This document shows, in pieces, positions 1 through 64,000 of a stretch of 64,000 bases of DNA. Made by a program: the position numbers and the translations under genes. The notes below the pieces were generated by a model, which did not search any database, was not told where the DNA came from, and saw nothing but the letters and a program-made list of their open reading frames with translations. Origin of the DNA: Peptoniphilus genitalis (GTDB taxonomy: Bacteria > Bacillota > Clostridia > Tissierellales > Peptoniphilaceae); contig NZ_CP097885.1 of the NCBI RefSeq assembly GCF_023614525.1, positions 124,001 to 188,000 on the forward strand. Reading direction: 5' to 3'. Positions within the stretch are counted from its first letter, which is position 1; every line of letters begins with the position of its first letter.

Positions 1-525
1 TAAGGCTTCCTTAGACTCCTTATCTACACCAGTCATGGGTTCATCAAGAATTAAAAATTCTGGGGTTGCCACTAGGGTCTTAGCAATTAAAATTCTTTGC
101 CTTTGTCCACCAGATAATTCTGTGTATAGTCTATCCCTGTATTGATTCATGCCAACTAAATTTAAGGCATTGGTTATTTTTTCTTTATGATAACTTTTTA
201 ATTTTCTAAACCCCTTATTTTTTGGATAAAGAGCAAGGGACAAGAGTTCCGAAACTGTAATTGGAAACTCAAGACTTGATGGGACAGAAAGTTGTGGTAC
301 ATAACCAATATTTTCTATTCCATTTTCTGTATAAAAAGAAACAGTGCCCTCCAGCGGCTTAAGTTGGTTTAAAATAAGTTTAACTAAAGTCGACTTTCCA
401 GCACCATTAGATCCTATAAGGGCGATATAGTCGCCCCTATAGACATCAAAGTTTATATCATCTAAAACTAAATCATCATTGTATTTAAATTTCAGATTTT
501 TAATTTCTAACAATTTTTCCTTCAC
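1..525 (-). CDS. znuC: Zinc/metal ABC transporter ATP-binding protein (partial, cut by window edge)
   Basis: This is the first 175 codons of an ABC-transporter ATPase that would energise uptake of a metal, most likely zinc, from the cytoplasmic face of the membrane. The translation shows the Walker A motif GSNGAGKST near residue 35, the signature LSGGQ, and a Walker B/D-loop segment LILDEPMTGVD. It starts with GTG at 525, sharing one base with the znuA stop codon (TAGTG), so the two are probably translationally coupled. The C-terminal part and any permease gene lie beyond base 1. Calling it zinc-specific rests on the His-rich znuA next door and the Zur-like regulator, and manganese remains possible. 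Confidence 0.85.
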   Translation of the reverse strand, partial: MKEKLLEIKNLKFKYNDDLVLDDINFDVYRGDYIALIGSNGAGKSTLVKLILNQLKPLEGTVSFYTENGIENIGYVPQLSVPSSLEFPITVSELLSLALYPKNKGFRKLKSYHKEKITNALNLVGMNQYRDRLYTELSGGQRQRILIAKTLVATPEFLILDEPMTGVDKESKEAL

Positions 526-1595
526 TATTTTAAAGCACCTACTAAATTTTCTAGATTTTCTTCCATGATGCTAAAATAATCTTCATTATTATCCACTTGT
601 TCTTGACTTAAACCTTCAATTGGTGAAAGAACCTTAACTTGGCAGCCAGTCTCACTTGCGATAATGTTTGAAACCTTTGGATCAATTAATTCTTCTGTAA
701 AAATAGTTGTAATATTATTTTCTTTGATATAAGAAATTATTTCTGCCATCTTCTTTGCATCTGGTTCAGTTTCTGCATTTACTCCCTTAACTCCAATTTG
801 AGTTAGGCCGTAGTCCTTGCAAAGATATCCATAAGCTTCGTGGCTTACAACAATTTCTTTCTTTGGAAGATTTTCTAGGCTTTCCTTATATTTTGCATCA
901 AGTTCATCTAACATTTTAGCATATTTTTTGTAATTTGACTCATAATAATCTGCATTGTCTTTATCAAGTTCCACTAAGGCATTTTTAATATTTTCCATTT
1001 CTATTTTTGCATTCTTTGGAGAAATCCATACATGTGGATCCATTGGTCCATGGTGATGTCCTTCGTGGTCATGATCTTCATGATCGTGATTGTTTTCTGT
1101 AGCTTCATGATTGTGATTATGATTTTCTTCAGCTTCATGATTATGATTATGGTTATGGTTTCCTTCTGCTTCGTGGTCATGATCTTCGTCTTCATGGTCA
1201 TGGCTATGAGTTGACTTAATAAGGTCAACACCTTCTGAAGCTTCAACAACTTTTAGGTCCTTATTTGATAGTGATCCAAGAACTTTATCAGTCCATGATT
1301 CAAGGCCTGCTCCATTGTAAATAAACATATCTGCATTTTCTAAATTTTTAATTGCATTAGAATCTGGTTCCCATCCATGAGGTTCAGTTCCTTGTGGCAT
1401 AACCATTTCAACATCTAACTTATCTCCAGCAATTTTTTTTGTAAAATCATAAATAGGATATACAGAAGCATAAACCTTTAGCTTGTTTTCTTTATTGCTA
1501 GCGTCACTAGAGTTTTTTGCTTCTCCTCCTTTAGAGCATCCTGATAATAAAATAATTCCTGCTAATAAAAATATAAATTTTTTGATATTTTTCAT
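525..1595 (-). CDS. znuA: Zinc-binding lipoprotein of metal ABC transporter (ZnuA/AdcA type)
   Basis: This is a cluster A-1 substrate-binding protein that captures zinc outside the cell for the adjacent ATPase. A lipoprotein signal ends at LLSGC (Cys20). Likely metal ligands are His73 (EPHGW), His188 (DPHVW), His252 (SHEAYGYL) and an acidic residue near 305. Between about residues 130 and 183 lies a long loop of H-D/N/E repeats with about 19 histidines, the hallmark of zinc rather than manganese binders. The RBS AGGAGG sits at 1602-1607 and the start is ATG at 1595. It is transcribed divergently from a Fur-family gene through a short shared region with an operator-like repeat. Confidence 0.92.
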   Translation of the reverse strand: MKNIKKFIFLLAGIILLSGCSKGGEAKNSSDASNKENKLKVYASVYPIYDFTKKIAGDKLDVEMVMPQGTEPHGWEPDSNAIKNLENADMFIYNGAGLESWTDKVLGSLSNKDLKVVEASEGVDLIKSTHSHDHEDEDHDHEAEGNHNHNHNHEAEENHNHNHEATENNHDHEDHDHEGHHHGPMDPHVWISPKNAKIEMENIKNALVELDKDNADYYESNYKKYAKMLDELDAKYKESLENLPKKEIVVSHEAYGYLCKDYGLTQIGVKGVNAETEPDAKKMAEIISYIKENNITTIFTEELIDPKVSNIIASETGCQVKVLSPIEGLSQEQVDNNEDYFSIMEENLENLVGALK

Positions 1596-1611
1596 TTTTT
1601 CCTCCTAAACA

Positions 1612-1635
1612 ATAATGATTTGCATTAGTATTATA
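1612..1635. promoter_or_regulatory. Probable Zur/Fur-type operator overlapping the znuA promoter
   Basis: TAATG-ATTTG-CATTA (1613-1627) is a perfect 5-bp inverted repeat with a 5-bp centre, in a wider imperfect dyad ATAAT...ATTAT. On the minus strand a -10 box TATAAT (1630-1635) abuts it and the znuA RBS follows, so a bound repressor would block znuA. The position between znuA and a Fur-family gene suggests the product of that gene is the ligand. Its exact specificity is inferred. Confidence 0.45.
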
Positions 1636-1716
1636 ACAGATATTTATTATAATAAAAGGATTTTTTTAAAATTAATTAAATTTTGTTATAATTATATTAT
1701 TAAAGGTGGTGAAATC

Positions 1717-2130
1717 ATGAAAATATTTGAAGATATTTTGAAAAAAAATAATTTGAAAGTTACTAAGGGTCGTCTCACCCTATTAGAAGAGTTAAATAAA
1801 TCTGAAGTTCCAATGAACACAGAAGAGATTTTTGCATCTGCTGACAAGAATACTATTCCTAGTCTAACTTCCCTCTATAGGATGTTAAATGAGCTATCGG
1901 ACAAAGGCATAATAAGAAAAAATTTATACTCTAATGGCCTTTTATATTATGAGTTTGCAGGATCTGAGCATAGACATTATATTGTTTGTTCTAAGTGTGG
2001 CAAGGTGTCTCCAATAAAAGAATGTCCTATATCAGAGTTTGAAAAAATTGCCGAAGAAGAAACTGGTTTTAAGGTAATTGGTCATCTTGTTGAGCTAAAG
2101 GGTGTCTGCCCAGAATGCCAAAAAAATTAG
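1717..2130 (+). CDS. zur: Fur-family metalloregulator, probably zinc uptake repressor
   Basis: This 137-residue Fur-family protein represses metal genes when loaded with its metal. An N-terminal winged helix (residues about 1-80) is followed by the regulatory segment HRHYIVCSKCGK and a C-terminal CPEC. The two CxxC pairs form the structural zinc site of the family. I chose ATG 1717 because it follows a good RBS (AAAGGTGGTG). An upstream in-frame extension has no RBS and would code for an unlikely AT-rich peptide. An extended -10 TGTTATAAT lies at 1684-1692. Zur is favoured over PerR/Fur because of the divergent znuA. Confidence 0.8.
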   Translation: MKIFEDILKKNNLKVTKGRLTLLEELNKSEVPMNTEEIFASADKNTIPSLTSLYRMLNELSDKGIIRKNLYSNGLLYYEFAGSEHRHYIVCSKCGKVSPIKECPISEFEKIAEEETGFKVIGHLVELKGVCPECQKN

Positions 2131-2257
2131 TTCCATCATGTGGAATGGACTTCGTATGGCAAAAATTTTCTTTACTTTTTTTAGTTTAGAGTTATAATTA
2201 TATTAGTGAAATAATATTTGAATTATTTTACTATCCTTTACTTATATTTTGAAAAAT

Positions 2258-2296
2258 AAAAGAGACTTACTGTACACCCCGCAGTAAGTCTCTTTT
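2258..2296. terminator. Bidirectional Rho-independent terminator
   Basis: There is a perfect 15-bp stem AAAAGAGACTTACTG / CAGTAAGTCTCTTTT around a 9-base loop. T-rich tracts on both sides allow it to end zur from the left and the leftward carrier gene from the right. Confidence 0.9.
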
Positions 2297-2303
2297 ATTT
2301 ATT

Positions 2304-3602
2304 TTATAATAATGTCGTTACAAATCCACCTAATACAATTAATGGTAATCCAAAGAATAGCATCTGTGGAATACAAGTATCCTTTATGTGCTCGTGTTGA
2401 CCATCAACTGAAAGACCAGATGTTGGTCCAAGTGTTGTATCTGATGCTGGTGATCCTGCATCACCACAAGCTGCTGCAATAGTAACAAGAAGGATAGTTG
2501 CTTTAAGCGAATAACCTAAACTCATAGCTATTGGAACATAAATTGCAGATATAATTGGAACTGTACCAAAGGAAGTTCCTATTCCAAGAGTAATCATAAG
2601 TCCCAATAAAATCATTACATAGGATGCTACAAGTTTTGATCCACCAAGTAGGTTTTGAGCGACTTGAACTAAATCATCAATTGCACCTGATTTTATTACT
2701 ACATTGGCATATCCTGCTGCAATTAACATAACAAAAGCAATGAAACCCATCATATTAATACCGCCATCAAGCATTTTTTGCATATCAGACCACTTTACTA
2801 CTCCTGTAACAACTACAAAGATAAGTCCAATTAAGGCTCCAAGTGGCAATGACTCTGTTAAGATTTGTACTACAACTGTTATAACTCCAGAAAGTAGAAC
2901 TAAAACGTGTTTCTTTTCTAATTTTTCTGGAACTTCGACAATTTCACCCTTTACATCTTTTGTTTCATATTCCCTGTCTCTCATAAAGAATAATAAACCA
3001 GCGCATAGACCTAAAAACATAATAGCTGCAACAATCCAGTTAGTTCCAGTTACATCTTTATCTGTTATATCAAGACCTGATCTTCCAAAGGAGTCAATTA
3101 TTAAACCATGGAAAATTGCACCGTATCCTAGAGGTAGGGCGATGTAAGGTGCCTTAAGTCCAAAACCAAAGGAAACGGAAAGCATTTTTCTGTTCATCTT
3201 CATCTTGTTAGTAAGTGAAAGAAGTGGCGGAATCAAAATTGGAATGAAAGCAATGTGAATTGGTATAACTGTTTCTGCCATTATAGCTATTACAATTATA
3301 ATGCCACAAAGTAAAATTTTATTATCCTTAACTAAGGATCCAATTTTCTTTGCCATTATGGCTGCTGCACCAGTTTCTTCCATACAATAAGCTAAAGAAC
3401 CTAGTAATATATAACTTAATGCTGTTTCAGCGTTACCTCCCATTCCACCTATTAGGGTGTTCATAGTCTCGACAATTCCCATACCTGAAATAAGACCAGC
3501 AGATATTGCTGAAATCATTAGAGCAAAAAATACAGGAATTTTTGCTAAACATAAGGCTGCCAAAATAATTACTGACAGCACAACTGCGTTTGTAAATATC
3601 AT
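2304..3602 (-). CDS. YuiF-like Na+/H+ antiporter-family (ion transporter superfamily) carrier
   Basis: This is a 432-residue integral membrane carrier with about eleven hydrophobic segments. It resembles Bacillus YuiF and the Pfam Na_H_antiporter/NhaC-like group. The conserved stretch VIPIHIAFIPILIPPLL (about residues 112-128) and the late segment CGDAGSPASDTTLGPTSGL are typical of that family. YuiF relatives are often annotated as amino-acid or sodium/proton carriers, so the substrate cannot be named here. It is a single gene between two terminators with its own RBS (AAAAGGAG). No membrane partner or regulator is next to it. Confidence 0.75.
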   Translation of the reverse strand: MIFTNAVVLSVIILAALCLAKIPVFFALMISAISAGLISGMGIVETMNTLIGGMGGNAETALSYILLGSLAYCMEETGAAAIMAKKIGSLVKDNKILLCGIIIVIAIMAETVIPIHIAFIPILIPPLLSLTNKMKMNRKMLSVSFGFGLKAPYIALPLGYGAIFHGLIIDSFGRSGLDITDKDVTGTNWIVAAIMFLGLCAGLLFFMRDREYETKDVKGEIVEVPEKLEKKHVLVLLSGVITVVVQILTESLPLGALIGLIFVVVTGVVKWSDMQKMLDGGINMMGFIAFVMLIAAGYANVVIKSGAIDDLVQVAQNLLGGSKLVASYVMILLGLMITLGIGTSFGTVPIISAIYVPIAMSLGYSLKATILLVTIAAACGDAGSPASDTTLGPTSGLSVDGQHEHIKDTCIPQMLFFGLPLIVLGGFVTTLL

Positions 3603-3663
3603 TTTTTTCTCCTTTTCTATTTAAGTATCATCTTACTATATTATATTTTAAGCTAAATTAGAC

Positions 3664-3702
3664 TTAAAAAAAAGACTTTTCTCTAAATTAGAAAAGTCTT
3701 TT
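3664..3702 (-). terminator. Terminator downstream of ftsH
   Basis: Stem AAAAGACTTTTCT (3670-3682) pairs with AGAAAAGTCTTTT (3690-3702) around a 7-base loop. On the minus strand a T tract follows. It ends leftward transcription from ftsH before the carrier gene promoter. Confidence 0.85.
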
Positions 3703-3770
3703 AGCTTTATTTGATATTAATTTCCTATAAAGTCATAATTTAAATTGTAGTTTAATTTATAATTAATTAT

Positions 3771-5675
3771 CTAATTTATTGAAGATTCCTCACTGGCTTC
3801 TTCTTTTGTTTCATTCTTATCTTCTTGAGGAAGTTTTTCCTCTTCTTCATATTTTTTTAGAATATCCATAAACTCTTCGCCAGTTATAGTTTCTTGACGA
3901 AGTAGGTATTCTGAAATAGCATGAAGAGCTCTTATATTTTCTCTTAAGATTTTTCTTGCTTCATCGTGGGCGTTATCAATAATTTTTTGAACAGCTGCAT
4001 CTATTTCATATTGAGTTTGTGGAGAACATTGAAGAGATGTATCTCCCCCAAGATAGGCATTAGTCATTGACTCAAGTGCTACGAAACCAAATTCATCTGT
4101 CATACCAAATCTTGTCACCATGGCCTTGGCAATTTTTGTTGCCTTTTCAATATCATTGGAAGCTCCACTTGTTCTTATATTAAAGATTAACTCCTCTGCT
4201 GATCTTCCCCCAGTTAGGGTTACAATGTTATTAATGGCATCTTCCTTAGTCATAAGGAATTTTTCCTCTTCATCGACTTGCATTGTGTAACCGAGAGCTC
4301 CTGAAGTCCTAGGAATAATTGTTATCTTGTGAACTGGCGCTGAATTCTTTTGCTTTGCAGCTACAAGAGCATGACCAACTTCGTGGTAGGCTATAATCCT
4401 CTTTTCACGAGGAGATATAACTGCATTTTTCTTTTCATAACCAGCTAGGACAACTTCAACAGATTCCTCAAGATCTCTTTCACTCATCTTGTCTCTGCCT
4501 TGTCGAACTGCACGAAGAGCTGCTTCATTTACCATGTTGGCAAGGTCTGCCCCACTTGCACCAGCAGTTGCTCTTCCAATTTTTTCATAATCAATGTTTT
4601 CTTCTTTTTTAATGTCTTTGACATGAACCTTTAAAATTTCAACCCTACCCTTTAAATCAGGTAATTCAACAGGGATTCTCCTGTCAAATCTTCCTGGTCT
4701 TAGTAGGGCTGGATCTAAGGAATCTGGCCTATTAGTTGCAGCTAAAATTACAACTCCAGCCTTTGCATCAAAGCCATCCATTTCTGAAAGAAGTTGATTT
4801 AGAGTTTGTTCTCTCTCATCGTTTCCAGAAAAACCTGAACCATCCCTCTTCTTTCCAATTGTATCAATTTCATCTATAAATATAATACAAGGAGCTTTCT
4901 CCACTGCTTGCTTAAATAAGTCTCTTACCTTAGCAGCACCAAGCCCAACAAACATTTCTACAAATGCAGAACCTGATATAGAGAAAAAAGGTACTTCTGC
5001 TTCACTGGCAACAGCCTTAGCTAGAAGAGTTTTACCAGTCCCTGGAGGTCCCACAAGTAGGGCTCCCTTTGGAAGTTTTGCACCAATTTCTGTGTACTTC
5101 TTTGGATTGTGCAAGAAGTCTACAAGTTCTGATAAAGCTTCTTTTGCTTCATCTTGTCCTGCAACATTATCAAACTTTATGCCATCAGTTGATTCAACAT
5201 AAATTTTTGCACCACTCTTACCAAAATTCATTGGGCCAACATCACCCATTTTTTTGAAAATAAATTTGGAAAGGATGAGCCAAAAAGCAATAATTATTGC
5301 AAAAGTTGCAACTGTCGAGATGATAAAGGATAAAACCGGATTCATCTCTGGCTTATAAACTTGGGCTGACTTTACATTTTTATTAACTAGTCTATCAACT
5401 AAATTAGGATCATACATCCTATTAGTTTCATATTTAATTTTCTTTCCATCTTTTTCAACTTCAAAGGCAATTGTTCTATCTCTTACCTCTGCCTTTTTTA
5501 CTTGATTCCCATTTACCATGTTTACAAAGGACACATAATCAATTTCTTTTATTTCTGAGTCCTTATTTAATCTTGGCAATAGTACTATGGCAACTGTGTA
5601 AAAAATTACAATTGCCAAGATTACGTAAATTATTGTAGGAATATATTTTTTAAAATCATTATTTTTATTTGACAA
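3771..5675 (-). CDS. ftsH: ATP-dependent zinc metalloprotease FtsH
   Basis: This is a membrane-anchored AAA+ protease that extracts and degrades membrane and short-lived proteins. TM1 (about residues 12-34) and TM2 (about 112-140) flank the FtsH extracellular domain. Walker A GPPGTGKT is at 209-216, Walker B IIFIDEID near 265, the arginine-finger region RPGRFDRR near 325, and the catalytic HEVGH at 431-435. The C-terminus is acidic and disordered. The start is a TTG preceded by AGAGGGGGA. Length 634 is normal. It lies after the recR terminator, so it probably has its own promoter in the 55-bp gap. In Bacillus ftsH is elsewhere, so this placement is lineage-specific. Confidence 0.97.
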   Translation of the reverse strand: MSNKNNDFKKYIPTIIYVILAIVIFYTVAIVLLPRLNKDSEIKEIDYVSFVNMVNGNQVKKAEVRDRTIAFEVEKDGKKIKYETNRMYDPNLVDRLVNKNVKSAQVYKPEMNPVLSFIISTVATFAIIIAFWLILSKFIFKKMGDVGPMNFGKSGAKIYVESTDGIKFDNVAGQDEAKEALSELVDFLHNPKKYTEIGAKLPKGALLVGPPGTGKTLLAKAVASEAEVPFFSISGSAFVEMFVGLGAAKVRDLFKQAVEKAPCIIFIDEIDTIGKKRDGSGFSGNDEREQTLNQLLSEMDGFDAKAGVVILAATNRPDSLDPALLRPGRFDRRIPVELPDLKGRVEILKVHVKDIKKEENIDYEKIGRATAGASGADLANMVNEAALRAVRQGRDKMSERDLEESVEVVLAGYEKKNAVISPREKRIIAYHEVGHALVAAKQKNSAPVHKITIIPRTSGALGYTMQVDEEEKFLMTKEDAINNIVTLTGGRSAEELIFNIRTSGASNDIEKATKIAKAMVTRFGMTDEFGFVALESMTNAYLGGDTSLQCSPQTQYEIDAAVQKIIDNAHDEARKILRENIRALHAISEYLLRQETITGEEFMDILKKYEEEEKLPQEDKNETKEEASEESSIN

Positions 5676-5703
5676 ATTTTTCCCCCTCTTAAAGGTGAAT
5701 AAA

Positions 5704-5729
5704 GAAAAAATTTGGGACCAAGTCCCAAA
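5704..5729 (-). terminator. Terminator after recR
   Basis: TTTGGGAC (5711-5718) and GTCCCAAA (5722-5729) form a stem with a 3-base loop. The minus-strand continuation is a T tract (complement of AAAAAA at 5705-5710). It separates the dnaX-ybaB-recR operon from ftsH. Confidence 0.85.
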
Positions 5730-5730
5730 A

Positions 5731-6333
5731 TTAATCTAGTCTTCTTCTGTTTTCCATTGCCGTTTGAATTGTTATCTCATCATAATACTCAAGGTCGCCA
5801 CCTACTGGAAGGCCATAGCCTATTCTTGAGACAATAATATCGTAATCTTCTAAGATATTTTTAATATACCTAGCTGTTGCATCTCCATCTACAGTTGGAT
5901 TAGTTGCAACTATTACTTCCTTTATGTCTCCTTCTTCAATCCTCTTGATTAATTCCTTTATAGTAACGTCTTCTGGAGTCTTGCCCTTTAAGGGTGAAAT
6001 AACTCCATGAAGCACATGATACTTGCCACGAAAACTTAGAGATCTTTCCATTGCATCAACATCTTTGGGACTCTCTACAACACAAATTATTGAATCATCC
6101 CTATTTTTGTTGGAGCAAATTTCGCAAGGATCGCTGTCGGCATAATTCATACAAATTGAACATTCAACAGTATTGTTCTTTGCAGAAATTAAGGCTTCTG
6201 CTAAGTCCCTAACTTCAGTTTCATCAAGTCCAATTATATAGTAGGCTAACCTTTGAGCAGTTTTAGAACCAATTCCCGGTAGACGATTTAATCTTTTGAT
6301 TAGGTCTTCAATAGGTCCTATTTCTTTAGTCAT
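5731..6333 (-). CDS. recR: Recombination mediator RecR
   Basis: RecR works with RecO (encoded at 25.8 kb) to load RecA on SSB-coated gaps. The 200-residue protein has a helix-hairpin-helix (LPGIGSKTAQRLA, about 19-31), a C4 zinc finger with Cys58, Cys61, Cys70 and Cys73, and a Toprim domain beginning at CVVESPKDV. Length is standard. Its ATG lies one base after the ybaB stop, so translation is probably coupled in the conserved dnaX-ybaB-recR operon. Confidence 0.97.
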   Translation of the reverse strand: MTKEIGPIEDLIKRLNRLPGIGSKTAQRLAYYIIGLDETEVRDLAEALISAKNNTVECSICMNYADSDPCEICSNKNRDDSIICVVESPKDVDAMERSLSFRGKYHVLHGVISPLKGKTPEDVTIKELIKRIEEGDIKEVIVATNPTVDGDATARYIKNILEDYDIIVSRIGYGLPVGGDLEYYDEITIQTAMENRRRLD

Positions 6334-6334
6334 A

Positions 6335-6676
6335 TTATAGCCCCGGTATGTTTAATCCGCCTGTGAATTTACCCATTTGAGAGCTCATCTTGCTATCAGC
6401 ATTTCTCAATGCTTCATTAACTGCAGCAACAATTAGGTCTTCAAGCATTTCAACATCGTCAGGATCTACTGCATCCTTATCTAGCTTAATAGAAATAAGT
6501 TCCTTATTACCATTTACAGTAGCAGAAACTGCTCCGCCACCTGCAGTGGCAGTAATTTCTTCATTTGCTAAATTTTCTTGCATTTCTTCCATTTGTTTTT
6601 GAAGCTTTTCAATTTGCTTCATCATATTATTTCTTCCGCCTCCACCAGGGAAGCCGTTAAATCCACCTCTAGCCAT
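6335..6676 (-). CDS. ybaB: YbaB/EbfC family nucleoid-associated protein
   Basis: This is a 113-residue DNA-binding protein of the YbaB/EbfC family, which forms dimers and binds DNA near replication genes. A glycine-rich N-terminus (about residues 3-15) is followed by a coiled coil (about 17-40) and the conserved core TAGGGAVSATVNGNKELISI. It sits 8 bases downstream of dnaX, as in most Firmicutes, with RBS AGGAGG. Confidence 0.95.
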   Translation of the reverse strand: MARGGFNGFPGGGGRNNMMKQIEKLQKQMEEMQENLANEEITATAGGGAVSATVNGNKELISIKLDKDAVDPDDVEMLEDLIVAAVNEALRNADSKMSSQMGKFTGGLNIPGL

Positions 6677-6684
6677 GTTTCCTC

Positions 6685-8418
6685 CTAAATATCTTCTATA
6701 TTATTTTTACCAAAAATTTCTTCTAGCCTATCTATGCCAGGCTTTTGTAATTTCATCCTGATATCAATATTTGTGCCATAAATATTGTTTAATAGTTCGG
6801 GCAAAATATTTTTATTATCAGGCATGATGCAGTAATCATAAAACAAGCTATCTTTTTCTTCAAATACTAATTCTAAAATATTATCATGAAGACTTTCTGG
6901 TTTAGCATGACCAACAAAGCCAGCAAAACCCTTAAAACCCCTTGAAACAAGTTCATTTATAATCTTGTCCCAATCAGCATTTATTCTATCAAGGCTTATC
7001 TCATTAATAGTTTTATCTTCCTTAATAATATTTTTAGCCTCATCATTTTCAATTATAGCAGATTGCTTTGAATTTTCAATTGTTGGCCTACTAGCTTCTT
7101 TTGTATTTTCACTTAGCTTACCTTCATTAGTCTTGCCTACATTTTTTGTGTTTTGGCTTACTTCTGCCTTATAAAAATCTTCTGGATTGTAGTAATTATC
7201 ATCAAAATTATCGTAACTATCTTCTACCTTATTTGCTGAATTATTTAATAGATTATTCGCAGGCTGATTAAGACCAACACTACCTAAATTATTTATTTTT
7301 TCTTCTAATGATTTAATTCTTCCCTCTAGATCATTCTTACTAGACCTATTGCAAATTTTAATTGCGTTCATTTCAAATACAACTCTCTTGTTATCTGCAT
7401 ATTTAATCTCAAGAGCCAATTCTTTTAAAATTTCTATAATATCTAAGAGGTCTTCCAGCTCTATGCTTCCAGCAAGATTTTGAAATTCCTTTAAATAAGT
7501 TGTGTAAACTATTTTTTTAGGGTCCCTCAAAGTTTTTACTAGCAAGATATCTCTAAAGTGACTTAATATTTGCGAGGAAAGTGTGTTAAAGTCCACGCCC
7601 TCCCTATAAATTTCATCAATAACATTAAGAGACTCACTCATATTTCTTCCAATCATTGCCTTTGAAAGGGAAAATAATAAGTCAGAAGATGATATGCCAA
7701 GAACCTCCATGGCATCTTCTAATTTAATATGGTCCTTGTTCTTAGTAAGAAGTTGGTCCAAAACTGATAAGGCATCTCTCATGGCACCATCAGCAGTCTT
7801 TGCTATCAAGGTAAAGACTTCTTCATCGCAAGACTTTCCCTCAAGCTCAGTTATTCTCTTTAAATTACTTTCAATGTCTTCTACAGAAATCCTTTTGAAA
7901 TTAAATTTTTGAGATCTTGATAAGATTGTGGCAGGAATTTTTTCAATTTCTGTTGTTGCCAATATAAAAATCAAATGTCTAGGTGGTTCTTCTAGTATCT
8001 TAAGGAGAGCATTAAAAGCACCTTTTGATAACATGTGAACCTCGTCAATAATGTAGACCTTATACTTTAGAGCTTGGGGAGGATATATTACCTTGTCCTT
8101 TAAGTCTCTAATATCATCTACACCATTGTTGCTGGCTGCATCCATTTCAACAACATCTAAGACAGATTCATTTAATATCCTCTTACAGTTTTCACATTCA
8201 TTACAAGGGTTACCATCTACTGGATGAAGACAGTTTACTGCACGTGATAAAATTTTTGCAGCAGATGTCTTCCCTGTTCCCCTTGTCCCTTGAAAAATAT
8301 ATGCGTGACTTATTTCATTGTTTTTAACTTGATTTTTTAGTGAAGCTACTACTGCTTCTTGGCCGTAGAGTTCATCAAAGGTCTTTGACCTATACTTTCT
8401 ATATAAAGCTTTATACAT
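6685..8418 (-). CDS. dnaX: DNA polymerase III subunits gamma/tau
   Basis: This is the clamp-loader ATPase that loads the beta clamp and, as tau, couples polymerases to the helicase. Walker A GTRGTGKT is at 44-51. A zinc-binding segment follows with cysteines in CLHPVDGNPCNECENC. Next come the Walker B/SRC region IDEVHMLS and ATILSRSQKF. Residues about 380-490 are low-complexity and Asn/Lys/Glu-rich, and a conserved tau-like C-terminus follows. Length 577 is normal for Firmicutes. It is first in the dnaX-ybaB-recR operon and starts at ATG 8418 after AAGGTGAGAG. Confidence 0.96.
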   Translation of the reverse strand: MYKALYRKYRSKTFDELYGQEAVVASLKNQVKNNEISHAYIFQGTRGTGKTSAAKILSRAVNCLHPVDGNPCNECENCKRILNESVLDVVEMDAASNNGVDDIRDLKDKVIYPPQALKYKVYIIDEVHMLSKGAFNALLKILEEPPRHLIFILATTEIEKIPATILSRSQKFNFKRISVEDIESNLKRITELEGKSCDEEVFTLIAKTADGAMRDALSVLDQLLTKNKDHIKLEDAMEVLGISSSDLLFSLSKAMIGRNMSESLNVIDEIYREGVDFNTLSSQILSHFRDILLVKTLRDPKKIVYTTYLKEFQNLAGSIELEDLLDIIEILKELALEIKYADNKRVVFEMNAIKICNRSSKNDLEGRIKSLEEKINNLGSVGLNQPANNLLNNSANKVEDSYDNFDDNYYNPEDFYKAEVSQNTKNVGKTNEGKLSENTKEASRPTIENSKQSAIIENDEAKNIIKEDKTINEISLDRINADWDKIINELVSRGFKGFAGFVGHAKPESLHDNILELVFEEKDSLFYDYCIMPDNKNILPELLNNIYGTNIDIRMKLQKPGIDRLEEIFGKNNIEDI

Positions 8419-8435
8419 TCTCTCACCTTGTAATA

Positions 8436-8463
8436 ATTATACATGAAAAACTTTTATATTGAA
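8436..8463 (-). promoter_or_regulatory. Putative sigma-A promoter of dnaX operon
   Basis: On the minus strand TTCAAT (complement of 8458-8463) and TATAAT (complement of 8436-8441) are 16 bp apart, just upstream of the dnaX RBS. The -35 is imperfect. Confidence 0.45.
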
Positions 8464-8545
8464 TTATTTTCTAACAATTAAAATGATTTCTTATATGTTT
8501 ATGATTAAGAACTTCAAAATCTCTTCCAAAAGATTTAACATCATC

Positions 8546-8575
8546 TTCACATAATTTTCACATGGCAAGTATAAG
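8546..8575 (+). promoter_or_regulatory. Possible promoter of the small lipoprotein gene
   Basis: TTCACA (8546-8551) and TATAAG (8570-8575) are separated by 18 bp, about 50 bp ahead of the RBS TAGGAGGA. Both boxes are imperfect. It is the best candidate in this gap. Confidence 0.35.
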
Positions 8576-8627
8576 ATATAGACAAATCAAAGAAACAGTA
8601 TGTTTCAATTTAGGAGGATTTATTAAA

Positions 8628-8921
8628 ATGAAAAATTTAAAGAAATTAGCAAGCGTTGGAATGATCTCTGTATTAATGCTAGGTATGGTAGCATGCCAAG
8701 GCGCTGACAAAAAAGCTAACGAAGCTGCAAACGCTAAAAATGCTGCAGTAGAAGAACAAGCTGAAGCTAACAAAGCTAAAGTTGAAGCTAACGCTAAAGA
8801 AGCAGAAGCTAACGTAAAAGCTGAAGAAGAACAAGCTAAAGAAGAAATCAACGCTAAAGCAAACAATGCTAAAGCTGACAACGCTAAAGAAGATAACGCT
8901 AAAGAAGAACAAGCAAAATAA
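8628..8921 (+). CDS. Small Ala/Lys/Glu-rich helical lipoprotein
   Basis: This 97-residue protein has a lipoprotein-type signal ending in LGMVAC (Cys about residue 22). The mature part is almost entirely A, K, E and N in repeating NAKA/NAKE-like units, predicted to be one long charged helix or coiled coil. I chose ATG 8628 because of the preceding AGGAGG. Extending upstream adds an unsuitable N-terminus to the signal peptide. At DNA level the unit AACGCTAAA recurs many times. It is a single gene with its own strong terminator. No family recognised. An envelope tether or spacer role is only a guess. Confidence 0.75.
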   Translation: MKNLKKLASVGMISVLMLGMVACQGADKKANEAANAKNAAVEEQAEANKAKVEANAKEAEANVKAEEEQAKEEINAKANNAKADNAKEDNAKEEQAK

Positions 8922-8936
8922 TTTAGCTTAACTTAC

Positions 8937-8965
8937 AAAGAGGCCTTTCGAGGCTTCTTTTTTTT
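8937..8965 (+). terminator. Terminator of the small lipoprotein gene
   Basis: AAAGAGGCCT / AGGCTTCTTT stem (one G-U) with a TTCG tetraloop, followed by a run of T. It is a very strong intrinsic terminator. Confidence 0.92.
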
Positions 8966-9082
8966 ACATAAAATTTTCTTAAAATCTTTTAGTATTCTTC
9001 TAATTTAGCATATAAAAGATTAATCTAAGTAAAAAAATATGTTATAATTACTTCAATAGAATTTATGAAAGAAGGTGTTACA

Positions 9083-10750
9083 TTGTTTTGTCCAAAATGC
9101 GGAAACCAAGTTTCTAAAGATGACAACTTTTGTGCTTCATGTGGCCACAACTTAAAAGACGTAAAAATAAATATTACATCAAATAAAAATCAAAGTTTTG
9201 GAGACACCAACAAGGTGGAAAAAGTTAGTCAAAATACGAGAGTCTTTAATCCGAGATCTCTAGATGCAATTGACACTACTGATGAACTTAAAAATATTAT
9301 TGCTGAAGTCGATAGAAAGATTTCTAAAAATATAAAAGATTATGAAAAAAATAATATTCAGGCAAAAGCTGCTGAAAAAGAAAAGAAATCAAAATCAAAA
9401 CATGAAGAAACTTCAAAAAAAAATTTAAATAAAAAAGAAAAAAAGAGTACAGATAAATCCAAAAATATAGATTCAAAAGACTTTGATGAAAATATTTTAG
9501 ATGATTTTAAAGCTTCTGATTCTTCTAATAAAATGAGCCAAAAAGAATTAATTCGTAGGGTTCAAGAAGAGTTAAAAAAATCAAACTTTGATGAAAAGAA
9601 TATAAAGAATACTTCATCTGAAGTCCCTAAGTCTACTCAAGAAAATATTAAGCAATCTTTAGAAGATTTTGAAGAAGAAAAATCTAAAGATGCTCCTAAA
9701 AAATTCTCTTTAAAGGAAAAATGGAATAATTTTATACAAGAGGATGACGATGAATATTCAATTTTTGTAGACCTGAGAGATGATACTAAGAAAAAAGAGG
9801 ACACTAGGAACTTAGAAATAAGTAAATCTATTGAAGATTCTGACAGGCCCTTTGAAAATACACTTAGCACACCTAAGATTGATATTGAAAATGCCATAAA
9901 AGAAGCTGAAGAAGAAAAGTCTAAGGCTCATAAAGAAAAAATAAACAAAACTTCAAAGATTAATTCAAAGAAAGAAAGTAAAGAAGCCAAAGATACCTCT
10001 AAAAATTCTGTACTTAAAGAAGAATCTAAAACTAAGAAAAATCTCAAAGACTTATTCAGCTTTGGTGACAAGGGAGAAAAACCTGTTAAAGATATAGAAA
10101 AAGTTTCTTCAAATCTTGAAAAATCATTAGAACATAATATTTCAGAAAAGGTAACTAAAGTCTCACATAAGTCTGAAAAAGAAATAGATGATTTTTTATC
10201 TTCTTTAGATAAACTAACAGGAAGACTATCGAACTATATTGGATTCCTTGGTTCAAAGGAAAGTAAAATTATTATTGGACTTGGTATTTTATTAAATCTC
10301 ATCATGCTCCTTATTGGAAGCGGATCATTTAAATTGATTTTAATCCCATTTTTACTTTTAAAAATTGTCTTTGATTATTTTGAATTTTATATTCCATTAA
10401 ATATTGCAACTGACAGAGATTCTATTGATACATCTTATTCGGAGGTCAAGAAGTTTGCCTTAATTAACTGGATAATTTGTAAGGGTGTATTATTTGTTGG
10501 ATTTTTAATTTCACCTTTCGGCGGATTTTTCAAATACAATATGCTTCAAGCCTTAACTCCTATGCCACTTGCAACCTTAATTTTAATTGGACTTTCACTT
10601 TTAATAGGACTAAATCTTTATAAGGAAAATTTTGTGGCCAGATCCAAGATAAACTTTGTAGGCTGGTACGCAATATCCTTTACACTTTTTGAACTCCTAT
10701 TTAAGATGATATGGTTCATTATTAACTTTATATTTGTAACACTTTTTTAA
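9083..10750 (+). CDS. Zinc-ribbon membrane protein with long charged linker
   Basis: This 555-residue protein has three parts. First is a zinc ribbon at the extreme N-terminus (Cys3, Cys6, Cys17, Cys20). Then come about 380 residues of Lys/Glu/Ser-rich, probably disordered sequence. The C-terminal 150 residues hold four or five hydrophobic segments. I chose TTG 9083 because GAAGGTG precedes it by six bases and it places FCPKCG at the start, as zinc-ribbon proteins usually begin. An ATG at 9065 has no RBS. It is monocistronic with a terminator. Similar zinc_ribbon-plus-membrane proteins occur in Firmicutes without known function. Confidence 0.75.
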   Translation: MFCPKCGNQVSKDDNFCASCGHNLKDVKINITSNKNQSFGDTNKVEKVSQNTRVFNPRSLDAIDTTDELKNIIAEVDRKISKNIKDYEKNNIQAKAAEKEKKSKSKHEETSKKNLNKKEKKSTDKSKNIDSKDFDENILDDFKASDSSNKMSQKELIRRVQEELKKSNFDEKNIKNTSSEVPKSTQENIKQSLEDFEEEKSKDAPKKFSLKEKWNNFIQEDDDEYSIFVDLRDDTKKKEDTRNLEISKSIEDSDRPFENTLSTPKIDIENAIKEAEEEKSKAHKEKINKTSKINSKKESKEAKDTSKNSVLKEESKTKKNLKDLFSFGDKGEKPVKDIEKVSSNLEKSLEHNISEKVTKVSHKSEKEIDDFLSSLDKLTGRLSNYIGFLGSKESKIIIGLGILLNLIMLLIGSGSFKLILIPFLLLKIVFDYFEFYIPLNIATDRDSIDTSYSEVKKFALINWIICKGVLFVGFLISPFGGFFKYNMLQALTPMPLATLILIGLSLLIGLNLYKENFVARSKINFVGWYAISFTLFELLFKMIWFIINFIFVTLF

Positions 10751-10751
10751 G

Positions 10752-10780
10752 AAAACCGAGTTTATCTCGGTTTTTTGTTT
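10752..10780 (+). terminator. Terminator of zinc-ribbon protein gene
   Basis: AAAACCGAG / CTCGGTTTT stem with TTTAT loop and T run, starting directly after the stop codon. Confidence 0.92.
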
Positions 10781-10797
10781 TTGCAAAAATTTCCAAT

Positions 10798-10822
10798 AAA
10801 AAAGGTCAGATAATTTCTGACC
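10798..10822 (-). terminator. Terminator of the GNAT-like gene
   Basis: GGTCAGA (10804-10810) pairs with TCTGACC (10816-10822). On the minus strand it is followed by six T (complement of 10798-10803). It stands back to back with the terminator of the rightward gene. Confidence 0.88.
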
Positions 10823-10832
10823 AATATTTTAA

Positions 10833-11498
10833 TTATGAAATTTCTACTTCTTTAAAAAGAATATATCCATTCTCATCCACTGCAAGACCAAAGAAATTGT
10901 CTTCGAAAGCTTTTTTAAGTTCATCTGTCTCACTTGAGTGAATTATCCTCTCCTTACCCGTCATCTTTATGTCTAAGTCATCAGATTTTAAGAGGATAAA
11001 TCTGTCATAACCATCTTCTGAAAATTCATCGGGATATTTCTTCTTTAATGAAACAAGCATATATCCAGAATCTAAGGTATTCTTATAGGACCTGTAATTC
11101 TTAGGAGAAATAGTAGACATCTTATTAGTAAATTTTGAATTCTTATATCTTTCTTCAAGCTTCTCCCTAGTTATGTTTTGTAGGTTTCTACCCCTATACT
11201 CTTTTAATACTACAACTGTATCATTGACAATTACAGATTCTGGCTCAATAAAGAAATCAACATCATGAGCTAGATTGTCTTCATGACTTGGCACCTTTAT
11301 GCTCCTATAGGCTACAAGCTTTCCTCCATCAAAAACACCAACAAAGGATCCCCCTCCATCTATTAGGGCTTCCAATTCTTCTTTAGAGTCTTGAGAAAAA
11401 ATTTCTTTATTCTCTATTCCTTCATAGACTTCACTAGTCAAATCATATATATCATCTATATCTTTTTTTTCTAAAAATTTAAAAACTAATTCTTCCAT
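10833..11498 (-). CDS. GNAT-like acetyltransferase
   Basis: This 221-residue protein probably transfers acetyl from acetyl-CoA to an unknown amine. Its fold pattern is GNAT-like: an N-terminal helix pair, a central strand SFVGVFDGGKLVAYRSI, and a motif A-like VVVLKEYRGRNLQNI (about residues 116-130) whose RGRN is close to the usual Q/RxxGxG/A. The C-terminal 50 residues are not recognisable. ATG 11498 is preferred because AGAGGTGG lies five bases ahead, and the GTG at 11504 falls inside that RBS. It is monocistronic. The substrate is unknown. Confidence 0.6.
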   Translation of the reverse strand: MEELVFKFLEKKDIDDIYDLTSEVYEGIENKEIFSQDSKEELEALIDGGGSFVGVFDGGKLVAYRSIKVPSHEDNLAHDVDFFIEPESVIVNDTVVVLKEYRGRNLQNITREKLEERYKNSKFTNKMSTISPKNYRSYKNTLDSGYMLVSLKKKYPDEFSEDGYDRFILLKSDDLDIKMTGKERIIHSSETDELKKAFEDNFFGLAVDENGYILFKEVEIS

Positions 11499-11623
11499 AC
11501 CCACCTCTTTTATTTAAATATTGAAATAAAAATTTGTTATTAATCCTATTAAAATTTTATAATATATCTAAAGAATATTCTAGATAAATAATTAATAAGT
11601 AGTTCTAACTTATAAGTTTCTAA

Positions 11624-11657
11624 ATTATAAAAGGACTAAGCTAGTTAGCTCAGTCCT
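11624..11657 (-). terminator. Likely terminator after the DUF3793 gene
   Basis: AGGACTAAGCTA (11632-11643) pairs with TAGCTCAGTCCT (11646-11657) with one mismatch and a two-base centre. The minus-strand T tract is short and interrupted, so termination may be incomplete. Confidence 0.6.
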
Positions 11658-11718
11658 CTTGGATTGAAATATGGTATAGAGTTTTATTATTAATATTAAT
11701 TAGGAAATTTTCATATTA

Positions 11719-12300
11719 TCAAAGGCGTTGTAAAATATTTTTCATTTCAATAACCTTTACTTCATCAAACCTCTTAAAGGCTTCCAGGGATGATTTTTCA
11801 TTGTTAAAGCACTTCCAGTAGCCAGTGCACTTACATGCTTTTTTGTCCCTATGTTTAAAATCTATTACATCTTTTAGGGGGTAACCTAAAAATATTCCTA
11901 TTTCATCAGGACATGTTTCAGTAAATCTTTCCCTCAACAAATTTAAATAATCACCTGTAGTTAGACACGATTCATAACCATGAGAATTTAAGAAGTCTTT
12001 AATCTTAACTTGAGATAGTTTCCTTTCAAGTCTCTCATTTTTAAAGAAATATACTAAGACAGAGTCTTCCCCTTCTTTTAACTCAAAAAAATCAAGTCCT
12101 AAGGCATCCTTTAATATAAATTTGTTCTTCATCCAATAATCTTTTAAGGGTCTTTTGGCATTTCTCAGATTCATCATAGTCCCTAGCTTTAAATTATTAT
12201 TAGTTGGTGCAACTGTTGACTTAATAAGAGCCAGAATATAATCAAAGTCCTTAAAATTATTGATGTAAGATAAAAATTCAATTAGAACCCTGTCATACAT
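11719..12300 (-). CDS. DUF3793 family protein
   Basis: This 193-residue protein matches the pattern I know for DUF3793, a family of anaerobic Firmicutes. It has a C-terminal block IGIFLGYPLKDVIDF and a Cys-rich CKCTGYWKCF that could hold metal. The ATG overlaps the flavodoxin stop (TAATG), so the two proteins are probably made together. Linkage of DUF3793 to flavodoxin recurs in clostridia, suggesting a role in electron transfer or iron-limited redox metabolism, but its activity is unknown. It is likely co-regulated by the Fur-box-like site upstream of the flavodoxin gene. Confidence 0.8.
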   Translation of the reverse strand: MYDRVLIEFLSYINNFKDFDYILALIKSTVAPTNNNLKLGTMMNLRNAKRPLKDYWMKNKFILKDALGLDFFELKEGEDSVLVYFFKNERLERKLSQVKIKDFLNSHGYESCLTTGDYLNLLRERFTETCPDEIGIFLGYPLKDVIDFKHRDKKACKCTGYWKCFNNEKSSLEAFKRFDEVKVIEMKNILQRL

Positions 12301-12728
12301 TATGACCTCGCAAGATCCTTTCCTAAAGCTTCACATTCTTCTAAAGCATCTTGATCTGGGTTGTCATATGCTGCAAAACCATCTGCAAGAAGTTTTGCAC
12401 CAGTTCCTTCAACTTCTTCTTGCCATAGTCTCATCCATTCTCCATCTGCCCATTCATATGAACCGAATAAAACTACGTTTTTGCCAGAAAGAAGAGGATT
12501 TACTTTATCCATAAAAGGTCTCATTTCAGTTTCTTCTAATTCTTCAGATCCCATTGCTGGACAACCAAATGCTAGCCTATCAACATCTTTTACATCATCT
12601 TCAGTAGCAGATCCAACTTGAATTAATTTAACTTCAGCGCCTTCGCCTTCAGCTCCCCTAACTAGGGCTTCTGCCATTCTTTCTGTGTTACCTGTTCCTG
12701 ACCAGTATATTACATTTACTTTTTTCAT
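12300..12728 (-). CDS. Flavodoxin
   Basis: This is a 142-residue short-chain flavodoxin that carries electrons on FMN in place of ferredoxin. The phosphate-binding loop SGTGNTERMAEAL is at residues 10-22, and the isoalloxazine-contacting loops FGCPAMGSEELEE and FGSYEWADGEWM are clear. It begins with ATG after AGGAGGAAGTAAAA. An inverted repeat resembling a Fur box lies just upstream, which fits the well-known replacement of ferredoxin by flavodoxin under iron shortage. It is coupled to the downstream DUF3793 gene. Confidence 0.96.
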   Translation of the reverse strand: MKKVNVIYWSGTGNTERMAEALVRGAEGEGAEVKLIQVGSATEDDVKDVDRLAFGCPAMGSEELEETEMRPFMDKVNPLLSGKNVVLFGSYEWADGEWMRLWQEEVEGTGAKLLADGFAAYDNPDQDALEECEALGKDLARS

Positions 12729-12751
12729 TTTTACTTCCTCCTAAAATATAT

Positions 12752-12768
12752 TTGATATCTTTTATCAA
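12752..12768. promoter_or_regulatory. Fur-box-like operator upstream of flavodoxin
   Basis: TTGATATCTTTTATCAA is an inverted repeat (TTGATA...TATCAA) that agrees with the 7-1-7 Fur consensus TGATAATnATTATCA at 11 of 14 informative positions by my count. It lies about 25-40 bp upstream of the flavodoxin ATG, next to the RBS, where a repressor would block expression. The assignment is by motif and by the biology of flavodoxin. Confidence 0.5.
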
Positions 12769-12940
12769 TTAAATATATTTTAATATATTTTTAGAAGCTA
12801 AAATTATGTAGATTATTGTAATTTTTTAAAAAATTTTATGTAACAACAATTGATTTACATAAAATTATCTGAAATTTTACTGGAAAATAAGTTTATTTAA
12901 TTAGTTCTTCATATAAGCTAACAAATTTTTTCTCAATCAA

Positions 12941-12971
12941 AAAACCAGGCTTATAAATCAGCCTGGTTTTT
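12941..12971. terminator. Terminator downstream of the DAACS symporter
   Basis: AAAACCAGGCT (12941-12951) pairs perfectly with AGCCTGGTTTT (12960-12970) around an 8-base loop, with T/A tracts on both sides. Confidence 0.9.
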
Positions 12972-12983
12972 AATTTCTCAAAT

Positions 12984-14180
12984 TTATTTATTTGCAATAC
13001 TTTCTTTATTTCTTCCAGGCACCTTATCAAAAATACCTGTTACCATTAATGCAACTGCCCCATCTGTTGTTACGTTGCAAGCAGTACCAAAGCTGTCTTG
13101 CAATGCAAAAATTGAAAGCATAAGAGCTGTTCCTGTGTCGTTAAATCCTAAGACTGATGTAATTAGCCCTAGAGATGCTACAACTGTTCCTCCAGGCACT
13201 CCTGGAGCTGCTATGGCAAAGATTCCTAACAAAAGTATAAATACAATCATGTTAGCAGTTTCTGGAAGCTGACCAGTTAAAATTTGTGAAACTGTCATTA
13301 CGAAGAATACTTCTGTCAGCACAGAACCACAAAGATGAGTATTGGAACATAGTGGAATCCCAAAGTCCCTTATCTTTGGATCAAGTGTAGAAGACTTTCT
13401 TGCACATTCTATTGCAACTGGAAGTGTTGCGGCAGAAGACATAGTTCCTACAGCTGTCAAGTAAGCTGGTAGATAGTGTTTAAATACTTCTTTAGGATTA
13501 GTTTTAGAAATTAAACCTGCAAGAGAATACATTACAGTCATCCAAATAAAGTGTCCCACAATTACAATTAATATAATCTTTAGGAATACTGGTAATTCAG
13601 AAATAATTACACCTTCATAAGATAAAACTGCAAAAGTAGTAGCAATATAAACTGGAAGAATTTTTATAACCACATTGTTTACTATTGATAATACAATCTT
13701 ATTTAATTCAATAAGCATCTTTTCCCATGTTTCAGAGTTTGTAACAATTACCGCTATACCAAATAAAATTGATGTAACAAGAGCTGTCATTACTGGCATA
13801 ATAGGGTCAATAGATAGTTTAAATATGGATTCTGGTATTGCGTTACCTCCACCCACATTTGAAGCTATATTAAGCTTTGGTATAATTGCTTTTCCTGCCA
13901 AAAAGGACATTGTAGCTGCTCCAACTGTAGACAAGTAACAAATTACAAGTGTAACGCTTAAGATCTTACCAGCACTTTCCTTTAGTGATACTATAGCTGG
14001 AGTAATAAATCCCAAAATTATTAGGGGTACTATGTAACCTATTAAATCACCTATAATTCTTTTAACTGAATCAATTGCAACAATCGCGCCTTCGTTGGAA
14101 ATTCTACCAACAAAAATTCCTATAATAATTCCTAATATTAGTTTAAAAACTAAAGAATTAAAAAAATTATTTTTTTTCAT
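12984..14180 (-). CDS. Dicarboxylate/amino acid:cation symporter (DAACS family)
   Basis: This 398-residue inner-membrane carrier belongs to the Glt/SstT fold and imports an amino acid or dicarboxylate with Na+ or H+. There are eight membrane segments and two re-entrant loops. The hairpin-1 serine-rich tip is TMSSAATLPVA, hairpin 2 is GVPGGTVVASL, and TM8 holds DSFGTACNVTTDGA, where the substrate-coordinating D and N of the family sit. SstT-like Na+/serine-threonine transport is possible but not provable. It is monocistronic, with RBS AAGGAGGAG and a strong terminator. Confidence 0.9.
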   Translation of the reverse strand: MKKNNFFNSLVFKLILGIIIGIFVGRISNEGAIVAIDSVKRIIGDLIGYIVPLIILGFITPAIVSLKESAGKILSVTLVICYLSTVGAATMSFLAGKAIIPKLNIASNVGGGNAIPESIFKLSIDPIMPVMTALVTSILFGIAVIVTNSETWEKMLIELNKIVLSIVNNVVIKILPVYIATTFAVLSYEGVIISELPVFLKIILIVIVGHFIWMTVMYSLAGLISKTNPKEVFKHYLPAYLTAVGTMSSAATLPVAIECARKSSTLDPKIRDFGIPLCSNTHLCGSVLTEVFFVMTVSQILTGQLPETANMIVFILLLGIFAIAAPGVPGGTVVASLGLITSVLGFNDTGTALMLSIFALQDSFGTACNVTTDGAVALMVTGIFDKVPGRNKESIANK

Positions 14181-14380
14181 TTCTCCTCCTTATAAAATTT
14201 ATTTTTAAAATTATTACTCTTATCATTTTACCATTGAATTCCAATAAAAGTAGTAAAATTTTATTTTTTTATTTGAATAAAAAATAAATATATTTAAACT
14301 TTAATACTAAATTTTAGAATTAAGTATTAAAAAGTTTTTAGATGATCCAAAAATTTAAAATATATTCTATAAAAAATTAT

Positions 14381-14404
14381 ATAAAAAAGAGCCCTTAGGC
14401 TCTT
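14381..14404 (-). terminator. Terminator of the NlpC/P60 gene
   Basis: AAGAGCC (14387-14393) / GGCTCTT (14398-14404) stem with a CTTA tetraloop, followed on the minus strand by a T tract. Confidence 0.9.
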
Positions 14405-14418
14405 AATTTAAAATTTAA

Positions 14419-15549
14419 TTATAATACACGTGTTGCATTTACATATCTGTCTTGGTAGTATCCTTCAGATAAAGAAGAAGTCATAACTTTTCCTTGTCCT
14501 GATGAAGCGTGGATGAATTTTCCATCTCCAACATAAATACCAACATGACTAACGCCGCTACCTGTTGTGTTAAAGAATACTAAATCTCCTTCTTGTAAGT
14601 CAGACTTAGCTACTTGCTTTCCAAAAGTTGATTGTGTTCTAGAAGATCTTGGAATTGAAATGCCAAGTTCGTCATTATAAATTGAATAAACAAGACCTGA
14701 ACAATCAAATCCAGCTTTACCAGTATCTCCATAAACATATGTAGATCCAAGTTTATTCTCTGCAGAAGAAATTACCTTTGCAGCTATTGAGGCATTTGGT
14801 CCTGCAACTTTCTTTGTTTCAAAGTTAACTTTTATAGCGTCTTTATTCTTTATAGCTTCTTGAATTTCTTTTTCGTCATTAGATACAATTGCTGCGTCCT
14901 TGTTATCTTCAACTTTTTCTATCTTAATGCCAGAAGCAATGTTAAGATCCTTAGCTGGTACATTGTAGTTAGATCCATTGTCTTCAATAACGAAGAAGCC
15001 TTCTACAAAGTCAACAACATTTACAACTTGTCTCTTATTTAAATTTAGTTTTTTCCCATTTTCATTAGTAGCTACTGTTTTGTTTTTAACTTCAACATTA
15101 GTTACATTATTTCTTTTATCAGCAATCTTTTTAAGTGCTTTTACATCAACATTACCAACAGTTCCGTCGTTACATTTAATCTTAACCTTATCGCTATCAG
15201 CTGAAACTCCAATTGCATATTCATCTATGAATAAGCTTCTGATGATTTTACCATTATCATCTAAAATTGGGCTAGCCTTTACAACCTTGTATGTTGGAAC
15301 ATTAACTTCTGTAAGTAATAATTTATCTTGTGGAATAGTAACCTTAGCCTTGCCCTTTTGAACAAAGTAGTCATTACCCTTTCTTTCAAGAACTTCGACT
15401 TTTTCTCCAATAGAAAAGTCTATTTCATTGCCACTGTATGTCTTTTGTACATGTTCGTTAATAAATACTCCTGTATCTTTCATGCCCACTATTGAAACTG
15501 CGCAAAGTGCAAATAGGCCTAGTGGCAATTTATTTTTAAAGGAAACCAA
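14419..15549 (-). CDS. Secreted NlpC/P60 (C40) peptidoglycan endopeptidase with SH3-like modules
   Basis: This extracellular cell-wall hydrolase likely cuts D-Glu-diaminoacyl (or equivalent) stem-peptide bonds. An N-terminal hydrophobic signal is followed by two or three bacterial SH3-like repeats (about residues 35-225). The C-terminal NlpC/P60 domain has catalytic Cys283 (FDCSGL), His335 (VSHVGIYVG) and His347 (FIHAS). TTG 15549 lies nine bases after AGGAG and is preferred. The TTG at 15558 touches that RBS. It follows the rnpB terminator and ends at its own terminator. Length 376 is normal. Confidence 0.92.
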   Translation of the reverse strand: MVSFKNKLPLGLFALCAVSIVGMKDTGVFINEHVQKTYSGNEIDFSIGEKVEVLERKGNDYFVQKGKAKVTIPQDKLLLTEVNVPTYKVVKASPILDDNGKIIRSLFIDEYAIGVSADSDKVKIKCNDGTVGNVDVKALKKIADKRNNVTNVEVKNKTVATNENGKKLNLNKRQVVNVVDFVEGFFVIEDNGSNYNVPAKDLNIASGIKIEKVEDNKDAAIVSNDEKEIQEAIKNKDAIKVNFETKKVAGPNASIAAKVISSAENKLGSTYVYGDTGKAGFDCSGLVYSIYNDELGISIPRSSRTQSTFGKQVAKSDLQEGDLVFFNTTGSGVSHVGIYVGDGKFIHASSGQGKVMTSSLSEGYYQDRYVNATRVL

Positions 15550-15633
15550 TACTAACAACTCCTATACTCTGTATTTTAATAATAATTCTATTCTTACTAT
15601 CTTGGTTACTTTTTAAGTATAGCAAAGTAATTA

Positions 15634-15693
15634 CAAAAAAACAACAAAAAGTTACAAAATTGTTAAAATAATTTTAACTTTTTTGTAACTTTT
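15634..15693 (-). terminator. Terminator of rnpB
   Basis: A long, nearly perfect hairpin (left arm 15647-15669, right arm 15671-15693) is followed on the minus strand by TTTTGTTGTTTTTTT. It separates rnpB from the cell-wall hydrolase gene. Its A/T-rich stem is about 23 bp, unusually long for an intrinsic terminator. Confidence 0.85.
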
Positions 15694-15719
15694 GTTTGAA
15701 TTAATATTTATTTGTATGT

Positions 15720-16043
15720 AGTAAGCAAATCTATAAGCCGCGTTCTGTTTTGTCAACTATCAATCTTGAATTATAGTTACCTATAATTTCTAGCAACCTA
15801 CCTACCGGCAGATGCGAGCAACATCTGTTATTCCTATTTGGTTTTGCTCCGAATGGGGTTTACATAGCATCATTATCACTAATGACCTGGTGAGCTCTTA
15901 CCTCGCCTTTCCAACCTTACCCTAGGGCGGTATATTTCTGTTGCACTAGCCTTGGGGTCACCCCCACTGGCCGTTAGCCAGCATCCTTGCTCTGTGGAGC
16001 GCGGACTTTCCTCACATATGTGCAGTTGACCAATTTACTTACT
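15720..16043 (-). ncRNA. rnpB: RNase P catalytic RNA
   Basis: This is the ribozyme subunit of RNase P, which removes 5' leaders from tRNA precursors. On the minus strand the conserved GAGGAAAGTCCGCGCTCC block occurs near the 5' end, and the universal ACAGAACGCGGCTTA near the 3' end. The ends are set by the P1 helix: GTAAGTAAAT at the 5' side pairs with ATTTGCTTAC at 15721-15730. Length is about 324 nt. A consensus-like promoter precedes it inside the end of yqfO and a strong terminator follows. Type A or B structure was not resolved by eye. Type B is expected for Firmicutes. Confidence 0.96.
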
Positions 16044-16048
16044 AGATA

Positions 16049-16077
16049 ATCTTACCACTTAGAAGCTTAAATATCAA
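16049..16077 (-). promoter_or_regulatory. rnpB promoter inside the yqfO 3' end
   Basis: On the minus strand TTGATA (complement of 16072-16077) and TAAGAT (complement of 16049-16054) are 17 bp apart. The predicted start falls at the first base of the RNase P P1 helix. The -35 box lies within the last codons of yqfO. Confidence 0.65.
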
Positions 16078-16843
16078 GCTCAAAGCTTGATGACTCTTGA
16101 ATATAAAAATCTAAGTCCATAAAGTTTTCTTGAAGTTTCTTCTTAATTTTCGGAAGAATTATTCTCTCTGAACAAAAATGTCCCACATCAACTAAGATTA
16201 AATCATCTTCATAGGCTCTTTGCCCGTCGTGATACTTTATATCAGAAGTTATATAAGCATCTACTCCTACCTCTTTAGCTTGGCTAATAAAGTCTGATCC
16301 AGTTCCCCCAAGGATTGCAACTTTTTTAATATTTCTATCTTCTCTTCCATAATACTTAATTTTACAAACTTGAAGTTTCTCTTTTAATAATTTATCTAAA
16401 TCTGTAAGCGTCAATTCTCTCTCAAATTCTCCAATAAGTCCCATGGGTTTTTCTTCTTCATAGGTTAATGTAGACTTATTCTTTAAATCTAATTTTTCGA
16501 ATAGGGTGTCATTGACTCCATCATCTGCTACGTCCATTGAAGTATGATAAGAAAAAACGGAAATATTATTCTTTATAAGTTTTATTATGTTGTCGCCAAG
16601 ATAGGTTCCTTCAATTATATTTTTTGAGCCAGAAAAAAACATTGGATGGTGGCTTATAATTAGTTTTGCATCCATCTCTAAAGCCTTATCTATAACTTTA
16701 TCAGTTACATCCATGGCAAGGACTACAGAGTCAGTGTTTTCTTTAAATTCTACTTGACTACCAGAGTTGTCCCAAGAAAGTTGGTATTCATCTTTTGCCC
16801 AAGATTCCATAAAACTTTTAATTTCTTCAACTGGATATTTCAT
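16067..16843 (-). CDS. yqfO: NIF3/YqfO family dinuclear metal-centre protein (Nif3-like)
   Basis: This 258-residue NIF3-family protein has a two-metal site. The family is often annotated GTP cyclohydrolase I type 2, but its physiological role is unsettled. Metal ligands are visible in LIISHHPMFF (about residues 60-69), MDVADDGVND and, near the C-terminus, VDVGHFCSE. It lacks the roughly 110-residue insert of Bacillus YqfO, so it is the short form. Its start overlaps the trmK end by 17 bases. This yqfO/trmK/rpoD order is standard in Firmicutes. Confidence 0.92.
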   Translation of the reverse strand: MKYPVEEIKSFMESWAKDEYQLSWDNSGSQVEFKENTDSVVLAMDVTDKVIDKALEMDAKLIISHHPMFFSGSKNIIEGTYLGDNIIKLIKNNISVFSYHTSMDVADDGVNDTLFEKLDLKNKSTLTYEEEKPMGLIGEFERELTLTDLDKLLKEKLQVCKIKYYGREDRNIKKVAILGGTGSDFISQAKEVGVDAYITSDIKYHDGQRAYEDDLILVDVGHFCSERIILPKIKKKLQENFMDLDFYIQESSSFELDI

Positions 16844-17519
16844 TTATTGCCTCCTCCACTTTATCTAGTAAACTATTTAATTCTTGACTTCTCTTTTTTG
16901 ACCTTGGACTACCTGGATCAAAGCTTCTTATGATAGTAGTTAAATAATCTTTTTTTTCTTTTAGATATGCCAGATAAGTCTCATCTTTTTTCTCAATTAA
17001 TTTTTTTGAAAAATAAAAGTCCTCTTCTTCTAATCTCTTATTTTTATAATTTGAAAATTTAGCAAGAATTATTTCAAAGTATCGATCATCTTCATAGATT
17101 ATTTCTTCATCAAAAATTTCAAAACCCATATTATTTAATTCACGACGCAAGATATTAGTCTTTTGCATGGGTTGCAAAATTAGTTTTCTTGAAGACTTCG
17201 CAATGTCAATTGAATTAGCAATTATTTCTGCAATTTGAATTCCTCCAAGACCTGCAATAATTATATTGTCCCTATCTTCATTTACAATTCCATTTGCTAA
17301 AATATTTCTAATTTCATTCTCGTTCCCCAATTCTCTTGTGAGCTCTATAGATTTTTCAAGAGAATTTTTTGAGATATCTGTTGCAATAATGTTACTTGAG
17401 ATTTTATTTTCGCATAAAAAATTGGGCACATATCCATGATCTGTGCCCACATCAATTACCGAAGCTCCAAAATCAACAAGTTCTGCAATTTTATTAAGCC
17501 TCTTTGATAATTTTATCAT
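16827..17519 (-). CDS. trmK: tRNA (adenine-22-N1)-methyltransferase
   Basis: This 230-residue class I SAM methyltransferase makes m1A22 in tRNA. The opening RLNKIAELV is followed by the SAM motif [12 protein letters not shown] (about 20-31) and the catalytic-region motif [11 protein letters not shown], both characteristic of TrmK (former YqfN). The C-terminal half is a charged coiled coil. Its ATG overlaps the rpoD stop (ATGA), so the two are translationally coupled. Confidence 0.94.
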
Positions 17520-18604
17520 TCTAAATAATCCTTTAATTTCTTTGACCTAGATGGATGACGAAGCTTTCTAAGAGCCTTGGCCTCAATCTGTCTAATTCTT
17601 TCACGAGTAACGTCGAATTCCTTACCAACTTCTTCAAGTGTTCTAGCCCTACCATCATCAAGTCCAAACCTAAGTGTCAGAACCTTCTTTTCTCTCTCAG
17701 TTAAGGTTTCAAGAACTGTGTTAAGTTGTTCCTTTAAAAGTGTAAAGGTAGCAGCATCTTGTGGCGAAAGAATTTCATCATCTGGTATAAAGTCTCCCAA
17801 ATGAGAATCTTCTTCTTCACCGATTGGAGTTTCAAGTGAAACTGGTTCTTGAGCAATCTTTTGAATTTCACGAACTCTTTCAACATCTAAATTCATTTCA
17901 GCTGCAATTTCTTCAGGAAGAGGATCACGTCCAAGGTCTTGTACTAATTGTCTTTGAACTCGCACAAGTTTATTTATAGTTTCTACCATATGGACTGGAA
18001 TCCTAATAGTCCTTGCTTGGTCAGCTATAGCTCTTGTAATAGCTTGTCTTATCCACCAAGTAGCGTAAGTTGAAAACTTAAAGCCCTTTGTGTAATCAAA
18101 TTTATCTACTGCCTTCATAAGTCCTAGGTTTCCTTCTTGAATTAGGTCTAAGAAGCTCATGCCTCTACCCACATATCTCTTAGCAATAGATACTACAAGT
18201 CTTAAATTGGCTTCGGCAAGCTCTTTCTTAGCCAGTTCGTCGCCTTCTTCCATTCTTTTTGCTATTTCAACTTCTTCCTCAGCAGTTAGAAGGGAAATTT
18301 TTCCAATTTCTTTAAGATACATCCTTACAGGGTCGTCTACTGTAACACCCTTAGGAACTGATAAATCCTCTTTAGTAACATCTACTTCATCGTCATCATC
18401 TTTTGAATCTTTTTTATCAACTAAGTTTATTCCTTCTTTTTCGAAGACCTTGTATAATTCATCTATATCATCAGAATCAATTTCATATTTTTCGAAGGCA
18501 TCACCTATTTCTTCATAGGTAAGTTTTCCATCTTTTTTTCCATCCTTTAAAAGCTGGTCCTTTATTTCCTCAATTGATTCTTTGTTTTTTAAATTTTCAC
18601 TCAT
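17516..18604 (-). CDS. rpoD: Primary sigma factor RpoD/SigA
   Basis: This is the housekeeping sigma factor. After an acidic region 1.1 (about residues 1-85) comes region 1.2 [17 protein letters not shown]. Region 2 contains [14 protein letters not shown], which melts and reads the -10 box. Region 3 and region 4 follow, with helix-turn-helix [20 protein letters not shown] reading the -35 box. At 362 residues it has the short region 1.1 of Firmicutes. It overlaps dnaG by eight bases in the macromolecular-synthesis operon dnaG-rpoD. Confidence 0.98.
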
Positions 18605-20387
18605 AATTGCCCTCCTCTTTCAACTCGTTTAGCTTTAAATTAATTTCTTGTAATTCTTTTAAAGCCTCGAGAAGAAGATTTTTATTCTCTTCACCTTGAA
18701 GTTTTTCGATATTTTCGAGGATTTTGTTTTTTCGATCTCGGAGATAATTTCCCTCTATAGTGTTTATCAATTCATCAACTATCTTATCGTTAACATGAAT
18801 GTCATTAATAATACTAAGTATGTTTTCCACGAATTCTTTATCTATTAGTCTGTTGGACTCTAGAAGTGATAGAAAGTCCCTTACTTCCATCTCTTCTTCA
18901 TAAAGCCTAGGTATCTCTTCAAATACTGCCCTTGTCATTGCATTAGTAAAATAAAAAACCTCAATTTTATTCTTGATATACTTGTAAATATCATTGTCCA
19001 GTAAAGAATAAGATAATAATTCCTCTTGTGCTCTAGCCTTGTTAGATTTCACAACATTTGTATTTTTCTTTACCTTAAATTTTTCCCTATTCGCTTCCTT
19101 TAGCTTATTTCTATTTAAATAATTAATGTAATTTTCAATTGCTGTATAGGAAATATTGTATTTTCTCGAAAAGTCTTTTACAAAAATATCTCTTTCTATA
19201 GGATTTTTAATACTTGAAAGAATCTTAGCCGAATCAATGGTAAAATTGCTAAGACCTTCACTATCTTCTAAATTAAAGTTCTCTTTAAGCTTTTTTATTT
19301 TAAATTCAATATAAGATATGGCAGATTTGATTTTATTTTCGAAGCCTTCTATTCCATATTTTTTAATAAAATCATCGGGATCAAGACCTCCCTCGAGTTC
19401 TATTATTTTTGGTTTTACAGCGGCCTGTAAAAATATATCTATGGCTCTTGAAGTTGCATTGATACCTGCACTATCACTATCATAGCAAATGTAAATATCC
19501 TTTGCCATTTTCTTAATAATATTTGCCTGGTCTATAGTAAGTGAAGTGCCAAGGCTTGCTACACTATAATTTATACCACTATTGTAGAGAGAAATAACAT
19601 CCATATAGCCTTCTACCAAGATTATTCTTTCTCGAGTGGATTCTCTTGAGATAATATTTATATTAAAAACATTACTTCCCTTATGAAATATTGGAGTTTC
19701 TCTTGAGTTTAAGTACTTTGGTTTTTCATCTCCAAAGGCTCTTGCTCCAAAGCCTATTATTCTATTATTCCTATTTATAATTGGAAACATAACCCTGTCG
19801 CGAAATCTATCTATATAATTACCATTTTTACTCTTTGAAATTAAATTGAGTTCTAGAAGCTCATCTTCCCTGTAACCCATTTTTGTCAAGTGATCGTAGA
19901 GATCTGTCCATGAATCCTTTGAGTAACCAATTCCATATGACCTTATAGTCTTATCACTTAGCATCCTATTTTTTAAATATAATTGCGTTTTTTGTGATGC
20001 TTCATAATTTTTTAAAAAATGAAGACCGGCTTCCCTATTAATTTCATACAATCTATTTCTTTTTTCGCGAGCTTCTTTGTTTTCATCCTTATAAACTTCT
20101 AGCCTAACATTGTACTTATCTGCTAGAAATTCTACAGCCTCTGGAAAGCTAAGATTTTCTCTTTTCATTACAAAGGTAATTACATCTCCACCTACTCCAC
20201 ATCCAAAACATTTAAAAATTGATTTGGAAGGGGAAACAGAAAAAGAAGGAGTTTTCTCAGAATGAAAAGGGCAGAGTCCCATATAATTGGATCCAGACCT
20301 TTTGAGATCAACATATTCTCCAATTAAATCAACAATATCTGCCCTATCTCTAATCTCATCAAGAACATTGTCATTTATTACATACAA
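18597..20387 (-). CDS. dnaG: DNA primase
   Basis: DnaG makes RNA primers for replication. The CHC2 zinc-binding domain is at the N-terminus ([11 protein letters not shown] ... [11 protein letters not shown], about residues 39-65). The RNA-polymerase core and Toprim domain follow ([13 protein letters not shown] near residue 262, then [10 protein letters not shown]). The C-terminal helicase-interacting region is weakly conserved, as usual. Length 596 is typical. It starts one base after the dgt stop and overlaps rpoD downstream. Confidence 0.98.
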
Positions 20388-21401
20388 TTAAATGCTCCAT
20401 CCCTTCGGTATAAAAATATTTTTTAGCTGTTTTTTAGCATAGGTATCAGTCATACCTGCAATATAATCTGACACTATATCTTCGTCACTGTGATTTCTAT
20501 CATCATAAAGACTTAAATGATTTTCTGGAATTCTACTTAAGTCCTCCATATAAAAATTATAAAGCTCTGTTAGTAACCTCTTAATTTTTATCTCTTCACT
20601 TTTAACCACAGGATCCATATAAACGTTCTTAAACATATATTGTCTAAGCTCCATTGTGGCTTGATAAACTTCCTCTTCCATTTCAACAATTGGTTTTCCA
20701 TAAGAGTTTTCCACTAAGGCATTAATCATTTTATTTATTCTTTGTGAAGAGGTATTGCCAAGAACATTTGTCAATTCCTTAGGTAATGAAGCTTCAGAAA
20801 TAATACCTGCCCTTATAGCATCGTCAATATCATGATTTATATAGGCAATCCTATCAGCAAATTTTATAATTTTACCCTCAAGAGTTTTTGCCTTCCCACT
20901 ACCTGAGTGATTTAGAATTCCATCACGAACTTCCTCTGTTAAATTCAATCCAATTCTTTTATCAGATCTTTCCAAAAAGTCTACAACTTTTAAGGACTGT
21001 TCTCCATGAATAAAACCAGTAGACTTTAATTCATTTAAAACTGCCTCACCAGAGTGACCAAAGGGAGTGTGTCCTAGGTCATGGCCAAGAGCAATAGCTT
21101 CTACTAAGTCTTCATTTAGCCTAAGAGCTCTTGCTATTGTCCTTCCTATTTGACTAACTTCTAGAGTGTGAGTGAGTCTCGTCCTAAAATGGTCTCCTTC
21201 AGGAGAAATAAAGACCTGAGTCTTATGTTTTAGTCTTCTAAAACTCTTTGAGTGGATTATCCTATCCCTATCTCTTTGAAATTCAGTCCTAATATTACAT
21301 TTTTCTTCTTCTTTTTTTCTCCCCAAGCATGAATCTGCAAAAGTGGCATATTCAAAAAACATTTTATGTTCAAGTTTTTCTCTCTCAACTCGAAGATTCA
21401 T
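20388..21401 (-). CDS. dgt: dGTP triphosphohydrolase-like HD protein
   Basis: This is a 337-residue HD-domain dNTP triphosphohydrolase of the short Dgt-like type, which trims deoxynucleotide pools. Family signatures include FRRLKHKTQVF, DHFRTRLTHTLEVSQI and the HD motif ALGHDLGHTPFGHSGE (about residues 110-125). It lies directly between ppsR and dnaG, an insertion relative to Bacillus, and links nucleotide control to primase expression. Its start is 4 bases from the ppsR stop. Confidence 0.93.
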   Translation of the reverse strand: MNLRVEREKLEHKMFFEYATFADSCLGRKKEEEKCNIRTEFQRDRDRIIHSKSFRRLKHKTQVFISPEGDHFRTRLTHTLEVSQIGRTIARALRLNEDLVEAIALGHDLGHTPFGHSGEAVLNELKSTGFIHGEQSLKVVDFLERSDKRIGLNLTEEVRDGILNHSGSGKAKTLEGKIIKFADRIAYINHDIDDAIRAGIISEASLPKELTNVLGNTSSQRINKMINALVENSYGKPIVEMEEEVYQATMELRQYMFKNVYMDPVVKSEEIKIKRLLTELYNFYMEDLSRIPENHLSLYDDRNHSDEDIVSDYIAGMTDTYAKKQLKNIFIPKGWSI

Positions 21402-21405
21402 CTAA

Positions 21406-22227
21406 TCACTTCCTGGATTCCATGTGGTTAATAATAATTTCTGCAGTTTCTTCTATTGCTTTATCAGATACGTCAATAACAAAACAGCCAAGTTCTTCCA
21501 TAACTTGTTTTGAATAATTTAACTCTTCTCTTATCCTATCGTAGTTTGCATACTTTGCTCCAGAAGTAAGTCCAAGAGATTTCAGTCTTTGTTCTCTTAC
21601 AGAAATAATCTTTTCTGGATTTGCTGTAAGCCCTATAATCTTGTCTACATCTTTTTCATATACTTCCCTAGGAACAGGAACTTCTGGTACTAGAGGAATA
21701 TTGGCAACTTTGTATAATTTATTTGCAAGATACATTGATAGAGGTGTCTTCGATGTTCTTGAAATTCCAACTAAACAGATGTCGGCTTTTTTTGCACCAC
21801 GAGGATCCTTGCCATCGTCGTACTTAACTGCAAACTCAACACATTCAACTTTTTTGAAATAATTTTCATCAAGTCTCCTTATAAGTCCAGGCTCTCTTAA
21901 AGGTTCGTAACCTAGAATATCTTGTATTTGAAGAAGCGGTTCACCCATAACATCAACTGTGTGAAGCTTTAACTCGTGAGTTTTCTCTTCAATAAAATCC
22001 CTAGTTTCTTTAACAACATTTGTATAAACTATAAGACTATTTTTAATTTCAGATGCCTTTTCAAGAACTGGCTTTATTTGCTCAATACTATTGTGATAAG
22101 GATATCTAATAATTTCATAATTCTCTTTTTCAAATTGTCTTGCAGATGATTTTGCAATTAATTCTCCAGTTTCTCCAATAGAATCAGAAATTACAAAAAT
22201 AGTGAGTTGATTATCGTCTTTATTCAT
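21406..22227 (-). CDS. ppsR: Pyruvate, phosphate dikinase regulatory protein (kinase/phosphorylase)
   Basis: This 273-residue DUF299 protein inactivates pyruvate,phosphate dikinase or PEP synthase by ADP-dependent phosphorylation and reactivates it by phosphorolysis. The N-terminal FVISDSIGETGE and the P-loop-like GISRTSKTPLSMYLA (about residues 153-167) are diagnostic. It is paired with ccpN, as in Bacillus (yqfL/ccpN). This places gluconeogenic/PEP control together with replication genes. The target dikinase is not in this window. Confidence 0.95.
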   Translation of the reverse strand: MNKDDNQLTIFVISDSIGETGELIAKSSARQFEKENYEIIRYPYHNSIEQIKPVLEKASEIKNSLIVYTNVVKETRDFIEEKTHELKLHTVDVMGEPLLQIQDILGYEPLREPGLIRRLDENYFKKVECVEFAVKYDDGKDPRGAKKADICLVGISRTSKTPLSMYLANKLYKVANIPLVPEVPVPREVYEKDVDKIIGLTANPEKIISVREQRLKSLGLTSGAKYANYDRIREELNYSKQVMEELGCFVIDVSDKAIEETAEIIINHMESRK

Positions 22228-22235
22228 TTCTCCTC

Positions 22236-22865
22236 CTATACAATCTCTTGGTCACATACATCTACAAAAAGCCTTGTAACATTGGTTTTTGTAAATCTGC
22301 CTACAACTTCTAGATCCTTTTCATTTTTTACTTTAACAACAGGAAGGGAGTCAATACCCTTTGTCACAATTAAATTGGCAGCCTTATAGACACTATCTTC
22401 AATGTTTACATAAAAGACATTGGGCATCCTTGTCATAATTACACTGACAGGGGTCTTTTTTATATCCGCATCCCCTATCATAAATCTAATTAAATCCTTT
22501 CTAGACACAATTCCTGCAAGATAACCATCTTCTGTTATAAACATAGAAGATAGATCTTCCATAAAAAGGTCCACGACTACATCATATACAGAAGTCTTTT
22601 GGTCACAAGAAAAAGGAAGGGACATATAGTCTTTTAATCTTAAACTTTTAAGGTCTTGGGATAATTGAGAAAAAATGGATTTACCTGTGTAGAAATATCC
22701 AAATTTTGGTCTTGCTCCCAAAATATTAATCATAGTGAGAACTGAAAGGTCTGACCTTATTGTAGCCCTTGATAGCCCAAGAATTTCTGCAATGTCATCG
22801 CCAGTAATAGGTCCCTTTTCTTTTACAATTTCAATTATTTCAGTCTGCCTATCGCTGAATTTCAT
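22236..22865 (-). CDS. ccpN: CcpN-type transcriptional repressor (HTH + CBS pair)
   Basis: This 209-residue regulator joins a winged HTH_11 domain (about residues 1-65, with ITGDDIAEILGLSRATIRSDL) to two CBS domains that sense adenine nucleotides. In Bacillus CcpN represses gluconeogenic genes. The tight linkage to ppsR supports the same role here. It is 8 bases upstream of ppsR and 12 bases downstream of glyS. Confidence 0.92.
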   Translation of the reverse strand: MKFSDRQTEIIEIVKEKGPITGDDIAEILGLSRATIRSDLSVLTMINILGARPKFGYFYTGKSIFSQLSQDLKSLRLKDYMSLPFSCDQKTSVYDVVVDLFMEDLSSMFITEDGYLAGIVSRKDLIRFMIGDADIKKTPVSVIMTRMPNVFYVNIEDSVYKAANLIVTKGIDSLPVVKVKNEKDLEVVGRFTKTNVTRLFVDVCDQEIV

Positions 22866-22877
22866 CTACTCACCGAC

Positions 22878-24947
22878 CTATTCTACAATATTTTCGATTT
22901 TTAATATTTTTTGAATATTTTCCTCTATCCTATTGATTAGTCCAAGTCTATTTTCTCTTATCTTATCGTCTTCAGCCATTACCATAACATTGTCAAAGAA
23001 TTTATCAATTGATGGTACAAGGTCATTTAACAAGTCCATAGCTTCCATATATTTTTCTTCTGCTAGGGCTTCCTTAAAGCTTACATCAATTTCTAAATAT
23101 TTCATATATAAATCTTTTTCTGCTTCTTCAACTAGTAAGTCTTCCTTTACTTCAAGTAAATCAACATTCTTAGTCAAGTTATTAATTCTATTATAGGCAT
23201 CAACAAATTTGCTTCTATCTTCCTTAAACCATTCATTTAATTCCTTAGCTTTATCAAAGATATTGTGAATTTCACTTTCAGGAATTAAAACAGAATCAAT
23301 GATATCATATCTTATTCCTTCATCTTGAAGCATTGTCTTAATTCTTCCTAAGAAGAAATCTCTTACATTGGCAATAACTTCCTCGTGGTTAAATGTTAGA
23401 CCAAGATCATTAATATATTCGTATAAACTTGCTTCTACAGCTTCGTCTAAATTAAATTTCCAAGAATTATTTCTAATAATGTTGATTACACCAATCGCAG
23501 ATCTTCTAAGTGCAAAGGGATCTGTTGACCCAGTAGGAATTTCTCCAATTGCAAAAAGCCCAGCTATAGTATCAATTTTATCAGCAAGAGAGAATATTGA
23601 ACCTACACTTGATTCTGGAAGTTTATCTCCTGCAAACTTTGGAAGATATTGTTCTCTAATTGCAGTTGCAACAATTTCCTTTTCTCCAGATTTTAGAGCG
23701 TAAATTTCACCAATTACACCTTGAAGTTCTGTAAATTCAATTACCATTTTTGTAGTTAAGTCTGCTTTTGAAAGATGGGCTACTCTTTTTATTGCATCAA
23801 TAGCTTCATCTGCAAAGGAAAGAGACTCTGCAATTTTATTTGCAACTACACCATCTCTCTTTTCTTTTTCAAGCATTGTTCCAAGCTTATCATGGAAAAG
23901 AACTCCATTTAAGTTTTCAACATAGTCTTCAAGTGGTTTTGAAATATCATCATCGTAGAAAAATTTAGCATCTTCTAGTCTTGCACCAAGAACTTTTTCA
24001 TTTCCTGCAATAACTATATCTTCGTAATCTCTTGTACCATTTCTTACAGTAATAAAGTATGGTAAAAGTCCCCCATCTTGAGAGTAGATTGGAGTAAATC
24101 TCAAGTGGTCAATCATAGTTGTTGTTACAACTTCCTTTGGAAGACTTAGGTATTTTTCTTTAATTGAGCCCTTTATTGGAGTAGGATACTCAACGATGTA
24201 AGTAAGTTCTTCTAAAAGATCTTCATTTTCGTGAATTTCGCCACCTAATGATTTAGCAATCTTTGTGGATTCGTATTTGATGATTTCGCGTCTCTTATTT
24301 TGGTCTAAAATTACATAGTTATCTTCTAGTAATTTTTCGTAATTTTCTACCTTATCAATTTTGATTTCTGATGAACCTAAAAATCTGTGACCCTTTGTTA
24401 TGTTGCTAACTTGAATTCCTTCAAAATCAAATTCAACAACTTTGTCATTTAAAAGTGAAACAACCCATCTAATTGGTCTGGCAAATCTGATGTTTTTTCC
24501 ACCCCAACGCATGTTTTTTGGGAAATTAATGTCTTTAATAAGACCAGGGATTATTTCCTTTATAATTTCTGCAGAGTCTCTTCCTATTGAAGAAATGTGA
24601 GCAAACACATAGTCAGTACCCTTTACTTCTTTAATGACAATATCTTCTTCTGTGATTTTTTGAGAATTCATAAAGCCTAATAGAGGTTTTGTAGGATTTT
24701 TTTCATCATCATAGGCAATCTTAAGGGCAGGCCCCTTAACTTCCTTAGTTATATCTTTTTGTTTTTCATCTAGTCCTTCAATAATAAGACTAAGTCTTCT
24801 TGGAGTTGCATAAACTTTAACATCTTTAAATCCAAGTTCATTTTCTACTAATAATTTTTGTGATTTTTCTCTGAGTTGTTCTATTGCCATGTTGACAAAT
24901 CTTGATGGTAACTCTTCAACTCCAATTTCAAGTAAATAATTATTCAT
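22878..24947 (-). CDS. glyS: Glycyl-tRNA synthetase beta subunit
   Basis: This is the 689-residue beta subunit of the bacterial alpha2beta2 glycyl-tRNA synthetase, which binds tRNA-Gly and includes an HD-like core and a C-terminal anticodon-binding domain. It begins [18 protein letters not shown], the diagnostic N-terminus, and contains the conserved [20 protein letters not shown]. Its start overlaps the glyQ stop region by eight bases. No T-box leader was seen ahead of glyQ, so glycine-dependent control is not evident. Confidence 0.97.
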
Positions 24948-25824
24948 CTATTTCACCTCTATTTATAAGGGGATAATTCATTTCTTCTCTGTGTTTTAAA
25001 TGAGTTTTTGCTACAATTCTGGCAAGATTTCTTACTCTTTGAATGTAACTTGTTCTTTCAGAAACAGAAAGAGCTCCTCTAGCGTCTAGTAAGTTAAAGG
25101 CATGAGAACACTTAAGAGTGTAGTCATAGGCATCTATAACAATATCTTCTTCAATAGTTCTTTGAGCTTCAGCTTCATACATATCAAAAAGTTTTCTCAA
25201 CATATCAATGTCAGCTATTTCAAAGGCATACTTTGAGTGCTCATATTCGTTTTTCTTAAATACTTCACCGTAAGTAATGTTTTCGTTGTACTTAATGTCA
25301 TAAACTGACTCAACATTTTGAAGATACATAGCAATTCTTTCAAGTCCATAAGTAAGCTCTGCACTTTCAAGATCAAGGTTTACTCCACCTACTTGTTGGA
25401 AGTAAGTAAATTGTGTTACTTCCATTCCATCAAGCCAAACTTCCCAACCTAGACCCCATGCACCAAGTGTAGGAGACTCCCAGTTGTCTTCAACAAATCT
25501 AATATCGTGTTTTTTTGGGTCGATTCCAATTGCAAAAAGAGAATCAAGATAAAGTTGTTGGACATCTTCTGGAGATGGTTTTAAAATAACTTGCAATTGG
25601 TGATGTTGATATAGTCTATTTGGATTTTCACCATATCTACCATCTGCAGGTCTCCTTGAAGGTTCTACGTAAACTACCTTCCATTCTTCTGGTCCAAGAG
25701 ACCTTAAGAATGTATTAGGATTCATAGTTCCCGCACCTTTTTCAATGTCGTAAGGTTGCATAATTATTGCTCCCTTTTCCTTCCAATAATTTTCCAATGT
25801 CATTATTAAATCTTGGAAATACAT
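24940..25824 (-). CDS. glyQ: Glycyl-tRNA synthetase alpha subunit
   Basis: This 294-residue class II catalytic subunit adenylates glycine and charges tRNA-Gly with GlyS. The conserved start [17 protein letters not shown], the motif [17 protein letters not shown], and [17 protein letters not shown] (motif 2 region) are clear. ATG 25824 follows AGGAGG. It is 10 bases downstream of recO in the era-recO-glyQS operon. Confidence 0.98.
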
Positions 25825-25834
25825 TTTTTCCTCC

Positions 25835-26539
25835 TTAATTAAACAGCTTGTCAGACTTAAAACTGCTTATATCTAAATTGTATTTTATATATTTTATTAT
25901 AATATTATGCAGGTATTTTTTTCTGCTTTTTTCAATATCTTCTATATTTTCTAATTCTTCAAGCTTGCCATAAAGAATTGCATTTAAGAAAAGTAAATCT
26001 CTCCTTGTCAATGAAAAGGAATAAGGATCTTGAAAATCGATTATGCCTTCTCTAATAGAGAAATAAGATTTTTCTTTAATATCAAGTTTTGGTCTGTAAC
26101 CTATAAAACTAAGATATTTTAATTCAAAGGCAAGAGCAAGACCAATGGGGTCTTTAGTAAAATTAAAAAAATTTAAGGTTTTTCTCAAAAGATCAAAGGC
26201 TTTTTTGTTAGCCTCACCACTTATAGATGATTTGTCTATAATCTCTAGTAATAAGGACGCGTAAACTAAGTTATCGTAATTTTCTCTAATTTTAAAGTTC
26301 GATTCTAAAATTTTTGAATCACTAATATAGAAAAAACTTTGCCCCTTTTTTAAGAGATATTCATTTAGACCAAAAACTTGTGAAACACTTAAATTTCTAG
26401 ATTTAGGACTCATTGCTCCCTTTACCATAATGGAAATCTTCCCATATTCCTTGGTAAAAACCCTAATTATTTTAGATGATTCACCAAATCCCATTTCATT
26501 TAGGACTATGCCTAGAGTGTAATTATTTGTCGTAACCAA
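25835..26539 (-). CDS. recO: DNA repair protein RecO
   Basis: This 234-residue RecO has an N-terminal OB fold ([20 protein letters not shown], about residues 10-29) that binds ssDNA/SSB and acts with RecR. The C-terminal helical half lacks the four-cysteine zinc motif seen in many RecO proteins, which some Firmicutes have also lost. The start is uncertain: the TTG at 26539 overlaps the end of era by 17 bases and has only a weak RBS. Confidence 0.88.
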
Positions 26540-27428
26540 ATCTCTTTACCAAATTGTCTCTATCTCTCCAGTTTTTCTCAACCTTAACCCAAATTTGAAG
26601 ATTTACCTTGGCATCTAAAAGTCTTTCGGCTTCTTCTCTTGCTTCTGTCCCAATTCTTTTTAGCATAGAACCATTTTTCCCAATAAGAATTCCCTTGTGA
26701 GTATCTCTTTCAACGTAGATATTTGCATCAATATCATACATATTTTTGTCTTCTCTTTTTTTGAATTTTTCAATTGAGATAGCAAGACCATGTGGAACTT
26801 CTTCATTTAAATACATAAGTCCCTTTTCTCTTATGATTTCTGCAACAATAAATCTCTCATTCTTGTCAGTAATCATATCTTCTGGATAGTACATTGGCCC
26901 TGGCTTCAAAAACTTTTTAAGTATTTCTAGATAAATATCTACACCATCATTTTTCATCGCAGATATAGGGATTATATCATCAAAAATCTCTTCTTCTGCA
27001 TACATTGAAATAATTTCTAAGAGTTCATCTTTTCTTATTGTATCAACCTTATTTATTAAAAGTATGATAGGTAGCTTTCCCTTATATTCTTTTAAGATAT
27101 CTATAATTGATCTTTCAGCCCTACCAATTTTTTTTGAAGTATCCACTATATAGGTAATAACATCTGAATCTTCTATGCCCTCTTTAGATTCAGTTAGCAT
27201 GAATTCTCCCAACTTATTTTTTGGTTTTTGTATTCCAGGCGTATCTAAAAATATTATTTGAGCATCTTCATCTGTATGGATAAAGGTAATATTTTGTCTT
27301 GTTGTTTGAGGCTTTGAAGAAATAGCTGAAATTTTCTCTCCAATTATTGCATTTAGTAAGGTAGACTTACCAACATTGGGCCTCCCTATTACAGATACAT
27401 ATCCCGATTTAAAATTATTTTCTGTCAT
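26523..27428 (-). CDS. era: GTPase Era
   Basis: This essential 301-residue GTPase helps 30S maturation by binding the 3' end of 16S rRNA. G1 GRPNVGKS is about residues 14-21, G3 is DTPG, G4 is NKVD and G5 is SAMKNDG. The KH domain follows, with GILIGKNGSMLKRIG. ATG 27428 is chosen because GGAG lies six bases upstream. A longer reading frame to 27488 overlaps cdd heavily and gives a non-homologous N-terminus. It overlaps cdd by 14 bases. Confidence 0.97.
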   Translation of the reverse strand: MTENNFKSGYVSVIGRPNVGKSTLLNAIIGEKISAISSKPQTTRQNITFIHTDEDAQIIFLDTPGIQKPKNKLGEFMLTESKEGIEDSDVITYIVDTSKKIGRAERSIIDILKEYKGKLPIILLINKVDTIRKDELLEIISMYAEEEIFDDIIPISAMKNDGVDIYLEILKKFLKPGPMYYPEDMITDKNERFIVAEIIREKGLMYLNEEVPHGLAISIEKFKKREDKNMYDIDANIYVERDTHKGILIGKNGSMLKRIGTEAREEAERLLDAKVNLQIWVKVEKNWRDRDNLVKRFGYDK

Positions 27429-27828
27429 TTTCATCTCCATCCAGGTCTTCTGGACCAAAGGAATGAGGTAAAATTTCCTCCATCCCAAATATTTTATAGT
27501 CTTCAGTAGAGTTCGCTATTATTATTTCAGGATTTTTTGAAAATTCACGAATAACTTGTCTACATACTCCACAAGGGAAAGTGTAATCACTATCCCCAAC
27601 TACAGCTATCTTTTTAATCTCTCTCTTACCTTCAGATACTGCTTTAAATATTGCGGTCCTCTCTGCGCAGTTAGTTGGAGAGTAAGAAGCTATTTCAATG
27701 TTTCCACCAGTATAAACTGACCCATCTTCCATCTCAACTGCACAACCCACATTAAAGTGTGAGTAAGGCGTATATGTCATATTATCTCTTGCATCAATAG
27801 CAAGTTCAATTAATTTTTTATATTCCAT
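27415..27828 (-). CDS. cdd: Cytidine deaminase
   Basis: This 137-residue zinc enzyme turns (deoxy)cytidine into (deoxy)uridine for pyrimidine salvage. The zinc/catalytic motif is split between NCAERTAIF (Cys and the catalytic Glu, about residues 53-61) and PCGVCRQVIREF (about 87-98). The substrate loop HFNVGCAVE is also present. It sits between dgkA and era, as in Bacillus. Confidence 0.96.
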   Translation of the reverse strand: MEYKKLIELAIDARDNMTYTPYSHFNVGCAVEMEDGSVYTGGNIEIASYSPTNCAERTAIFKAVSEGKREIKKIAVVGDSDYTFPCGVCRQVIREFSKNPEIIIANSTEDYKIFGMEEILPHSFGPEDLDGDENDRK

Positions 27829-28536
27829 TTAACCAACTACCTTAAAAACAAATATTGCTACACAAATCCCAAGGATTGCTCCAACTATAACTTCGGAAAC
27901 CTTGTGAATTTTACCTTCTACCCTACTTTCTGCAACGAGAAAAGCCAGCCCAAAGGAGCAAAGTGTCACAAGAGAATTTTCTGCTATCATAGTTATAATT
28001 GTGGCAGCACAAAAAGAAATTGCCGAGTGACCACTTAGGCCGCCTCCTTGGAAATATGTACCTCCACTTTTCTTAGCCATCAAAAGCTTGGCACCAACTG
28101 TTGCTATAATAATGATAAGCAAGGATACAAAGGCCAAGTGATTTGGCATATTCTTTATTTTAAATAGAAGCAAATCCCCAAAAGAAGCAAACTTGTCATA
28201 AAATACTAAGTAAGCAACGATAACTGCATTTAATGCTGTAATTAAAACTGCTCCCGCTGATACATCCTTTATATACTTTGCAATAGGATTGTACTCCTGA
28301 ACTACTAAATCAACAGTCCTTTCTATTGCAGTGTTAATCATTTCTGCAAATACAACCAGCGTAATGGCAAATAACATTAAGAGAAACTCTGTAGAAGATA
28401 TATCGAAAAAAAGTGATAGGATTATAATTCCAAGAGCAGCAAGGTAATGAAATTTCATGTTTCTCTCTGTTTTCAATACAGAAATAATACCCTGGACTGC
28501 GTAATTAAATGATGAAATAAAGCGTCCTTTTTTCAT
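27829..28536 (-). CDS. dgkA: Diacylglycerol/undecaprenol kinase fused to a PAP2-type phosphatase domain
   Basis: This 235-residue membrane protein has two domains. Residues about 1-125 are a DgkA-type lipid kinase with the signature FAEMINTAIERTVDLV. Residues about 140-235 form a PAP2-like domain with GLSGHSAISFCAATII and a late His/Arg region near SRVEGKIHKVSE. It may therefore both phosphorylate and dephosphorylate undecaprenol or diacylglycerol. ATG 28536 follows AGGTGA, which overlaps the ybeY stop. Upstream in-frame codons overlap ybeY. Such fusions occur in clostridia, and the direction of flux is unknown. Confidence 0.85.
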   Translation of the reverse strand: MKKGRFISSFNYAVQGIISVLKTERNMKFHYLAALGIIILSLFFDISSTEFLLMLFAITLVVFAEMINTAIERTVDLVVQEYNPIAKYIKDVSAGAVLITALNAVIVAYLVFYDKFASFGDLLLFKIKNMPNHLAFVSLLIIIIATVGAKLLMAKKSGGTYFQGGGLSGHSAISFCAATIITMIAENSLVTLCSFGLAFLVAESRVEGKIHKVSEVIVGAILGICVAIFVFKVVG

Positions 28537-28540
28537 AAAA

Positions 28541-28987
28541 TCACCTATAAATTTCAAGTTCCTTCATGGATAACTTTTCTCTTTCTCTCATTTCTCTTTT
28601 GTCTTCATCTTCCATGTGATCGTATCCTAAGAGATGGAGAATACTGTGTACTGTTAAATAAGAAAGTTCCCTCTCATGAGAATGACCAAGCTCTTCTGCT
28701 TGTTCCATTACTCTTCTTGTGTTTATTATAACATCTCCAAGAATCCTCTTGTCTATAATAAATTCATCATCCATGGGAAAAGATAGAACATCAGTAGATC
28801 TATCTACTCCCCTATAGTCCCTATTTAAGTTCTTTATTTCTTCATCTCCAACAAAAGAAACAGATACTTCAACTTCATCATCAAGACCTTCAACTTTTAA
28901 AACAGAAGCAATTGATTTTTCGACTAATGATTTTATTTCATCAGTTATTTCTATATCATCTTGCCTGTCATCGTAGTAAACTTCCAT
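28541..28987 (-). CDS. ybeY: Endoribonuclease YbeY (rRNA maturation)
   Basis: This 148-residue zinc-dependent RNase works in 16S rRNA 3' processing and ribosome quality control. The signature HSILHLLGYDHMEDEDKREM (about residues 113-132) supplies the three His ligands. The ATG overlaps the phoH stop (TAATG), and the gene is part of the conserved phoH-ybeY-dgkA-cdd-era chain. Confidence 0.97.
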   Translation of the reverse strand: MEVYYDDRQDDIEITDEIKSLVEKSIASVLKVEGLDDEVEVSVSFVGDEEIKNLNRDYRGVDRSTDVLSFPMDDEFIIDKRILGDVIINTRRVMEQAEELGHSHERELSYLTVHSILHLLGYDHMEDEDKREMREREKLSMKELEIYR

Positions 28988-30000
28988 TATTTACTCCAGT
29001 TCTTTGACTTCTTGGCCTCAATTACTTTATTGGCCTTGTCATTTGTCTTTTCATATTTTTCGTATGCATCAATTATTCTTTGAACAAGGGCATGACGAAC
29101 AATATCATTTTTATTTAGATAAGTTATTCCAATTCCCTTTACTCCATCAAGAATCTTTAGCACAGTCTTTAGACCAGATTGCTTACCTCTTGGTAGGTCT
29201 ATTTGTGTAACATCACCAGTGACAATAGCCTTAGAACCGTAGCCAAGTCTTGTCAAAAACATCTTCATTTGTTCATTAGTGGTGTTTTGTGCCTCATCTA
29301 AGATAACAAAGGCTGAATCAAGAGTTCTACCCCTCATGTAAGCAAGTGGTGCAACCTCAATAAGTCCCTTTTCAAATAAATTGTTATATGTGTCATGTCC
29401 AAGTATTTCAAATAATGCATCATAAAGGGGCCTTAAATAAGGATCTACTTTATTTTGTAAATCTCCAGGAAGGAAACCCAAATTTTCTCCTGCCTCTACA
29501 GCAGGTCTTGTCAAAATAATTCTGTTAACTTCTTTTGCTTTAAAGGCACGAACTGCTGCTGCCATGGCAAGATAAGTCTTACCAGTACCTGCTGGTCCAA
29601 TCCCAAAAACAATGTCATTATTGTTTATGTTGTCAATATATCTCTTTTGACCAAGAGTCTTAGCTCGTATGGGCTTACCCATGGATGTATATACTAAGGT
29701 ATCTTTTAATAACTCTGCCACTGGTCTCTTTTCATTATTTTTAATAAGTGAAATCGCGTATCTTACATCTGATAAGCTTAAAGAATTTTGCTGTCTAGCA
29801 GTTTCAACTAAGTTTGTTAAAAGAACTGCCCCGTCTTCAACTATATCTTCTTCCCCACTTATAAAAATCTTGTCTGCCTTGGATTTAATAATAAGCCCTA
29901 GTTCTTTTTCTATAAGAGCAATATTTTCATCTAGCTTTCCAAATAAAATTGACATCAAATTTATATCATTAATTTCAATGGATTTTTCCATTTTTGTCAA
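28987..30000 (-). CDS. phoH: PhoH family ATPase
   Basis: This 337-residue P-loop protein has the nucleotide-binding motif GIGPAGTGKTYLAMAAAV (about residues 137-154) and the Walker B motif FVILDEAQN. It is a predicted RNA-associated ATPase or helicase tied genetically to YbeY. A TTG at 30000 is used because AAGGGGGT lies six bases upstream. The ATG at 29991 is too far from it. It is the first gene of the long phoH-to-rpoD run. Confidence 0.95.
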   Translation of the reverse strand: MTKMEKSIEINDINLMSILFGKLDENIALIEKELGLIIKSKADKIFISGEEDIVEDGAVLLTNLVETARQQNSLSLSDVRYAISLIKNNEKRPVAELLKDTLVYTSMGKPIRAKTLGQKRYIDNINNNDIVFGIGPAGTGKTYLAMAAAVRAFKAKEVNRIILTRPAVEAGENLGFLPGDLQNKVDPYLRPLYDALFEILGHDTYNNLFEKGLIEVAPLAYMRGRTLDSAFVILDEAQNTTNEQMKMFLTRLGYGSKAIVTGDVTQIDLPRGKQSGLKTVLKILDGVKGIGITYLNKNDIVRHALVQRIIDAYEKYEKTNDKANKVIEAKKSKNWSK

Positions 30001-30027
30001 AAATATACCCCCTTAAACGTGACTTTA

Positions 30028-30036
30028 ATAATACCA
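30028..30036 (-). promoter_or_regulatory. Extended -10 promoter element for phoH
   Basis: On the minus strand TGGTATTAT is an extended -10 box, 28 bases upstream of the phoH TTG. No good -35 is visible because the preceding terminator hairpin occupies that place. It would restart transcription after the floA operon terminator. Confidence 0.4.
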
Positions 30037-30040
30037 CAAA

Positions 30041-30078
30041 AAGGCCTACTTTTCCATAGATTATGGAAAGCAAGCCTT
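30041..30078 (-). terminator. Terminator of the yqeZ-floA operon
   Basis: AAGGCCTACTTTTCCATA (30041-30058) pairs with TATGGAAAGCAAGCCTT (30062-30078) with small bulges and a 3-base loop. On the minus strand it ends in TTTTT. Confidence 0.85.
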
Positions 30079-30081
30079 GAT

Positions 30082-30750
30082 TTATCTAAGACTTAAAGGT
30101 TTATCGAAAATCTCTTTATAAATTTGAATTTTAGGTAAATCTTCTTCATTAAAGTTTAAGAAATCACCAATAAAGTTTTCACCCTCTTCATCTTCATAAA
30201 TAACGCTGTCTGATTCACATTCTTTTATGAATTCACTTTCAAAAATTTTGTCAGGAATTTTCTCTAGATTAAGAGAACCTTCTAAAACTTCCTTCTTATC
30301 TTCAGATTTTGAATTTTTTAAATCTTTATCTGATAAAGATTTCTTTTCTAAAAGTTTCTTTTTAAGTTCTCTTTGGGCATAAATAGGGTCTTTATTGACA
30401 AGTTTTTTATCACTTTTTTCTCTAAGCTTATCTTCAGAATTATCCTTTTCTTCTTTAAAGATTTCTTTAATACTTTTTCCTAAAGTTTCCTTCTTATCTT
30501 TTTCTTTCTCTTTTTCTTTTTCTTCTTTGATTATTTTTTTGATTTCATCAATTAAACTTTCTGAATCTGATTTCATGTTACCATGAATATTTTTAGAGTT
30601 TGGATTATTTCTATCAGCTTCATAAAAATCCTCTGTCATTTTCTTTTTTCCTCTGTTAAGGACAGTTAAAATAACTTTGAAAATAACAATGAATATTATG
30701 GCCGGCATGAGAGAAATAATAGCAATTACTAAACTAAAAATAGATCCCAT
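30082..30750 (-). CDS. Single-pass membrane protein with charged cytoplasmic tail, floA operon
   Basis: This 222-residue protein has one N-terminal membrane segment (about residues 1-30). About 130 Lys/Glu-rich residues follow, including EKEKEKDKKE, that look disordered or coiled-coil. A short C-terminal acidic segment ends it. No family is recognised. It directly follows floA with no gap (shared boundary base at 30750), where Bacillus has yqfB and the sporulation gene yqfC. That placement suggests it works with the flotillin-like protein at the membrane, but this is inference from position only. Confidence 0.6.
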   Translation of the reverse strand: MGSIFSLVIAIISLMPAIIFIVIFKVILTVLNRGKKKMTEDFYEADRNNPNSKNIHGNMKSDSESLIDEIKKIIKEEKEKEKEKDKKETLGKSIKEIFKEEKDNSEDKLREKSDKKLVNKDPIYAQRELKKKLLEKKSLSDKDLKNSKSEDKKEVLEGSLNLEKIPDKIFESEFIKECESDSVIYEDEEGENFIGDFLNFNEEDLPKIQIYKEIFDKPLSLR

Positions 30751-31742
30751 TATTTATTGTCCTTTTTGTGGTTCTTTTCAGGTATTTTTGAAATTGACTT
30801 TCTCATATCAGTATCAGAGTTTATGTTTTGCATCTTATAATAATCAAAGACTCCAAGATTTCCACTTTTTAAAGCTTCTGCCATTGCAATTGGTACTTGA
30901 GACTCTGCTTCTACTACCTTTGCTCTCATGGCTTCTACTTCAGCCTTCATTTCTTGTTCACGAGCAAGGGCCATAGCACGTCTTTCTGATGCCTTAGCTT
31001 CAGATATTCTCTTATCAGCTTCGGCTTGATCAGTTTGCAATCTCGCACCAATATTTCTTGCAACATCAACATCTGCTATATCAATAGATAAAATTTCGTA
31101 AGCTGTGCCTGAGTCAAGTCCCTTGTCTAATACAACTCTTGAAATTGAATCAGGGTTTTCTAGAACTGACTTATAACTCTTTGATGAACCCACTGTTGTT
31201 ACAATACCTTCTCCAACTCTTGCAATAATAGTTTGTTCACCTGCACCACCAACAAGTCTCTCTATGTTGGCTCTTACAGTTACCTTTGCCTTAACTATAA
31301 CTTCAATACCATCTTGAGCAACAGCAGAAATATTTGGTGTTTCAATTACCTTTGGATTTACAGAAACTTGAACTGCTTCAAGAACATCTCTACCTGCAAG
31401 GTCAATAGCAGCTGCCCTTTCAAATTGAAGAGGTATGTTTGCCCTTTGTGCAGCTATAAGCGCATCTACAAGAGTATTGACATTACCACCTGCAAGATAG
31501 TGGGCTTCAAGACTAGCTATTTCAAGATTAAGCCCAGCCTTAGTTGCCTTTATAGCCGGTCTAACAATTCTTGATGGCTTAACTCTTCTAAGTTTCATTC
31601 CAATAAGCTCTGATATCTTGATTTTAACACCAGAGAAAAAAGCAGTTACCCAAAGTCCCACTGGTACGAAGGACAAGAACATGGAAACCACTATGATTAT
31701 TACTGCAATTATTAAGATACTTCCAATTGGATAATATGACAT
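30750..31742 (-). CDS. floA: Flotillin-like protein FloA
   Basis: FloA organises functional membrane microdomains. The 330-residue protein has an N-terminal hydrophobic hairpin (about residues 5-38) and the SPFH/band-7-like core with conserved [30 protein letters not shown] coiled coil rich in Ala/Glu follows ([35 protein letters not shown] region). It is paired with an NfeD protein upstream, the standard arrangement yqeZ-yqfA. Confidence 0.96.
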
Positions 31743-31750
31743 AATTCCTC

Positions 31751-32473
31751 CTAATTTTTTTCGACGTAAACTCTTGCGCCACTAATTCTAACAACAACTA
31801 CTGATTCATCTTTTCCAATAAATCCAGTATTTGAAACTACTTCTATCTTCCTATCTCCCAATATAGCATAACCTGTTGGTCTAAGGGGAGTTTTTGTAAG
31901 TAATATATCGCCCATCGAAACCTCTTCAGCTTTAACACTTACATAGCCCTTATCGCTAGAACTTTCTTTAAAAAGTCTAAGCCTATTGATTGCTTCAGAT
32001 TTAATTCCTCTTTTAACTAGCACATATCCAAGAATTAATGCAATAACTAGAGCAAGGGCAAGGGAAAACAGAGCAAAATAAATGTCGCTCATTGACAAAA
32101 CTAAGCCTGCAGAAACTGCAATAATCCCACTGACCCCAGCAACTCCAAATCCTGGTATCATTATTTCAAAGCCTAATAAGAGCAAGCCTATAACAAATAA
32201 GGAGATTTCAAAAATGTTTGTATTCCCCATTTTTATAGATCCCCAAAAAAAGGCAATAAAGCAGGCTATTGAAAGAATTCCAGATATACCAAAACCTGGT
32301 GTCAAAACTTCAAAAACTGCTGTTACAATTGCCACAATAAGTAAAATAGCAAAAATATAATCATTAGAAAATATACTTTCTAAAGATCTTATGCCTTCAC
32401 CTTGTGCATAGACAAAGTTTATTAAAAGCATTAAAAGTGGAAGACTATAAAATAAATTTTTATGTTTTTTCAA
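31751..32473 (-). CDS. NfeD family membrane protein (YqeZ, C-terminal type)
   Basis: This 240-residue NfeD-like protein is a partner of flotillins. A signal-like segment ends near NFVYAQG. Four membrane helices (about residues 40-150) follow, then a C-terminal OB-fold-like domain with [19 protein letters not shown]. It lacks the N-terminal ClpP-like protease domain of long NfeD proteins. TTG 32473 is preferred because GGAGG lies five bases ahead, and the frame extends to 32500 without an RBS. It is 8 bases from floA. Confidence 0.88.
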
Positions 32474-32569
32474 TTTAACCTCCTTTGCACTTGTTAACAT
32501 TTTACCCCAAAATTTTTATCAATAATCTAAATTATACAAAAGATTAGGAATTTAAATTATTAATATTTA

Positions 32570-33454
32570 TTAAAATTCAGAAGCTTCCTTGAGACAAGAA
32601 TAATGGGTTGACTCTAGCTTTTCATTAAAAACTGTTCTCTCTATAATATTTTTTATTATTAGATCTAATTCTTGGTTTTCTCTATAGTCGGCAGGTGCAA
32701 AATATTTTATTCTATTGTCCTTAATCATCCTATAAACTTTCTCTTTAGAGTGGTCGGGATTATAAACTCCTACAGAAAATCCACCATAAGTGTTTACTAA
32801 CTTCATGCATGGAATATCAGTGTCGCTATCTCCAATATAAATTATATTTCTAAAGGGAACCCTAATCTCATCAGGTGGAAAATAATCATTTATACCTGGA
32901 TCGTTAATATCTAAAGTTCCCTTCTGAATTCTAAAAAGAAACTGAGTTTTGTTTGTGTAGTTAACTACTTGAGCTGGCCATCTCGCTATACCCTTGTCAT
33001 CAAAGTAAAAGGAGCTTGCATAAATTTTTTCAAACTCACCATTTTTTGCAATTTCTGTCCCTTCAATCATCTCTTTAATTCCAGAGGATATTATATAATG
33101 CTCTACAAGAACTCCTCTCTTTAACCCATAATCTCTGATACGTTTAAACCAATCATTAACTCCTGAAAACAATTGAACTTCAGCTCCATAAGCCTCCAAA
33201 GTTTTTCTATCTAACTTATGATGATCTTTAAACTCGTTTACCATCATATACATATAAGACAAGTTCTCATCCATATCATTGTCTGCTGCCATCCCATTTG
33301 ATTTATTCCAGAATTCTTCTACTTCATAACCTAAAGATTGAATATATCCTTGAGCCTGCATCTCATTAGGTGTCAGCGTCTTATCAAAATCATAGCATAT
33401 AGCAATGACAGGAAGTTCTTCCTTATGTTTTCTTAAATAATCTCTATCACTCAT
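32570..33454 (-). CDS. HAD-superfamily phosphatase
   Basis: This 294-residue haloacid-dehalogenase-type hydrolase is probably a phosphomonoesterase. Motif I is YDFDKTLTP (about residues 20-28, nucleophile Asp), motif II is YIISSG, and motif IV is IYIGDSDTDIP. A large helical cap lies between motifs I and II (about residues 30-110). The substrate is unknown. It is a single gene between yqeY and yqeZ, not part of the usual Bacillus order. Confidence 0.88.
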   Translation of the reverse strand: MSDRDYLRKHKEELPVIAICYDFDKTLTPNEMQAQGYIQSLGYEVEEFWNKSNGMAADNDMDENLSYMYMMVNEFKDHHKLDRKTLEAYGAEVQLFSGVNDWFKRIRDYGLKRGVLVEHYIISSGIKEMIEGTEIAKNGEFEKIYASSFYFDDKGIARWPAQVVNYTNKTQFLFRIQKGTLDINDPGINDYFPPDEIRVPFRNIIYIGDSDTDIPCMKLVNTYGGFSVGVYNPDHSKEKVYRMIKDNRIKYFAPADYRENQELDLIIKNIIERTVFNEKLESTHYSCLKEASEF

Positions 33455-33533
33455 AAATGTCTCCTTACTAGTAAAATATAAAAATTAAATTTCTAATATT
33501 TTAAAGTTTAACTTTGAAAATCAAAAAAATTGT

Positions 33534-33564
33534 AAAAAAAAACCCAGGGAAATTCCCCGAGTTT
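33534..33564 (-). terminator. Terminator of rpsU-yqeY
   Basis: On the minus strand AAACTCGGGGAA pairs with TTCCCTGGGTTT, with one or two wobbles, and is followed by eight or more T (complement of 33534-33540). It overlaps the yqeY stop codon. Confidence 0.8.
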
Positions 33565-34007
33565 TAATTTAATAATTCTTTGGCAATAGCATTAACTTGC
33601 TTACCATCTGCCTTGCCCTTAATTAATGGCATGACGTTTTTCATTAATTTTCCAATATCCTTCATTGATGTTATTTCATTTTCGTCAATTACTTTTTGTA
33701 TGATTCCTTTTAATTCTTCATCTGATAATTGCTCAGGTAAGTAATCAAGTAATATTTCAATTTCTTGGTTTGTATGTTCAACCAAGTCTTCTCTATTACC
33801 CTTTTTAAATTCCTCAATTGACGATTTTTTCTCTTTTAGCTGTTTGCCAATGATATTTTCAATATCACTGTCATCAAGCTCAACTCGTTCATCTACTTCT
33901 TTTTGTTTAATAGCTGCACGAACCATGGTGATAACATCTTTTCGAAGTTTATCTTTATTTTTCATAGCATCCTTTAGGTCTGCCATGAGTCTCTCTTTTA
34001 GAGACAT
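33564..34007 (-). CDS. yqeY: GatB/YqeY domain protein
   Basis: This 147-residue protein resembles the tRNA-binding tail of the GatB amidotransferase subunit. It may interact with tRNA, but the function is not settled. Signatures are LKDAMKNKDKLRKDVITMVRAAIK and LPEQLSDEEL, with a C-terminal GKADGKQVN. ATG 34007 follows GAGGGTG. A longer open frame upstream lies across rpsU and is not used. It is cotranscribed with rpsU, as in Bacillus. Confidence 0.93.
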   Translation of the reverse strand: MSLKERLMADLKDAMKNKDKLRKDVITMVRAAIKQKEVDERVELDDSDIENIIGKQLKEKKSSIEEFKKGNREDLVEHTNQEIEILLDYLPEQLSDEELKGIIQKVIDENEITSMKDIGKLMKNVMPLIKGKADGKQVNAIAKELLN

Positions 34008-34020
34008 AAGAACACCCTCT

Positions 34021-34200
34021 TTAATATCTGTGTTTTTTTCTGCGTGCCTCTTCGGATTTTTTCTTCCTTCTAACACTTGGTTTTTCGTAATGTTCTCTTT
34101 TTCTTACTTCTTTGAGAACTCCACTAGTGGCACATTGTCTTTTGAATCTTTTTAGAGCATTGTCTAAAGATTCATTTTCACCAACCCTGATTTCGGACAT
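34021..34200 (-). CDS. rpsU: 30S ribosomal protein S21
   Basis: This 59-residue ribosomal protein helps translation initiation on the small subunit. The protein begins [20 protein letters not shown] and ends RRKKHRY, matching bS21 throughout with its basic C-terminus. RBS GAGGAGG precedes ATG 34200. It is 13 bases ahead of yqeY and shares its operon and a good promoter. Confidence 0.97.
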
Positions 34201-34253
34201 TTTTTAACCTCCTCTCGTAGAAAAGAGTATAGCCTCGCGGCCAATTTAGGTTT

Positions 34254-34282
34254 ATTATACTCTATAAATCCCAAAACTTCAA
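34254..34282 (-). promoter_or_regulatory. Promoter of rpsU-yqeY
   Basis: On the minus strand TTGAAG (complement of 34277-34282) and TATAAT (complement of 34254-34259) are exactly 17 bp apart, about 50 bases ahead of the rpsU start. The leader between them and rpsU contains a short GC-rich stretch (GGCCGCGAGGC) that might fold. Confidence 0.65.
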
Positions 34283-34388
34283 TAAAATTTTTCTATTTTG
34301 ATCTTTAATTATTCCTATGAAAAGTTTTCAGTTTTATTTAAAATTATATACCTTCATCAGTAAGATTTTTAAGCTCATTATTTTTATT

Positions 34389-35117
34389 TTACTTATCTTT
34401 ATTCACCCTATAAGTTATACCTATAACAGAAGCAGAAATTAAAATCTTTATTAGAATTAAGCCCATAAATTGCCAAGAAAGTGGATTTAAAATTACATCT
34501 CCCAGAAAAGTACTAATAATAACTCCAATTGATGCTCCTAGTAGTGATGAAGTTATATACTTTATGTAGTTGGTCTTACAGGCACCAAAGTAGAAGCTAA
34601 GAATATCGCAAGGAAACCATCCAATAAGTCTTATTAGAAAGCTTGCTAGAAATTCATTTTTCTTTTGCATTTCTATTAGCTTTTTAAGCTTTGGATATTT
34701 TTTCCTTAAATAATCCATCTCCTCTGCCCCAGACCATCTTCCCAATATAAAAGGTATTGTAAGTGTAATTGATAGACCAAGATAATTTATTAATACTGCC
34801 TTTAGTGGTTCAAAGATAATTCCACTTGCAAGATAAAGAGACCCTATTGGGACTATTATTGTAAGACTCTTTACTGCAAAAAGGCTCAAAAGAGAAATTA
34901 TAGATTTTATAGGATTGCCACTAGCACTTTCTATTATGGATTCAATGGACATATTTCCGCTTCGATTAAAAATCAAAAGTATAATTATGGACAAAAAAGA
35001 AATCAGGGCAACAATCTGAATTTTTTTGAATCTATTTTTTACATTTTTTTCACTTTCACTTAAGTCTATATTTTCTTCATCTTCAAATTTTTTTAATTTT
35101 TCTTTTATGATTTTCAT
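34389..35117 (-). CDS. TVP38/TMEM64 (VTT domain) membrane protein
   Basis: This 242-residue integral membrane protein of the VTT/DedA-like superfamily is possibly involved in lipid scrambling or membrane homeostasis. An N-terminal charged segment and one TM precede the VTT core with LGRWSGAEE and the conserved FLIRLIGWFPCDILSFYFGA (about residues 160-179). It is 5 bases from the patatin gene, so the two probably act on membrane lipids together (inference). Confidence 0.82.
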   Translation of the reverse strand: MKIIKEKLKKFEDEENIDLSESEKNVKNRFKKIQIVALISFLSIIILLIFNRSGNMSIESIIESASGNPIKSIISLLSLFAVKSLTIIVPIGSLYLASGIIFEPLKAVLINYLGLSITLTIPFILGRWSGAEEMDYLRKKYPKLKKLIEMQKKNEFLASFLIRLIGWFPCDILSFYFGACKTNYIKYITSSLLGASIGVIISTFLGDVILNPLSWQFMGLILIKILISASVIGITYRVNKDK

Positions 35118-35121
35118 TTCA

Positions 35122-35973
35122 TCAACTCTTATTTATATTTTCCAAGCTTAAGACTTTTTTTGCGTCCCTTCTCCCCATTTCATATAAATTCTCTAACTGT
35201 TCATGGTCTTGACTAAGAGTTTTTAAATTTCCTATGTCACTTGGTGCAACAATTATTATTTTATTTTCTTTTTCAAGTTCAATAGCTTCCCTGAGACTTT
35301 GGTTGTAAACTTCATATCTTTTTGCAAAAGTTTTTGAAAGTCTTGGGTAGTTTCTCCTCAGTATTCTAACAAACTTTTTGTCTTTTCTCTTTTCCCTAAA
35401 GTAATCCTTAGGTCTTGTAAGTATAAGAATCACCTTATCACAACCTGCTTCAAAGGCTCTTTTAAAAGGTATTGGGTCTGACAGACCTCCATCAAAATAG
35501 GGAACCTTATTTATGACGTAAGGCTTACAAAGGACTGGAACACAACAGGATGCTTTAATTGGATCATATTCATCAATAATAAGGTCATTCTTATTAAAAT
35601 ATTTTGGCCTTCCTGTTCTAGCATCTGTTGCAACTATTTCAAATTCCATTGGATTTTCCATCATAGTTTTATAGTCAAGTGGATTTTCTCCATTTGATGC
35701 ACTTAAGTCCGAATAAATATAATCTAAATCAATATATGAACCCGTTTTTAAATAATTTTTTAAGCTCATATATTCTTTTCTAAAAGCATAATTATTATAA
35801 AAAACAAAATTCCTTCTTGGTTGATTGGCAAGGAAGGAGGCACCATTGGCAGCTCCAGCAGAAACTCCAATGAAGTAGTCACCACTTATTCTCTCTTCCA
35901 TAAAATAATCAAAGACCCCTGCTCCATAAATTCCACGAGTTCCTCCGCCAACATCAACAAATCCTAATTTCAT
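35122..35973 (-). CDS. Patatin-like phospholipase
   Basis: This 283-residue patatin-fold lipid acyl hydrolase has a Ser-Asp dyad. The oxyanion loop DVGGGTRGIYGAGV (about residues 6-19), nucleophile elbow GVSAGAANG (Ser about 41) and catalytic Asp in YFDGGLSDP are all present. ATG 35973 is used, with AAGGAAG eight bases before it. Further upstream the frame has no RBS. It pairs with the VTT protein gene. Confidence 0.9.
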   Translation of the reverse strand: MKLGFVDVGGGTRGIYGAGVFDYFMEERISGDYFIGVSAGAANGASFLANQPRRNFVFYNNYAFRKEYMSLKNYLKTGSYIDLDYIYSDLSASNGENPLDYKTMMENPMEFEIVATDARTGRPKYFNKNDLIIDEYDPIKASCCVPVLCKPYVINKVPYFDGGLSDPIPFKRAFEAGCDKVILILTRPKDYFREKRKDKKFVRILRRNYPRLSKTFAKRYEVYNQSLREAIELEKENKIIIVAPSDIGNLKTLSQDHEQLENLYEMGRRDAKKVLSLENINKS

Positions 35974-36138
35974 AAACCATCTTCCTTCTTTAAAAATATA
36001 TTTTCCAACAAATAACAATTATCTTAAGTATATTACATAAACGCAATGTTTAATAGTGCCAAAAGTTAAAAACTGTTACAATTCTCAAATTAAATTATCA
36101 AAAATTTTTTAGTAGTTTCAAATTTAAAAACCGTAATA

Positions 36139-36167
36139 AGAAAAGCCAGGACATTAATCCCGGCTTT
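36139..36167 (-). terminator. Terminator after the HIT gene
   Basis: AAAGCCAGG (36142-36150) pairs with CCCGGCTTT (36159-36167) with one A-C mismatch and an 8-base loop. A short T tract follows on the minus strand. Confidence 0.75.
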
Positions 36168-36181
36168 AGTAAAAATTTTTA

Positions 36182-36520
36182 TCAACCTGGTGGCCAATTT
36201 AAGCTTCTTCCTCCAAGTACATGGAAGTGAAGGTGATCTACAGTTTGACCTCCGTCTTCTTTGCAATTGTTTACGATCCTGTAACCCTTAGTGAGACCTT
36301 CCTCAGCACAAAGTTTCTTTGCAACTAAGAAGATGTGACCTATAAGTTCTTTGTGATTTTCATCTAGATCATCTGCTGATGATATATGTTCCTTTGGAAC
36401 GATTAAAAAATGAGTAGGTGCTTGTGGGTCTATGTCTCTAAAAGCATACACAAGTTCATCTTCATAAAGTTTTGTTGAAGGAATTTCTCCCTTGATTATT
36501 TTACAAAATAAACAGTCCAT
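36182..36520 (-). CDS. HIT family nucleotide hydrolase (HinT-like)
   Basis: This 112-residue histidine-triad protein probably hydrolyses AMP-linked phosphoramidates. It opens CLFCKIIKGEIPSTKLYED, as HinT does, and ends with the triad HLHFHVLGG (about residues 96-104). It is 2 bases downstream of the DUF1284 gene in an extended mtaB transcript. Confidence 0.95.
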   Translation of the reverse strand: MDCLFCKIIKGEIPSTKLYEDELVYAFRDIDPQAPTHFLIVPKEHISSADDLDENHKELIGHIFLVAKKLCAEEGLTKGYRIVNNCKEDGGQTVDHLHFHVLGGRSLNWPPG

Positions 36521-36522
36521 CC

Positions 36523-36906
36523 TTACCTCCTTTTGGCTTCAACATCTTTGCAGAGTTCATTCCACTGACATTCTCCACAAATTTCTTCTCGCCTATTCTT
36601 TGAAAATATTATATCACAGGCAAGCTTTTTTATGTCTTTCCATAAATAAATTTCATCTTTAGATAGATTTAATACTTCTAAAACTTTTCTGTCATAGGAC
36701 TTTACCAAGTCGTCACTCTCGCACCTATGTCCAAGGTTTTCTGGACAAGAGCCACAAATATCATCAAGATCAGCTAGTAGTTTAACCTTTGGGTTCTCTT
36801 TCAGTTCCTTTAAAACTCTCGTCATATTTTTTGAAAAGTCATCACTATATCCCTCGCCTACAAAGTTTTCTGTGCACAAGAGGTGATGAGCTCTTATCTT
36901 TAACAT
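36523..36906 (-). CDS. DUF1284 family cysteine-rich protein
   Basis: This 127-residue protein of the DUF1284 group is found in anaerobic Firmicutes and archaea. It begins KIRAHHLLCTENF, and nine cysteines include CGSCPENLGHRC and CGECQWNELC, which suggest an iron-sulfur or zinc site. It abuts mtaB, itself an iron-sulfur enzyme, at zero spacing (stop at 36907, start at 36906). No activity is known to me. Confidence 0.82.
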   Translation of the reverse strand: MLKIRAHHLLCTENFVGEGYSDDFSKNMTRVLKELKENPKVKLLADLDDICGSCPENLGHRCESDDLVKSYDRKVLEVLNLSKDEIYLWKDIKKLACDIIFSKNRREEICGECQWNELCKDVEAKRR

Positions 36907-38205
36907 TTAATCACCAAGAACTTCACAATTTGCAATTTCGCCTGTGTCTAAGATTTTTACTTTTTTGATTTTATTAGTAAGATCTTCCTCAGATTTTGCC
37001 TTGACCCTGATGTAGTTAGTTGTGTAACCATAATATACTCCATCATGTTTTTCTTCAAATAAAACTGACTGTGTCGTCTTCATGTTTTCTCTCTCAAAAA
37101 TCTCTTGATATTCTTCTCCAAGAGCAATTAATTTTTCAGATCTTTCTTTTTTAACATTTCCGTCAATTTGATTTTTCATGACAGCTGCCCTTGTGTTTTT
37201 TCTCTTTGAATATTTGAAGACGTGAATCCTTGAGAAGCCAACTTCTTTTACAATCTTCATTGAATCTTCAAAGTCCTCTTGGCTTTCTCCAGGGAAGCCA
37301 ACAATTATATCTGTTGTAAGCCCTGCATGAGGCATATACTTCCTGATGATATTCGCCTTTTCAATGTAATCTTCACGAGTGTATCGTCTATTCATGGCTT
37401 TAAGGATATTGTTTGATCCACTTTGAAGAGAAAGATGGAAGTGGTCACATAACTTTCCAGTCTTAACTGCCCTTTCCATAAAGTCATCTGTTATAATAAG
37501 TGGCTCAACAGATGAAAGTCTTATTCTCTCAATTCCATCAACTTCTGCAATGGCTTCTATTAGGTCAATTAATCTCATATCTCCAAGGTCCATTCCAAAG
37601 GAACCAATGTGAATTCCTGTTAATACAATTTCCTTGAATCCCCTATCAGCAAGGGTCCTTGCTTCTCTAACTGAGTCTTCAATTGTCCTGGACCTAATAG
37701 GTCCCCTTGCAAAAGGAATGATGCAATAGGTACAAAATCTGTTGCACCCATCTTGTACCTTCATGTAGGCACGTGTCCTATTGTTACTATCAAAATTTGT
37801 CGTGTTGGCAAATTCACGAACATTTTTTAATTCCTTAACAATATTTATCTTTTCATTGTTTTTCTTGGACTCTTCTATTAAATCTACAATTCTATTTCTT
37901 TCTGTTGTTCCAACGACAACATCAACTCCCTCAATGCTTTTAACTTCCTCGGGAGAAACTTGTGAATAACAACCCACAACTGCAACAACTGAGTTTGGAT
38001 TATTCTTCTTAGATTTTCTAATAAATTGTCTTGATTTTCTATCTGATAAATTTGTAACTGTGCAAGTATTAACTATATAAACATCACTAAAGTCATCATT
38101 TTCAACTTGTCTGTATCCCCTACTTTCAAAGAGTTCGCTCATGGCTTCAGATTCATATTGGTTAACCTTGCAGCCAAGAGTTAAAATTGAAAAAGTTTTT
38201 TCCAT
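36907..38205 (-). CDS. mtaB: tRNA t6A37 methylthiotransferase MtaB
   Basis: This 432-residue radical SAM enzyme converts t6A37 to ms2t6A37 in tRNA. The N-terminal UPF0004 domain (TLGCKVNQYESEAM, with further Cys at NTCTV and GCYSQ) holds one 4Fe-4S cluster. The radical SAM motif CNRFCTYCIIPFARG (about residues 153-167) holds the other, and a TRAM-like end follows. The sequence GCKVNQYE separates MtaB from MiaB and RimO. It overlaps rsmE by one base, in Bacillus order. Confidence 0.95.
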   Translation of the reverse strand: MEKTFSILTLGCKVNQYESEAMSELFESRGYRQVENDDFSDVYIVNTCTVTNLSDRKSRQFIRKSKKNNPNSVVAVVGCYSQVSPEEVKSIEGVDVVVGTTERNRIVDLIEESKKNNEKINIVKELKNVREFANTTNFDSNNRTRAYMKVQDGCNRFCTYCIIPFARGPIRSRTIEDSVREARTLADRGFKEIVLTGIHIGSFGMDLGDMRLIDLIEAIAEVDGIERIRLSSVEPLIITDDFMERAVKTGKLCDHFHLSLQSGSNNILKAMNRRYTREDYIEKANIIRKYMPHAGLTTDIIVGFPGESQEDFEDSMKIVKEVGFSRIHVFKYSKRKNTRAAVMKNQIDGNVKKERSEKLIALGEEYQEIFERENMKTTQSVLFEEKHDGVYYGYTTNYIRVKAKSEEDLTNKIKKVKILDTGEIANCEVLGD

Positions 38206-38894
38206 TACTCACACTCCTTTGCGTGTATTATATAAAAAGAAGCTGTTAAAGCTGCAGTCTCTGCTCGGAGAATTCTCCTTCCAAGCCCTACTTTTTTAGC
38301 TTCACTTAATAATTCAAGTTCTCTTTCTGATATACCACCCTCTGGTCCAATAACAAGTCCTATGTTTTTGCTAAGAGCCTTTGTTACCTCGCCCAATTGT
38401 GTCTTGTTTTCATCTTCATAACATAAAACTAAATCGCCAGAAAAATTTAAAATATCATCTGTCTTTATTATGTCATGAACCATAGGTATGACATCTCGTT
38501 TTGATTGCTTTGCAGCTGATTCCACAATTTTTTGAAATCTTTCCAATTTCTTTTCTTTTTTCTTGGAAATATCTGAGATAGACCTGTCCATAATAACAGG
38601 ATAAAAATCACTAACTCCAATTTCTGTGGCATGCCTTAAAACATCTTCAGACTTATTATTTTTTAGGACTCCAAAAAATAAGGACAGTCTAACCTTAGAT
38701 TCATTGGATTCTAGTACTTCCCCAAGATTTTTTATTTTTTCATCTTCATAAGCAAAAGAAAAAATACCATCCTCAAAAACAACTTGAAAGACTTCCCCGT
38801 CCTTTATCCTTATTACATTTTTTAAGTGGTGAAGAGTTTCTTCTTTTAAATTCGTATTGCCTTGAAACTCTCTATCTTCAAAAAATCTATACAT
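38205..38894 (-). CDS. rsmE: 16S rRNA m3U1498 methyltransferase
   Basis: This 229-residue SPOUT methyltransferase modifies U1498 of 16S rRNA. After a PUA-like N-terminus, the knotted SAM-binding part contains IGPEGGISERELELL and LGRRILRAETAALTA (about residues 175-215), both diagnostic of RsmE. The start overlaps prmA by eight bases. Confidence 0.95.
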   Translation of the reverse strand: MYRFFEDREFQGNTNLKEETLHHLKNVIRIKDGEVFQVVFEDGIFSFAYEDEKIKNLGEVLESNESKVRLSLFFGVLKNNKSEDVLRHATEIGVSDFYPVIMDRSISDISKKKEKKLERFQKIVESAAKQSKRDVIPMVHDIIKTDDILNFSGDLVLCYEDENKTQLGEVTKALSKNIGLVIGPEGGISERELELLSEAKKVGLGRRILRAETAALTASFYIIHAKECE

Positions 38895-39792
38895 TTAAAC
38901 TTCCTACAATGGCAACCCAATTATTTTTTTCTAATTCGTCAATAATTTCGAATCCATTTTCTTTTAGGGCATCAATAACCATTTGCCTTCTCTCTTTTAT
39001 AATTCCTGAAGTTATAAAAATTCCACCCTTATCCATGTGGTTCTTAAGATTTTTAATTTCATCAACGATTATCTCTGCAATTATGTTGGAAACAATTAAG
39101 TCGGCTCTTCCCTTTACAACATCAAGAAGATTTCCCTTTTTGATGTCCATCTTGTCTTCAAGATTATTTAGATCTGCATTTTCATGTGAAGCATCAATAC
39201 ACTTGTCATCAATATCAACAGCAAGGGCTCTCTTTGCTCCAAGTTTTAAAGCAGCTATGGCAAGAATGCCTGACCCGCAACCTATATCAAAGATCTCGTC
39301 ATCTTTATTTACATATCTCTCTAAAAGTTCAAGGCACATATAAGTTGATTCATGAGTTCCTGTTCCAAATGCCATGCCAGGATTTATTTTAATTACTATT
39401 CTCTTGTCATTGTCATAAGCTTCCCACTCAGGAACAATAGCAAGCTTTTCACCAATTTCTAGTGGCTTGTAATATTTTTTCCAATTATTCGCCCAGTCTT
39501 CGTCGTCCTTTTCTTCTAAAAGACATTGTCCAAGATTTTTTTCATTTAGCTCAGCCTTTAAATTATTTGCATCTTCCATATTTTCTGGATAAACCCTAAG
39601 AGCAAACACACCTTCCTTTGAATTTAAAAGAGGGTAATCAATAAAGTCCCAGTCCTTTTCATCTTGGTCTAGCTCATCAACTATATCGCTAGAAATTTCT
39701 TCTGTCGTATAAATTCCATAGTCAAATAGAATTCCTTCAATGATATCTTTTTTATCCTTTGAAGTATTTATTGTCATTTCAATGTATTTCAT
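38887..39792 (-). CDS. prmA: Ribosomal protein L11 methyltransferase
   Basis: This 301-residue class I methyltransferase trimethylates ribosomal protein L11. The substrate-recognition N-terminus is followed by INPGMAFGTGTHESTYMCLE and the SAM motif IFDIGCGSGILAIAALKLGA (about residues 167-186). It has its own promoter after the dnaJ terminator and starts the prmA-rsmE-mtaB-DUF1284-HIT transcript. Confidence 0.96.
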   Translation of the reverse strand: MKYIEMTINTSKDKKDIIEGILFDYGIYTTEEISSDIVDELDQDEKDWDFIDYPLLNSKEGVFALRVYPENMEDANNLKAELNEKNLGQCLLEEKDDEDWANNWKKYYKPLEIGEKLAIVPEWEAYDNDKRIVIKINPGMAFGTGTHESTYMCLELLERYVNKDDEIFDIGCGSGILAIAALKLGAKRALAVDIDDKCIDASHENADLNNLEDKMDIKKGNLLDVVKGRADLIVSNIIAEIIVDEIKNLKNHMDKGGIFITSGIIKERRQMVIDALKENGFEIIDELEKNNWVAIVGSLNV

Positions 39793-39808
39793 CTAATCAC
39801 CTTGTTTC

Positions 39809-39837
39809 ATTATATTATAGATAATTTCTTTATACAA
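39809..39837 (-). promoter_or_regulatory. Promoter of prmA-rsmE-mtaB operon
   Basis: On the minus strand TTGTAT (complement of 39832-39837) and TATAAT (complement of 39809-39814) are 17 bp apart, 16 bases before the prmA ATG. The -35 begins where the dnaJ terminator T tract ends. Confidence 0.6.
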
Positions 39838-39867
39838 TTTAAAAAATGCGAATCAATGATCCGCATT
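39838..39867 (-). terminator. Terminator overlapping the dnaJ stop
   Basis: AATGCGAATC (39845-39854) pairs with GATCCGCATT (39858-39867) with one wobble, and a T run follows on the minus strand. It divides the heat-shock genes from prmA. Confidence 0.75.
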
Positions 39868-40996
39868 AATCAAATAATTTCTTTAACTTATCTAAAAATG
39901 ATTTTTTATTTTCTGCAACTTCTGGCTCAGTTTCTCTTAACTCTTCAAGAAGTTTCCTTTGTTCGTCGCTTACCTTTTTTGGAATAATAATCTCTACCTT
40001 GAAGAAGAGATCCCCTCTTTGTTTATCTCTATTGACATAAGGAACTCCTTCTCCCTTTAGTCTAAAAACTGTTCCGCCTGTAGTCCCTTTAGGAATATCA
40101 TAGTCAACAATTTTCTCAAGAGTTGGTACTTTAATCTTTGCTCCAAGAACTGCATCTGAATAAGAAATTGGAATATTTAGGTAGATGTCATTGCCTTCTC
40201 TCTTGAAGACTGCGTCTGATCTAACCCTAATATAGACGAAGATGTCTCCATTTTCGCCACCATTTTCACCAACAGAACCTTGATTCCTAAGTGAAATTAT
40301 GTTTCCAGTGTCAACTCCCTTAGGGATGTTGACTTTTAACTTCTTAGTTCTTACCTTGCTTCCTCTTCCACCACATTCTTTACATGGCTCTTCTATAACT
40401 TCGCCTGTTCCATTACAGTCTTCACAAGCTGAAGTCCTCACAAACCTACCAAATGGTGTGTTTTGTTCTGAAGTAACTTGACCTGAACCATGGCAAGTTT
40501 CACAAGTATGCTTTTCACTTCCTGGTTCCATCTTGCTGCCGTGACAATGGGAACACTCTTCCCTAACCTTAACAGAAATTTCTTTTTCCACTCCAAATAT
40601 TGCTTCAAAGAAATCAAGGGTTACGTCTACTCTTGCATCAGGTCCCTTCTTTGGCATGTCTTTTCTGTTTGCGTATTCATATCTATTGGATCTTGAGCCG
40701 CCAAAAATATCAAATATGTCATCAAAGATATCTGAGAAACCTCCAAAGCCACTTCCTCCAGATCCACCCATGTTGCCCTTAAGTCCTTCTTCGCCATAGA
40801 CATCGTAGATTTGTCTTTTTTCATCATCTGCTAGAACTTCATAGGCATAGGATATTTCTTTAAACTTTGCCTCAGCAACTTCATCTCCTGGATTTAGGTC
40901 CGGGTGATACTTTTTAGCAAGCTTCTTATAAGATCTCTTTAACTCTTCTTTAGTTACATTTTTTTCAACTTCAAGAATTTCATAAAAATTTCTCAT
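39866..40996 (-). CDS. dnaJ: Chaperone protein DnaJ
   Basis: This 376-residue type I Hsp40 stimulates DnaK ATPase and hands it unfolded clients. The J domain at the N-terminus has the HPD motif (KKYHPDLNP, about 31-39). A G/F-rich region, four CxxCxGxG zinc-finger repeats (about residues 140-215) and the C-terminal client domain follow. ATG 40996 is used because AGGTGG precedes it by three bases. A TTG further up would place the RBS inside the gene. No CIRCE lies in front, so it depends on readthrough from dnaK or its own weak promoter. Confidence 0.96.
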   Translation of the reverse strand: MRNFYEILEVEKNVTKEELKRSYKKLAKKYHPDLNPGDEVAEAKFKEISYAYEVLADDEKRQIYDVYGEEGLKGNMGGSGGSGFGGFSDIFDDIFDIFGGSRSNRYEYANRKDMPKKGPDARVDVTLDFFEAIFGVEKEISVKVREECSHCHGSKMEPGSEKHTCETCHGSGQVTSEQNTPFGRFVRTSACEDCNGTGEVIEEPCKECGGRGSKVRTKKLKVNIPKGVDTGNIISLRNQGSVGENGGENGDIFVYIRVRSDAVFKREGNDIYLNIPISYSDAVLGAKIKVPTLEKIVDYDIPKGTTGGTVFRLKGEGVPYVNRDKQRGDLFFKVEIIIPKKVSDEQRKLLEELRETEPEVAENKKSFLDKLKKLFD

Positions 40997-41117
40997 CTTC
41001 CACCTCAATAGTTCTATATTCTAATATAAAAACTAGAAAAAATAAAGCTAAATTCAAATTTTAAAAGATATTTGAGTGTAAAAAATTAATTTATCAAATA
41101 CAATATAATTTTCTACA

Positions 41118-41145
41118 TAAAAAAAGTTGCAGCCGAAACTGCAAC
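41118..41145 (-). terminator. Terminator between dnaK and dnaJ
   Basis: GTTGCAG (41126-41132) / CTGCAAC (41139-41145) stem with a 6-base loop. On the minus strand seven T follow (complement of 41119-41125). It would limit dnaJ expression relative to dnaK. Confidence 0.85.
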
Positions 41146-41160
41146 ATTTTTATTTAATTA

Positions 41161-42987
41161 TTATTCTTCATCTTCATCTACAACTTCATAGTCAGCGTCA
41201 ACTACATCGTCATCAGCATGTGCTTGAGAGCCATCAGCTTGACCTTGACCAGCTTGTTGTTTATAAATTTCTTCTGAAATTGCGTAGAAAGCTTGAGTTA
41301 ATTCTTCAGTCTTAGACTTAATAGCTTCAAGATCTTCACCATCTTTTACATCTTTAAGTCCCTTGATTGCTTCTTCAATCTTAGTCTTATCTGCATCAGA
41401 AATCTTTCCTTCAACATCCTTAAGTGTGTTTTCAGATTGGTAAATCATTGAGTCAGCGTTGTTTCTAGCTTCAATTAAATCTTTCTTCTTAGCATCTTCT
41501 TGAGCATACATTTCTGCTTCCTTAACTTTCTTTTCAATTTCTTCTTCGTTTAAGTTAGTTGAAGATGTAATTGTGATGTGTTGTTCTTTACCAGTACCCA
41601 TGTCCTTAGCACTTACATTTACAATACCATTTGCATCAATATCAAATGTTACTTCAATTTGTGGCACGCCTCTTCTTGCTGGTGCAATACCGTCAAGTGT
41701 AAATCTACCAAGAGTTACGTTGTCTTTTGCCATTTGTCTTTCACCTTGAAGTACGTGAATTTCTACAGAAGTTTGATTGTCTGCTGCAGTTGTAAATATT
41801 TGTGACTTCTTAGTTGGGATAGTTGTATTTCTTTCAATAAGTCTTGTTGTAATGTTACCCATTGTTTCAATTCCTAGAGAAAGTGGTGTTACGTCAAGAA
41901 GAAGTAAGTCCTTAACATCTCCAGAAAGAACTCCACCTTGGATAGCTGCACCAAGAGCTACACATTCGTCTGGGTTAATATCCTTTTGAGGATTTTTTCC
42001 AGTTAACTTCTTAATACATTCTTGAACAGCTGGAATTCTTGTAGAACCACCAACTAGAAGAACTTTGTCTATTTCGTTTGCAGAAAGTCCTGCATCCTTT
42101 AAAGCATCCTTAACAGGTCCTTCAGTCATCTTAACAAGGTCTGCTGTAAGTTCGTCGAACTTAGCACGAGTGATGTCCATATTTAAGTGAAGTGGACCAG
42201 CTTGTGAAGCTGTGATAAATGGAAGGTTGACATTTGTTGACATAGTAGAAGAAAGTTCCTTCTTAGCCTTTTCAGCTGCTTCTTTTAGTCTTTGTAGACT
42301 CATGTTGTCAGCCTTAAGATCAATTCCATTTTCTTTTTTAAATTCTTCAGCAATATAATCAATTAGTCTATTGTCGAAGTCATCTCCACCAAGTTTGTTG
42401 TTACCACGAGTTGCGTGTACTTCAAATACACCATCAGAAAGTTCAAGGATAGATACGTCAAATGTACCACCACCAAGGTCATAAACCATAACAGTTTGTG
42501 CATCCTTGTCCTTGTCTTCTCCATAAGCAAGTGCTGCTGCAGTTGGTTCGTTTACAATTCTCTTTACATCAAGTCCTGCAATTCTTCCTGCATCCTTAGT
42601 TGCTTGTCTTTGAGCATCTGTAAAGTATGCTGGAACTGTGATAACAGCTTCTGTAATTTTTTCGCCAAGATAAGATTCAGCATCAGCCTTTAATTTTTGT
42701 AAAATCATAGCTGAAATATCTTGTGGAGTATAAGTTTTGTCATCAATCTTTACAGTAAAATCTGAACCCATATGTCTCTTAATAGAAGAGATTGTTCTAT
42801 CAGAGTTTGTGATTGCTTGTCTCTTAGCAGTTTCACCTACTAATCTTTCGCCATCTTTTGTGAAAGCTACTACTGAAGGAGTAGTTCTGTTACCTTCAAT
42901 GTTAGGAATTATTACAGATTCTCCACCTTCCATTACTGCTACTGCAGAGTTAGTTGTTCCTAAGTCAATACCAATTATTTTTCCCAT
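41161..42987 (-). CDS. dnaK: Chaperone protein DnaK (Hsp70)
   Basis: This 608-residue Hsp70 has the ATPase domain signatures [33 protein letters not shown] and [15 protein letters not shown]. It also has the substrate-binding domain and an acidic C-terminal tail rich in Ala/Gly/Gln. Gram-positive DnaK proteins lack a segment in the ATPase domain compared with E. coli, and the length here fits that. It is third in hrcA-grpE-dnaK, controlled through CIRCE, with RBS AGGAGG. Confidence 0.98.
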
Positions 42988-43008
42988 ATATATTTCCTCC
43001 TAAAATTC

Positions 43009-43536
43009 TTATTGTGAAACTTTGACCATTGCAGGTCTTAGTGTTTTATCGTTAATTAAATAACCCTTTTGCAATACTTCTATAACATAACCACTGTCGT
43101 ATTCATCAGAATCTTCAGTGAGTACTGCGTGATGATATATTGGATCAAATTCTTTTCCCAATGCGTCCATTTCAACTATGCCGTCTTTAGCAAGTACGTC
43201 AGTAAGTTGATTTTTTATCATTAATATTCCTTCATAGGTTGAGTCCTTGTCCTTTATAGAGTCCAAAGCTCTCTCAAAGTTATCTATGACAGGAAGTAGG
43301 TCATTTGCAATTTTCTTAACTCCAAGCTCAACATACTCAGACTTTTGTGCCTCAGTCCTTCTCTTGTAGTTGGAGAAGTCTGCTTGAAGTCTCATAAATT
43401 TATCCATTAAATCTTGATACTTTTCATCATCAGAAGCATCTACTTCAGCTTCATCATTAAGATCAAGATTTTCATCTTTCATATCTATATCTTCATCATT
43501 TTGTAAATCATCTTTTTTTATATCTTCATTCGTCAT
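43009..43536 (-). CDS. grpE: Nucleotide exchange factor GrpE
   Basis: GrpE releases ADP from DnaK. The 175-residue protein has an acidic disordered start (about 1-45), a long coiled coil (YQDLMDKFMRLQADFSNYKRRT) and the C-terminal beta domain with VEMDALGKEFDPIYHHAV. The start is either ATG 43536 (AGGGAG three bases ahead) or a GTG at 43548 overlapping the hrcA stop. I prefer the ATG. Confidence 0.94.
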   Translation of the reverse strand: MTNEDIKKDDLQNDEDIDMKDENLDLNDEAEVDASDDEKYQDLMDKFMRLQADFSNYKRRTEAQKSEYVELGVKKIANDLLPVIDNFERALDSIKDKDSTYEGILMIKNQLTDVLAKDGIVEMDALGKEFDPIYHHAVLTEDSDEYDSGYVIEVLQKGYLINDKTLRPAMVKVSQ

Positions 43537-43544
43537 GTACTCCC

Positions 43545-44567
43545 TCACATTTCTTTCAATCCACTTTTCACTGCGTCGCTAAAAATCTTAACGACTTTGA
43601 CCAATTTCATGTAATCAATTCTAACTGGTCCAATGATTCCAATACTTCCATAGATTCCATGTTCCTTAGCGAAGGGAGCTCTTATAATAGTATTTTCCTT
43701 CATGAGACTTGCGCTATTTTCTGATCCAATAATAACTTCAACATCACTGGTGAAAGTGTCATTTTTTAGGATTTGAAATAAGCTGTCCCGATCTTCTACT
43801 AGGCCCATAAAATCTCTAGCCTTGTCTAGGTCCTTATATTCATCAAAGTTTAAAATATTTGTAAGACCGTCATAATAAATGTCAATGGAAGACACCTTTT
43901 TATTAAATTGACTAGCAATTTTTACAAGATCAGAAATAAATTTTCCATGTCTTATCATGTCCTCTGAAAGTGAAATCTTAAGTGACTCAATTTCATTAAA
44001 ATCTATTCCCGACATTTTTTCATTTAAGACCTTCTCTATTATATGAAAATCTTCATCAGAAATATTTTCGATTTCTAAAAAATACTTCTCAATAACTCCC
44101 TTGTCCCCAATGAGAACTAACAGGGCTGTAAAATCATCAAGCTTTACTAGAGTAAGTCTTTTGATTTTTGTATCGGCCTTCTGTGGTGCTATGAGATAAG
44201 CCGTACAAGAACTTAAGTTAGCTAGGAGATTGACTGCATTTTTATAAAAATCTTCATGATTTCTAGAAGTCAATAAAAGTCTCTCCATGATTTTTCTTGA
44301 GGCATCTATGTCGTGGAAACTATTGAAGTTTTTAAAAAGTTCATCAACATAGAAGCGGTAAGCCTTGTCTGATGGAATTCTTCCCGCTGACTGATGTGGC
44401 TTATTCAAAAAACCTAGATCTTCAAGATCTGCCATTTCATTTCTTATAGTCGCTGAACTAACTCCAAGGTCGTAATCTTTGGAAAGAGTTCGTGAACCAA
44501 CTGGAGTCGGCATATCTATATACGCCTCAATTATGGCATTTAAAATATTAATTTTTCTAGTATCCAT
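43545..44567 (-). CDS. hrcA: Heat-inducible repressor HrcA
   Basis: This 340-residue repressor binds CIRCE and releases it when GroEL is occupied by misfolded protein. The N-terminal winged helix (about residues 1-75, with VGSRTLSKDYDLGVSSATIRNEMADLEDLG) is followed by an inserted dimerising domain and a GAF-like domain. ATG 44567 follows AAAGGAGGAG. The CIRCE lies just upstream in the leader, so the gene is autoregulated. Confidence 0.97.
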   Translation of the reverse strand: MDTRKINILNAIIEAYIDMPTPVGSRTLSKDYDLGVSSATIRNEMADLEDLGFLNKPHQSAGRIPSDKAYRFYVDELFKNFNSFHDIDASRKIMERLLLTSRNHEDFYKNAVNLLANLSSCTAYLIAPQKADTKIKRLTLVKLDDFTALLVLIGDKGVIEKYFLEIENISDEDFHIIEKVLNEKMSGIDFNEIESLKISLSEDMIRHGKFISDLVKIASQFNKKVSSIDIYYDGLTNILNFDEYKDLDKARDFMGLVEDRDSLFQILKNDTFTSDVEVIIGSENSASLMKENTIIRAPFAKEHGIYGSIGIIGPVRIDYMKLVKVVKIFSDAVKSGLKEM

Positions 44568-44580
44568 AACTCCTCCTTTG

Positions 44581-44607
44581 TTAGCACTCATTAACATCGA
44601 GTGCTAA
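44581..44607. promoter_or_regulatory. CIRCE operator (HrcA binding site)
   Basis: TTAGCACTC-N9-GAGTGCTAA is a perfect copy of the CIRCE consensus. It lies between the hrcA promoter and RBS, and governs hrcA-grpE-dnaK. Confidence 0.98.
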
Positions 44608-44616
44608 TCTATCTAT

Positions 44617-44645
44617 ATAATACTTCACGCCTAATACTTTGTCAA
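44617..44645 (-). promoter_or_regulatory. Sigma-A promoter of hrcA-grpE-dnaK
   Basis: On the minus strand a consensus TTGACA (complement of 44640-44645) and TATTAT (complement of 44617-44622) stand 17 bp apart. The start point falls at the CIRCE edge. Confidence 0.88.
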
Positions 44646-45184
44646 GGAAATTTAAAAATATTTTTGACTTTTTTTGACTTTCTTATATTCCCTTATTTTA
44701 TCTGGGAAATTTATAAGATTTTAAATTTTAAAATATCCTAAGTTTACAAATTTTTATTAGTTCTTGCACTTAATTTGTTTTGTTTTATTTTTTATTTCCC
44801 CTCTACAGAGTTTTAAAAATTATTTTCGAAAGTTTATTAAGTCATAAGAGGAAATAACTTTAAATTTTTATAAAGTCCTTCGCTTCCTCATAAACTTTTT
44901 TCTTTAACACAAAAATTAAAAGAAGTTTTTAAAACTTAAGAATTTCATTTTATCTTCTTGATACATAGAGACATGTTATAATTTAAATTATTCATAGTCT
45001 CTGTGTCTAAAGTTATCTCTCTTCACTAAGTTATAAAAAATTTTTTTCATAAACTTCTAATTTAAAAAAATTTAATTCAAACTTCTATTTAAAAATCAAT
45101 TAATTTTAACCTAAGTAATTTTAATTTATTACAACATACTCATGCTGTATAAGATAAATAGTTATCCAATCTTTTCCTTATTTA
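44646..45184. other. Long AT-rich intergenic region between hrcA and lepB
   Basis: About 540 bases with no credible reading frame. It separates the divergent hrcA and lepB operons, holds homopolymer A and T tracts, and contains one notable dyad with an embedded -10 box (44958-45006, listed separately). No riboswitch or tRNA is recognised. Confidence 0.7.
44958..45006 (+). promoter_or_regulatory. Extended -10 element inside a 14-bp imperfect dyad
   Basis: TGTTATAAT (44974-44982) is an extended -10 box. It is flanked by ATACATAGAGACATG (44961-44975) and CATAGTCTCTGTGTCT (44993-45008), which are inverted copies with few mismatches. A transcript from here would run into lepB with a leader of about 220 bases. 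Whether it is an operator, an RNA hairpin or a small RNA promoter cannot be told. Confidence 0.35.
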
Positions 45185-45193
45185 TGATAAAAT
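45185..45193 (+). promoter_or_regulatory. Extended -10 promoter of lepB-lepA-hemW
   Basis: TGATAAAAT (45185-45193) is an extended -10 with no clear -35, placed 22 bases ahead of the lepB TTG start. Confidence 0.4.
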
Positions 45194-45214
45194 TAGAAAT
45201 TGGAGATGATCACA

Positions 45215-45724
45215 TTGAAAAAAAACGAAACCCTATCTTTTATTCTTACAATTGTAGCTGCAGTTTTAATTGCACTTTTTGTGAGAACTTTTATTTTTAA
45301 TATAGCTGTAGTTAATGGAGAGTCTATGCATCCAACTTTAAACGAAAGAGATAAATTGCTCTGCCTTTCTTACAAGAGATACACTGACCTGCCTCGTGGA
45401 GAAATCGTGGTAATAGATGCGCCTAATGACAACAGGAATTATATTAAGAGATTAATTGGAAAGCCTGGCGACACAATAGAATTTAAAGATGGACAAGTTA
45501 TATTAAATGGAAAAGTTTTGGAAGAAACTTATACTTCAACAGATTATACAGAGTCTGATGTTGAAAGCTTTACATTAAAAGATGATGAATACTTTGTTAT
45601 GGGAGACAACAGACTTCCTGGCATGAGCATTGACTCCAGATACTTTGGACCAATTGAAAAGAAAAGAATAAAATCAGCAGCAGTTTATAGGATTTTACCT
45701 CTAAGTAATAGAGGAAAAATTTAA
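45215..45724 (+). CDS. lepB: Signal peptidase I
   Basis: This 169-residue membrane-anchored serine protease removes signal peptides from secreted proteins. One N-terminal TM (about residues 6-26) precedes the catalytic serine box GESMHPTL (Ser about 38), the lysine box [12 protein letters not shown] (Lys about 77) and the box [16 protein letters not shown]. The usual GDNR-x-x-S is spaced PGMSIDSR here. TTG 45215 is chosen: GGAG lies nine bases upstream, whereas the ATG at 45206 touches it. It is first in an operon with lepA and hemW. Confidence 0.94.
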
Positions 45725-45758
45725 AATATATAATCCCCATGAAATCGGAGGTAAAAAT

Positions 45759-47570
45759 TTGAGAAATCAGAAAAATATTAGAAATTTTTCAATAATAGCA
45801 CACATTGATCACGGAAAATCTACTCTTGCCGACAGACTAATCGAATCAACAGGCATGCTTACAAAGAGAGAAATGGAACAACAAGTTCTTGACTCCATGG
45901 ACCTAGAGCGTGAGAGAGGAATTACAATTAAATTAAAGGCAGTAAGGTTAATCTATAAAGACGACAGAGACGGACAAGAATATATTTTAAACCTTATTGA
46001 CACTCCAGGCCACGTAGACTTTAACTATGAAGTTTCTCGTTCTCTTGCAGCTTGCGAGGGAGCCATAGTTGTTGTTGATGCTGCCCAAGGTGTTGAAGCT
46101 CAAACTCTAGCCAATGTTTATCTTGCAGTTGACCAAGACCTTGAACTTGTACCAGTAATAAATAAGATTGACCTACCAAGTGCTAGACCTGATGAAATTA
46201 AAGAAGAAATTGAAGATATTATTGGCATTGATACAGAAGGAATTCCACTTATCTCTGCAAAGGAAGGCATTGGTATTGACGATGTTCTTCACGCAATTAT
46301 TGATAAGGTGCCTGCACCAAGTGGAGACCATAATGCTCCTCTTAAGGCTTTAATCTTTGACTCCTTCTACGATTCTTACAAGGGAGTTATCTGTGACGTT
46401 AGAGTTGTTGATGGGTCAGTTAAACCTGGAGACGAAATAACCATGATGGCAACCGGCAAGTCCTTTGAGGTTGTTGAAGTTGGTGTTACATCTAATGGCC
46501 ACATACCTCTTGACTCTTTAAGTGCTGGTGAAGTTGGCTACATAACTGCTTCTATTAAAAATGTTAAAGACGCAAGAGTTGGGGACACAATAACTCTTAA
46601 GAATAATAGGGCGCAAGATCCAATGCCTGGCTATAAAAAAGTTGTGCCTATGGTCTTCTGTGGTGTTTACCCTGGCGAAGGCGAAGAGTACAACAACGTT
46701 CGTGAAGCCCTAGAAAAACTTCAGGTAAATGATGCTGCTCTTGACTTTGAAGCTGAAACTTCGGTTGCTCTTGGCTTTGGTTTTAGGTGTGGCTTCTTAG
46801 GTCTACTTCACATGGAAATCATCCAAGAAAGACTTGAGAGAGAGTTTGACTTAAATATTGTCACTACTGCTCCATCAGTTATATACAATGTAATGAAAAA
46901 AAATGGTGAGATGATTTCAATTCAAAATCCATCAAACCTTCCTGACCCAACAGAGATAGAATACATGGAAGAACCTATTGTCAAGGCAGAGATTATGACT
47001 CCAACAGATTACGTTGGTCAAGTTATGGAACTTTGTCAAAACAGACGTGGTGTCTTTAAGAATATGGAATACCTAGAAGAAACTAGAGCCCTTATTACCT
47101 ACCACATGCCACTTAACGAAGTTATTTATGACTTCTTTGATGCCTTAAAGTCAAAAACTCGTGGCTATGCATCTTATGACTACGAATTAATTGGATATGA
47201 AAAATCTGATCTTGTTAAGTTGGATATCCTTATTAATGAAGAGCTTGTGGACGCCTTCTCACTAATTGTTCATGAATCTTCTGCCTACACTCGCGCAAGA
47301 AATGTTTGTGAAAAATTAAAGGACGTAATCCCAAGACACCAATTTGCAGTGCCAATCCAAGCTGCAATTGGAAATAAAATCATTGCAAGAGAAACAATTC
47401 GTGCCCTTAGAAAGGACGTACTTGCAAAATGTTATGGTGGAGATATTTCGAGAAAGAGAAAACTTCTTGAAAAGCAAAAAGAAGGAAAGAAGAGAATGCG
47501 TACTGTGGGTAGCGTAGACATACCACAAGATGCCTTCTTATCTGTTTTAAAATATGATGAAGACAAATAA
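45759..47570 (+). CDS. lepA: Elongation factor 4 (LepA)
   Basis: This 603-residue translational GTPase acts in ribosome back-translocation and 30S biogenesis. G1 AHIDHGKST is near residue 14, G3 is DTPGHVDF, G4 is NKID, and EF-G-like domains follow. The unique LepA C-terminal domain ends in [14 protein letters not shown]. The start is TTG 45759 after GGAGG. Linkage to hemW is conserved. The presence of lepB just ahead replaces the gpr/spoIIP genes of Bacillus. Confidence 0.97.
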
Positions 47571-48696
47571 AATTTCAATTTATATTCATATACCCTTTTG
47601 TGAGAGTAGATGTCACTATTGTGACTTCTGCTCTTCTCTTTTAAGTGAACCTAAAGTAGAAAAATATTTTAAATATTTGAGAAAAGAAATTAAATTAAAC
47701 GAAGACTTTTTAAAAGATAAGATAATTGACACTGTTTTTATTGGAGGTGGAACACCCTCTTCAGTTGACTCAAGATTTATAAAAGAAATTATGGATGACT
47801 TATCTGCCTATAATTTTTCCGATAACAGAGAAATAAGTATAGAGTCCAACCCAAACTCTCTAACTAGAGAAAAAGCTGAGGAATACTTTTCTTATGGGAT
47901 AAATAGAATTTCTATAGGCGCCCAATCATTTAACGAAGAGATTTTAAAAAGAATTGGAAGAATTCACAAAAAAGATGATATTTATAGGGCTATAGAAAAT
48001 GCCAGGTCAGCTGGTTTTGAAAATATAAATTTAGATTTAATGCTTGCCCTACCTGGTCAAAAGTTTTCTGACATCGAAGAGTCAATAAAGGAAGTAAGAG
48101 AATTAAATCTTCCACATATTTCTTATTACTCACTTATTTTAGAAGAAGGGACTAAACTTTTTAGAGATCATGAGAAGTCTCCTCTATCCTTTCCCACTGA
48201 AGACGAAGACAGAAAGATGTATCACTATGTAGTTGATGAGCTAGAAAAAATTGGTCTCAAGCAATATGAAATTTCCAACTTTGCCAAAGAAGGCCATGAG
48301 TGTCGTCACAACATGGCTTATTGGAAGCTAAGAGATTATAATTCCTTTGGACTTTCTGCTTCATCAAATATTGGAAATTTGAGATACACAAATTATTATA
48401 ACTTTAAAGATTATTATGAGGCTCTTGATAAAAATGAAAAACCTATAGGCTTCTCAGAGAACTTAAGTAAAGCTGATAGGATGAATGAATTTATTATGAT
48501 GGGACTGAGACTTAACTCTGGTGTAATCCTAGATGAGTTCGATAAAAAATTTAATGAAGACTTTGTAAAAATTTATGATAAAGAAATAGAAAAAAATTTA
48601 AAATCAAATTTAATTCTATTAGAAGATAATAATTTAAGGCTTACGAAAAAGGGACGTGACCTTTCCAACCAAGTTGAGTTAGATTTCTTTAAATAG
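47554..48696 (+). CDS. hemW: Heme chaperone / radical SAM protein HemW
   Basis: This 380-residue radical SAM protein is related to coproporphyrinogen dehydrogenase HemN, but HemW acts in heme delivery. The cluster motif [13 protein letters not shown] is about residues 16-28, followed by [10 protein letters not shown] and the HemW-type [10 protein letters not shown]. The extra HemN N-terminal region is missing, supporting HemW. It overlaps lepA by 17 bases and starts at ATG ATG. Confidence 0.9.
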
Positions 48697-48706
48697 ATTT
48701 CCACAC

Positions 48707-48741
48707 AAAAAGAGGTAGATAAAATTATCTACCTCTTTTTT
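48707..48741. terminator. Bidirectional terminator after hemW
   Basis: AAAAAGAGGTAGATAA / TTATCTACCTCTTTTT form a 16-bp inverted repeat with almost no loop. T tracts on both strands serve hemW and the leftward small membrane gene. Confidence 0.92.
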
Positions 48742-48931
48742 CATTCTCTTTTTTATTCTCTTTTTTATTTTCATTCTTTGATTTATTAATTGCCCTCTTT
48801 GCTCTAATTGCATTTAATAAAAATGCCAATGAAAATATAAGGAAGACACTTCTCCCTCTTGAGTAAGATGAATACAAGGATAAAAATAAAAAAATTAAAT
48901 TTGAAACAAATAATATTTTATTAGCTTTCAT
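48725..48931 (-). CDS. Small membrane protein with charged tail
   Basis: This 68-residue protein has two hydrophobic segments (about 5-22 and 28-44) and a basic tail with KKEN repeats. ATG 48931 follows GAGGTG. Its last codons lie inside the bidirectional terminator stem, which is unusual. No family recognised. It may be lineage-specific. Confidence 0.6.
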   Translation of the reverse strand: MKANKILFVSNLIFLFLSLYSSYSRGRSVFLIFSLAFLLNAIRAKRAINKSKNENKKENKKENEKRGR

Positions 48932-48943
48932 CTTTCACCTCAA

Positions 48944-48981
48944 AAATAAAAAAGAGAAACTTTCCCGGGAAAATTTCTCTT
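48944..48981 (-). terminator. Terminator of rpsT
   Basis: AAGAGAAACTTTCCC (48952-48966) pairs with GGGAAAATTTCTCTT (48967-48981) with one mismatch. On the minus strand T-rich sequence follows. It begins within the rpsT stop codon. Confidence 0.9.
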
Positions 48982-49249
48982 AGCCAGCGATCTTGCTGTT
49001 AAGTTCCTTAGCTAGTCGACTTAGCTTTCTGGAAGCTTGATTTTTGTGGATTATATTTTTATTTGCAGCCTTCTTTAACTTTTTATCTGCAACAATAAGA
49101 AGTTCTTTAGCATCGTCAATTCTATCTTCATTAAGAGCTGCTCTAAAATTTTTAACTGCATTTTTCATTTCAGTTCTAATTGGTTTGTTTTGTTCAGAAT
49201 TTCTTCTAGCAACATCAATTCTCTTGATAGCTGATTTAATATTTGCCAT
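48980..49249 (-). CDS. rpsT: 30S ribosomal protein S20
   Basis: This 89-residue primary 16S-binding ribosomal protein is highly basic and helical, beginning MANIKSAIKRIDVARRN, typical of bS20. RBS GGAGG precedes ATG 49249 and a consensus-like promoter lies upstream. It is followed directly by its own terminator. Confidence 0.97.
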   Translation of the reverse strand: MANIKSAIKRIDVARRNSEQNKPIRTEMKNAVKNFRAALNEDRIDDAKELLIVADKKLKKAANKNIIHKNQASRKLSRLAKELNSKIAG

Positions 49250-49280
49250 TATTTCACCTCCAATATTTAACGCTTTTGCT

Positions 49281-49309
49281 ATTTTACCACGAATTATAAA
49301 TCATTGCAA
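49281..49309 (-). promoter_or_regulatory. rpsT promoter
   Basis: On the minus strand TTGCAA (49304-49309) and TAAAAT (complement of 49281-49286) are 17 bp apart, about 32 bases ahead of the rpsT ATG. Confidence 0.6.
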
Positions 49310-49335
49310 GAGATTTTCAAGAAGTCTTGCAAATT

Positions 49336-50346
49336 CTAATTCTTATTACAATATTTTACAATTAAAGTTTCCATAATTAATTTTTCATCAATGGAGGAAG
49401 TTTTAAAAAGTTCATCAGTCTTAATTAGTTCCTCATAAAAATCAATTAAAAATTCTTTTGAGAAGTTTCTCTCAAAGCCTCTTATTTTTTTTAACTCGAA
49501 ATTTTTTACTTCCATCTTATTCATAATATCATTTTGACTTATGTTTTTTGTAGATAAAATCTTATAGGATAATAAATTTTTAACCTGCCTAATTATCATG
49601 GTAAAAATCTTTAGAGATGGCTCTCCTAACTTGTAGAGATTGTGAAGTTCCTTTAATGATTCTTCTCTCTTCCTCCCCATCATGGCATCTAAAAACTTAA
49701 AGATATTTGTATCTATGTTTTCAGTTATTGTGCTGGATATATCTTCTCGTGAAATTTTTTTATTTTTGGCATGAGAGGCAATCTTATCCATTTCGGTCTT
49801 GAGGTCTAGGAGGCTTACATCTTCATTTTTTGAATTGTAACCACTCTCTCCTATAAAAAGAGAAACTTCACTTTGACTTATTTCCTTTCCCTTCCTAATG
49901 AAGTAGCCTTTAATAAAATTGTTTAGGTCCACAGGGTTTAACTTTGCAAAGTCCATGTCCCTATCTTTTTTCTTAAAGGCCTTATAAAATTTTGTAGTTT
50001 TTTTGATGTTTGCAGTATCCCAAAAAATTAAAACTACAAAGTCAGATAAGTTATCTAAAAATTCATAGAAGGAATCTTTTAATTCATTTTCCCCTAAGAA
50101 GTCCACTACATCCCGAACAAGAACAATTTTTTTGTCATTCATTACTGGATAGGTCTCGCAAGCTGAGATAATATCCTCTGGCTTAACTTCACTTCCCTTA
50201 AACTTGGTGTAGTTAAAGGCTTCAGTCCCCTTTACATATTTATTTATTAAGTAGCCCACTGCATTTTCCATTAAATATTTTTCTGGTCCCAAAAATAAGT
50301 AGGCTCCAGAGTGGTCGCTATCTCTGTAGATTTTTTTGTAGTTCAT
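49336..50346 (-). CDS. holA: DNA polymerase III subunit delta
   Basis: This 336-residue clamp-loader delta opens the sliding clamp. The Firmicutes-type sequence has FLGPEKYLMENAVGYLI near the N-terminus and the delta-type C-terminal helical collar (MIIRQVKNLLSYKIL, about residues 245-260). It lacks Walker motifs, as expected. ATG 50346 follows GAGGAAAAA. It overlaps comEC by 29 bases, in the Bacillus order comEC-holA-rpsT. Confidence 0.93.
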   Translation of the reverse strand: MNYKKIYRDSDHSGAYLFLGPEKYLMENAVGYLINKYVKGTEAFNYTKFKGSEVKPEDIISACETYPVMNDKKIVLVRDVVDFLGENELKDSFYEFLDNLSDFVVLIFWDTANIKKTTKFYKAFKKKDRDMDFAKLNPVDLNNFIKGYFIRKGKEISQSEVSLFIGESGYNSKNEDVSLLDLKTEMDKIASHAKNKKISREDISSTITENIDTNIFKFLDAMMGRKREESLKELHNLYKLGEPSLKIFTMIIRQVKNLLSYKILSTKNISQNDIMNKMEVKNFELKKIRGFERNFSKEFLIDFYEELIKTDELFKTSSIDEKLIMETLIVKYCNKN

Positions 50347-52591
50347 AATTTTTCCTCGCCACAATATATAATAAGCTTGTGTTTAAAATAATGAGAAGCA
50401 AATAAAATTTGTAATCCTCTTCCCTATTATTTCTTTCTATTTTAAACTGATTTCCCAAAATTTTAAAATCAACTTCCCCGTCTCTTAAGGTAACATAGTA
50501 TATGATACCATGTTTTTCCAAATTCTCCAGACTCTCTTTATGGGGATGTCCATAGGAATTTTCATAGCCTGCCGAAATCACTGCAATTTTTGGCCTTGTC
50601 CTTTCTAAAAAATCATCACTTGTTGAAGTTCTGGATCCATGATGAGCAACTTTTAACAAATCAACCTTTGAATTAATTTCCCTCTCAACTTCAGCTGATA
50701 TATCTCCTGTGAAAAGAGTCTTAAAGCCCTTGTGGTCTAAGAGCAAGACCATGGACTTGTCATTTTCTTCTTCCTTCCTTTCATTGTCTAGCAAGACTTC
50801 CATGCTTGTGTACTTAAAAAGTTTTATCTTATCTCCCTTAGAAAGCTTGATAATTTTTGAATATTTTTCTCCCTCTTCTAAGATACTTAAATCTTCTGGA
50901 AGATGATTTATAAAAATATTTTTTACCTTATAGTTTTCTAAGATTTTATTTAAGTTGCCAAAGTGATCCTCATCAAAGTGGGAAATAAAAATCCCATCTA
51001 TTCTAGTAATACCCCTTAGCCTTAGGCTTGGAAATAAATACTTTTCTGCAATTTTATTATCAAACCTAGCCCCACCAGTATCAATGAGATAATTCCTTCC
51101 CTTATATGAAATTAAGGCACAGTCCCCCTGGTCTATATAGAGCTGACTTATCTCAAAGGTCATAAGGTCTCTGTATATGCCAAAGCCCATTAATAAAAAT
51201 ACAAGTGCCCCATAAATTTCTATTATTTTTAAGTTAGGCCTAATGATTTCATCTAGCTTTCTCCTATTCAAAATTACAAGAAGCAAGATGTAGTAGATAA
51301 AAATATATTCGAACTTAAAGGCTTTTAATGTTAAAAATATTGACCCCTTAGAAAGCAGGATACTTTCAAGTCCATAAGTAGCATTCATTAACAGATTTAG
51401 AAATCTTCCAAGCAAACCTGGAAAAATTCCAAGACCCATGAGAAAACCTAAGGATATGATAAGAGAATAAATTGGAACTATTATTAAGTTTGCAAGAAAA
51501 ACTAAAATAGAAAAACCTGAAAAATAATAATTTATTAATGGGAAAACTGAAATTATTACTGACAAGGTCCCAACAAATGACTTACTAATTAGGCTCCTAC
51601 TTGAAACTCTTTCAATGAGGTTTGGATAGACAAAAATTAAGCCAAAAATTGCACCATAGGAAAGTAAAAGTGAGATAGAATAAATTGCCATGGGATTTAT
51701 TAAAAGTATAATTGATAGACTTAAAAAGAGAATATCTTTCGTGTCTATGTCCTCTTCTAAGTAAGTGTTGCCCTTGTACAAGATGTAAAACAAGAAGGCA
51801 CGCAGACCTGAAATTGGAAATCCAATTGTCATTATGTAAAAAGATAAAATAACAAACAAGCTAAAGTCCGTAAACTTTTTATTCTTGCTCAGGTTTTTAA
51901 TTATAAATTCTAAAAAGAGAGCTAGAACTCCAATGTGAAGACCTGACACAGCTAAGATGTGGCTCATGCCAAGAGAGTTAAACCTGTCTCTTTCCATAGA
52001 GTCAACTAAAGATTTATCAGCTAAGATAAGTGATCCCATTAAGCCAGAATTTCTTTCGTTTAAATATTTATTAAAAAAATATTTTGCCCTTTCAATAAAT
52101 AAATTTGAAAACCTATAAATCCCTCTTGGTTCAGATATTTTTTCATAACTACTTATCTTTCCAAGAAGATAAATCCCCTGAGACTTATTGTTCTTCTCAT
52201 AGTCAAAGGTCCCCTTGTTCATGGCAGGAAGAGGTGGATAAAATTTCCCCTGAACTTTATACCTTCCTCCCCTTTCTAGTTTTTCATAAACTAAGACCTT
52301 AGTCTTAAATTTTTTTCTATTAAGATATTCTGTCTTAATAATAGATTTGTTTTCATTAGACAAAACAACCTTACCTATAACTTGCCCATCAAAGGGCTTT
52401 AAGCTGTAGTCCCTGAAGTTAAAATTTATAAAAACAAATAAAATCACTAGAGGCAAGTATAAAAATTTATATCTATCTTTAAGAGATAAAATATAAGCGG
52501 TAGTAATAAGAAAAATTATTCCCACAAGAAGATAGGATTTTATGTAAATTGAAAGTATAAGACCAAAGATTACTCCTGCGAATAAGTACAT
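50318..52591 (-). CDS. comEC: DNA internalisation channel ComEC/Rec2
   Basis: This 757-residue polytopic membrane protein forms the channel that takes up single-stranded DNA in natural competence. An N-terminal OB-like domain (about residues 55-150) precedes the Competence domain with HILAVSGLHIGVLALFLE. The C-terminal metallo-beta-lactamase domain has FISHFDEDHFGNLN and HHGSRTSTS, presumed to degrade the non-transported strand. ATG 52591 follows GAGGGG. No comEA was seen beside it. It overlaps holA. Confidence 0.95.
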   Translation of the reverse strand: MYLFAGVIFGLILSIYIKSYLLVGIIFLITTAYILSLKDRYKFLYLPLVILFVFINFNFRDYSLKPFDGQVIGKVVLSNENKSIIKTEYLNRKKFKTKVLVYEKLERGGRYKVQGKFYPPLPAMNKGTFDYEKNNKSQGIYLLGKISSYEKISEPRGIYRFSNLFIERAKYFFNKYLNERNSGLMGSLILADKSLVDSMERDRFNSLGMSHILAVSGLHIGVLALFLEFIIKNLSKNKKFTDFSLFVILSFYIMTIGFPISGLRAFLFYILYKGNTYLEEDIDTKDILFLSLSIILLINPMAIYSISLLLSYGAIFGLIFVYPNLIERVSSRSLISKSFVGTLSVIISVFPLINYYFSGFSILVFLANLIIVPIYSLIISLGFLMGLGIFPGLLGRFLNLLMNATYGLESILLSKGSIFLTLKAFKFEYIFIYYILLLVILNRRKLDEIIRPNLKIIEIYGALVFLLMGFGIYRDLMTFEISQLYIDQGDCALISYKGRNYLIDTGGARFDNKIAEKYLFPSLRLRGITRIDGIFISHFDEDHFGNLNKILENYKVKNIFINHLPEDLSILEEGEKYSKIIKLSKGDKIKLFKYTSMEVLLDNERKEEENDKSMVLLLDHKGFKTLFTGDISAEVEREINSKVDLLKVAHHGSRTSTSDDFLERTRPKIAVISAGYENSYGHPHKESLENLEKHGIIYYVTLRDGEVDFKILGNQFKIERNNREEDYKFYLLLIILNTSLLYIVARKNYELQKNLQR

Positions 52592-52666
52592 AGGCACCCC
52601 TCTTCATTATATATCTTTTTGAGGTCATGGACCATGAAATATGTTAATATATTAGAGGAGGTAATT

Positions 52667-54523
52667 ATGAATTTAGTTTACAAAAACCCTTACAAGACAA
52701 AGTACAAATTAGAAATAATTGATAAAATAAATCGCGACGGAATTACTTATGGGAAGCTTGAAAATCCTCCTTACTTCTTAGGAAGTGAAAGAGTTTCAGC
52801 TGATCAAATTAAAATAAATGGAGAAGAGCCTAAGTTTTTATCAGGCAACAAGTCTTATTTTAAAATTGATGAAGGCACAAAGAATGTAGAAATTGAAATT
52901 GGATGGAAAAACAGACTCCTTCTCATGCAAGAAAATCTTGGCAATGCCCTAGTGAGACATTTTTTAAAATCCAACACAAACATAGATATTATTGGCTACA
53001 AAGTCGAGAACTCTTCATCCTATATTGACGTATCTGCAAAAGATTTTAAGTTTATGACTGCAAAAAATATCGAGTCTCTTGCCAACTACGCAGTATTTTC
53101 CAACCTTGCCATTGAAAGTTTTGGCGACCACATTTCTATTGAAAGACTTGCCGACATCCCTTATGAAGGTCCAGCCCTATCAAGAACTGGTGAAATTGGA
53201 ATGATTTTTATTTCTTCTGTTGAGAAGCTAAATTCACTAATTAGGCTTAGGGTCACATCAGGAGAAAATGCCTACAAGTTAGCCCGTAACTCTTTAAACA
53301 TCTTAGACAATATGAAGATGTATCTAAATAGCGACAGCATTAACTCAGTCTTTTCTGATGTTAAAAAGTTAAGAGCTAATATGAATTCATCAAAAAATTC
53401 TCATAAAGATGCAGAATACGAAAAAGTTGGAGATTTTGATAAAGTCCTAAAAGAAGAAAAGGCTGTTAACCCTATTAAAGTGGCAGAAACTATTGATTAT
53501 AAAAACATTGATGGAGTTAAAGATGATTTAGGTGATAGTGAAAGTTCTGCAAGCAAAATCGCAAATAAAAACTCAGAAGAAAAAGACTTGCTTGAAGAAA
53601 AAAAAGAAACTTCTAAAGAAATAGAAGACTTCAAACAAAAAGAAAAATATGATGCAAACTTCTTCCACGAAAAATATAAACTTGAATCCTTTAAGGACTT
53701 AAACAAATTCAAAACTTCAAGTGAAGATAAAGAATCCATAGAAACTAATAAAAAAGAAATTAACAATAAAGATGAAAAAATTAATCAAGTTAAAAGAGAA
53801 GAAAAATACGATGCAAAATTCTTTCACGAAAAATATAAACTTGAATCCTTTAAGGATTTAAACAAATTCAAAACTTCAAATGATGATAAAGAATCCATAG
53901 AAACTAATAAAAAAGAAATTAGCGATAAAGATAAAATAAACACTGAAGTTAAAAAGGCAGAAAAGTACGATGCAAAATTCTTCCATGAAAAATACAAACT
54001 CGAATCCTTTAAGGACCTAAATAAATTTAAAAGTACTAATGAAGATGAAAACTCTGGGAAAGAGTCATTGAAGGAAGAAGAGTCAAATAATAAAAATTCA
54101 AAAGAAAAAGATGCATCTTCTATAAAGCTTAACAAGAAAGAAGATGAAGAGAGGACTTCCCTCTTCTACCAAGCAGTAGATAGCTTTAAAAACTTTTCCA
54201 CTGAATTTTCTGGTCTAAATTATATCTATAAGGTCCTTCAAGATATAAACTTAAAAGAACTTCGTGAAATTTCAAATTATATCTTAAAAGAAGATGACTT
54301 CATACAAATTTACGGACTTAAAAATGGATCCAAATCAAAAATTATAATCCTAAGATCACAAAATCTAAACTTTGATCTCAAGAAGATCTTTGAAAAATTA
54401 AAAGACCACTTCACTTTCACAGGGACAGGCAATATGTACACCCTAGACATCCAATGCAAGGAAGAAGACTTAACTAGAATTATGGAATCCTTCCTAATCG
54501 AAATAAGAAGAGAAGCAAAATAA
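52667..54523 (+). CDS. AlaX-like alanyl-tRNA editing homologue that has lost its zinc ligands, with 53-residue repeats
   Basis: This 618-residue protein follows the plan of long AlaX editing proteins. The N-terminal domain begins NLVYKNPY. It continues to a tRNA_SAD-like part with LLLMQENLGNALV (about 84-96) and GPALSRTGEIGMIFI (about 168-182). These align with the AlaX blocks MQQHxGxHLLS and CGTHVxxTGEIG. The two His become Asn90 and Ala94, the Cys becomes Glu167 and the His Ala170, so the metal site is gone. Residues about 326-460 hold tandem repeats, and the last 85 residues resemble DHHA1 but lack its Gly cluster. ATG 52667 follows AGAGGAGG. The comparison is from memory of the family. 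A binding role rather than catalysis is inferred. Confidence 0.7.
   Translation: MNLVYKNPYKTKYKLEIIDKINRDGITYGKLENPPYFLGSERVSADQIKINGEEPKFLSGNKSYFKIDEGTKNVEIEIGWKNRLLLMQENLGNALVRHFLKSNTNIDIIGYKVENSSSYIDVSAKDFKFMTAKNIESLANYAVFSNLAIESFGDHISIERLADIPYEGPALSRTGEIGMIFISSVEKLNSLIRLRVTSGENAYKLARNSLNILDNMKMYLNSDSINSVFSDVKKLRANMNSSKNSHKDAEYEKVGDFDKVLKEEKAVNPIKVAETIDYKNIDGVKDDLGDSESSASKIANKNSEEKDLLEEKKETSKEIEDFKQKEKYDANFFHEKYKLESFKDLNKFKTSSEDKESIETNKKEINNKDEKINQVKREEKYDAKFFHEKYKLESFKDLNKFKTSNDDKESIETNKKEISDKDKINTEVKKAEKYDAKFFHEKYKLESFKDLNKFKSTNEDENSGKESLKEEESNNKNSKEKDASSIKLNKKEDEERTSLFYQAVDSFKNFSTEFSGLNYIYKVLQDINLKELREISNYILKEDDFIQIYGLKNGSKSKIIILRSQNLNFDLKKIFEKLKDHFTFTGTGNMYTLDIQCKEEDLTRIMESFLIEIRREAK
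53642..54035 (+). repeat. Three tandem 159-bp coding repeats
   Basis: Copies start at 53642, 53801 and 53960, an exact 159-bp period (53 codons). Each encodes KYDA-N/K-FFHEKYKLESFKD then LNKFK. The third copy is partial. Copies 1 and 2 share nearly the whole unit including the linker KESIETNKKEI. Confidence 0.9.
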
Positions 54524-54524
54524 T

Positions 54525-54566
54525 TATAGCTCACATTAAATAATTTTATGTTTAATGTGAGCTATA
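54525..54566. terminator. Terminator after the AlaX-like gene
   Basis: A perfect 16-bp stem TATAGCTCACATTAAA / TTTAATGTGAGCTATA around a 10-base loop, followed by TTTTAATT. Confidence 0.85.
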
Positions 54567-54633
54567 TTTTAATTCAAAAACATTATGTACAAAAGTAAAT
54601 TACAATTAGATATTCTTATGAATAGTTAAGTAT

Positions 54634-55218
54634 TTAGATATCATGATAAACAGTCCCACTTCCATCAAGATATGGTCCATTTCCATAATAATCTGGATTA
54701 TCACCTGTAGAAATAGAAACTGTATAATACCTGTTTCCTTTTACTCTTCCATATTCAGTTTGTCCACCGTTTGTTTCAAATTGAAACTTTTCAATATCCC
54801 ATAATTTAGAACTTATTTTAACCTCATATGGAAAACTAACTCCAGATATTTCATTTCCATATACATCTACAAGTCGAGCTTGTGAATAAACTCTTATTGA
54901 AGCTGATCCAATCCAGAATTTGTCTGAACTTACATAATTTCTAATATGAAAACTAAAATTTTTCGCTGGTTTAAAACTTCTCGTAGTATAATCTGTTTTC
55001 AACCAAGCAAAATATTCTCCCGTTTCAGGATTATAGTAATCAATTTTTTCAACTCTATCTTCTTTTATTAAATTCTCTAATTTTTGTGATGCGGAATAGT
55101 AACTTATGTCTTTAATATAATTAGAATTTTCTTCTTCTTCTTCTGCAAATGCACTTATTGGACAAATTAATGTAATTGCAAAAAGCAAAACAGCTAATAT
55201 TTTAATTTTTTTAAACAT
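54634..55218 (-). CDS. Secreted protein of unknown function
   Basis: This 194-residue protein has a clear Sec signal peptide (MFKKIK then hydrophobic residues, likely cleaved at AFA-EE, about residue 25). The mature part is rich in Tyr, Ser and aromatic residues with alternating pattern, suggesting beta structure. No cysteine or known catalytic motif stands out. No family recognised. RBS AGGAGG precedes ATG 55218. It is divergent from a lipoprotein gene through two mirror-image promoters. Confidence 0.7.
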   Translation of the reverse strand: MFKKIKILAVLLFAITLICPISAFAEEEEENSNYIKDISYYSASQKLENLIKEDRVEKIDYYNPETGEYFAWLKTDYTTRSFKPAKNFSFHIRNYVSSDKFWIGSASIRVYSQARLVDVYGNEISGVSFPYEVKISSKLWDIEKFQFETNGGQTEYGRVKGNRYYTVSISTGDNPDYYGNGPYLDGSGTVYHDI

Positions 55219-55236
55219 TTTTACCTCCTTTTATTA

Positions 55237-55286
55237 CTTTACTTCTGTACATAATTATTGTACAATAATATCATCTAAAAGTAAAG
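55237..55286. promoter_or_regulatory. Overlapping face-to-face divergent promoters with exact mirror symmetry
   Basis: On the plus strand TTTACT (55238-55243) and TACAAT (55261-55266) are 17 bp apart. On the minus strand TTTACT (complement of 55280-55285) and TACAAT (complement of 55257-55262) are also 17 bp apart. The two -10 boxes overlap by two bases. Outer arms CTTTACTT / AAGTAAAG and the paired TGTACA words share the central axis. Polymerase can probably use only one at a time. Confidence 0.6.
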
Positions 55287-55309
55287 CGTTCAATTTATGG
55301 AGGTAAAAT

Positions 55310-55936
55310 ATGAAAAAGTTTTTAATTTTTATTTTCTCAATGATAATACTAACATCTTGTAACTCTCAAACAAGAAAATCTGACAATATGACTGTGAATT
55401 TAGATGAGTTTTATAAAACTAAACCTATATCTACATATATTCAATCTGTTGATTTTGTAACATCAAAAAATCTTACGGAAAAGGTATCAAAAACTTATAA
55501 TTCTTTAGATGAACTAGAAAAAGATTTAAGATTAAATTTTCTTCATTCCAGTTTTTTTAATCAATCTGATTACGACACTATTTATTTTAATGATGATTAT
55601 TTTTCTAAAATATATTTATTTAAAGAAGATATAAATCCTTATTATTTTGGTGTTAGAAATTTGGGAAATGATAGAAGTTTAATTTTAGAAATATCGTGGA
55701 AAAACAATCCAAATGAAGCACCATATTCAGTAGAATTAATGGGCGGAAGCGAAATTATCGAAAACTATGATATAAATTCGATAAATATCTCTATAATTAA
55801 AGAATCAAGAGGCAAAAATGTTTTTTATTCTGGTATTTTTAAATTTAATGATATGACCTACTTTATTAAAAATTCTAAGGATTTAGATGCTTTAAAAAAC
55901 ATAATCCAAGATCTTTTAAATATCAAAAAGGACTGA
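55310..55936 (+). CDS. Lipoprotein of unknown function
   Basis: This 208-residue lipoprotein has a signal ending ILTSC (Cys17). The mature protein is Asn/Asp/Tyr-rich with alternating strands and has no known catalytic motif. No family recognised. RBS GGAGG precedes ATG 55310. Its divergent partner is secreted, so both act outside the membrane, and the shared promoter region suggests linked or opposed expression. A terminator follows at the stop codon. Confidence 0.7.
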   Translation: MKKFLIFIFSMIILTSCNSQTRKSDNMTVNLDEFYKTKPISTYIQSVDFVTSKNLTEKVSKTYNSLDELEKDLRLNFLHSSFFNQSDYDTIYFNDDYFSKIYLFKEDINPYYFGVRNLGNDRSLILEISWKNNPNEAPYSVELMGGSEIIENYDINSINISIIKESRGKNVFYSGIFKFNDMTYFIKNSKDLDALKNIIQDLLNIKKD

Positions 55937-55963
55937 GGGAGCTTTATCCCACAGTCCTCTTTT
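55926..55963 (+). terminator. Terminator of the lipoprotein gene
   Basis: AGGACTGAGGGA pairs with TCCCACAGTCCT around a short loop, followed by CTTTT. The stem includes the stop codon. Confidence 0.8.
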
Positions 55964-56109
55964 AATTGGATCTATGAAAAAATCAATACTTATAGGCTAG
56001 TTAAACCGTAAAAACTATAATTAACTAAAAAACTTTAAAAATAAATATAGCTAACAAAACACCTTAGGTCTTTGTAAATTTTATTTGCAATTCATTATGT
56101 AAAAAATGA

Positions 56110-56442
56110 CTCTATAATTTTTTATTAAGCGGAGTTGATAATCATTGTAATATGTACGCCGACAAGGGTTACCAAATGGTTAAGGCCCAATACACTCGTG
56201 CAGAAGAATTTGGTGGCATTTATGTAAATATAAATGAAACTTTATATCCTGGCGATGTATTGTTCTACAAAAATCCAAAATGGACTTATGGCTACAATCA
56301 TGCTGCAATTTATCTAGGTCTTAATGGCGGAAGAAAAATTATAGTTCACGCAACTCTAGCAGACGGACTCGTAAGTGAGTCTGAGTCAAAGGTTTACTCA
56401 TGGGGTTATCAACCCTTAAGGGCTGTGAGATATTTAAAATAA
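56110..56442 (+). pseudogene. 5'-truncated remnant of an NlpC/P60 or CHAP-like cell-wall hydrolase
   Basis: The open frame from 56110 encodes about 110 residues matching the C-terminal half of a C40-type hydrolase. It has LYPGDVLFYKNPKW, the catalytic-His strand YNHAAIYLG and IIVHATLADG. A cysteine in NHCNMYADKGY (about 14 codons into the frame) may be the former nucleophile. No start codon with an RBS is present and a stop codon lies just upstream, so the signal peptide and N-terminal domain are missing. I judge it non-functional. Confidence 0.65.
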
Positions 56443-56486
56443 CTTACTACTTCTTAATAAAAATTTTTAGAAATAAATACGCAAAT

Positions 56487-56524
56487 AAAAAAAGACTGAT
56501 TCAGAATTTTCTGTTTCAGTCTTT
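56487..56524 (-). terminator. Terminator of the 184-residue protein gene
   Basis: AAAGACTGA (56491-56499) pairs with TCAGTCTTT (56516-56524), extended inside by CAGA/TCTG. On the minus strand a T tract follows. Confidence 0.82.
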
Positions 56525-56528
56525 CTAT

Positions 56529-57083
56529 TTAATAATATTTTTCATTGATATAGTGATCTATGATGGAAGTCTTAATTCCGTCGTCAAAAATTTTTTCTTC
56601 TTGAAGGACTTTCAAAAGCCAGTCAGCCTTTGAATGAAAGATTGCCTCTTTCTTATCCTCTAGAACTATTTCATAAAGCTCATTTCTCAAGGCCTTTGAT
56701 TGGCACTTTATATAATAAGCCTTCATATTTCTAAAGTCTTGAATTTTTAAAATATTTAAGACAGCCTTGTCCTTAAGCTCGTAGTATTTATTTGTTAAAT
56801 TCAGATAATAGTTGTAGTACTTTGAATGTTTTTTTGTATTTCTTACGTCCTTTGAAAGAGATTTATAATACTTTGCCATAACATTATAGTATTGGTAGTT
56901 GTACATCCCCTTTTCATAGGAGTCAACCTTTATATAGGGTCTTGCATTTCTCAAGGCAAAATAATCAAAATTCTTTTGCAAAAATTCCCTCTTGGTGAGT
57001 TCGCCATTTGTGTACTGGCTTATGAGAAAGGACCTGTGTTCAAAAAAATCTTCAAATACTCCTCTTTTTTTCTTTAAATCCAC
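56529..57083 (-). CDS. Uncharacterised helical, Tyr/Lys-rich protein
   Basis: This 184-residue soluble, mostly helical protein has many Tyr, Lys and Asn residues (MYNYQYYNVMAKYYKSLS, about residues 59-76). It has no signal peptide or known motif. The likely start is GTG 57083, which overlaps the last codons of a 33-residue membrane peptide, so it may be made by translational coupling. It probably belongs to the same transcript as the P-loop and radical SAM genes. No function assigned. Confidence 0.6.
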   Translation of the reverse strand: MDLKKKRGVFEDFFEHRSFLISQYTNGELTKREFLQKNFDYFALRNARPYIKVDSYEKGMYNYQYYNVMAKYYKSLSKDVRNTKKHSKYYNYYLNLTNKYYELKDKAVLNILKIQDFRNMKAYYIKCQSKALRNELYEIVLEDKKEAIFHSKADWLLKVLQEEKIFDDGIKTSIIDHYINEKYY

Positions 57084-57175
57084 GCAACACCATTAATCAC
57101 ACTTAGAAATATTGGGATTACCATTGCTAAAACGAGGAGAATCGCAATAATTCTAACCATTGTTTTTCTATCCAC
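57074..57175 (-). CDS. 33-residue single-pass membrane peptide
   Basis: The frame begins at GTG 57175 after AAGGTG (six bases away) and encodes MDRKTMVRI followed by a hydrophobic helix and ending GVAWI. The next gene starts 10 bases before its stop in another frame. The type (short basic N-terminus plus one TM) recalls tiny Firmicutes proteins such as DUF4044, a resemblance that I cannot confirm. Confidence 0.5.
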   Translation of the reverse strand: MDRKTMVRIIAILLVLAMVIPIFLSVINGVAWI

Positions 57176-57185
57176 TTATAACACC

Positions 57186-57611
57186 TTATTTGCTAGTAAC
57201 TTCTAGACATTTATCCTTTAATGATTCAGGCATGTCTTCTTTTAAGTAATCAACGTTAATAAAAATTTCTTTGTTTGCAGCATCAGGAATTTTAGCAACC
57301 TTGTTGTAAAGGTGTTCTAGGTCTTCAACGTTAAGTTTAAGAACTTTATAAATTCCATCAACATAAATCTTGTGTAGGTCATAATCCATTGCAAGAAGTC
57401 CACAGATAAAACCGTAAAAACTGTCAATTGAGTTCAATCTGTATTCAGTAGCATTAATAAGTCTTACATTATAATCAAGACTAAAAATGTGATCGTCATC
57501 AACTTCTACAAAAGCAATATTTCCATCGCCTTGTTTCATATCTTCATTAGCGTTGTCGATTAACCATCTTGTTTTTCCAGAGCCTTTGCTTCCTAAAATA
57601 TACTTTATCAT
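57186..57611 (-). CDS. Small P-loop ATP-binding protein
   Basis: This 141-residue protein has Walker A GSKGSGKTRW (about residues 7-16) and a possible Walker B KIYVDGIY (about residue 84). It lacks the other domains of larger P-loop families. Similar clostridial proteins are sometimes annotated as twitching-motility-like, which I would not trust. Its ATG overlaps the stop of the upstream radical SAM gene by four bases (ATGA), so the two are coupled. Confidence 0.7.
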   Translation of the reverse strand: MIKYILGSKGSGKTRWLIDNANEDMKQGDGNIAFVEVDDDHIFSLDYNVRLINATEYRLNSIDSFYGFICGLLAMDYDLHKIYVDGIYKVLKLNVEDLEHLYNKVAKIPDAANKEIFINVDYLKEDMPESLKDKCLEVTSK

Positions 57612-58516
57612 AGTAATTCTCCTTTCATTAGATCACCTTGGGTGTATCCATTTTCTTGCATCTCATTAACAATGTCATCTCTAATTTTCCACCAGGAAGT
57701 ATTCCAATTGCAGAAGAGAGAATCTTCATAAGGTGCTCTTCCAATTATTCTTTCAACTATTATATCATCTTTAAGATTTCTTAAAAAGAGTATAACTTTT
57801 TTCTTGTAGTCCTCTAAAGAAATAGGTTCTATCTCGCCCCTTTCATACATCTTGCCTAGGGCTGTGCCTTTTAAGATATAAAGGGCGTGAAGCTTAACTT
57901 CATCGACGCCAAGGGCATTTAATATCTTTGCTCCTTCCACAATGTCTAAGTCGTCATCCCAAGGGAGTCCAATAATCATGTGGGTACAAATATTTAAATT
58001 CCTATTTTTTAACTTAATAGCTGCATCGATAAATTCAGCGAGACCGTGGCCCCTATTTAATTTCTTCAAGCTGTGATAGTTTGAAGTTTGAAGACCAATC
58101 TCAAGGGTTACGAAGTATTTCTTGTTTAATTCTTCTAAGTAGTCTAGGTGTCTCTTGGGAAGGTAGTCAGGTCTAGTTGATATACTAAGTCCTACTACAT
58201 CTTCAATAAGGGACTCCTCAATTACCCTCTTAAAATCTTCAAAGGGCATGTAGGTGTTTGTAAAATTTTGAAAATAGGCTATAAATTTTTTAGCCTTGTA
58301 TTTCTTTTTTATGTGGTCCATATTTTTTAAAAGTTGCTCTCTTACAGATCCTTCACTGTTTTCGAAAGAGCCACCTTCTTCACCACAAAAAATACATCCA
58401 CCTCTTCCACAAGTTCCATCCCTATTGGGACAAGTTAAGTCAAGTTTGACTGGAAGCTTATAAACTTTTTCGCCAAACTTGTCTCTTAAAAAGTCTGAGT
58501 ATTTTCTATAAGCCAT
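57608..58516 (-). CDS. TIGR01212-family radical SAM protein (YtqA-like)
   Basis: This 302-residue radical SAM protein has the family's special cluster region DLTCPNRDGTCGRGGCIFC (about residues 26-44). The motifs SISTRPDYLP and LEIGLQTSNYHSLKKLNRGH follow. B. subtilis YtqA belongs here, and the reaction is not established. It is coupled to the P-loop gene and close to a DUF1292 gene, and it opens a four-gene leftward run to 56.5 kb. Confidence 0.9.
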   Translation of the reverse strand: MAYRKYSDFLRDKFGEKVYKLPVKLDLTCPNRDGTCGRGGCIFCGEEGGSFENSEGSVREQLLKNMDHIKKKYKAKKFIAYFQNFTNTYMPFEDFKRVIEESLIEDVVGLSISTRPDYLPKRHLDYLEELNKKYFVTLEIGLQTSNYHSLKKLNRGHGLAEFIDAAIKLKNRNLNICTHMIIGLPWDDDLDIVEGAKILNALGVDEVKLHALYILKGTALGKMYERGEIEPISLEDYKKKVILFLRNLKDDIIVERIIGRAPYEDSLFCNWNTSWWKIRDDIVNEMQENGYTQGDLMKGELL

Positions 58517-58524
58517 ATAGAAAA

Positions 58525-58869
58525 TTATTCTTCGTCTTCGTCGTCAAAAATTTCTTCGAAAGTCTTTGAAACTTTTTCAAATTCTTCTTCAGATTCAATA
58601 GTATCAAGTTCTACTTCTTCTTCGTTGATTTCCTTGTACTTGTAAATAAATACATCTTCGCCATCTTCTTCATCTTCAGGAAGTAGGGCAATGTATTCTT
58701 GATCTTCACATTCAAAAATTCCAAGAACTATACATACCATTTCACTGTCGTCTTCTAGCGTAAGAGTGATAGTTTGGTAGCCGTCTTCATGTTCGTGGTC
58801 GTGTCCACAACCACAGTCGCATCCACAATCTTCGTCGTGTTGGTGTAGGTTTTTTTCTTCGTTATTCAT
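58525..58869 (-). CDS. DUF1292 protein with Cys/His-rich N-terminus
   Basis: This 114-residue acidic protein has the C-terminal DUF1292 core (YQTITLTLEDDSEMVCIVLGIFE, then LPEDEEDGEDVFIYKY). Unlike simpler family members, it starts with a possible metal-binding stretch HQHDEDCGCDCGCGHDHEH (about residues 9-27), with four cysteines and five histidines. Small DUF1292 proteins are widespread in Firmicutes and without known role. It lies 8 bases before the radical SAM gene and 13 bases after pepD. Confidence 0.85.
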   Translation of the reverse strand: MNNEEKNLHQHDEDCGCDCGCGHDHEHEDGYQTITLTLEDDSEMVCIVLGIFECEDQEYIALLPEDEEDGEDVFIYKYKEINEEEVELDTIESEEEFEKVSKTFEEIFDDEDEE

Positions 58870-58882
58870 ATTTCCTCCAAAT

Positions 58883-60337
58883 TTATTTTAATTTTTCTAA
58901 TATTTTTATTAAGAAATCAAATACTCTTTCAGTTGATGAAATAGAAAGGTGTTCGCCAGGTGCGTGTACTCCCTTCATATTTGGTCCAATAGAAAGCATA
59001 TCTATATCTCCAATTGTTTCAACAAAAATACCACATTCTAGTCCAGCGTGAATTGCTTCAAGCTTAAATTCTTTTCCACTTACTTCCTTATAAGCTTCCT
59101 TAGCCACTTCTCTAAGAGGTGAAACTTCTTTATATTCCCATGCAGGGTATTTTGTTATAATTTCTACTTCTGCTCCAAGATTTTTTGCAGCAATTTTGTT
59201 TACACTTCCAATGTATTCCTTAGCAGATGATACAGAAGATCTTATATTTGAAATAATGTGAACTTCATCTTCATGATTTTCAATTACTCCAACATTTACA
59301 GAAGTTTCGACTAGACCTACAATGTTCTTACTCATTGCAATGACACCATTAGGTAATAGGTTGATAAGATCAACTATCCTATTCTTTAAATCATCTGTAA
59401 AGGCCTTGTCGCAAGTTTCCTTTGACTTTTCAAAGTTAAGTCTTACATCTGGGTCAACTTTTCCAAGTTCAGTAACAAATTCTGAATTTAATTCCACAAT
59501 TACATCTTGAACTTTTTTTATGTCTTCATCTTTTACTGCTACAAGAGCTCTTGCATATCTTGGGATAGCATTTGGCTTTGCTCCACCTTCGATTTCAATT
59601 AAGTCTCCGTCAACCTTTTGGAATAAGCTATAAAGACTTCTTCCTAAAATTTTAACTGCGTTGCCAAGACCAACTTGAATTTCTTGTCCAGAGTGACCAC
59701 CCTTTAATCCATTAACTATAACTTCATAAATAGTTTTGTCCCTATCTAAATCTTTAAATTCTTTTTTAAGTTTTAATAGGTCTCTTTCCGCACCTGCACA
59801 AGAGATACATCCAACCCCTTCAGTTTCAGAGTCAATGTTTAGTAGTCTCTTAGATGTAACCATTCCTTTTTCAAGATTTCCAGCACCTGTCATTCCACTT
59901 TCTTCATTAACAGTGAAGAGGGCTTCAATCTTAGGGTGTTTGTATTCATCAGATTCTAATAGAGCAAGTGTCATTGCCACGGCAATGCCATTGTCTGCAC
60001 CAAGTGTTGTTTCACGCGCAATAATTAAGTCTCCATCTATCTCATACTTTATTGGATCTTTAGAAAAATCAATTGTACATTCTGGAGTCTTTTCACAAAC
60101 CATGTCCATGTGACCTTGTAAGATAATACTGTCTACATCTTCATAGCCTTCTGTTGCTTCTTTAATTATTACAACGTTTCCAATTGTATCAGTTCTGTAT
60201 TCCAAGTTGTGATCTTTTGCAAAAGAAATTAAGTAGTCTCTTATTTTTTCTTCTTCAAAGGAACATCTTGGAATTTTTGTCAATTTATCAAAATAATAAA
60301 ATGTTCTGTTCTCTAATAAGGTATCTTTATTTTTCAT
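58883..60337 (-). CDS. pepD: Xaa-His dipeptidase (aminoacylhistidine dipeptidase, M20C)
   Basis: This 484-residue cytoplasmic metallopeptidase splits dipeptides such as beta-alanyl-histidine and related Xaa-His peptides. Metal ligands appear in ILQGHMDMVCEK (His about 76), TTLGADNGIAVAM (Asp about 115) and VNEESGMTGAGN (Glu about 147). The late HAGLECGIF supplies the final His region. It matches PepD (length about 485). It suits an amino-acid/peptide-fermenting organism. RBS AGGAGG precedes ATG 60337. Confidence 0.95.
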   Translation of the reverse strand: MKNKDTLLENRTFYYFDKLTKIPRCSFEEEKIRDYLISFAKDHNLEYRTDTIGNVVIIKEATEGYEDVDSIILQGHMDMVCEKTPECTIDFSKDPIKYEIDGDLIIARETTLGADNGIAVAMTLALLESDEYKHPKIEALFTVNEESGMTGAGNLEKGMVTSKRLLNIDSETEGVGCISCAGAERDLLKLKKEFKDLDRDKTIYEVIVNGLKGGHSGQEIQVGLGNAVKILGRSLYSLFQKVDGDLIEIEGGAKPNAIPRYARALVAVKDEDIKKVQDVIVELNSEFVTELGKVDPDVRLNFEKSKETCDKAFTDDLKNRIVDLINLLPNGVIAMSKNIVGLVETSVNVGVIENHEDEVHIISNIRSSVSSAKEYIGSVNKIAAKNLGAEVEIITKYPAWEYKEVSPLREVAKEAYKEVSGKEFKLEAIHAGLECGIFVETIGDIDMLSIGPNMKGVHAPGEHLSISSTERVFDFLIKILEKLK

Positions 60338-60385
60338 TTAAACCTCCTAGGTCTATTATACATAAGAAGTGTTAATAATTACATA

Positions 60386-61717
60386 TTAAAAAGTATAATT
60401 GTCTTTAAATATTTTAAGCATTCTGTCCCTTGATTTGGTATCAGACTTTTCTATTTCGCAAAGCACATTTCTAAACTTATTTAGAGATTTATCCATTAAA
60501 AATTCAAGAGAAGGTGTCTTTTTAAACTCTTCTAAAACAAGAGATAAAACTTCCTTTTCAAATTCTTGCGACTTCTCTTTTGAAAGTTCTTTGTCTTCAC
60601 AGAGTTTTCTTAGGCTACAAGTATACTCATATCTCACAAAAATAATAAACTCAGTCAATATGTCGCTATAAGATTCTTGTAACAATCTCTGTAAGATTTT
60701 AAAGAAAATATTCCAATCTAGGTCACTGTTTAATACCTTGCTAAAAACTTCTATTAGTCCCTTAGAAAAGTTGTCATAATATTTTGGCGTGTTTTTAAAA
60801 ACAATGTACTCTTCAAAGTCCATTTCATTTCCAGAAACAGAGTTCACCTTGTTAATTAAATTTATGAAATTTTCTCCATAACTTAAGTCCTTATTTCTCG
60901 AAGACTTCATAAATAGAAAATCTACAACTATGTCTGTTATAATTTTTATGTTTAAATATATTCCCAGCTCTTCATGAATTTTCGTAGTGAATACATCGTG
61001 AAGGATCTTTGACAAAAGTTTCTTTAATTGTAACTCTGCAGAAATTGTCTCTGAGGCATCCTGCTTCTTTACATGGTCGTAAAGTATCATAAGCTGCTTG
61101 TCAATCATCTTTAGGTTGTCATTAATGGAATTCATAATTTCCCTAAAGAAGCCTTCGGTAACAATGTAGTTGTAATTTTTGTAAAGTAGCTTGTGGTCAA
61201 TTTCTCCCCAAAATACATTTACAAAGGACTTTATCTGAAGCTCAAAACAATAAATAAAAGACCCAGTATCATATTCACCATCAAGTTTAAACATTGTGAA
61301 ACCATTTGCAAGAGTTTGAGGTTGGGGGTCATCTAGCTTAAGTCTAATCTTTCTATTTTTATTAGACCTATAATAACCCCTGTCGGACTTTATTGTGAAG
61401 TCCTTGATAATTTTTTTATAAAGGTCTTCTTCGTCCTTGATGAAACGGCATTCAACTCTAATTCCAACTAAATCTTGAATGTACTTAAATCCACTAACAG
61501 GATCAGGAAACCTCATGAAAAAATTTCGCCTAATGAGTTTTTCTCGTAAGGATTCCTGAGTTTTTATTCTTGTAGTGATATTTGTAAGCCTATCATCATC
61601 TAAAAATAAATCTGTAAAATACTTTTTAAGCTCTTTATTAACTCCCGCAAGTTCAATTTTATGGTAATCAAAAAGATCCATTACATCATCGATGTAATTA
61701 AAAAGCTCAAGTTTCAT
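60386..61717 (-). CDS. RelA/SpoT synthetase-domain protein with C-terminal helical extension
   Basis: This 443-residue protein has an N-terminal alarmone-synthetase-like domain: RIKTQESLREKLI (about 50-62), DLVGIRVECRF (82-92), and ELQIKSFVNVFWGEIDHKLLYK (159-180, with the conserved E, Q, W, E, H and YK). However, the acceptor-binding motif NGYxSxH of (p)ppGpp synthetases reads NGFTMFK (138-144). The 230-residue C-terminal part is all-helical and unlike small synthetases. It may therefore use a different acceptor or be inactive. It overlaps no neighbour and precedes pepD. Confidence 0.78.
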   Translation of the reverse strand: MKLELFNYIDDVMDLFDYHKIELAGVNKELKKYFTDLFLDDDRLTNITTRIKTQESLREKLIRRNFFMRFPDPVSGFKYIQDLVGIRVECRFIKDEEDLYKKIIKDFTIKSDRGYYRSNKNRKIRLKLDDPQPQTLANGFTMFKLDGEYDTGSFIYCFELQIKSFVNVFWGEIDHKLLYKNYNYIVTEGFFREIMNSINDNLKMIDKQLMILYDHVKKQDASETISAELQLKKLLSKILHDVFTTKIHEELGIYLNIKIITDIVVDFLFMKSSRNKDLSYGENFINLINKVNSVSGNEMDFEEYIVFKNTPKYYDNFSKGLIEVFSKVLNSDLDWNIFFKILQRLLQESYSDILTEFIIFVRYEYTCSLRKLCEDKELSKEKSQEFEKEVLSLVLEEFKKTPSLEFLMDKSLNKFRNVLCEIEKSDTKSRDRMLKIFKDNYTF

Positions 61718-61724
61718 AATCCAC

Positions 61725-62474
61725 CTAGATGTTCATTTTCACTTCGTATTTGTCTTTTAATTCTGTGATTTTTTTGTTGTAAATTTCTTGTTCCTTTTGT
61801 CTTCTAACTTGTTCCACAATTCTATCTTTAACTTCATCAAAAGAAAGTTCCCTTGCATCATTCTTTTGGTTGATTTTTATAATGTGGTAACCAAATTGAG
61901 TTTTAACTGGTTCAGTAATAGTTCCAACTTCGTTTTCAAAAACTGCATCTTCAAATTCTTTTACCATTTGTCCCCTAGTGAAAGTTCCAAGATTTCCACC
62001 CTTTTCCTTTGATGGACAAGTTGAATATTCCTTTGCAAGTTCTTCAAAGTCTCCGCCATTTTTAATTTTTTCATAGATTTCTCTCGCCTTGTCTTCTTCT
62101 TCAACTAAGATGTGAGAAGCATCAGCAGATTCTCCTTGCTTAAAGGCATCTTTGTTTTCTTCATAGAACTTTTTGATGTCTTCATCTTTAACTTCAGCAG
62201 TAGCAAGAAGCTTTCCAAGTGCATATGTCTTTAGCATGCTTTCCTTTGTCTTTTCAACAACTTGGATGAATTCATCTTCCTTGTCCATGCCCTTTTCCAT
62301 TGCATCTTCATATAAAAGAGCTTGGTAAACTAATTCATTTACCACGTCCTTATTTAATTCTTCTCCGCCAAAATATTGTTTTAATTGTGGGTTAAGTGAA
62401 TCAATAAATAAATTGTAATCCACTCCTGTGATCTTTTTACCATTTACTTCTGCTAAAACTTTATCTTTATCCAT
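61725..62474 (-). CDS. Parvulin-type peptidyl-prolyl isomerase
   Basis: This 249-residue protein has a SurA/PrsA-like N-terminal helical region and a parvulin domain (ASHILVEEEDKAREIYEKIK, about residues 119-138, then GGNLGTFTRGQM and TQFGYHIIKI). It has no signal peptide or lipobox, so it is cytoplasmic, unlike PrsA. The ORF begins MDKDKVLAEVNGKKIT. It probably acts as a trigger-like folding helper. It lies 7 bases ahead of the RelA/SpoT gene. Confidence 0.93.
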   Translation of the reverse strand: MDKDKVLAEVNGKKITGVDYNLFIDSLNPQLKQYFGGEELNKDVVNELVYQALLYEDAMEKGMDKEDEFIQVVEKTKESMLKTYALGKLLATAEVKDEDIKKFYEENKDAFKQGESADASHILVEEEDKAREIYEKIKNGGDFEELAKEYSTCPSKEKGGNLGTFTRGQMVKEFEDAVFENEVGTITEPVKTQFGYHIIKINQKNDARELSFDEVKDRIVEQVRRQKEQEIYNKKITELKDKYEVKMNI

Positions 62475-62546
62475 TATTACCTCCGTAATTTTCTTTCTAA
62501 TTTATTAACTTTTCTATGAATATGTTAACATTTGAAAAATATTTTT

Positions 62547-63281
62547 TCAACTTATTGGGGTCTCAGAGACGCCACAAATCCTTGCATAAATTTGACTTTG
62601 ATCTTTGCTCTTGAAGAAGAAATAAAACCTATCCTCTTCTCTATAAAAATCAATTACAATCTCATCGCCTAACTTCAATTCATTAATATAGTTGACATTG
62701 ATGTCTTTAAACTTTACATGAGTGTACTCATCAGTTACAACTTCATAAATAAGTTCAAGATAAACAGAATTGTTGACGTGATTATTAAAATCCAAGTCTC
62801 TCCTTAAAATTTTATAAGAAAATCTATTTGTTATCTCTTGATCACTTGGCTCATTAACTCTTTCAATGCTTTTGAAAATTCTACTTCCATTATTTCCATA
62901 AATTTCTGCGATTTCTTCAGGAATTTTTATCGCTTTTCTCTTCTCAACATCAATTAACAAAAATATAGCTGAAGCTTCAATAACTTTTTCTCCTTTGCAA
63001 TAAACTTCAAACTCGCGAAAGGCATTTATGTTTTTAAATCCACTTGCCCAAGTTTTAATTTTTATTTTCTCATGACTTCTTGGGTACCTATTAATTTTTA
63101 TTTTCCACTTATAAATCATCCAAGTGTAACCCATGTCTAATAATTTTTCATTGCTAAGACCAAGATCTATTGACTGATAGTTTGACGTTTCTATTAAGTA
63201 ACTTACAAGATGATTGAGCTTTAGGTCTCCATCACTTGATAAAAAATTCATCACTTCATATTCTTTACAAAAAATTTTCAT
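62547..63281 (-). CDS. Acyl-ACP thioesterase (FatA/FatB family)
   Basis: This 244-residue double hot-dog thioesterase releases fatty acids from acyl-ACP. It has the family pattern LNHLVSYLIETSNYQSIDLG (about residues 21-40) and the N-terminal hot-dog with WMIYKWKIKI. The second hot-dog has DFNNHVNNSVYLEL, where the catalytic Asn and His reside. ATG 63281 is taken because GGAGG lies five bases upstream, rather than an upstream frame without RBS. It is monocistronic and divergent from glmS, with a 12-bp palindrome AGCTTGCAAGCT at 63335-63346 in the shared gap. Confidence 0.9.
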   Translation of the reverse strand: MKIFCKEYEVMNFLSSDGDLKLNHLVSYLIETSNYQSIDLGLSNEKLLDMGYTWMIYKWKIKINRYPRSHEKIKIKTWASGFKNINAFREFEVYCKGEKVIEASAIFLLIDVEKRKAIKIPEEIAEIYGNNGSRIFKSIERVNEPSDQEITNRFSYKILRRDLDFNNHVNNSVYLELIYEVVTDEYTHVKFKDINVNYINELKLGDEIVIDFYREEDRFYFFFKSKDQSQIYARICGVSETPIS

Positions 63282-63353
63282 AAGAACCTCCAAATTTATT
63301 TTAACATAACTTTACTAATTCATAGGTATAAGAGAGCTTGCAAGCTTATTAAG

Positions 63354-63382
63354 TTTACTTTAAATATACCTTATGGTAAAAT
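63354..63382 (+). promoter_or_regulatory. glmS promoter
   Basis: TTTACT (63354-63359) and TAAAAT (63377-63382) are exactly 17 bp apart and place the start just before the ribozyme leader. Confidence 0.6.
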
Positions 63383-63399
63383 TTACAGAAAGAGACAAA

Positions 63400-63545
63400 A
63401 ATTTATGAAGCGCCTGAGCCCTAGTGGCTGACGAGGTATGAGGTTATCGAAAATCGGCGGATGCCTCAAAGGTTTCACAGCCTAAACATTTTACAAAAAA
63501 TAAAAGTAATTTTATAACAAAATAAATGTAGTGAGTCTCTAACAA
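63400..63545 (+). ncRNA. glmS ribozyme/riboswitch
   Basis: This is the self-cleaving leader that senses glucosamine-6-phosphate and lowers glmS expression. The conserved core is visible: AGCGCC (63409-63414), GACGAGG, TTATCG, GGCGGATGCCTC and then TTTCACAGCC. By family rules cleavage falls between A63409 and G63410. It ends in the gap before GGAGG and the glmS ATG. The transcript start about 20 bases upstream fits the promoter. Domain ends are approximate. Confidence 0.95.
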
Positions 63546-63560
63546 ATTGGAGGTAGAAAT

Positions 63561-64000
63561 ATGTGCGGAATAGTTGGATATATTGGAAAAAATATTGCAA
63601 CGAAATTAGTACTAGAAGGTCTTAAAAAATTAGAATACAGGGGTTATGACTCTGCAGGACTTTCTTTTATAAAAGATGATAAATTAGTAACATTTAAGAA
63701 AAAAGGTCGTATAAAGGCTCTTGAAGAATCCTTTGACATTGATAAGTACCCTTCTAATGTTTGTATTGGTCACACAAGATGGGCAACTCACGGCGAGCCA
63801 AATGAAATTAACGCTCACCCCCACCTAAGTTCTGACAAAAAAGTTTCTGTAGTCCACAATGGAATCGTAGAGAACTACTTAGAACTTAGAAATATGTTAG
63901 TAGACAAGGGACACACTTTCCTTTCACAAACAGATACAGAAGTTATACCTAACTTGATATCAGAAGAATATGATGGCGACATCTTGGAAGCTGTCTTTAA
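63561..64000 (+). CDS. glmS: Glutamine-fructose-6-phosphate aminotransferase (partial, runs off the window)
   Basis: This is the N-terminal 146 codons of the enzyme that makes glucosamine-6-phosphate for cell-wall precursors. The Ntn-hydrolase catalytic cysteine is Cys2 (MCGIVGYIG). Conserved HTRWATHGEP and HNGIVENY match the glutaminase domain. GGAGG precedes ATG 63561. It is feedback-controlled by the upstream ribozyme. The isomerase domain lies beyond base 64000. Confidence 0.97.
   Translation, partial: MCGIVGYIGKNIATKLVLEGLKKLEYRGYDSAGLSFIKDDKLVTFKKKGRIKALEESFDIDKYPSNVCIGHTRWATHGEPNEINAHPHLSSDKKVSVVHNGIVENYLELRNMLVDKGHTFLSQTDTEVIPNLISEEYDGDILEAVF

Follow-up and report, generated by a model that had tools for sequence, protein, structure and literature searches.

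A comEC-divergent AlaX-like protein of Peptoniphilus that lacks every zinc ligand is a probable pseudoenzyme

The window, by which we mean the whole stretch of 64,000 nucleotides that was analyzed, comes from a Peptoniphilus species near P. vaginalis (95%) and P. harei (89%), as judged by identity of the N-terminal domain described below, and carries a gene for an AlaX-like protein lying divergently from comEC (Table 1). In the window sequence the frame runs from an ATG at 52667 to a stop codon at 54521-54523, and an alignment of the genus loci gives the orthologs a conserved start and Shine-Dalgarno region. This conservation of the ATG and of its ribosome-binding site makes the upstream TTG at 52619, the start given by a mechanical listing, an unlikely one. 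The gene looks monocistronic from its sequence context, with a terminator-like hairpin immediately downstream of the stop codon, and we found no operon partner at the locus in the window. Elsewhere in the window, 56152-56442 encodes a small 96-aa NlpC/P60-like fragment, with a Pfam match just below cut-off; the fragment lies near a predicted lipoprotein (55310-55936) and may be a truncated cell-wall hydrolase.

Table 1. Coordinates of the AlaX-like gene, its neighbor and its parts within the window.
Feature	Coordinates	Strand	Basis or remark
comEC, divergent neighbor	50318..52597	-	conserved synteny, older than ligand loss
Shine-Dalgarno AGGAGG	52656..52661	+	sequence; conserved 5' of genus orthologs
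Metal-free AlaX-like gene	52667..54523	+	618 aa plus stop; orthologs in 14/14 genomes of genus
N-terminal AlaX/AlaRS-editing-type domain (aa 1-241)	52667..53389	+	profile vs PDB 3kew; AF2; ortholog model
Asn90, in place of zinc-ligand His 1	52934..52936	+	alignment; invariant in g1+g4+g38
Ala94, in place of zinc-ligand His 2	52946..52948	+	alignment
Lys112, in place of His found in 97% of canonical AlaX	53000..53002	+	
Tyr166, in place of zinc-ligand Cys	53162..53164	+	alignment
Pro169, new invariant residue; canonical AlaX mostly Thr	53171..53173	+	
Ala170, in place of zinc-ligand His 3	53174..53176	+	alignment
Disordered K/E-rich linker (aa 242-494)	53390..54148	+	AF2 pLDDT; dN/dS 0.28-0.89
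Linker repeat 1, motif EKYDANFFHEKYKLESFKDLNKF	53642..53710	+	
Linker repeat 2, motif EKYDAKFFHEKYKLESFKDLNKF	53801..53869	+	
Linker repeat 3, motif EKYDAKFFHEKYKLESFKDLNKF	53960..54028	+	
C-Ala/DHHA1-type domain (aa 495-618)	54149..54520	+	ortholog model vs 3g98; dN/dS 0.03-0.15
GTGN, remnant of C-Ala KGGG(N/S) motif	54422..54433	+	alignment
Terminator-like hairpin directly 3' of stop codon	54525..54566	+	gene looks monocistronic

A Pfam search with the window protein returned no match, and the NCBIfam AlaXM model (NF040865) matched it weakly (E 1.4e-5, with 24.9 bits against a curated cut-off of 300 bits), as it also did 20 of 26 orthologs. PDB entry 3kew, a clostridial AlaX-like structure, was matched by the single window sequence with an E-value of 3.7e-5 and by a profile of 18 orthologs with one of 1.2e-19. 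The AlphaFold2 (AF2) model of a linker-free ortholog from P. stercorisuis (L144, 375 aa) was confident (mean pLDDT 85) and matched 3kew (fold Z 21.4), the AlaX-M structure 9iuw (Z 20.0) and, over its full length, the A. fulgidus AlaRS 3wqy (Z 19.8). Residues 264-369 of this model matched the C-Ala structure 3g98 (Z 12.0), and the C-terminal domain of the window protein can be aligned with that of the ortholog. For the window protein itself, AF2 predicted residues 1-242 and 496-618 with confidence, with pLDDT mostly 75-96 in the N-terminal block. The layout of the 618 residues is an AlaRS-like editing domain (1-241), a disordered K/E-rich linker and a C-Ala/DHHA1 domain (495-618), and by its sequence profiles and predicted models the protein is assigned to the AlaX-L type. 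The AlaX/AlaRS editing framework that an earlier note had read from the letters alone is thus matched by profiles and models alike, and the superposition on AlaX that it called for recovers both the editing domain and C-Ala/DHHA1.

We set the zinc-ligand positions by aligning the protein with canonical AlaX and with the AlaRS of this genome (NHSVTH, CGGTH). Both ligand pairs, H-x3-H and C-x3-H, are absent, with Asn90/Ala94 and Tyr166/Ala170 standing in their places. The claim of the earlier note that every zinc ligand had been replaced therefore holds at 4/4 positions; its reading of the His-x3-His pair as Asn90 and Ala94 is correct, and of its reading of a Cys-x2-His pair as Glu167 and Ala170, Ala170 stands, whereas Glu167 has to shift by one residue: the canonical second motif has the spacing Cys-x3-His (CGGTH), which makes Tyr166 the equivalent of the Cys. 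The GGQ-x2-D loop is replaced in the window protein by SERVSAD, with the Asp (D46) alone retained, and two more histidines (columns 65 and 112), which canonical AlaX proteins retain with few or no exceptions, are gone. In a comparison of 30 canonical AlaX sequences with 33 metal-free ones from the wider clade around the window protein, the six His/Cys columns conserved at 97% or more in the canonical set were all lost in the metal-free set, and no conserved His or Cys that might form an alternative metal site was left in the domain across those 33 sequences; intact metal ligands elsewhere in the fold were what the earlier note had said would overturn its reading. The fold residues that are kept are Y9, D46, R83, Q88, E136, N140, G168, T174 and G199.

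In the C-terminal domain, the canonical KGGG(N/S)...QGG aligns with TGTGN, so that KGGG itself is missing, and the equivalent position is variable among orthologs. The loss of the Gly-rich motif reported by the earlier note is in essence right, although a G-x-G-N remains. In C. elegans C-Ala, the Lys of the KGGG motif reads G18 of the tRNA D-loop (PMC10485164); equating this Lys with the KGGG Lys of AlaX is an alignment by motif.

Comparison with known relatives places these losses on an otherwise familiar scaffold. The N-terminal domain of the ortholog model resembles AlaX-M (PDB 2e1b and 9iuw) and 3kew with Z 18.5-21.4 and rmsd 2.5-2.8 A over 195-202 residues, but 3kew has H/H/C/H by sequence whereas the window protein has none of the four. 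AlaX-L/AlaXp proteins, such as the canonical clostridial AlaX that G267 and G290 have at this locus, show the same domain order, folds, scaffold residues and comEC-divergent position. In contrast to them, the window protein is without the four zinc ligands, the GGQ loop, the two further histidines and the KGGG motif, and the window's species has a repeat-bearing linker inserted.

This linker of about 250 residues (AF2 pLDDT below 50 at 243-318 and 328-495) contains three near-identical 53-residue repeats, overlooked by the earlier note, which start at residues 326, 379 and 432 and each contain EKYDA(K/N)FFHEKYKLESFKDLNKF. P. vaginalis has two copies, and other orthologs have three, two, one or none. 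The motif is near-identical between species while the remaining linker is fast-evolving, and no other protein of the genome contains it; this suggests a short binding motif present in several copies. The N-terminal domain occurs alone in three genomes (G005, G008 and G053), elsewhere in which no C-terminal domain was found, and therefore the N-terminal domain carries the indispensable part. A charge analysis of the domains found the N-terminal one near neutral, which neither favors nor excludes RNA binding.

Between members of the genus, dN/dS by the Nei-Gojobori method, with dS near saturation in some pairs, is 0.05-0.13 for the N-terminal domain, 0.03-0.15 for the C-terminal domain and 0.28-0.89 for the linker. 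Purifying selection acts strongly on both folded domains. The 19 sequences of the Peptoniphilus-type members (g1+g4+g38, down to 29% identity) all have Asn90 and Tyr166, and nearly all have Ala94 and Lys/Arg112; these columns are among the most conserved. The wider clade has three further fixed residues, D126, P169 and K233, and a nearly fixed N215, at positions where canonical AlaX is variable or has another residue. The pattern reads as replaced constraint rather than decay. The earlier note had taken the protein for a pseudoenzyme, perhaps repurposed, and had proposed that conservation be examined in related genomes. There the metal-free state is retained under purifying selection, and with the fold matched, the ligands gone and no replacement site present, the pseudoenzyme reading gains support. 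Repurposing is better supported than could be seen from one sequence, because the residues now in the ligand positions have become fixed, as have several new positions. The features of a pseudoenzyme, namely orthology to an active family, loss of catalytic residues and purifying selection, are all present, and inactivity is probable; loss of zinc alone is no proof that catalysis was lost.

To place the loss among relatives, we counted ligands in the AlaX-like proteins of the window's family (f1; n=61): 50 have no ligand, five have one, one has two (G090, H-L-C-L) and five have all four. Outside this family, HHCH was present in 25/25 proteins of a first census, and 40 further proteins had HHCH (35) or H-E-C-H (5). 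As a ligand set is kept in 65/65 proteins checked outside f1, the loss is, within the genome sample, confined to this family and does not stem from the search. Elsewhere in f1 the ligand positions read N-I-S-L (g2) or I-A-S-V (g36), and to judge by these residues the genera did not all rebuild the pocket alike. The ComEC tree requires at least two changes of ligand state. We do not claim repeated independent loss because the AU test does not reject a single metal-free clade (p 0.079).

The gene is divergent from comEC in 38/39 loci examined in f1 and its sister family f2. The f2 loci with an intact, ligand-bearing AlaX have it in this same position, as do five f1 genomes with a canonical AlaX. 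The divergent region common to the gene and comEC, pointed out in the earlier note, is thereby confirmed as an arrangement that predates the ligand loss, and since intact AlaX occupies the same place in f2, the comEC neighbor carries no functional information. The window gene is a converted ortholog of a clostridial AlaX-L-type protein at an ancestral comEC-divergent locus.

We also asked which other editing factors the cell has. Matches to tRNA_SAD in the genome comprise two open frames only, of 873 and 639 aa, which we read as AlaRS and ThrRS; a second intact AlaX was not found by this search, and the window protein is the only AlaX-like protein of the cell. The genome's AlaRS has H-x3-H and CGGTH intact, and DTD is present in this genome and in 129/130 genomes of the family. 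With the AlaRS motifs intact and DTD present, editing is covered without the window protein. Two other ideas were therefore rejected, namely that the protein had gained importance from a loss of AlaRS editing and that an absence of DTD was a correlate. Similar to this case, the degenerate editing domains of Mycoplasma ThrRS, PheRS and LeuRS (PMC7373986) have lost editing residues in host-associated bacteria, but those are domains of essential synthetases, whereas the window protein is free-standing and selected despite intact AlaRS editing motifs.

The reading we prefer, with a probability of roughly 0.45, is that this metal-free AlaX ortholog, kept by strong purifying selection, serves as a non-catalytic binding protein or adaptor. 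The conservation pattern suggests an AlaX-derived protein, not a decaying relic, that probably functions in non-catalytic binding. It would no longer deacylate mischarged tRNA; the AlaX-type domain would be the essential docking part, its former active site filled by the fixed Asn90, Tyr166 and Pro169, with the C-Ala domain and the multivalent disordered linker adding further contacts. The likeliest role would be that of a protein-interaction adaptor connected with translation, with AlaRS, the ribosome or another protein as candidate partners, followed by tRNA binding without hydrolysis and then by a metal-free enzyme. What would connect the protein with translation is its ancestry only, and the gene neighbors indicate no binding partner. 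A fold match (4ce4 chain c, Z 12.6; also 8k2a chain Lm) is to mitoribosomal large-subunit chains that we take to be mL39, a relative of the ThrRS editing domain, and offers a precedent for the recruitment of an editing-domain fold into a ribosome. Unlike the window protein, mL39 derives from ThrRS rather than AlaX, and its likeness to the bacterial protein is by fold alone. We would tentatively extend the argument to most of f1, where a free-standing editing enzyme may have been converted, perhaps more than once, to a conserved metal-free protein with a rebuilt pocket of fixed Asn/Tyr/Lys and a new function, possibly in association with the ribosome or a synthetase, or as an enzyme that works without metal. 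One new function shared by the whole family is less supported, as the replacing residues differ by genus (e.g., N-I-S-L in g2).

Binding could also be directed at tRNA or aminoacyl-tRNA, the protein docking on the acceptor stem and elbow and, for example, holding or delivering tRNA(Ala) without hydrolysis. The full-length fold match to the editing and C-Ala half of AlaRS (3wqy) and the kept scaffold residues of the editing domain speak for this, but the KGGG whose Lys reads G18 in C. elegans C-Ala (PMC10485164) is TGTGN here, and the residue at this position varies among orthologs. Charge enrichment is also lacking and several orthologs have no C-Ala domain, and we regard tRNA binding as a rather unlikely reading. 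Still less probable is a metal-independent enzyme with Asn90, Tyr166 and Lys112 as its new pocket and perhaps a small ester or a different aminoacyl-tRNA as substrate. D-aminoacyl-tRNA deacylases work without metal and offer a precedent, and the pocket residues are fixed or nearly so in g1+g4+g38 down to 29% identity; against this, the GGQ substrate loop is deleted and the pocket differs between genera (g2 and g36), which would be odd for one catalytic site.

That the gene is instead a decaying AlaX relic under relaxed constraint, like the degenerate editing sites reported for bacteria that are restricted to hosts and have reduced genomes (PMC7373986), would agree with the frame interruptions in G121 and in P. 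timonensis (L139), with repeated loss of the C-terminal domain and with the two ligands retained in G090. Such decay is contradicted in the window's clade by dN/dS of 0.03-0.15 on both domains, by presence in 14/14 genomes of the genus and by new invariant residues, and we hold it very improbable here, while it may apply to some distant genera. The last candidate, a competence or DNA-uptake factor acting with ComEC from a common promoter region, draws on the conserved divergent arrangement (38/39 loci) and on the capacity of C-Ala domains to bind DNA (PMC10485164). A canonical, ligand-bearing AlaX in the same position in f2 and five f1 genomes makes the neighborhood the older of the two, however, and in G057 the gene is retained while the 6.3 kb examined there contain no comEC. 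We rejected a competence role as something to be drawn from ancestral synteny, and it has the slimmest chance of all the readings.

AlaX is usually regarded as a widespread backup proofreader that guards alanine codons against serine. In this family of human-associated anaerobes the protein was retained and its chemistry discarded, with AlaRS editing motifs and DTD still there. As the defining catalytic features of AlaX are missing, we file the window protein as an AlaX-derived probable pseudoenzyme and not as an alanyl-tRNA editing protein; present annotation models miss such proteins or would wrongly label them editing enzymes. While AlaX, C-Ala and degenerate editing domains are already known (PMC11295145, PMC7373986), our search of the open literature turned up no account of a metal-free AlaX family, although one may exist, and no paper on AlaX in Peptoniphilus. 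Across related genomes, one syntenic locus holds intact AlaX, the partly degenerate G090 form and metal-free forms, so that the conversion of the enzyme into a pseudoenzyme can be traced stepwise.

Several further variants were seen among the loci. In P. timonensis (L139, 3959-5565) the frame (344 aa) is broken in the linker and the C-terminal domain is encoded further on in a different frame; a sequencing error, a defect of the strain or slippage at an A-rich run may each be the cause. The g36 genome G121 (L023/L062) has the gene in pieces, with its C-terminal domain in two frames, and its relative G119 has an intact 500-aa form. Outside f1, five loci (L178-L182, in G260, G151, G211, G133 and G344) encode a short AlaX-M-like subfamily of about 215 aa with H-x3-Glu for H-x3-H and an intact C-x3-H. 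Finally, the comEC-divergent locus of g3 (L096-L099, L101 and L120-L124) encodes a highly diverged protein of about 204 aa that consists of the N-terminal domain only and is without ligands.
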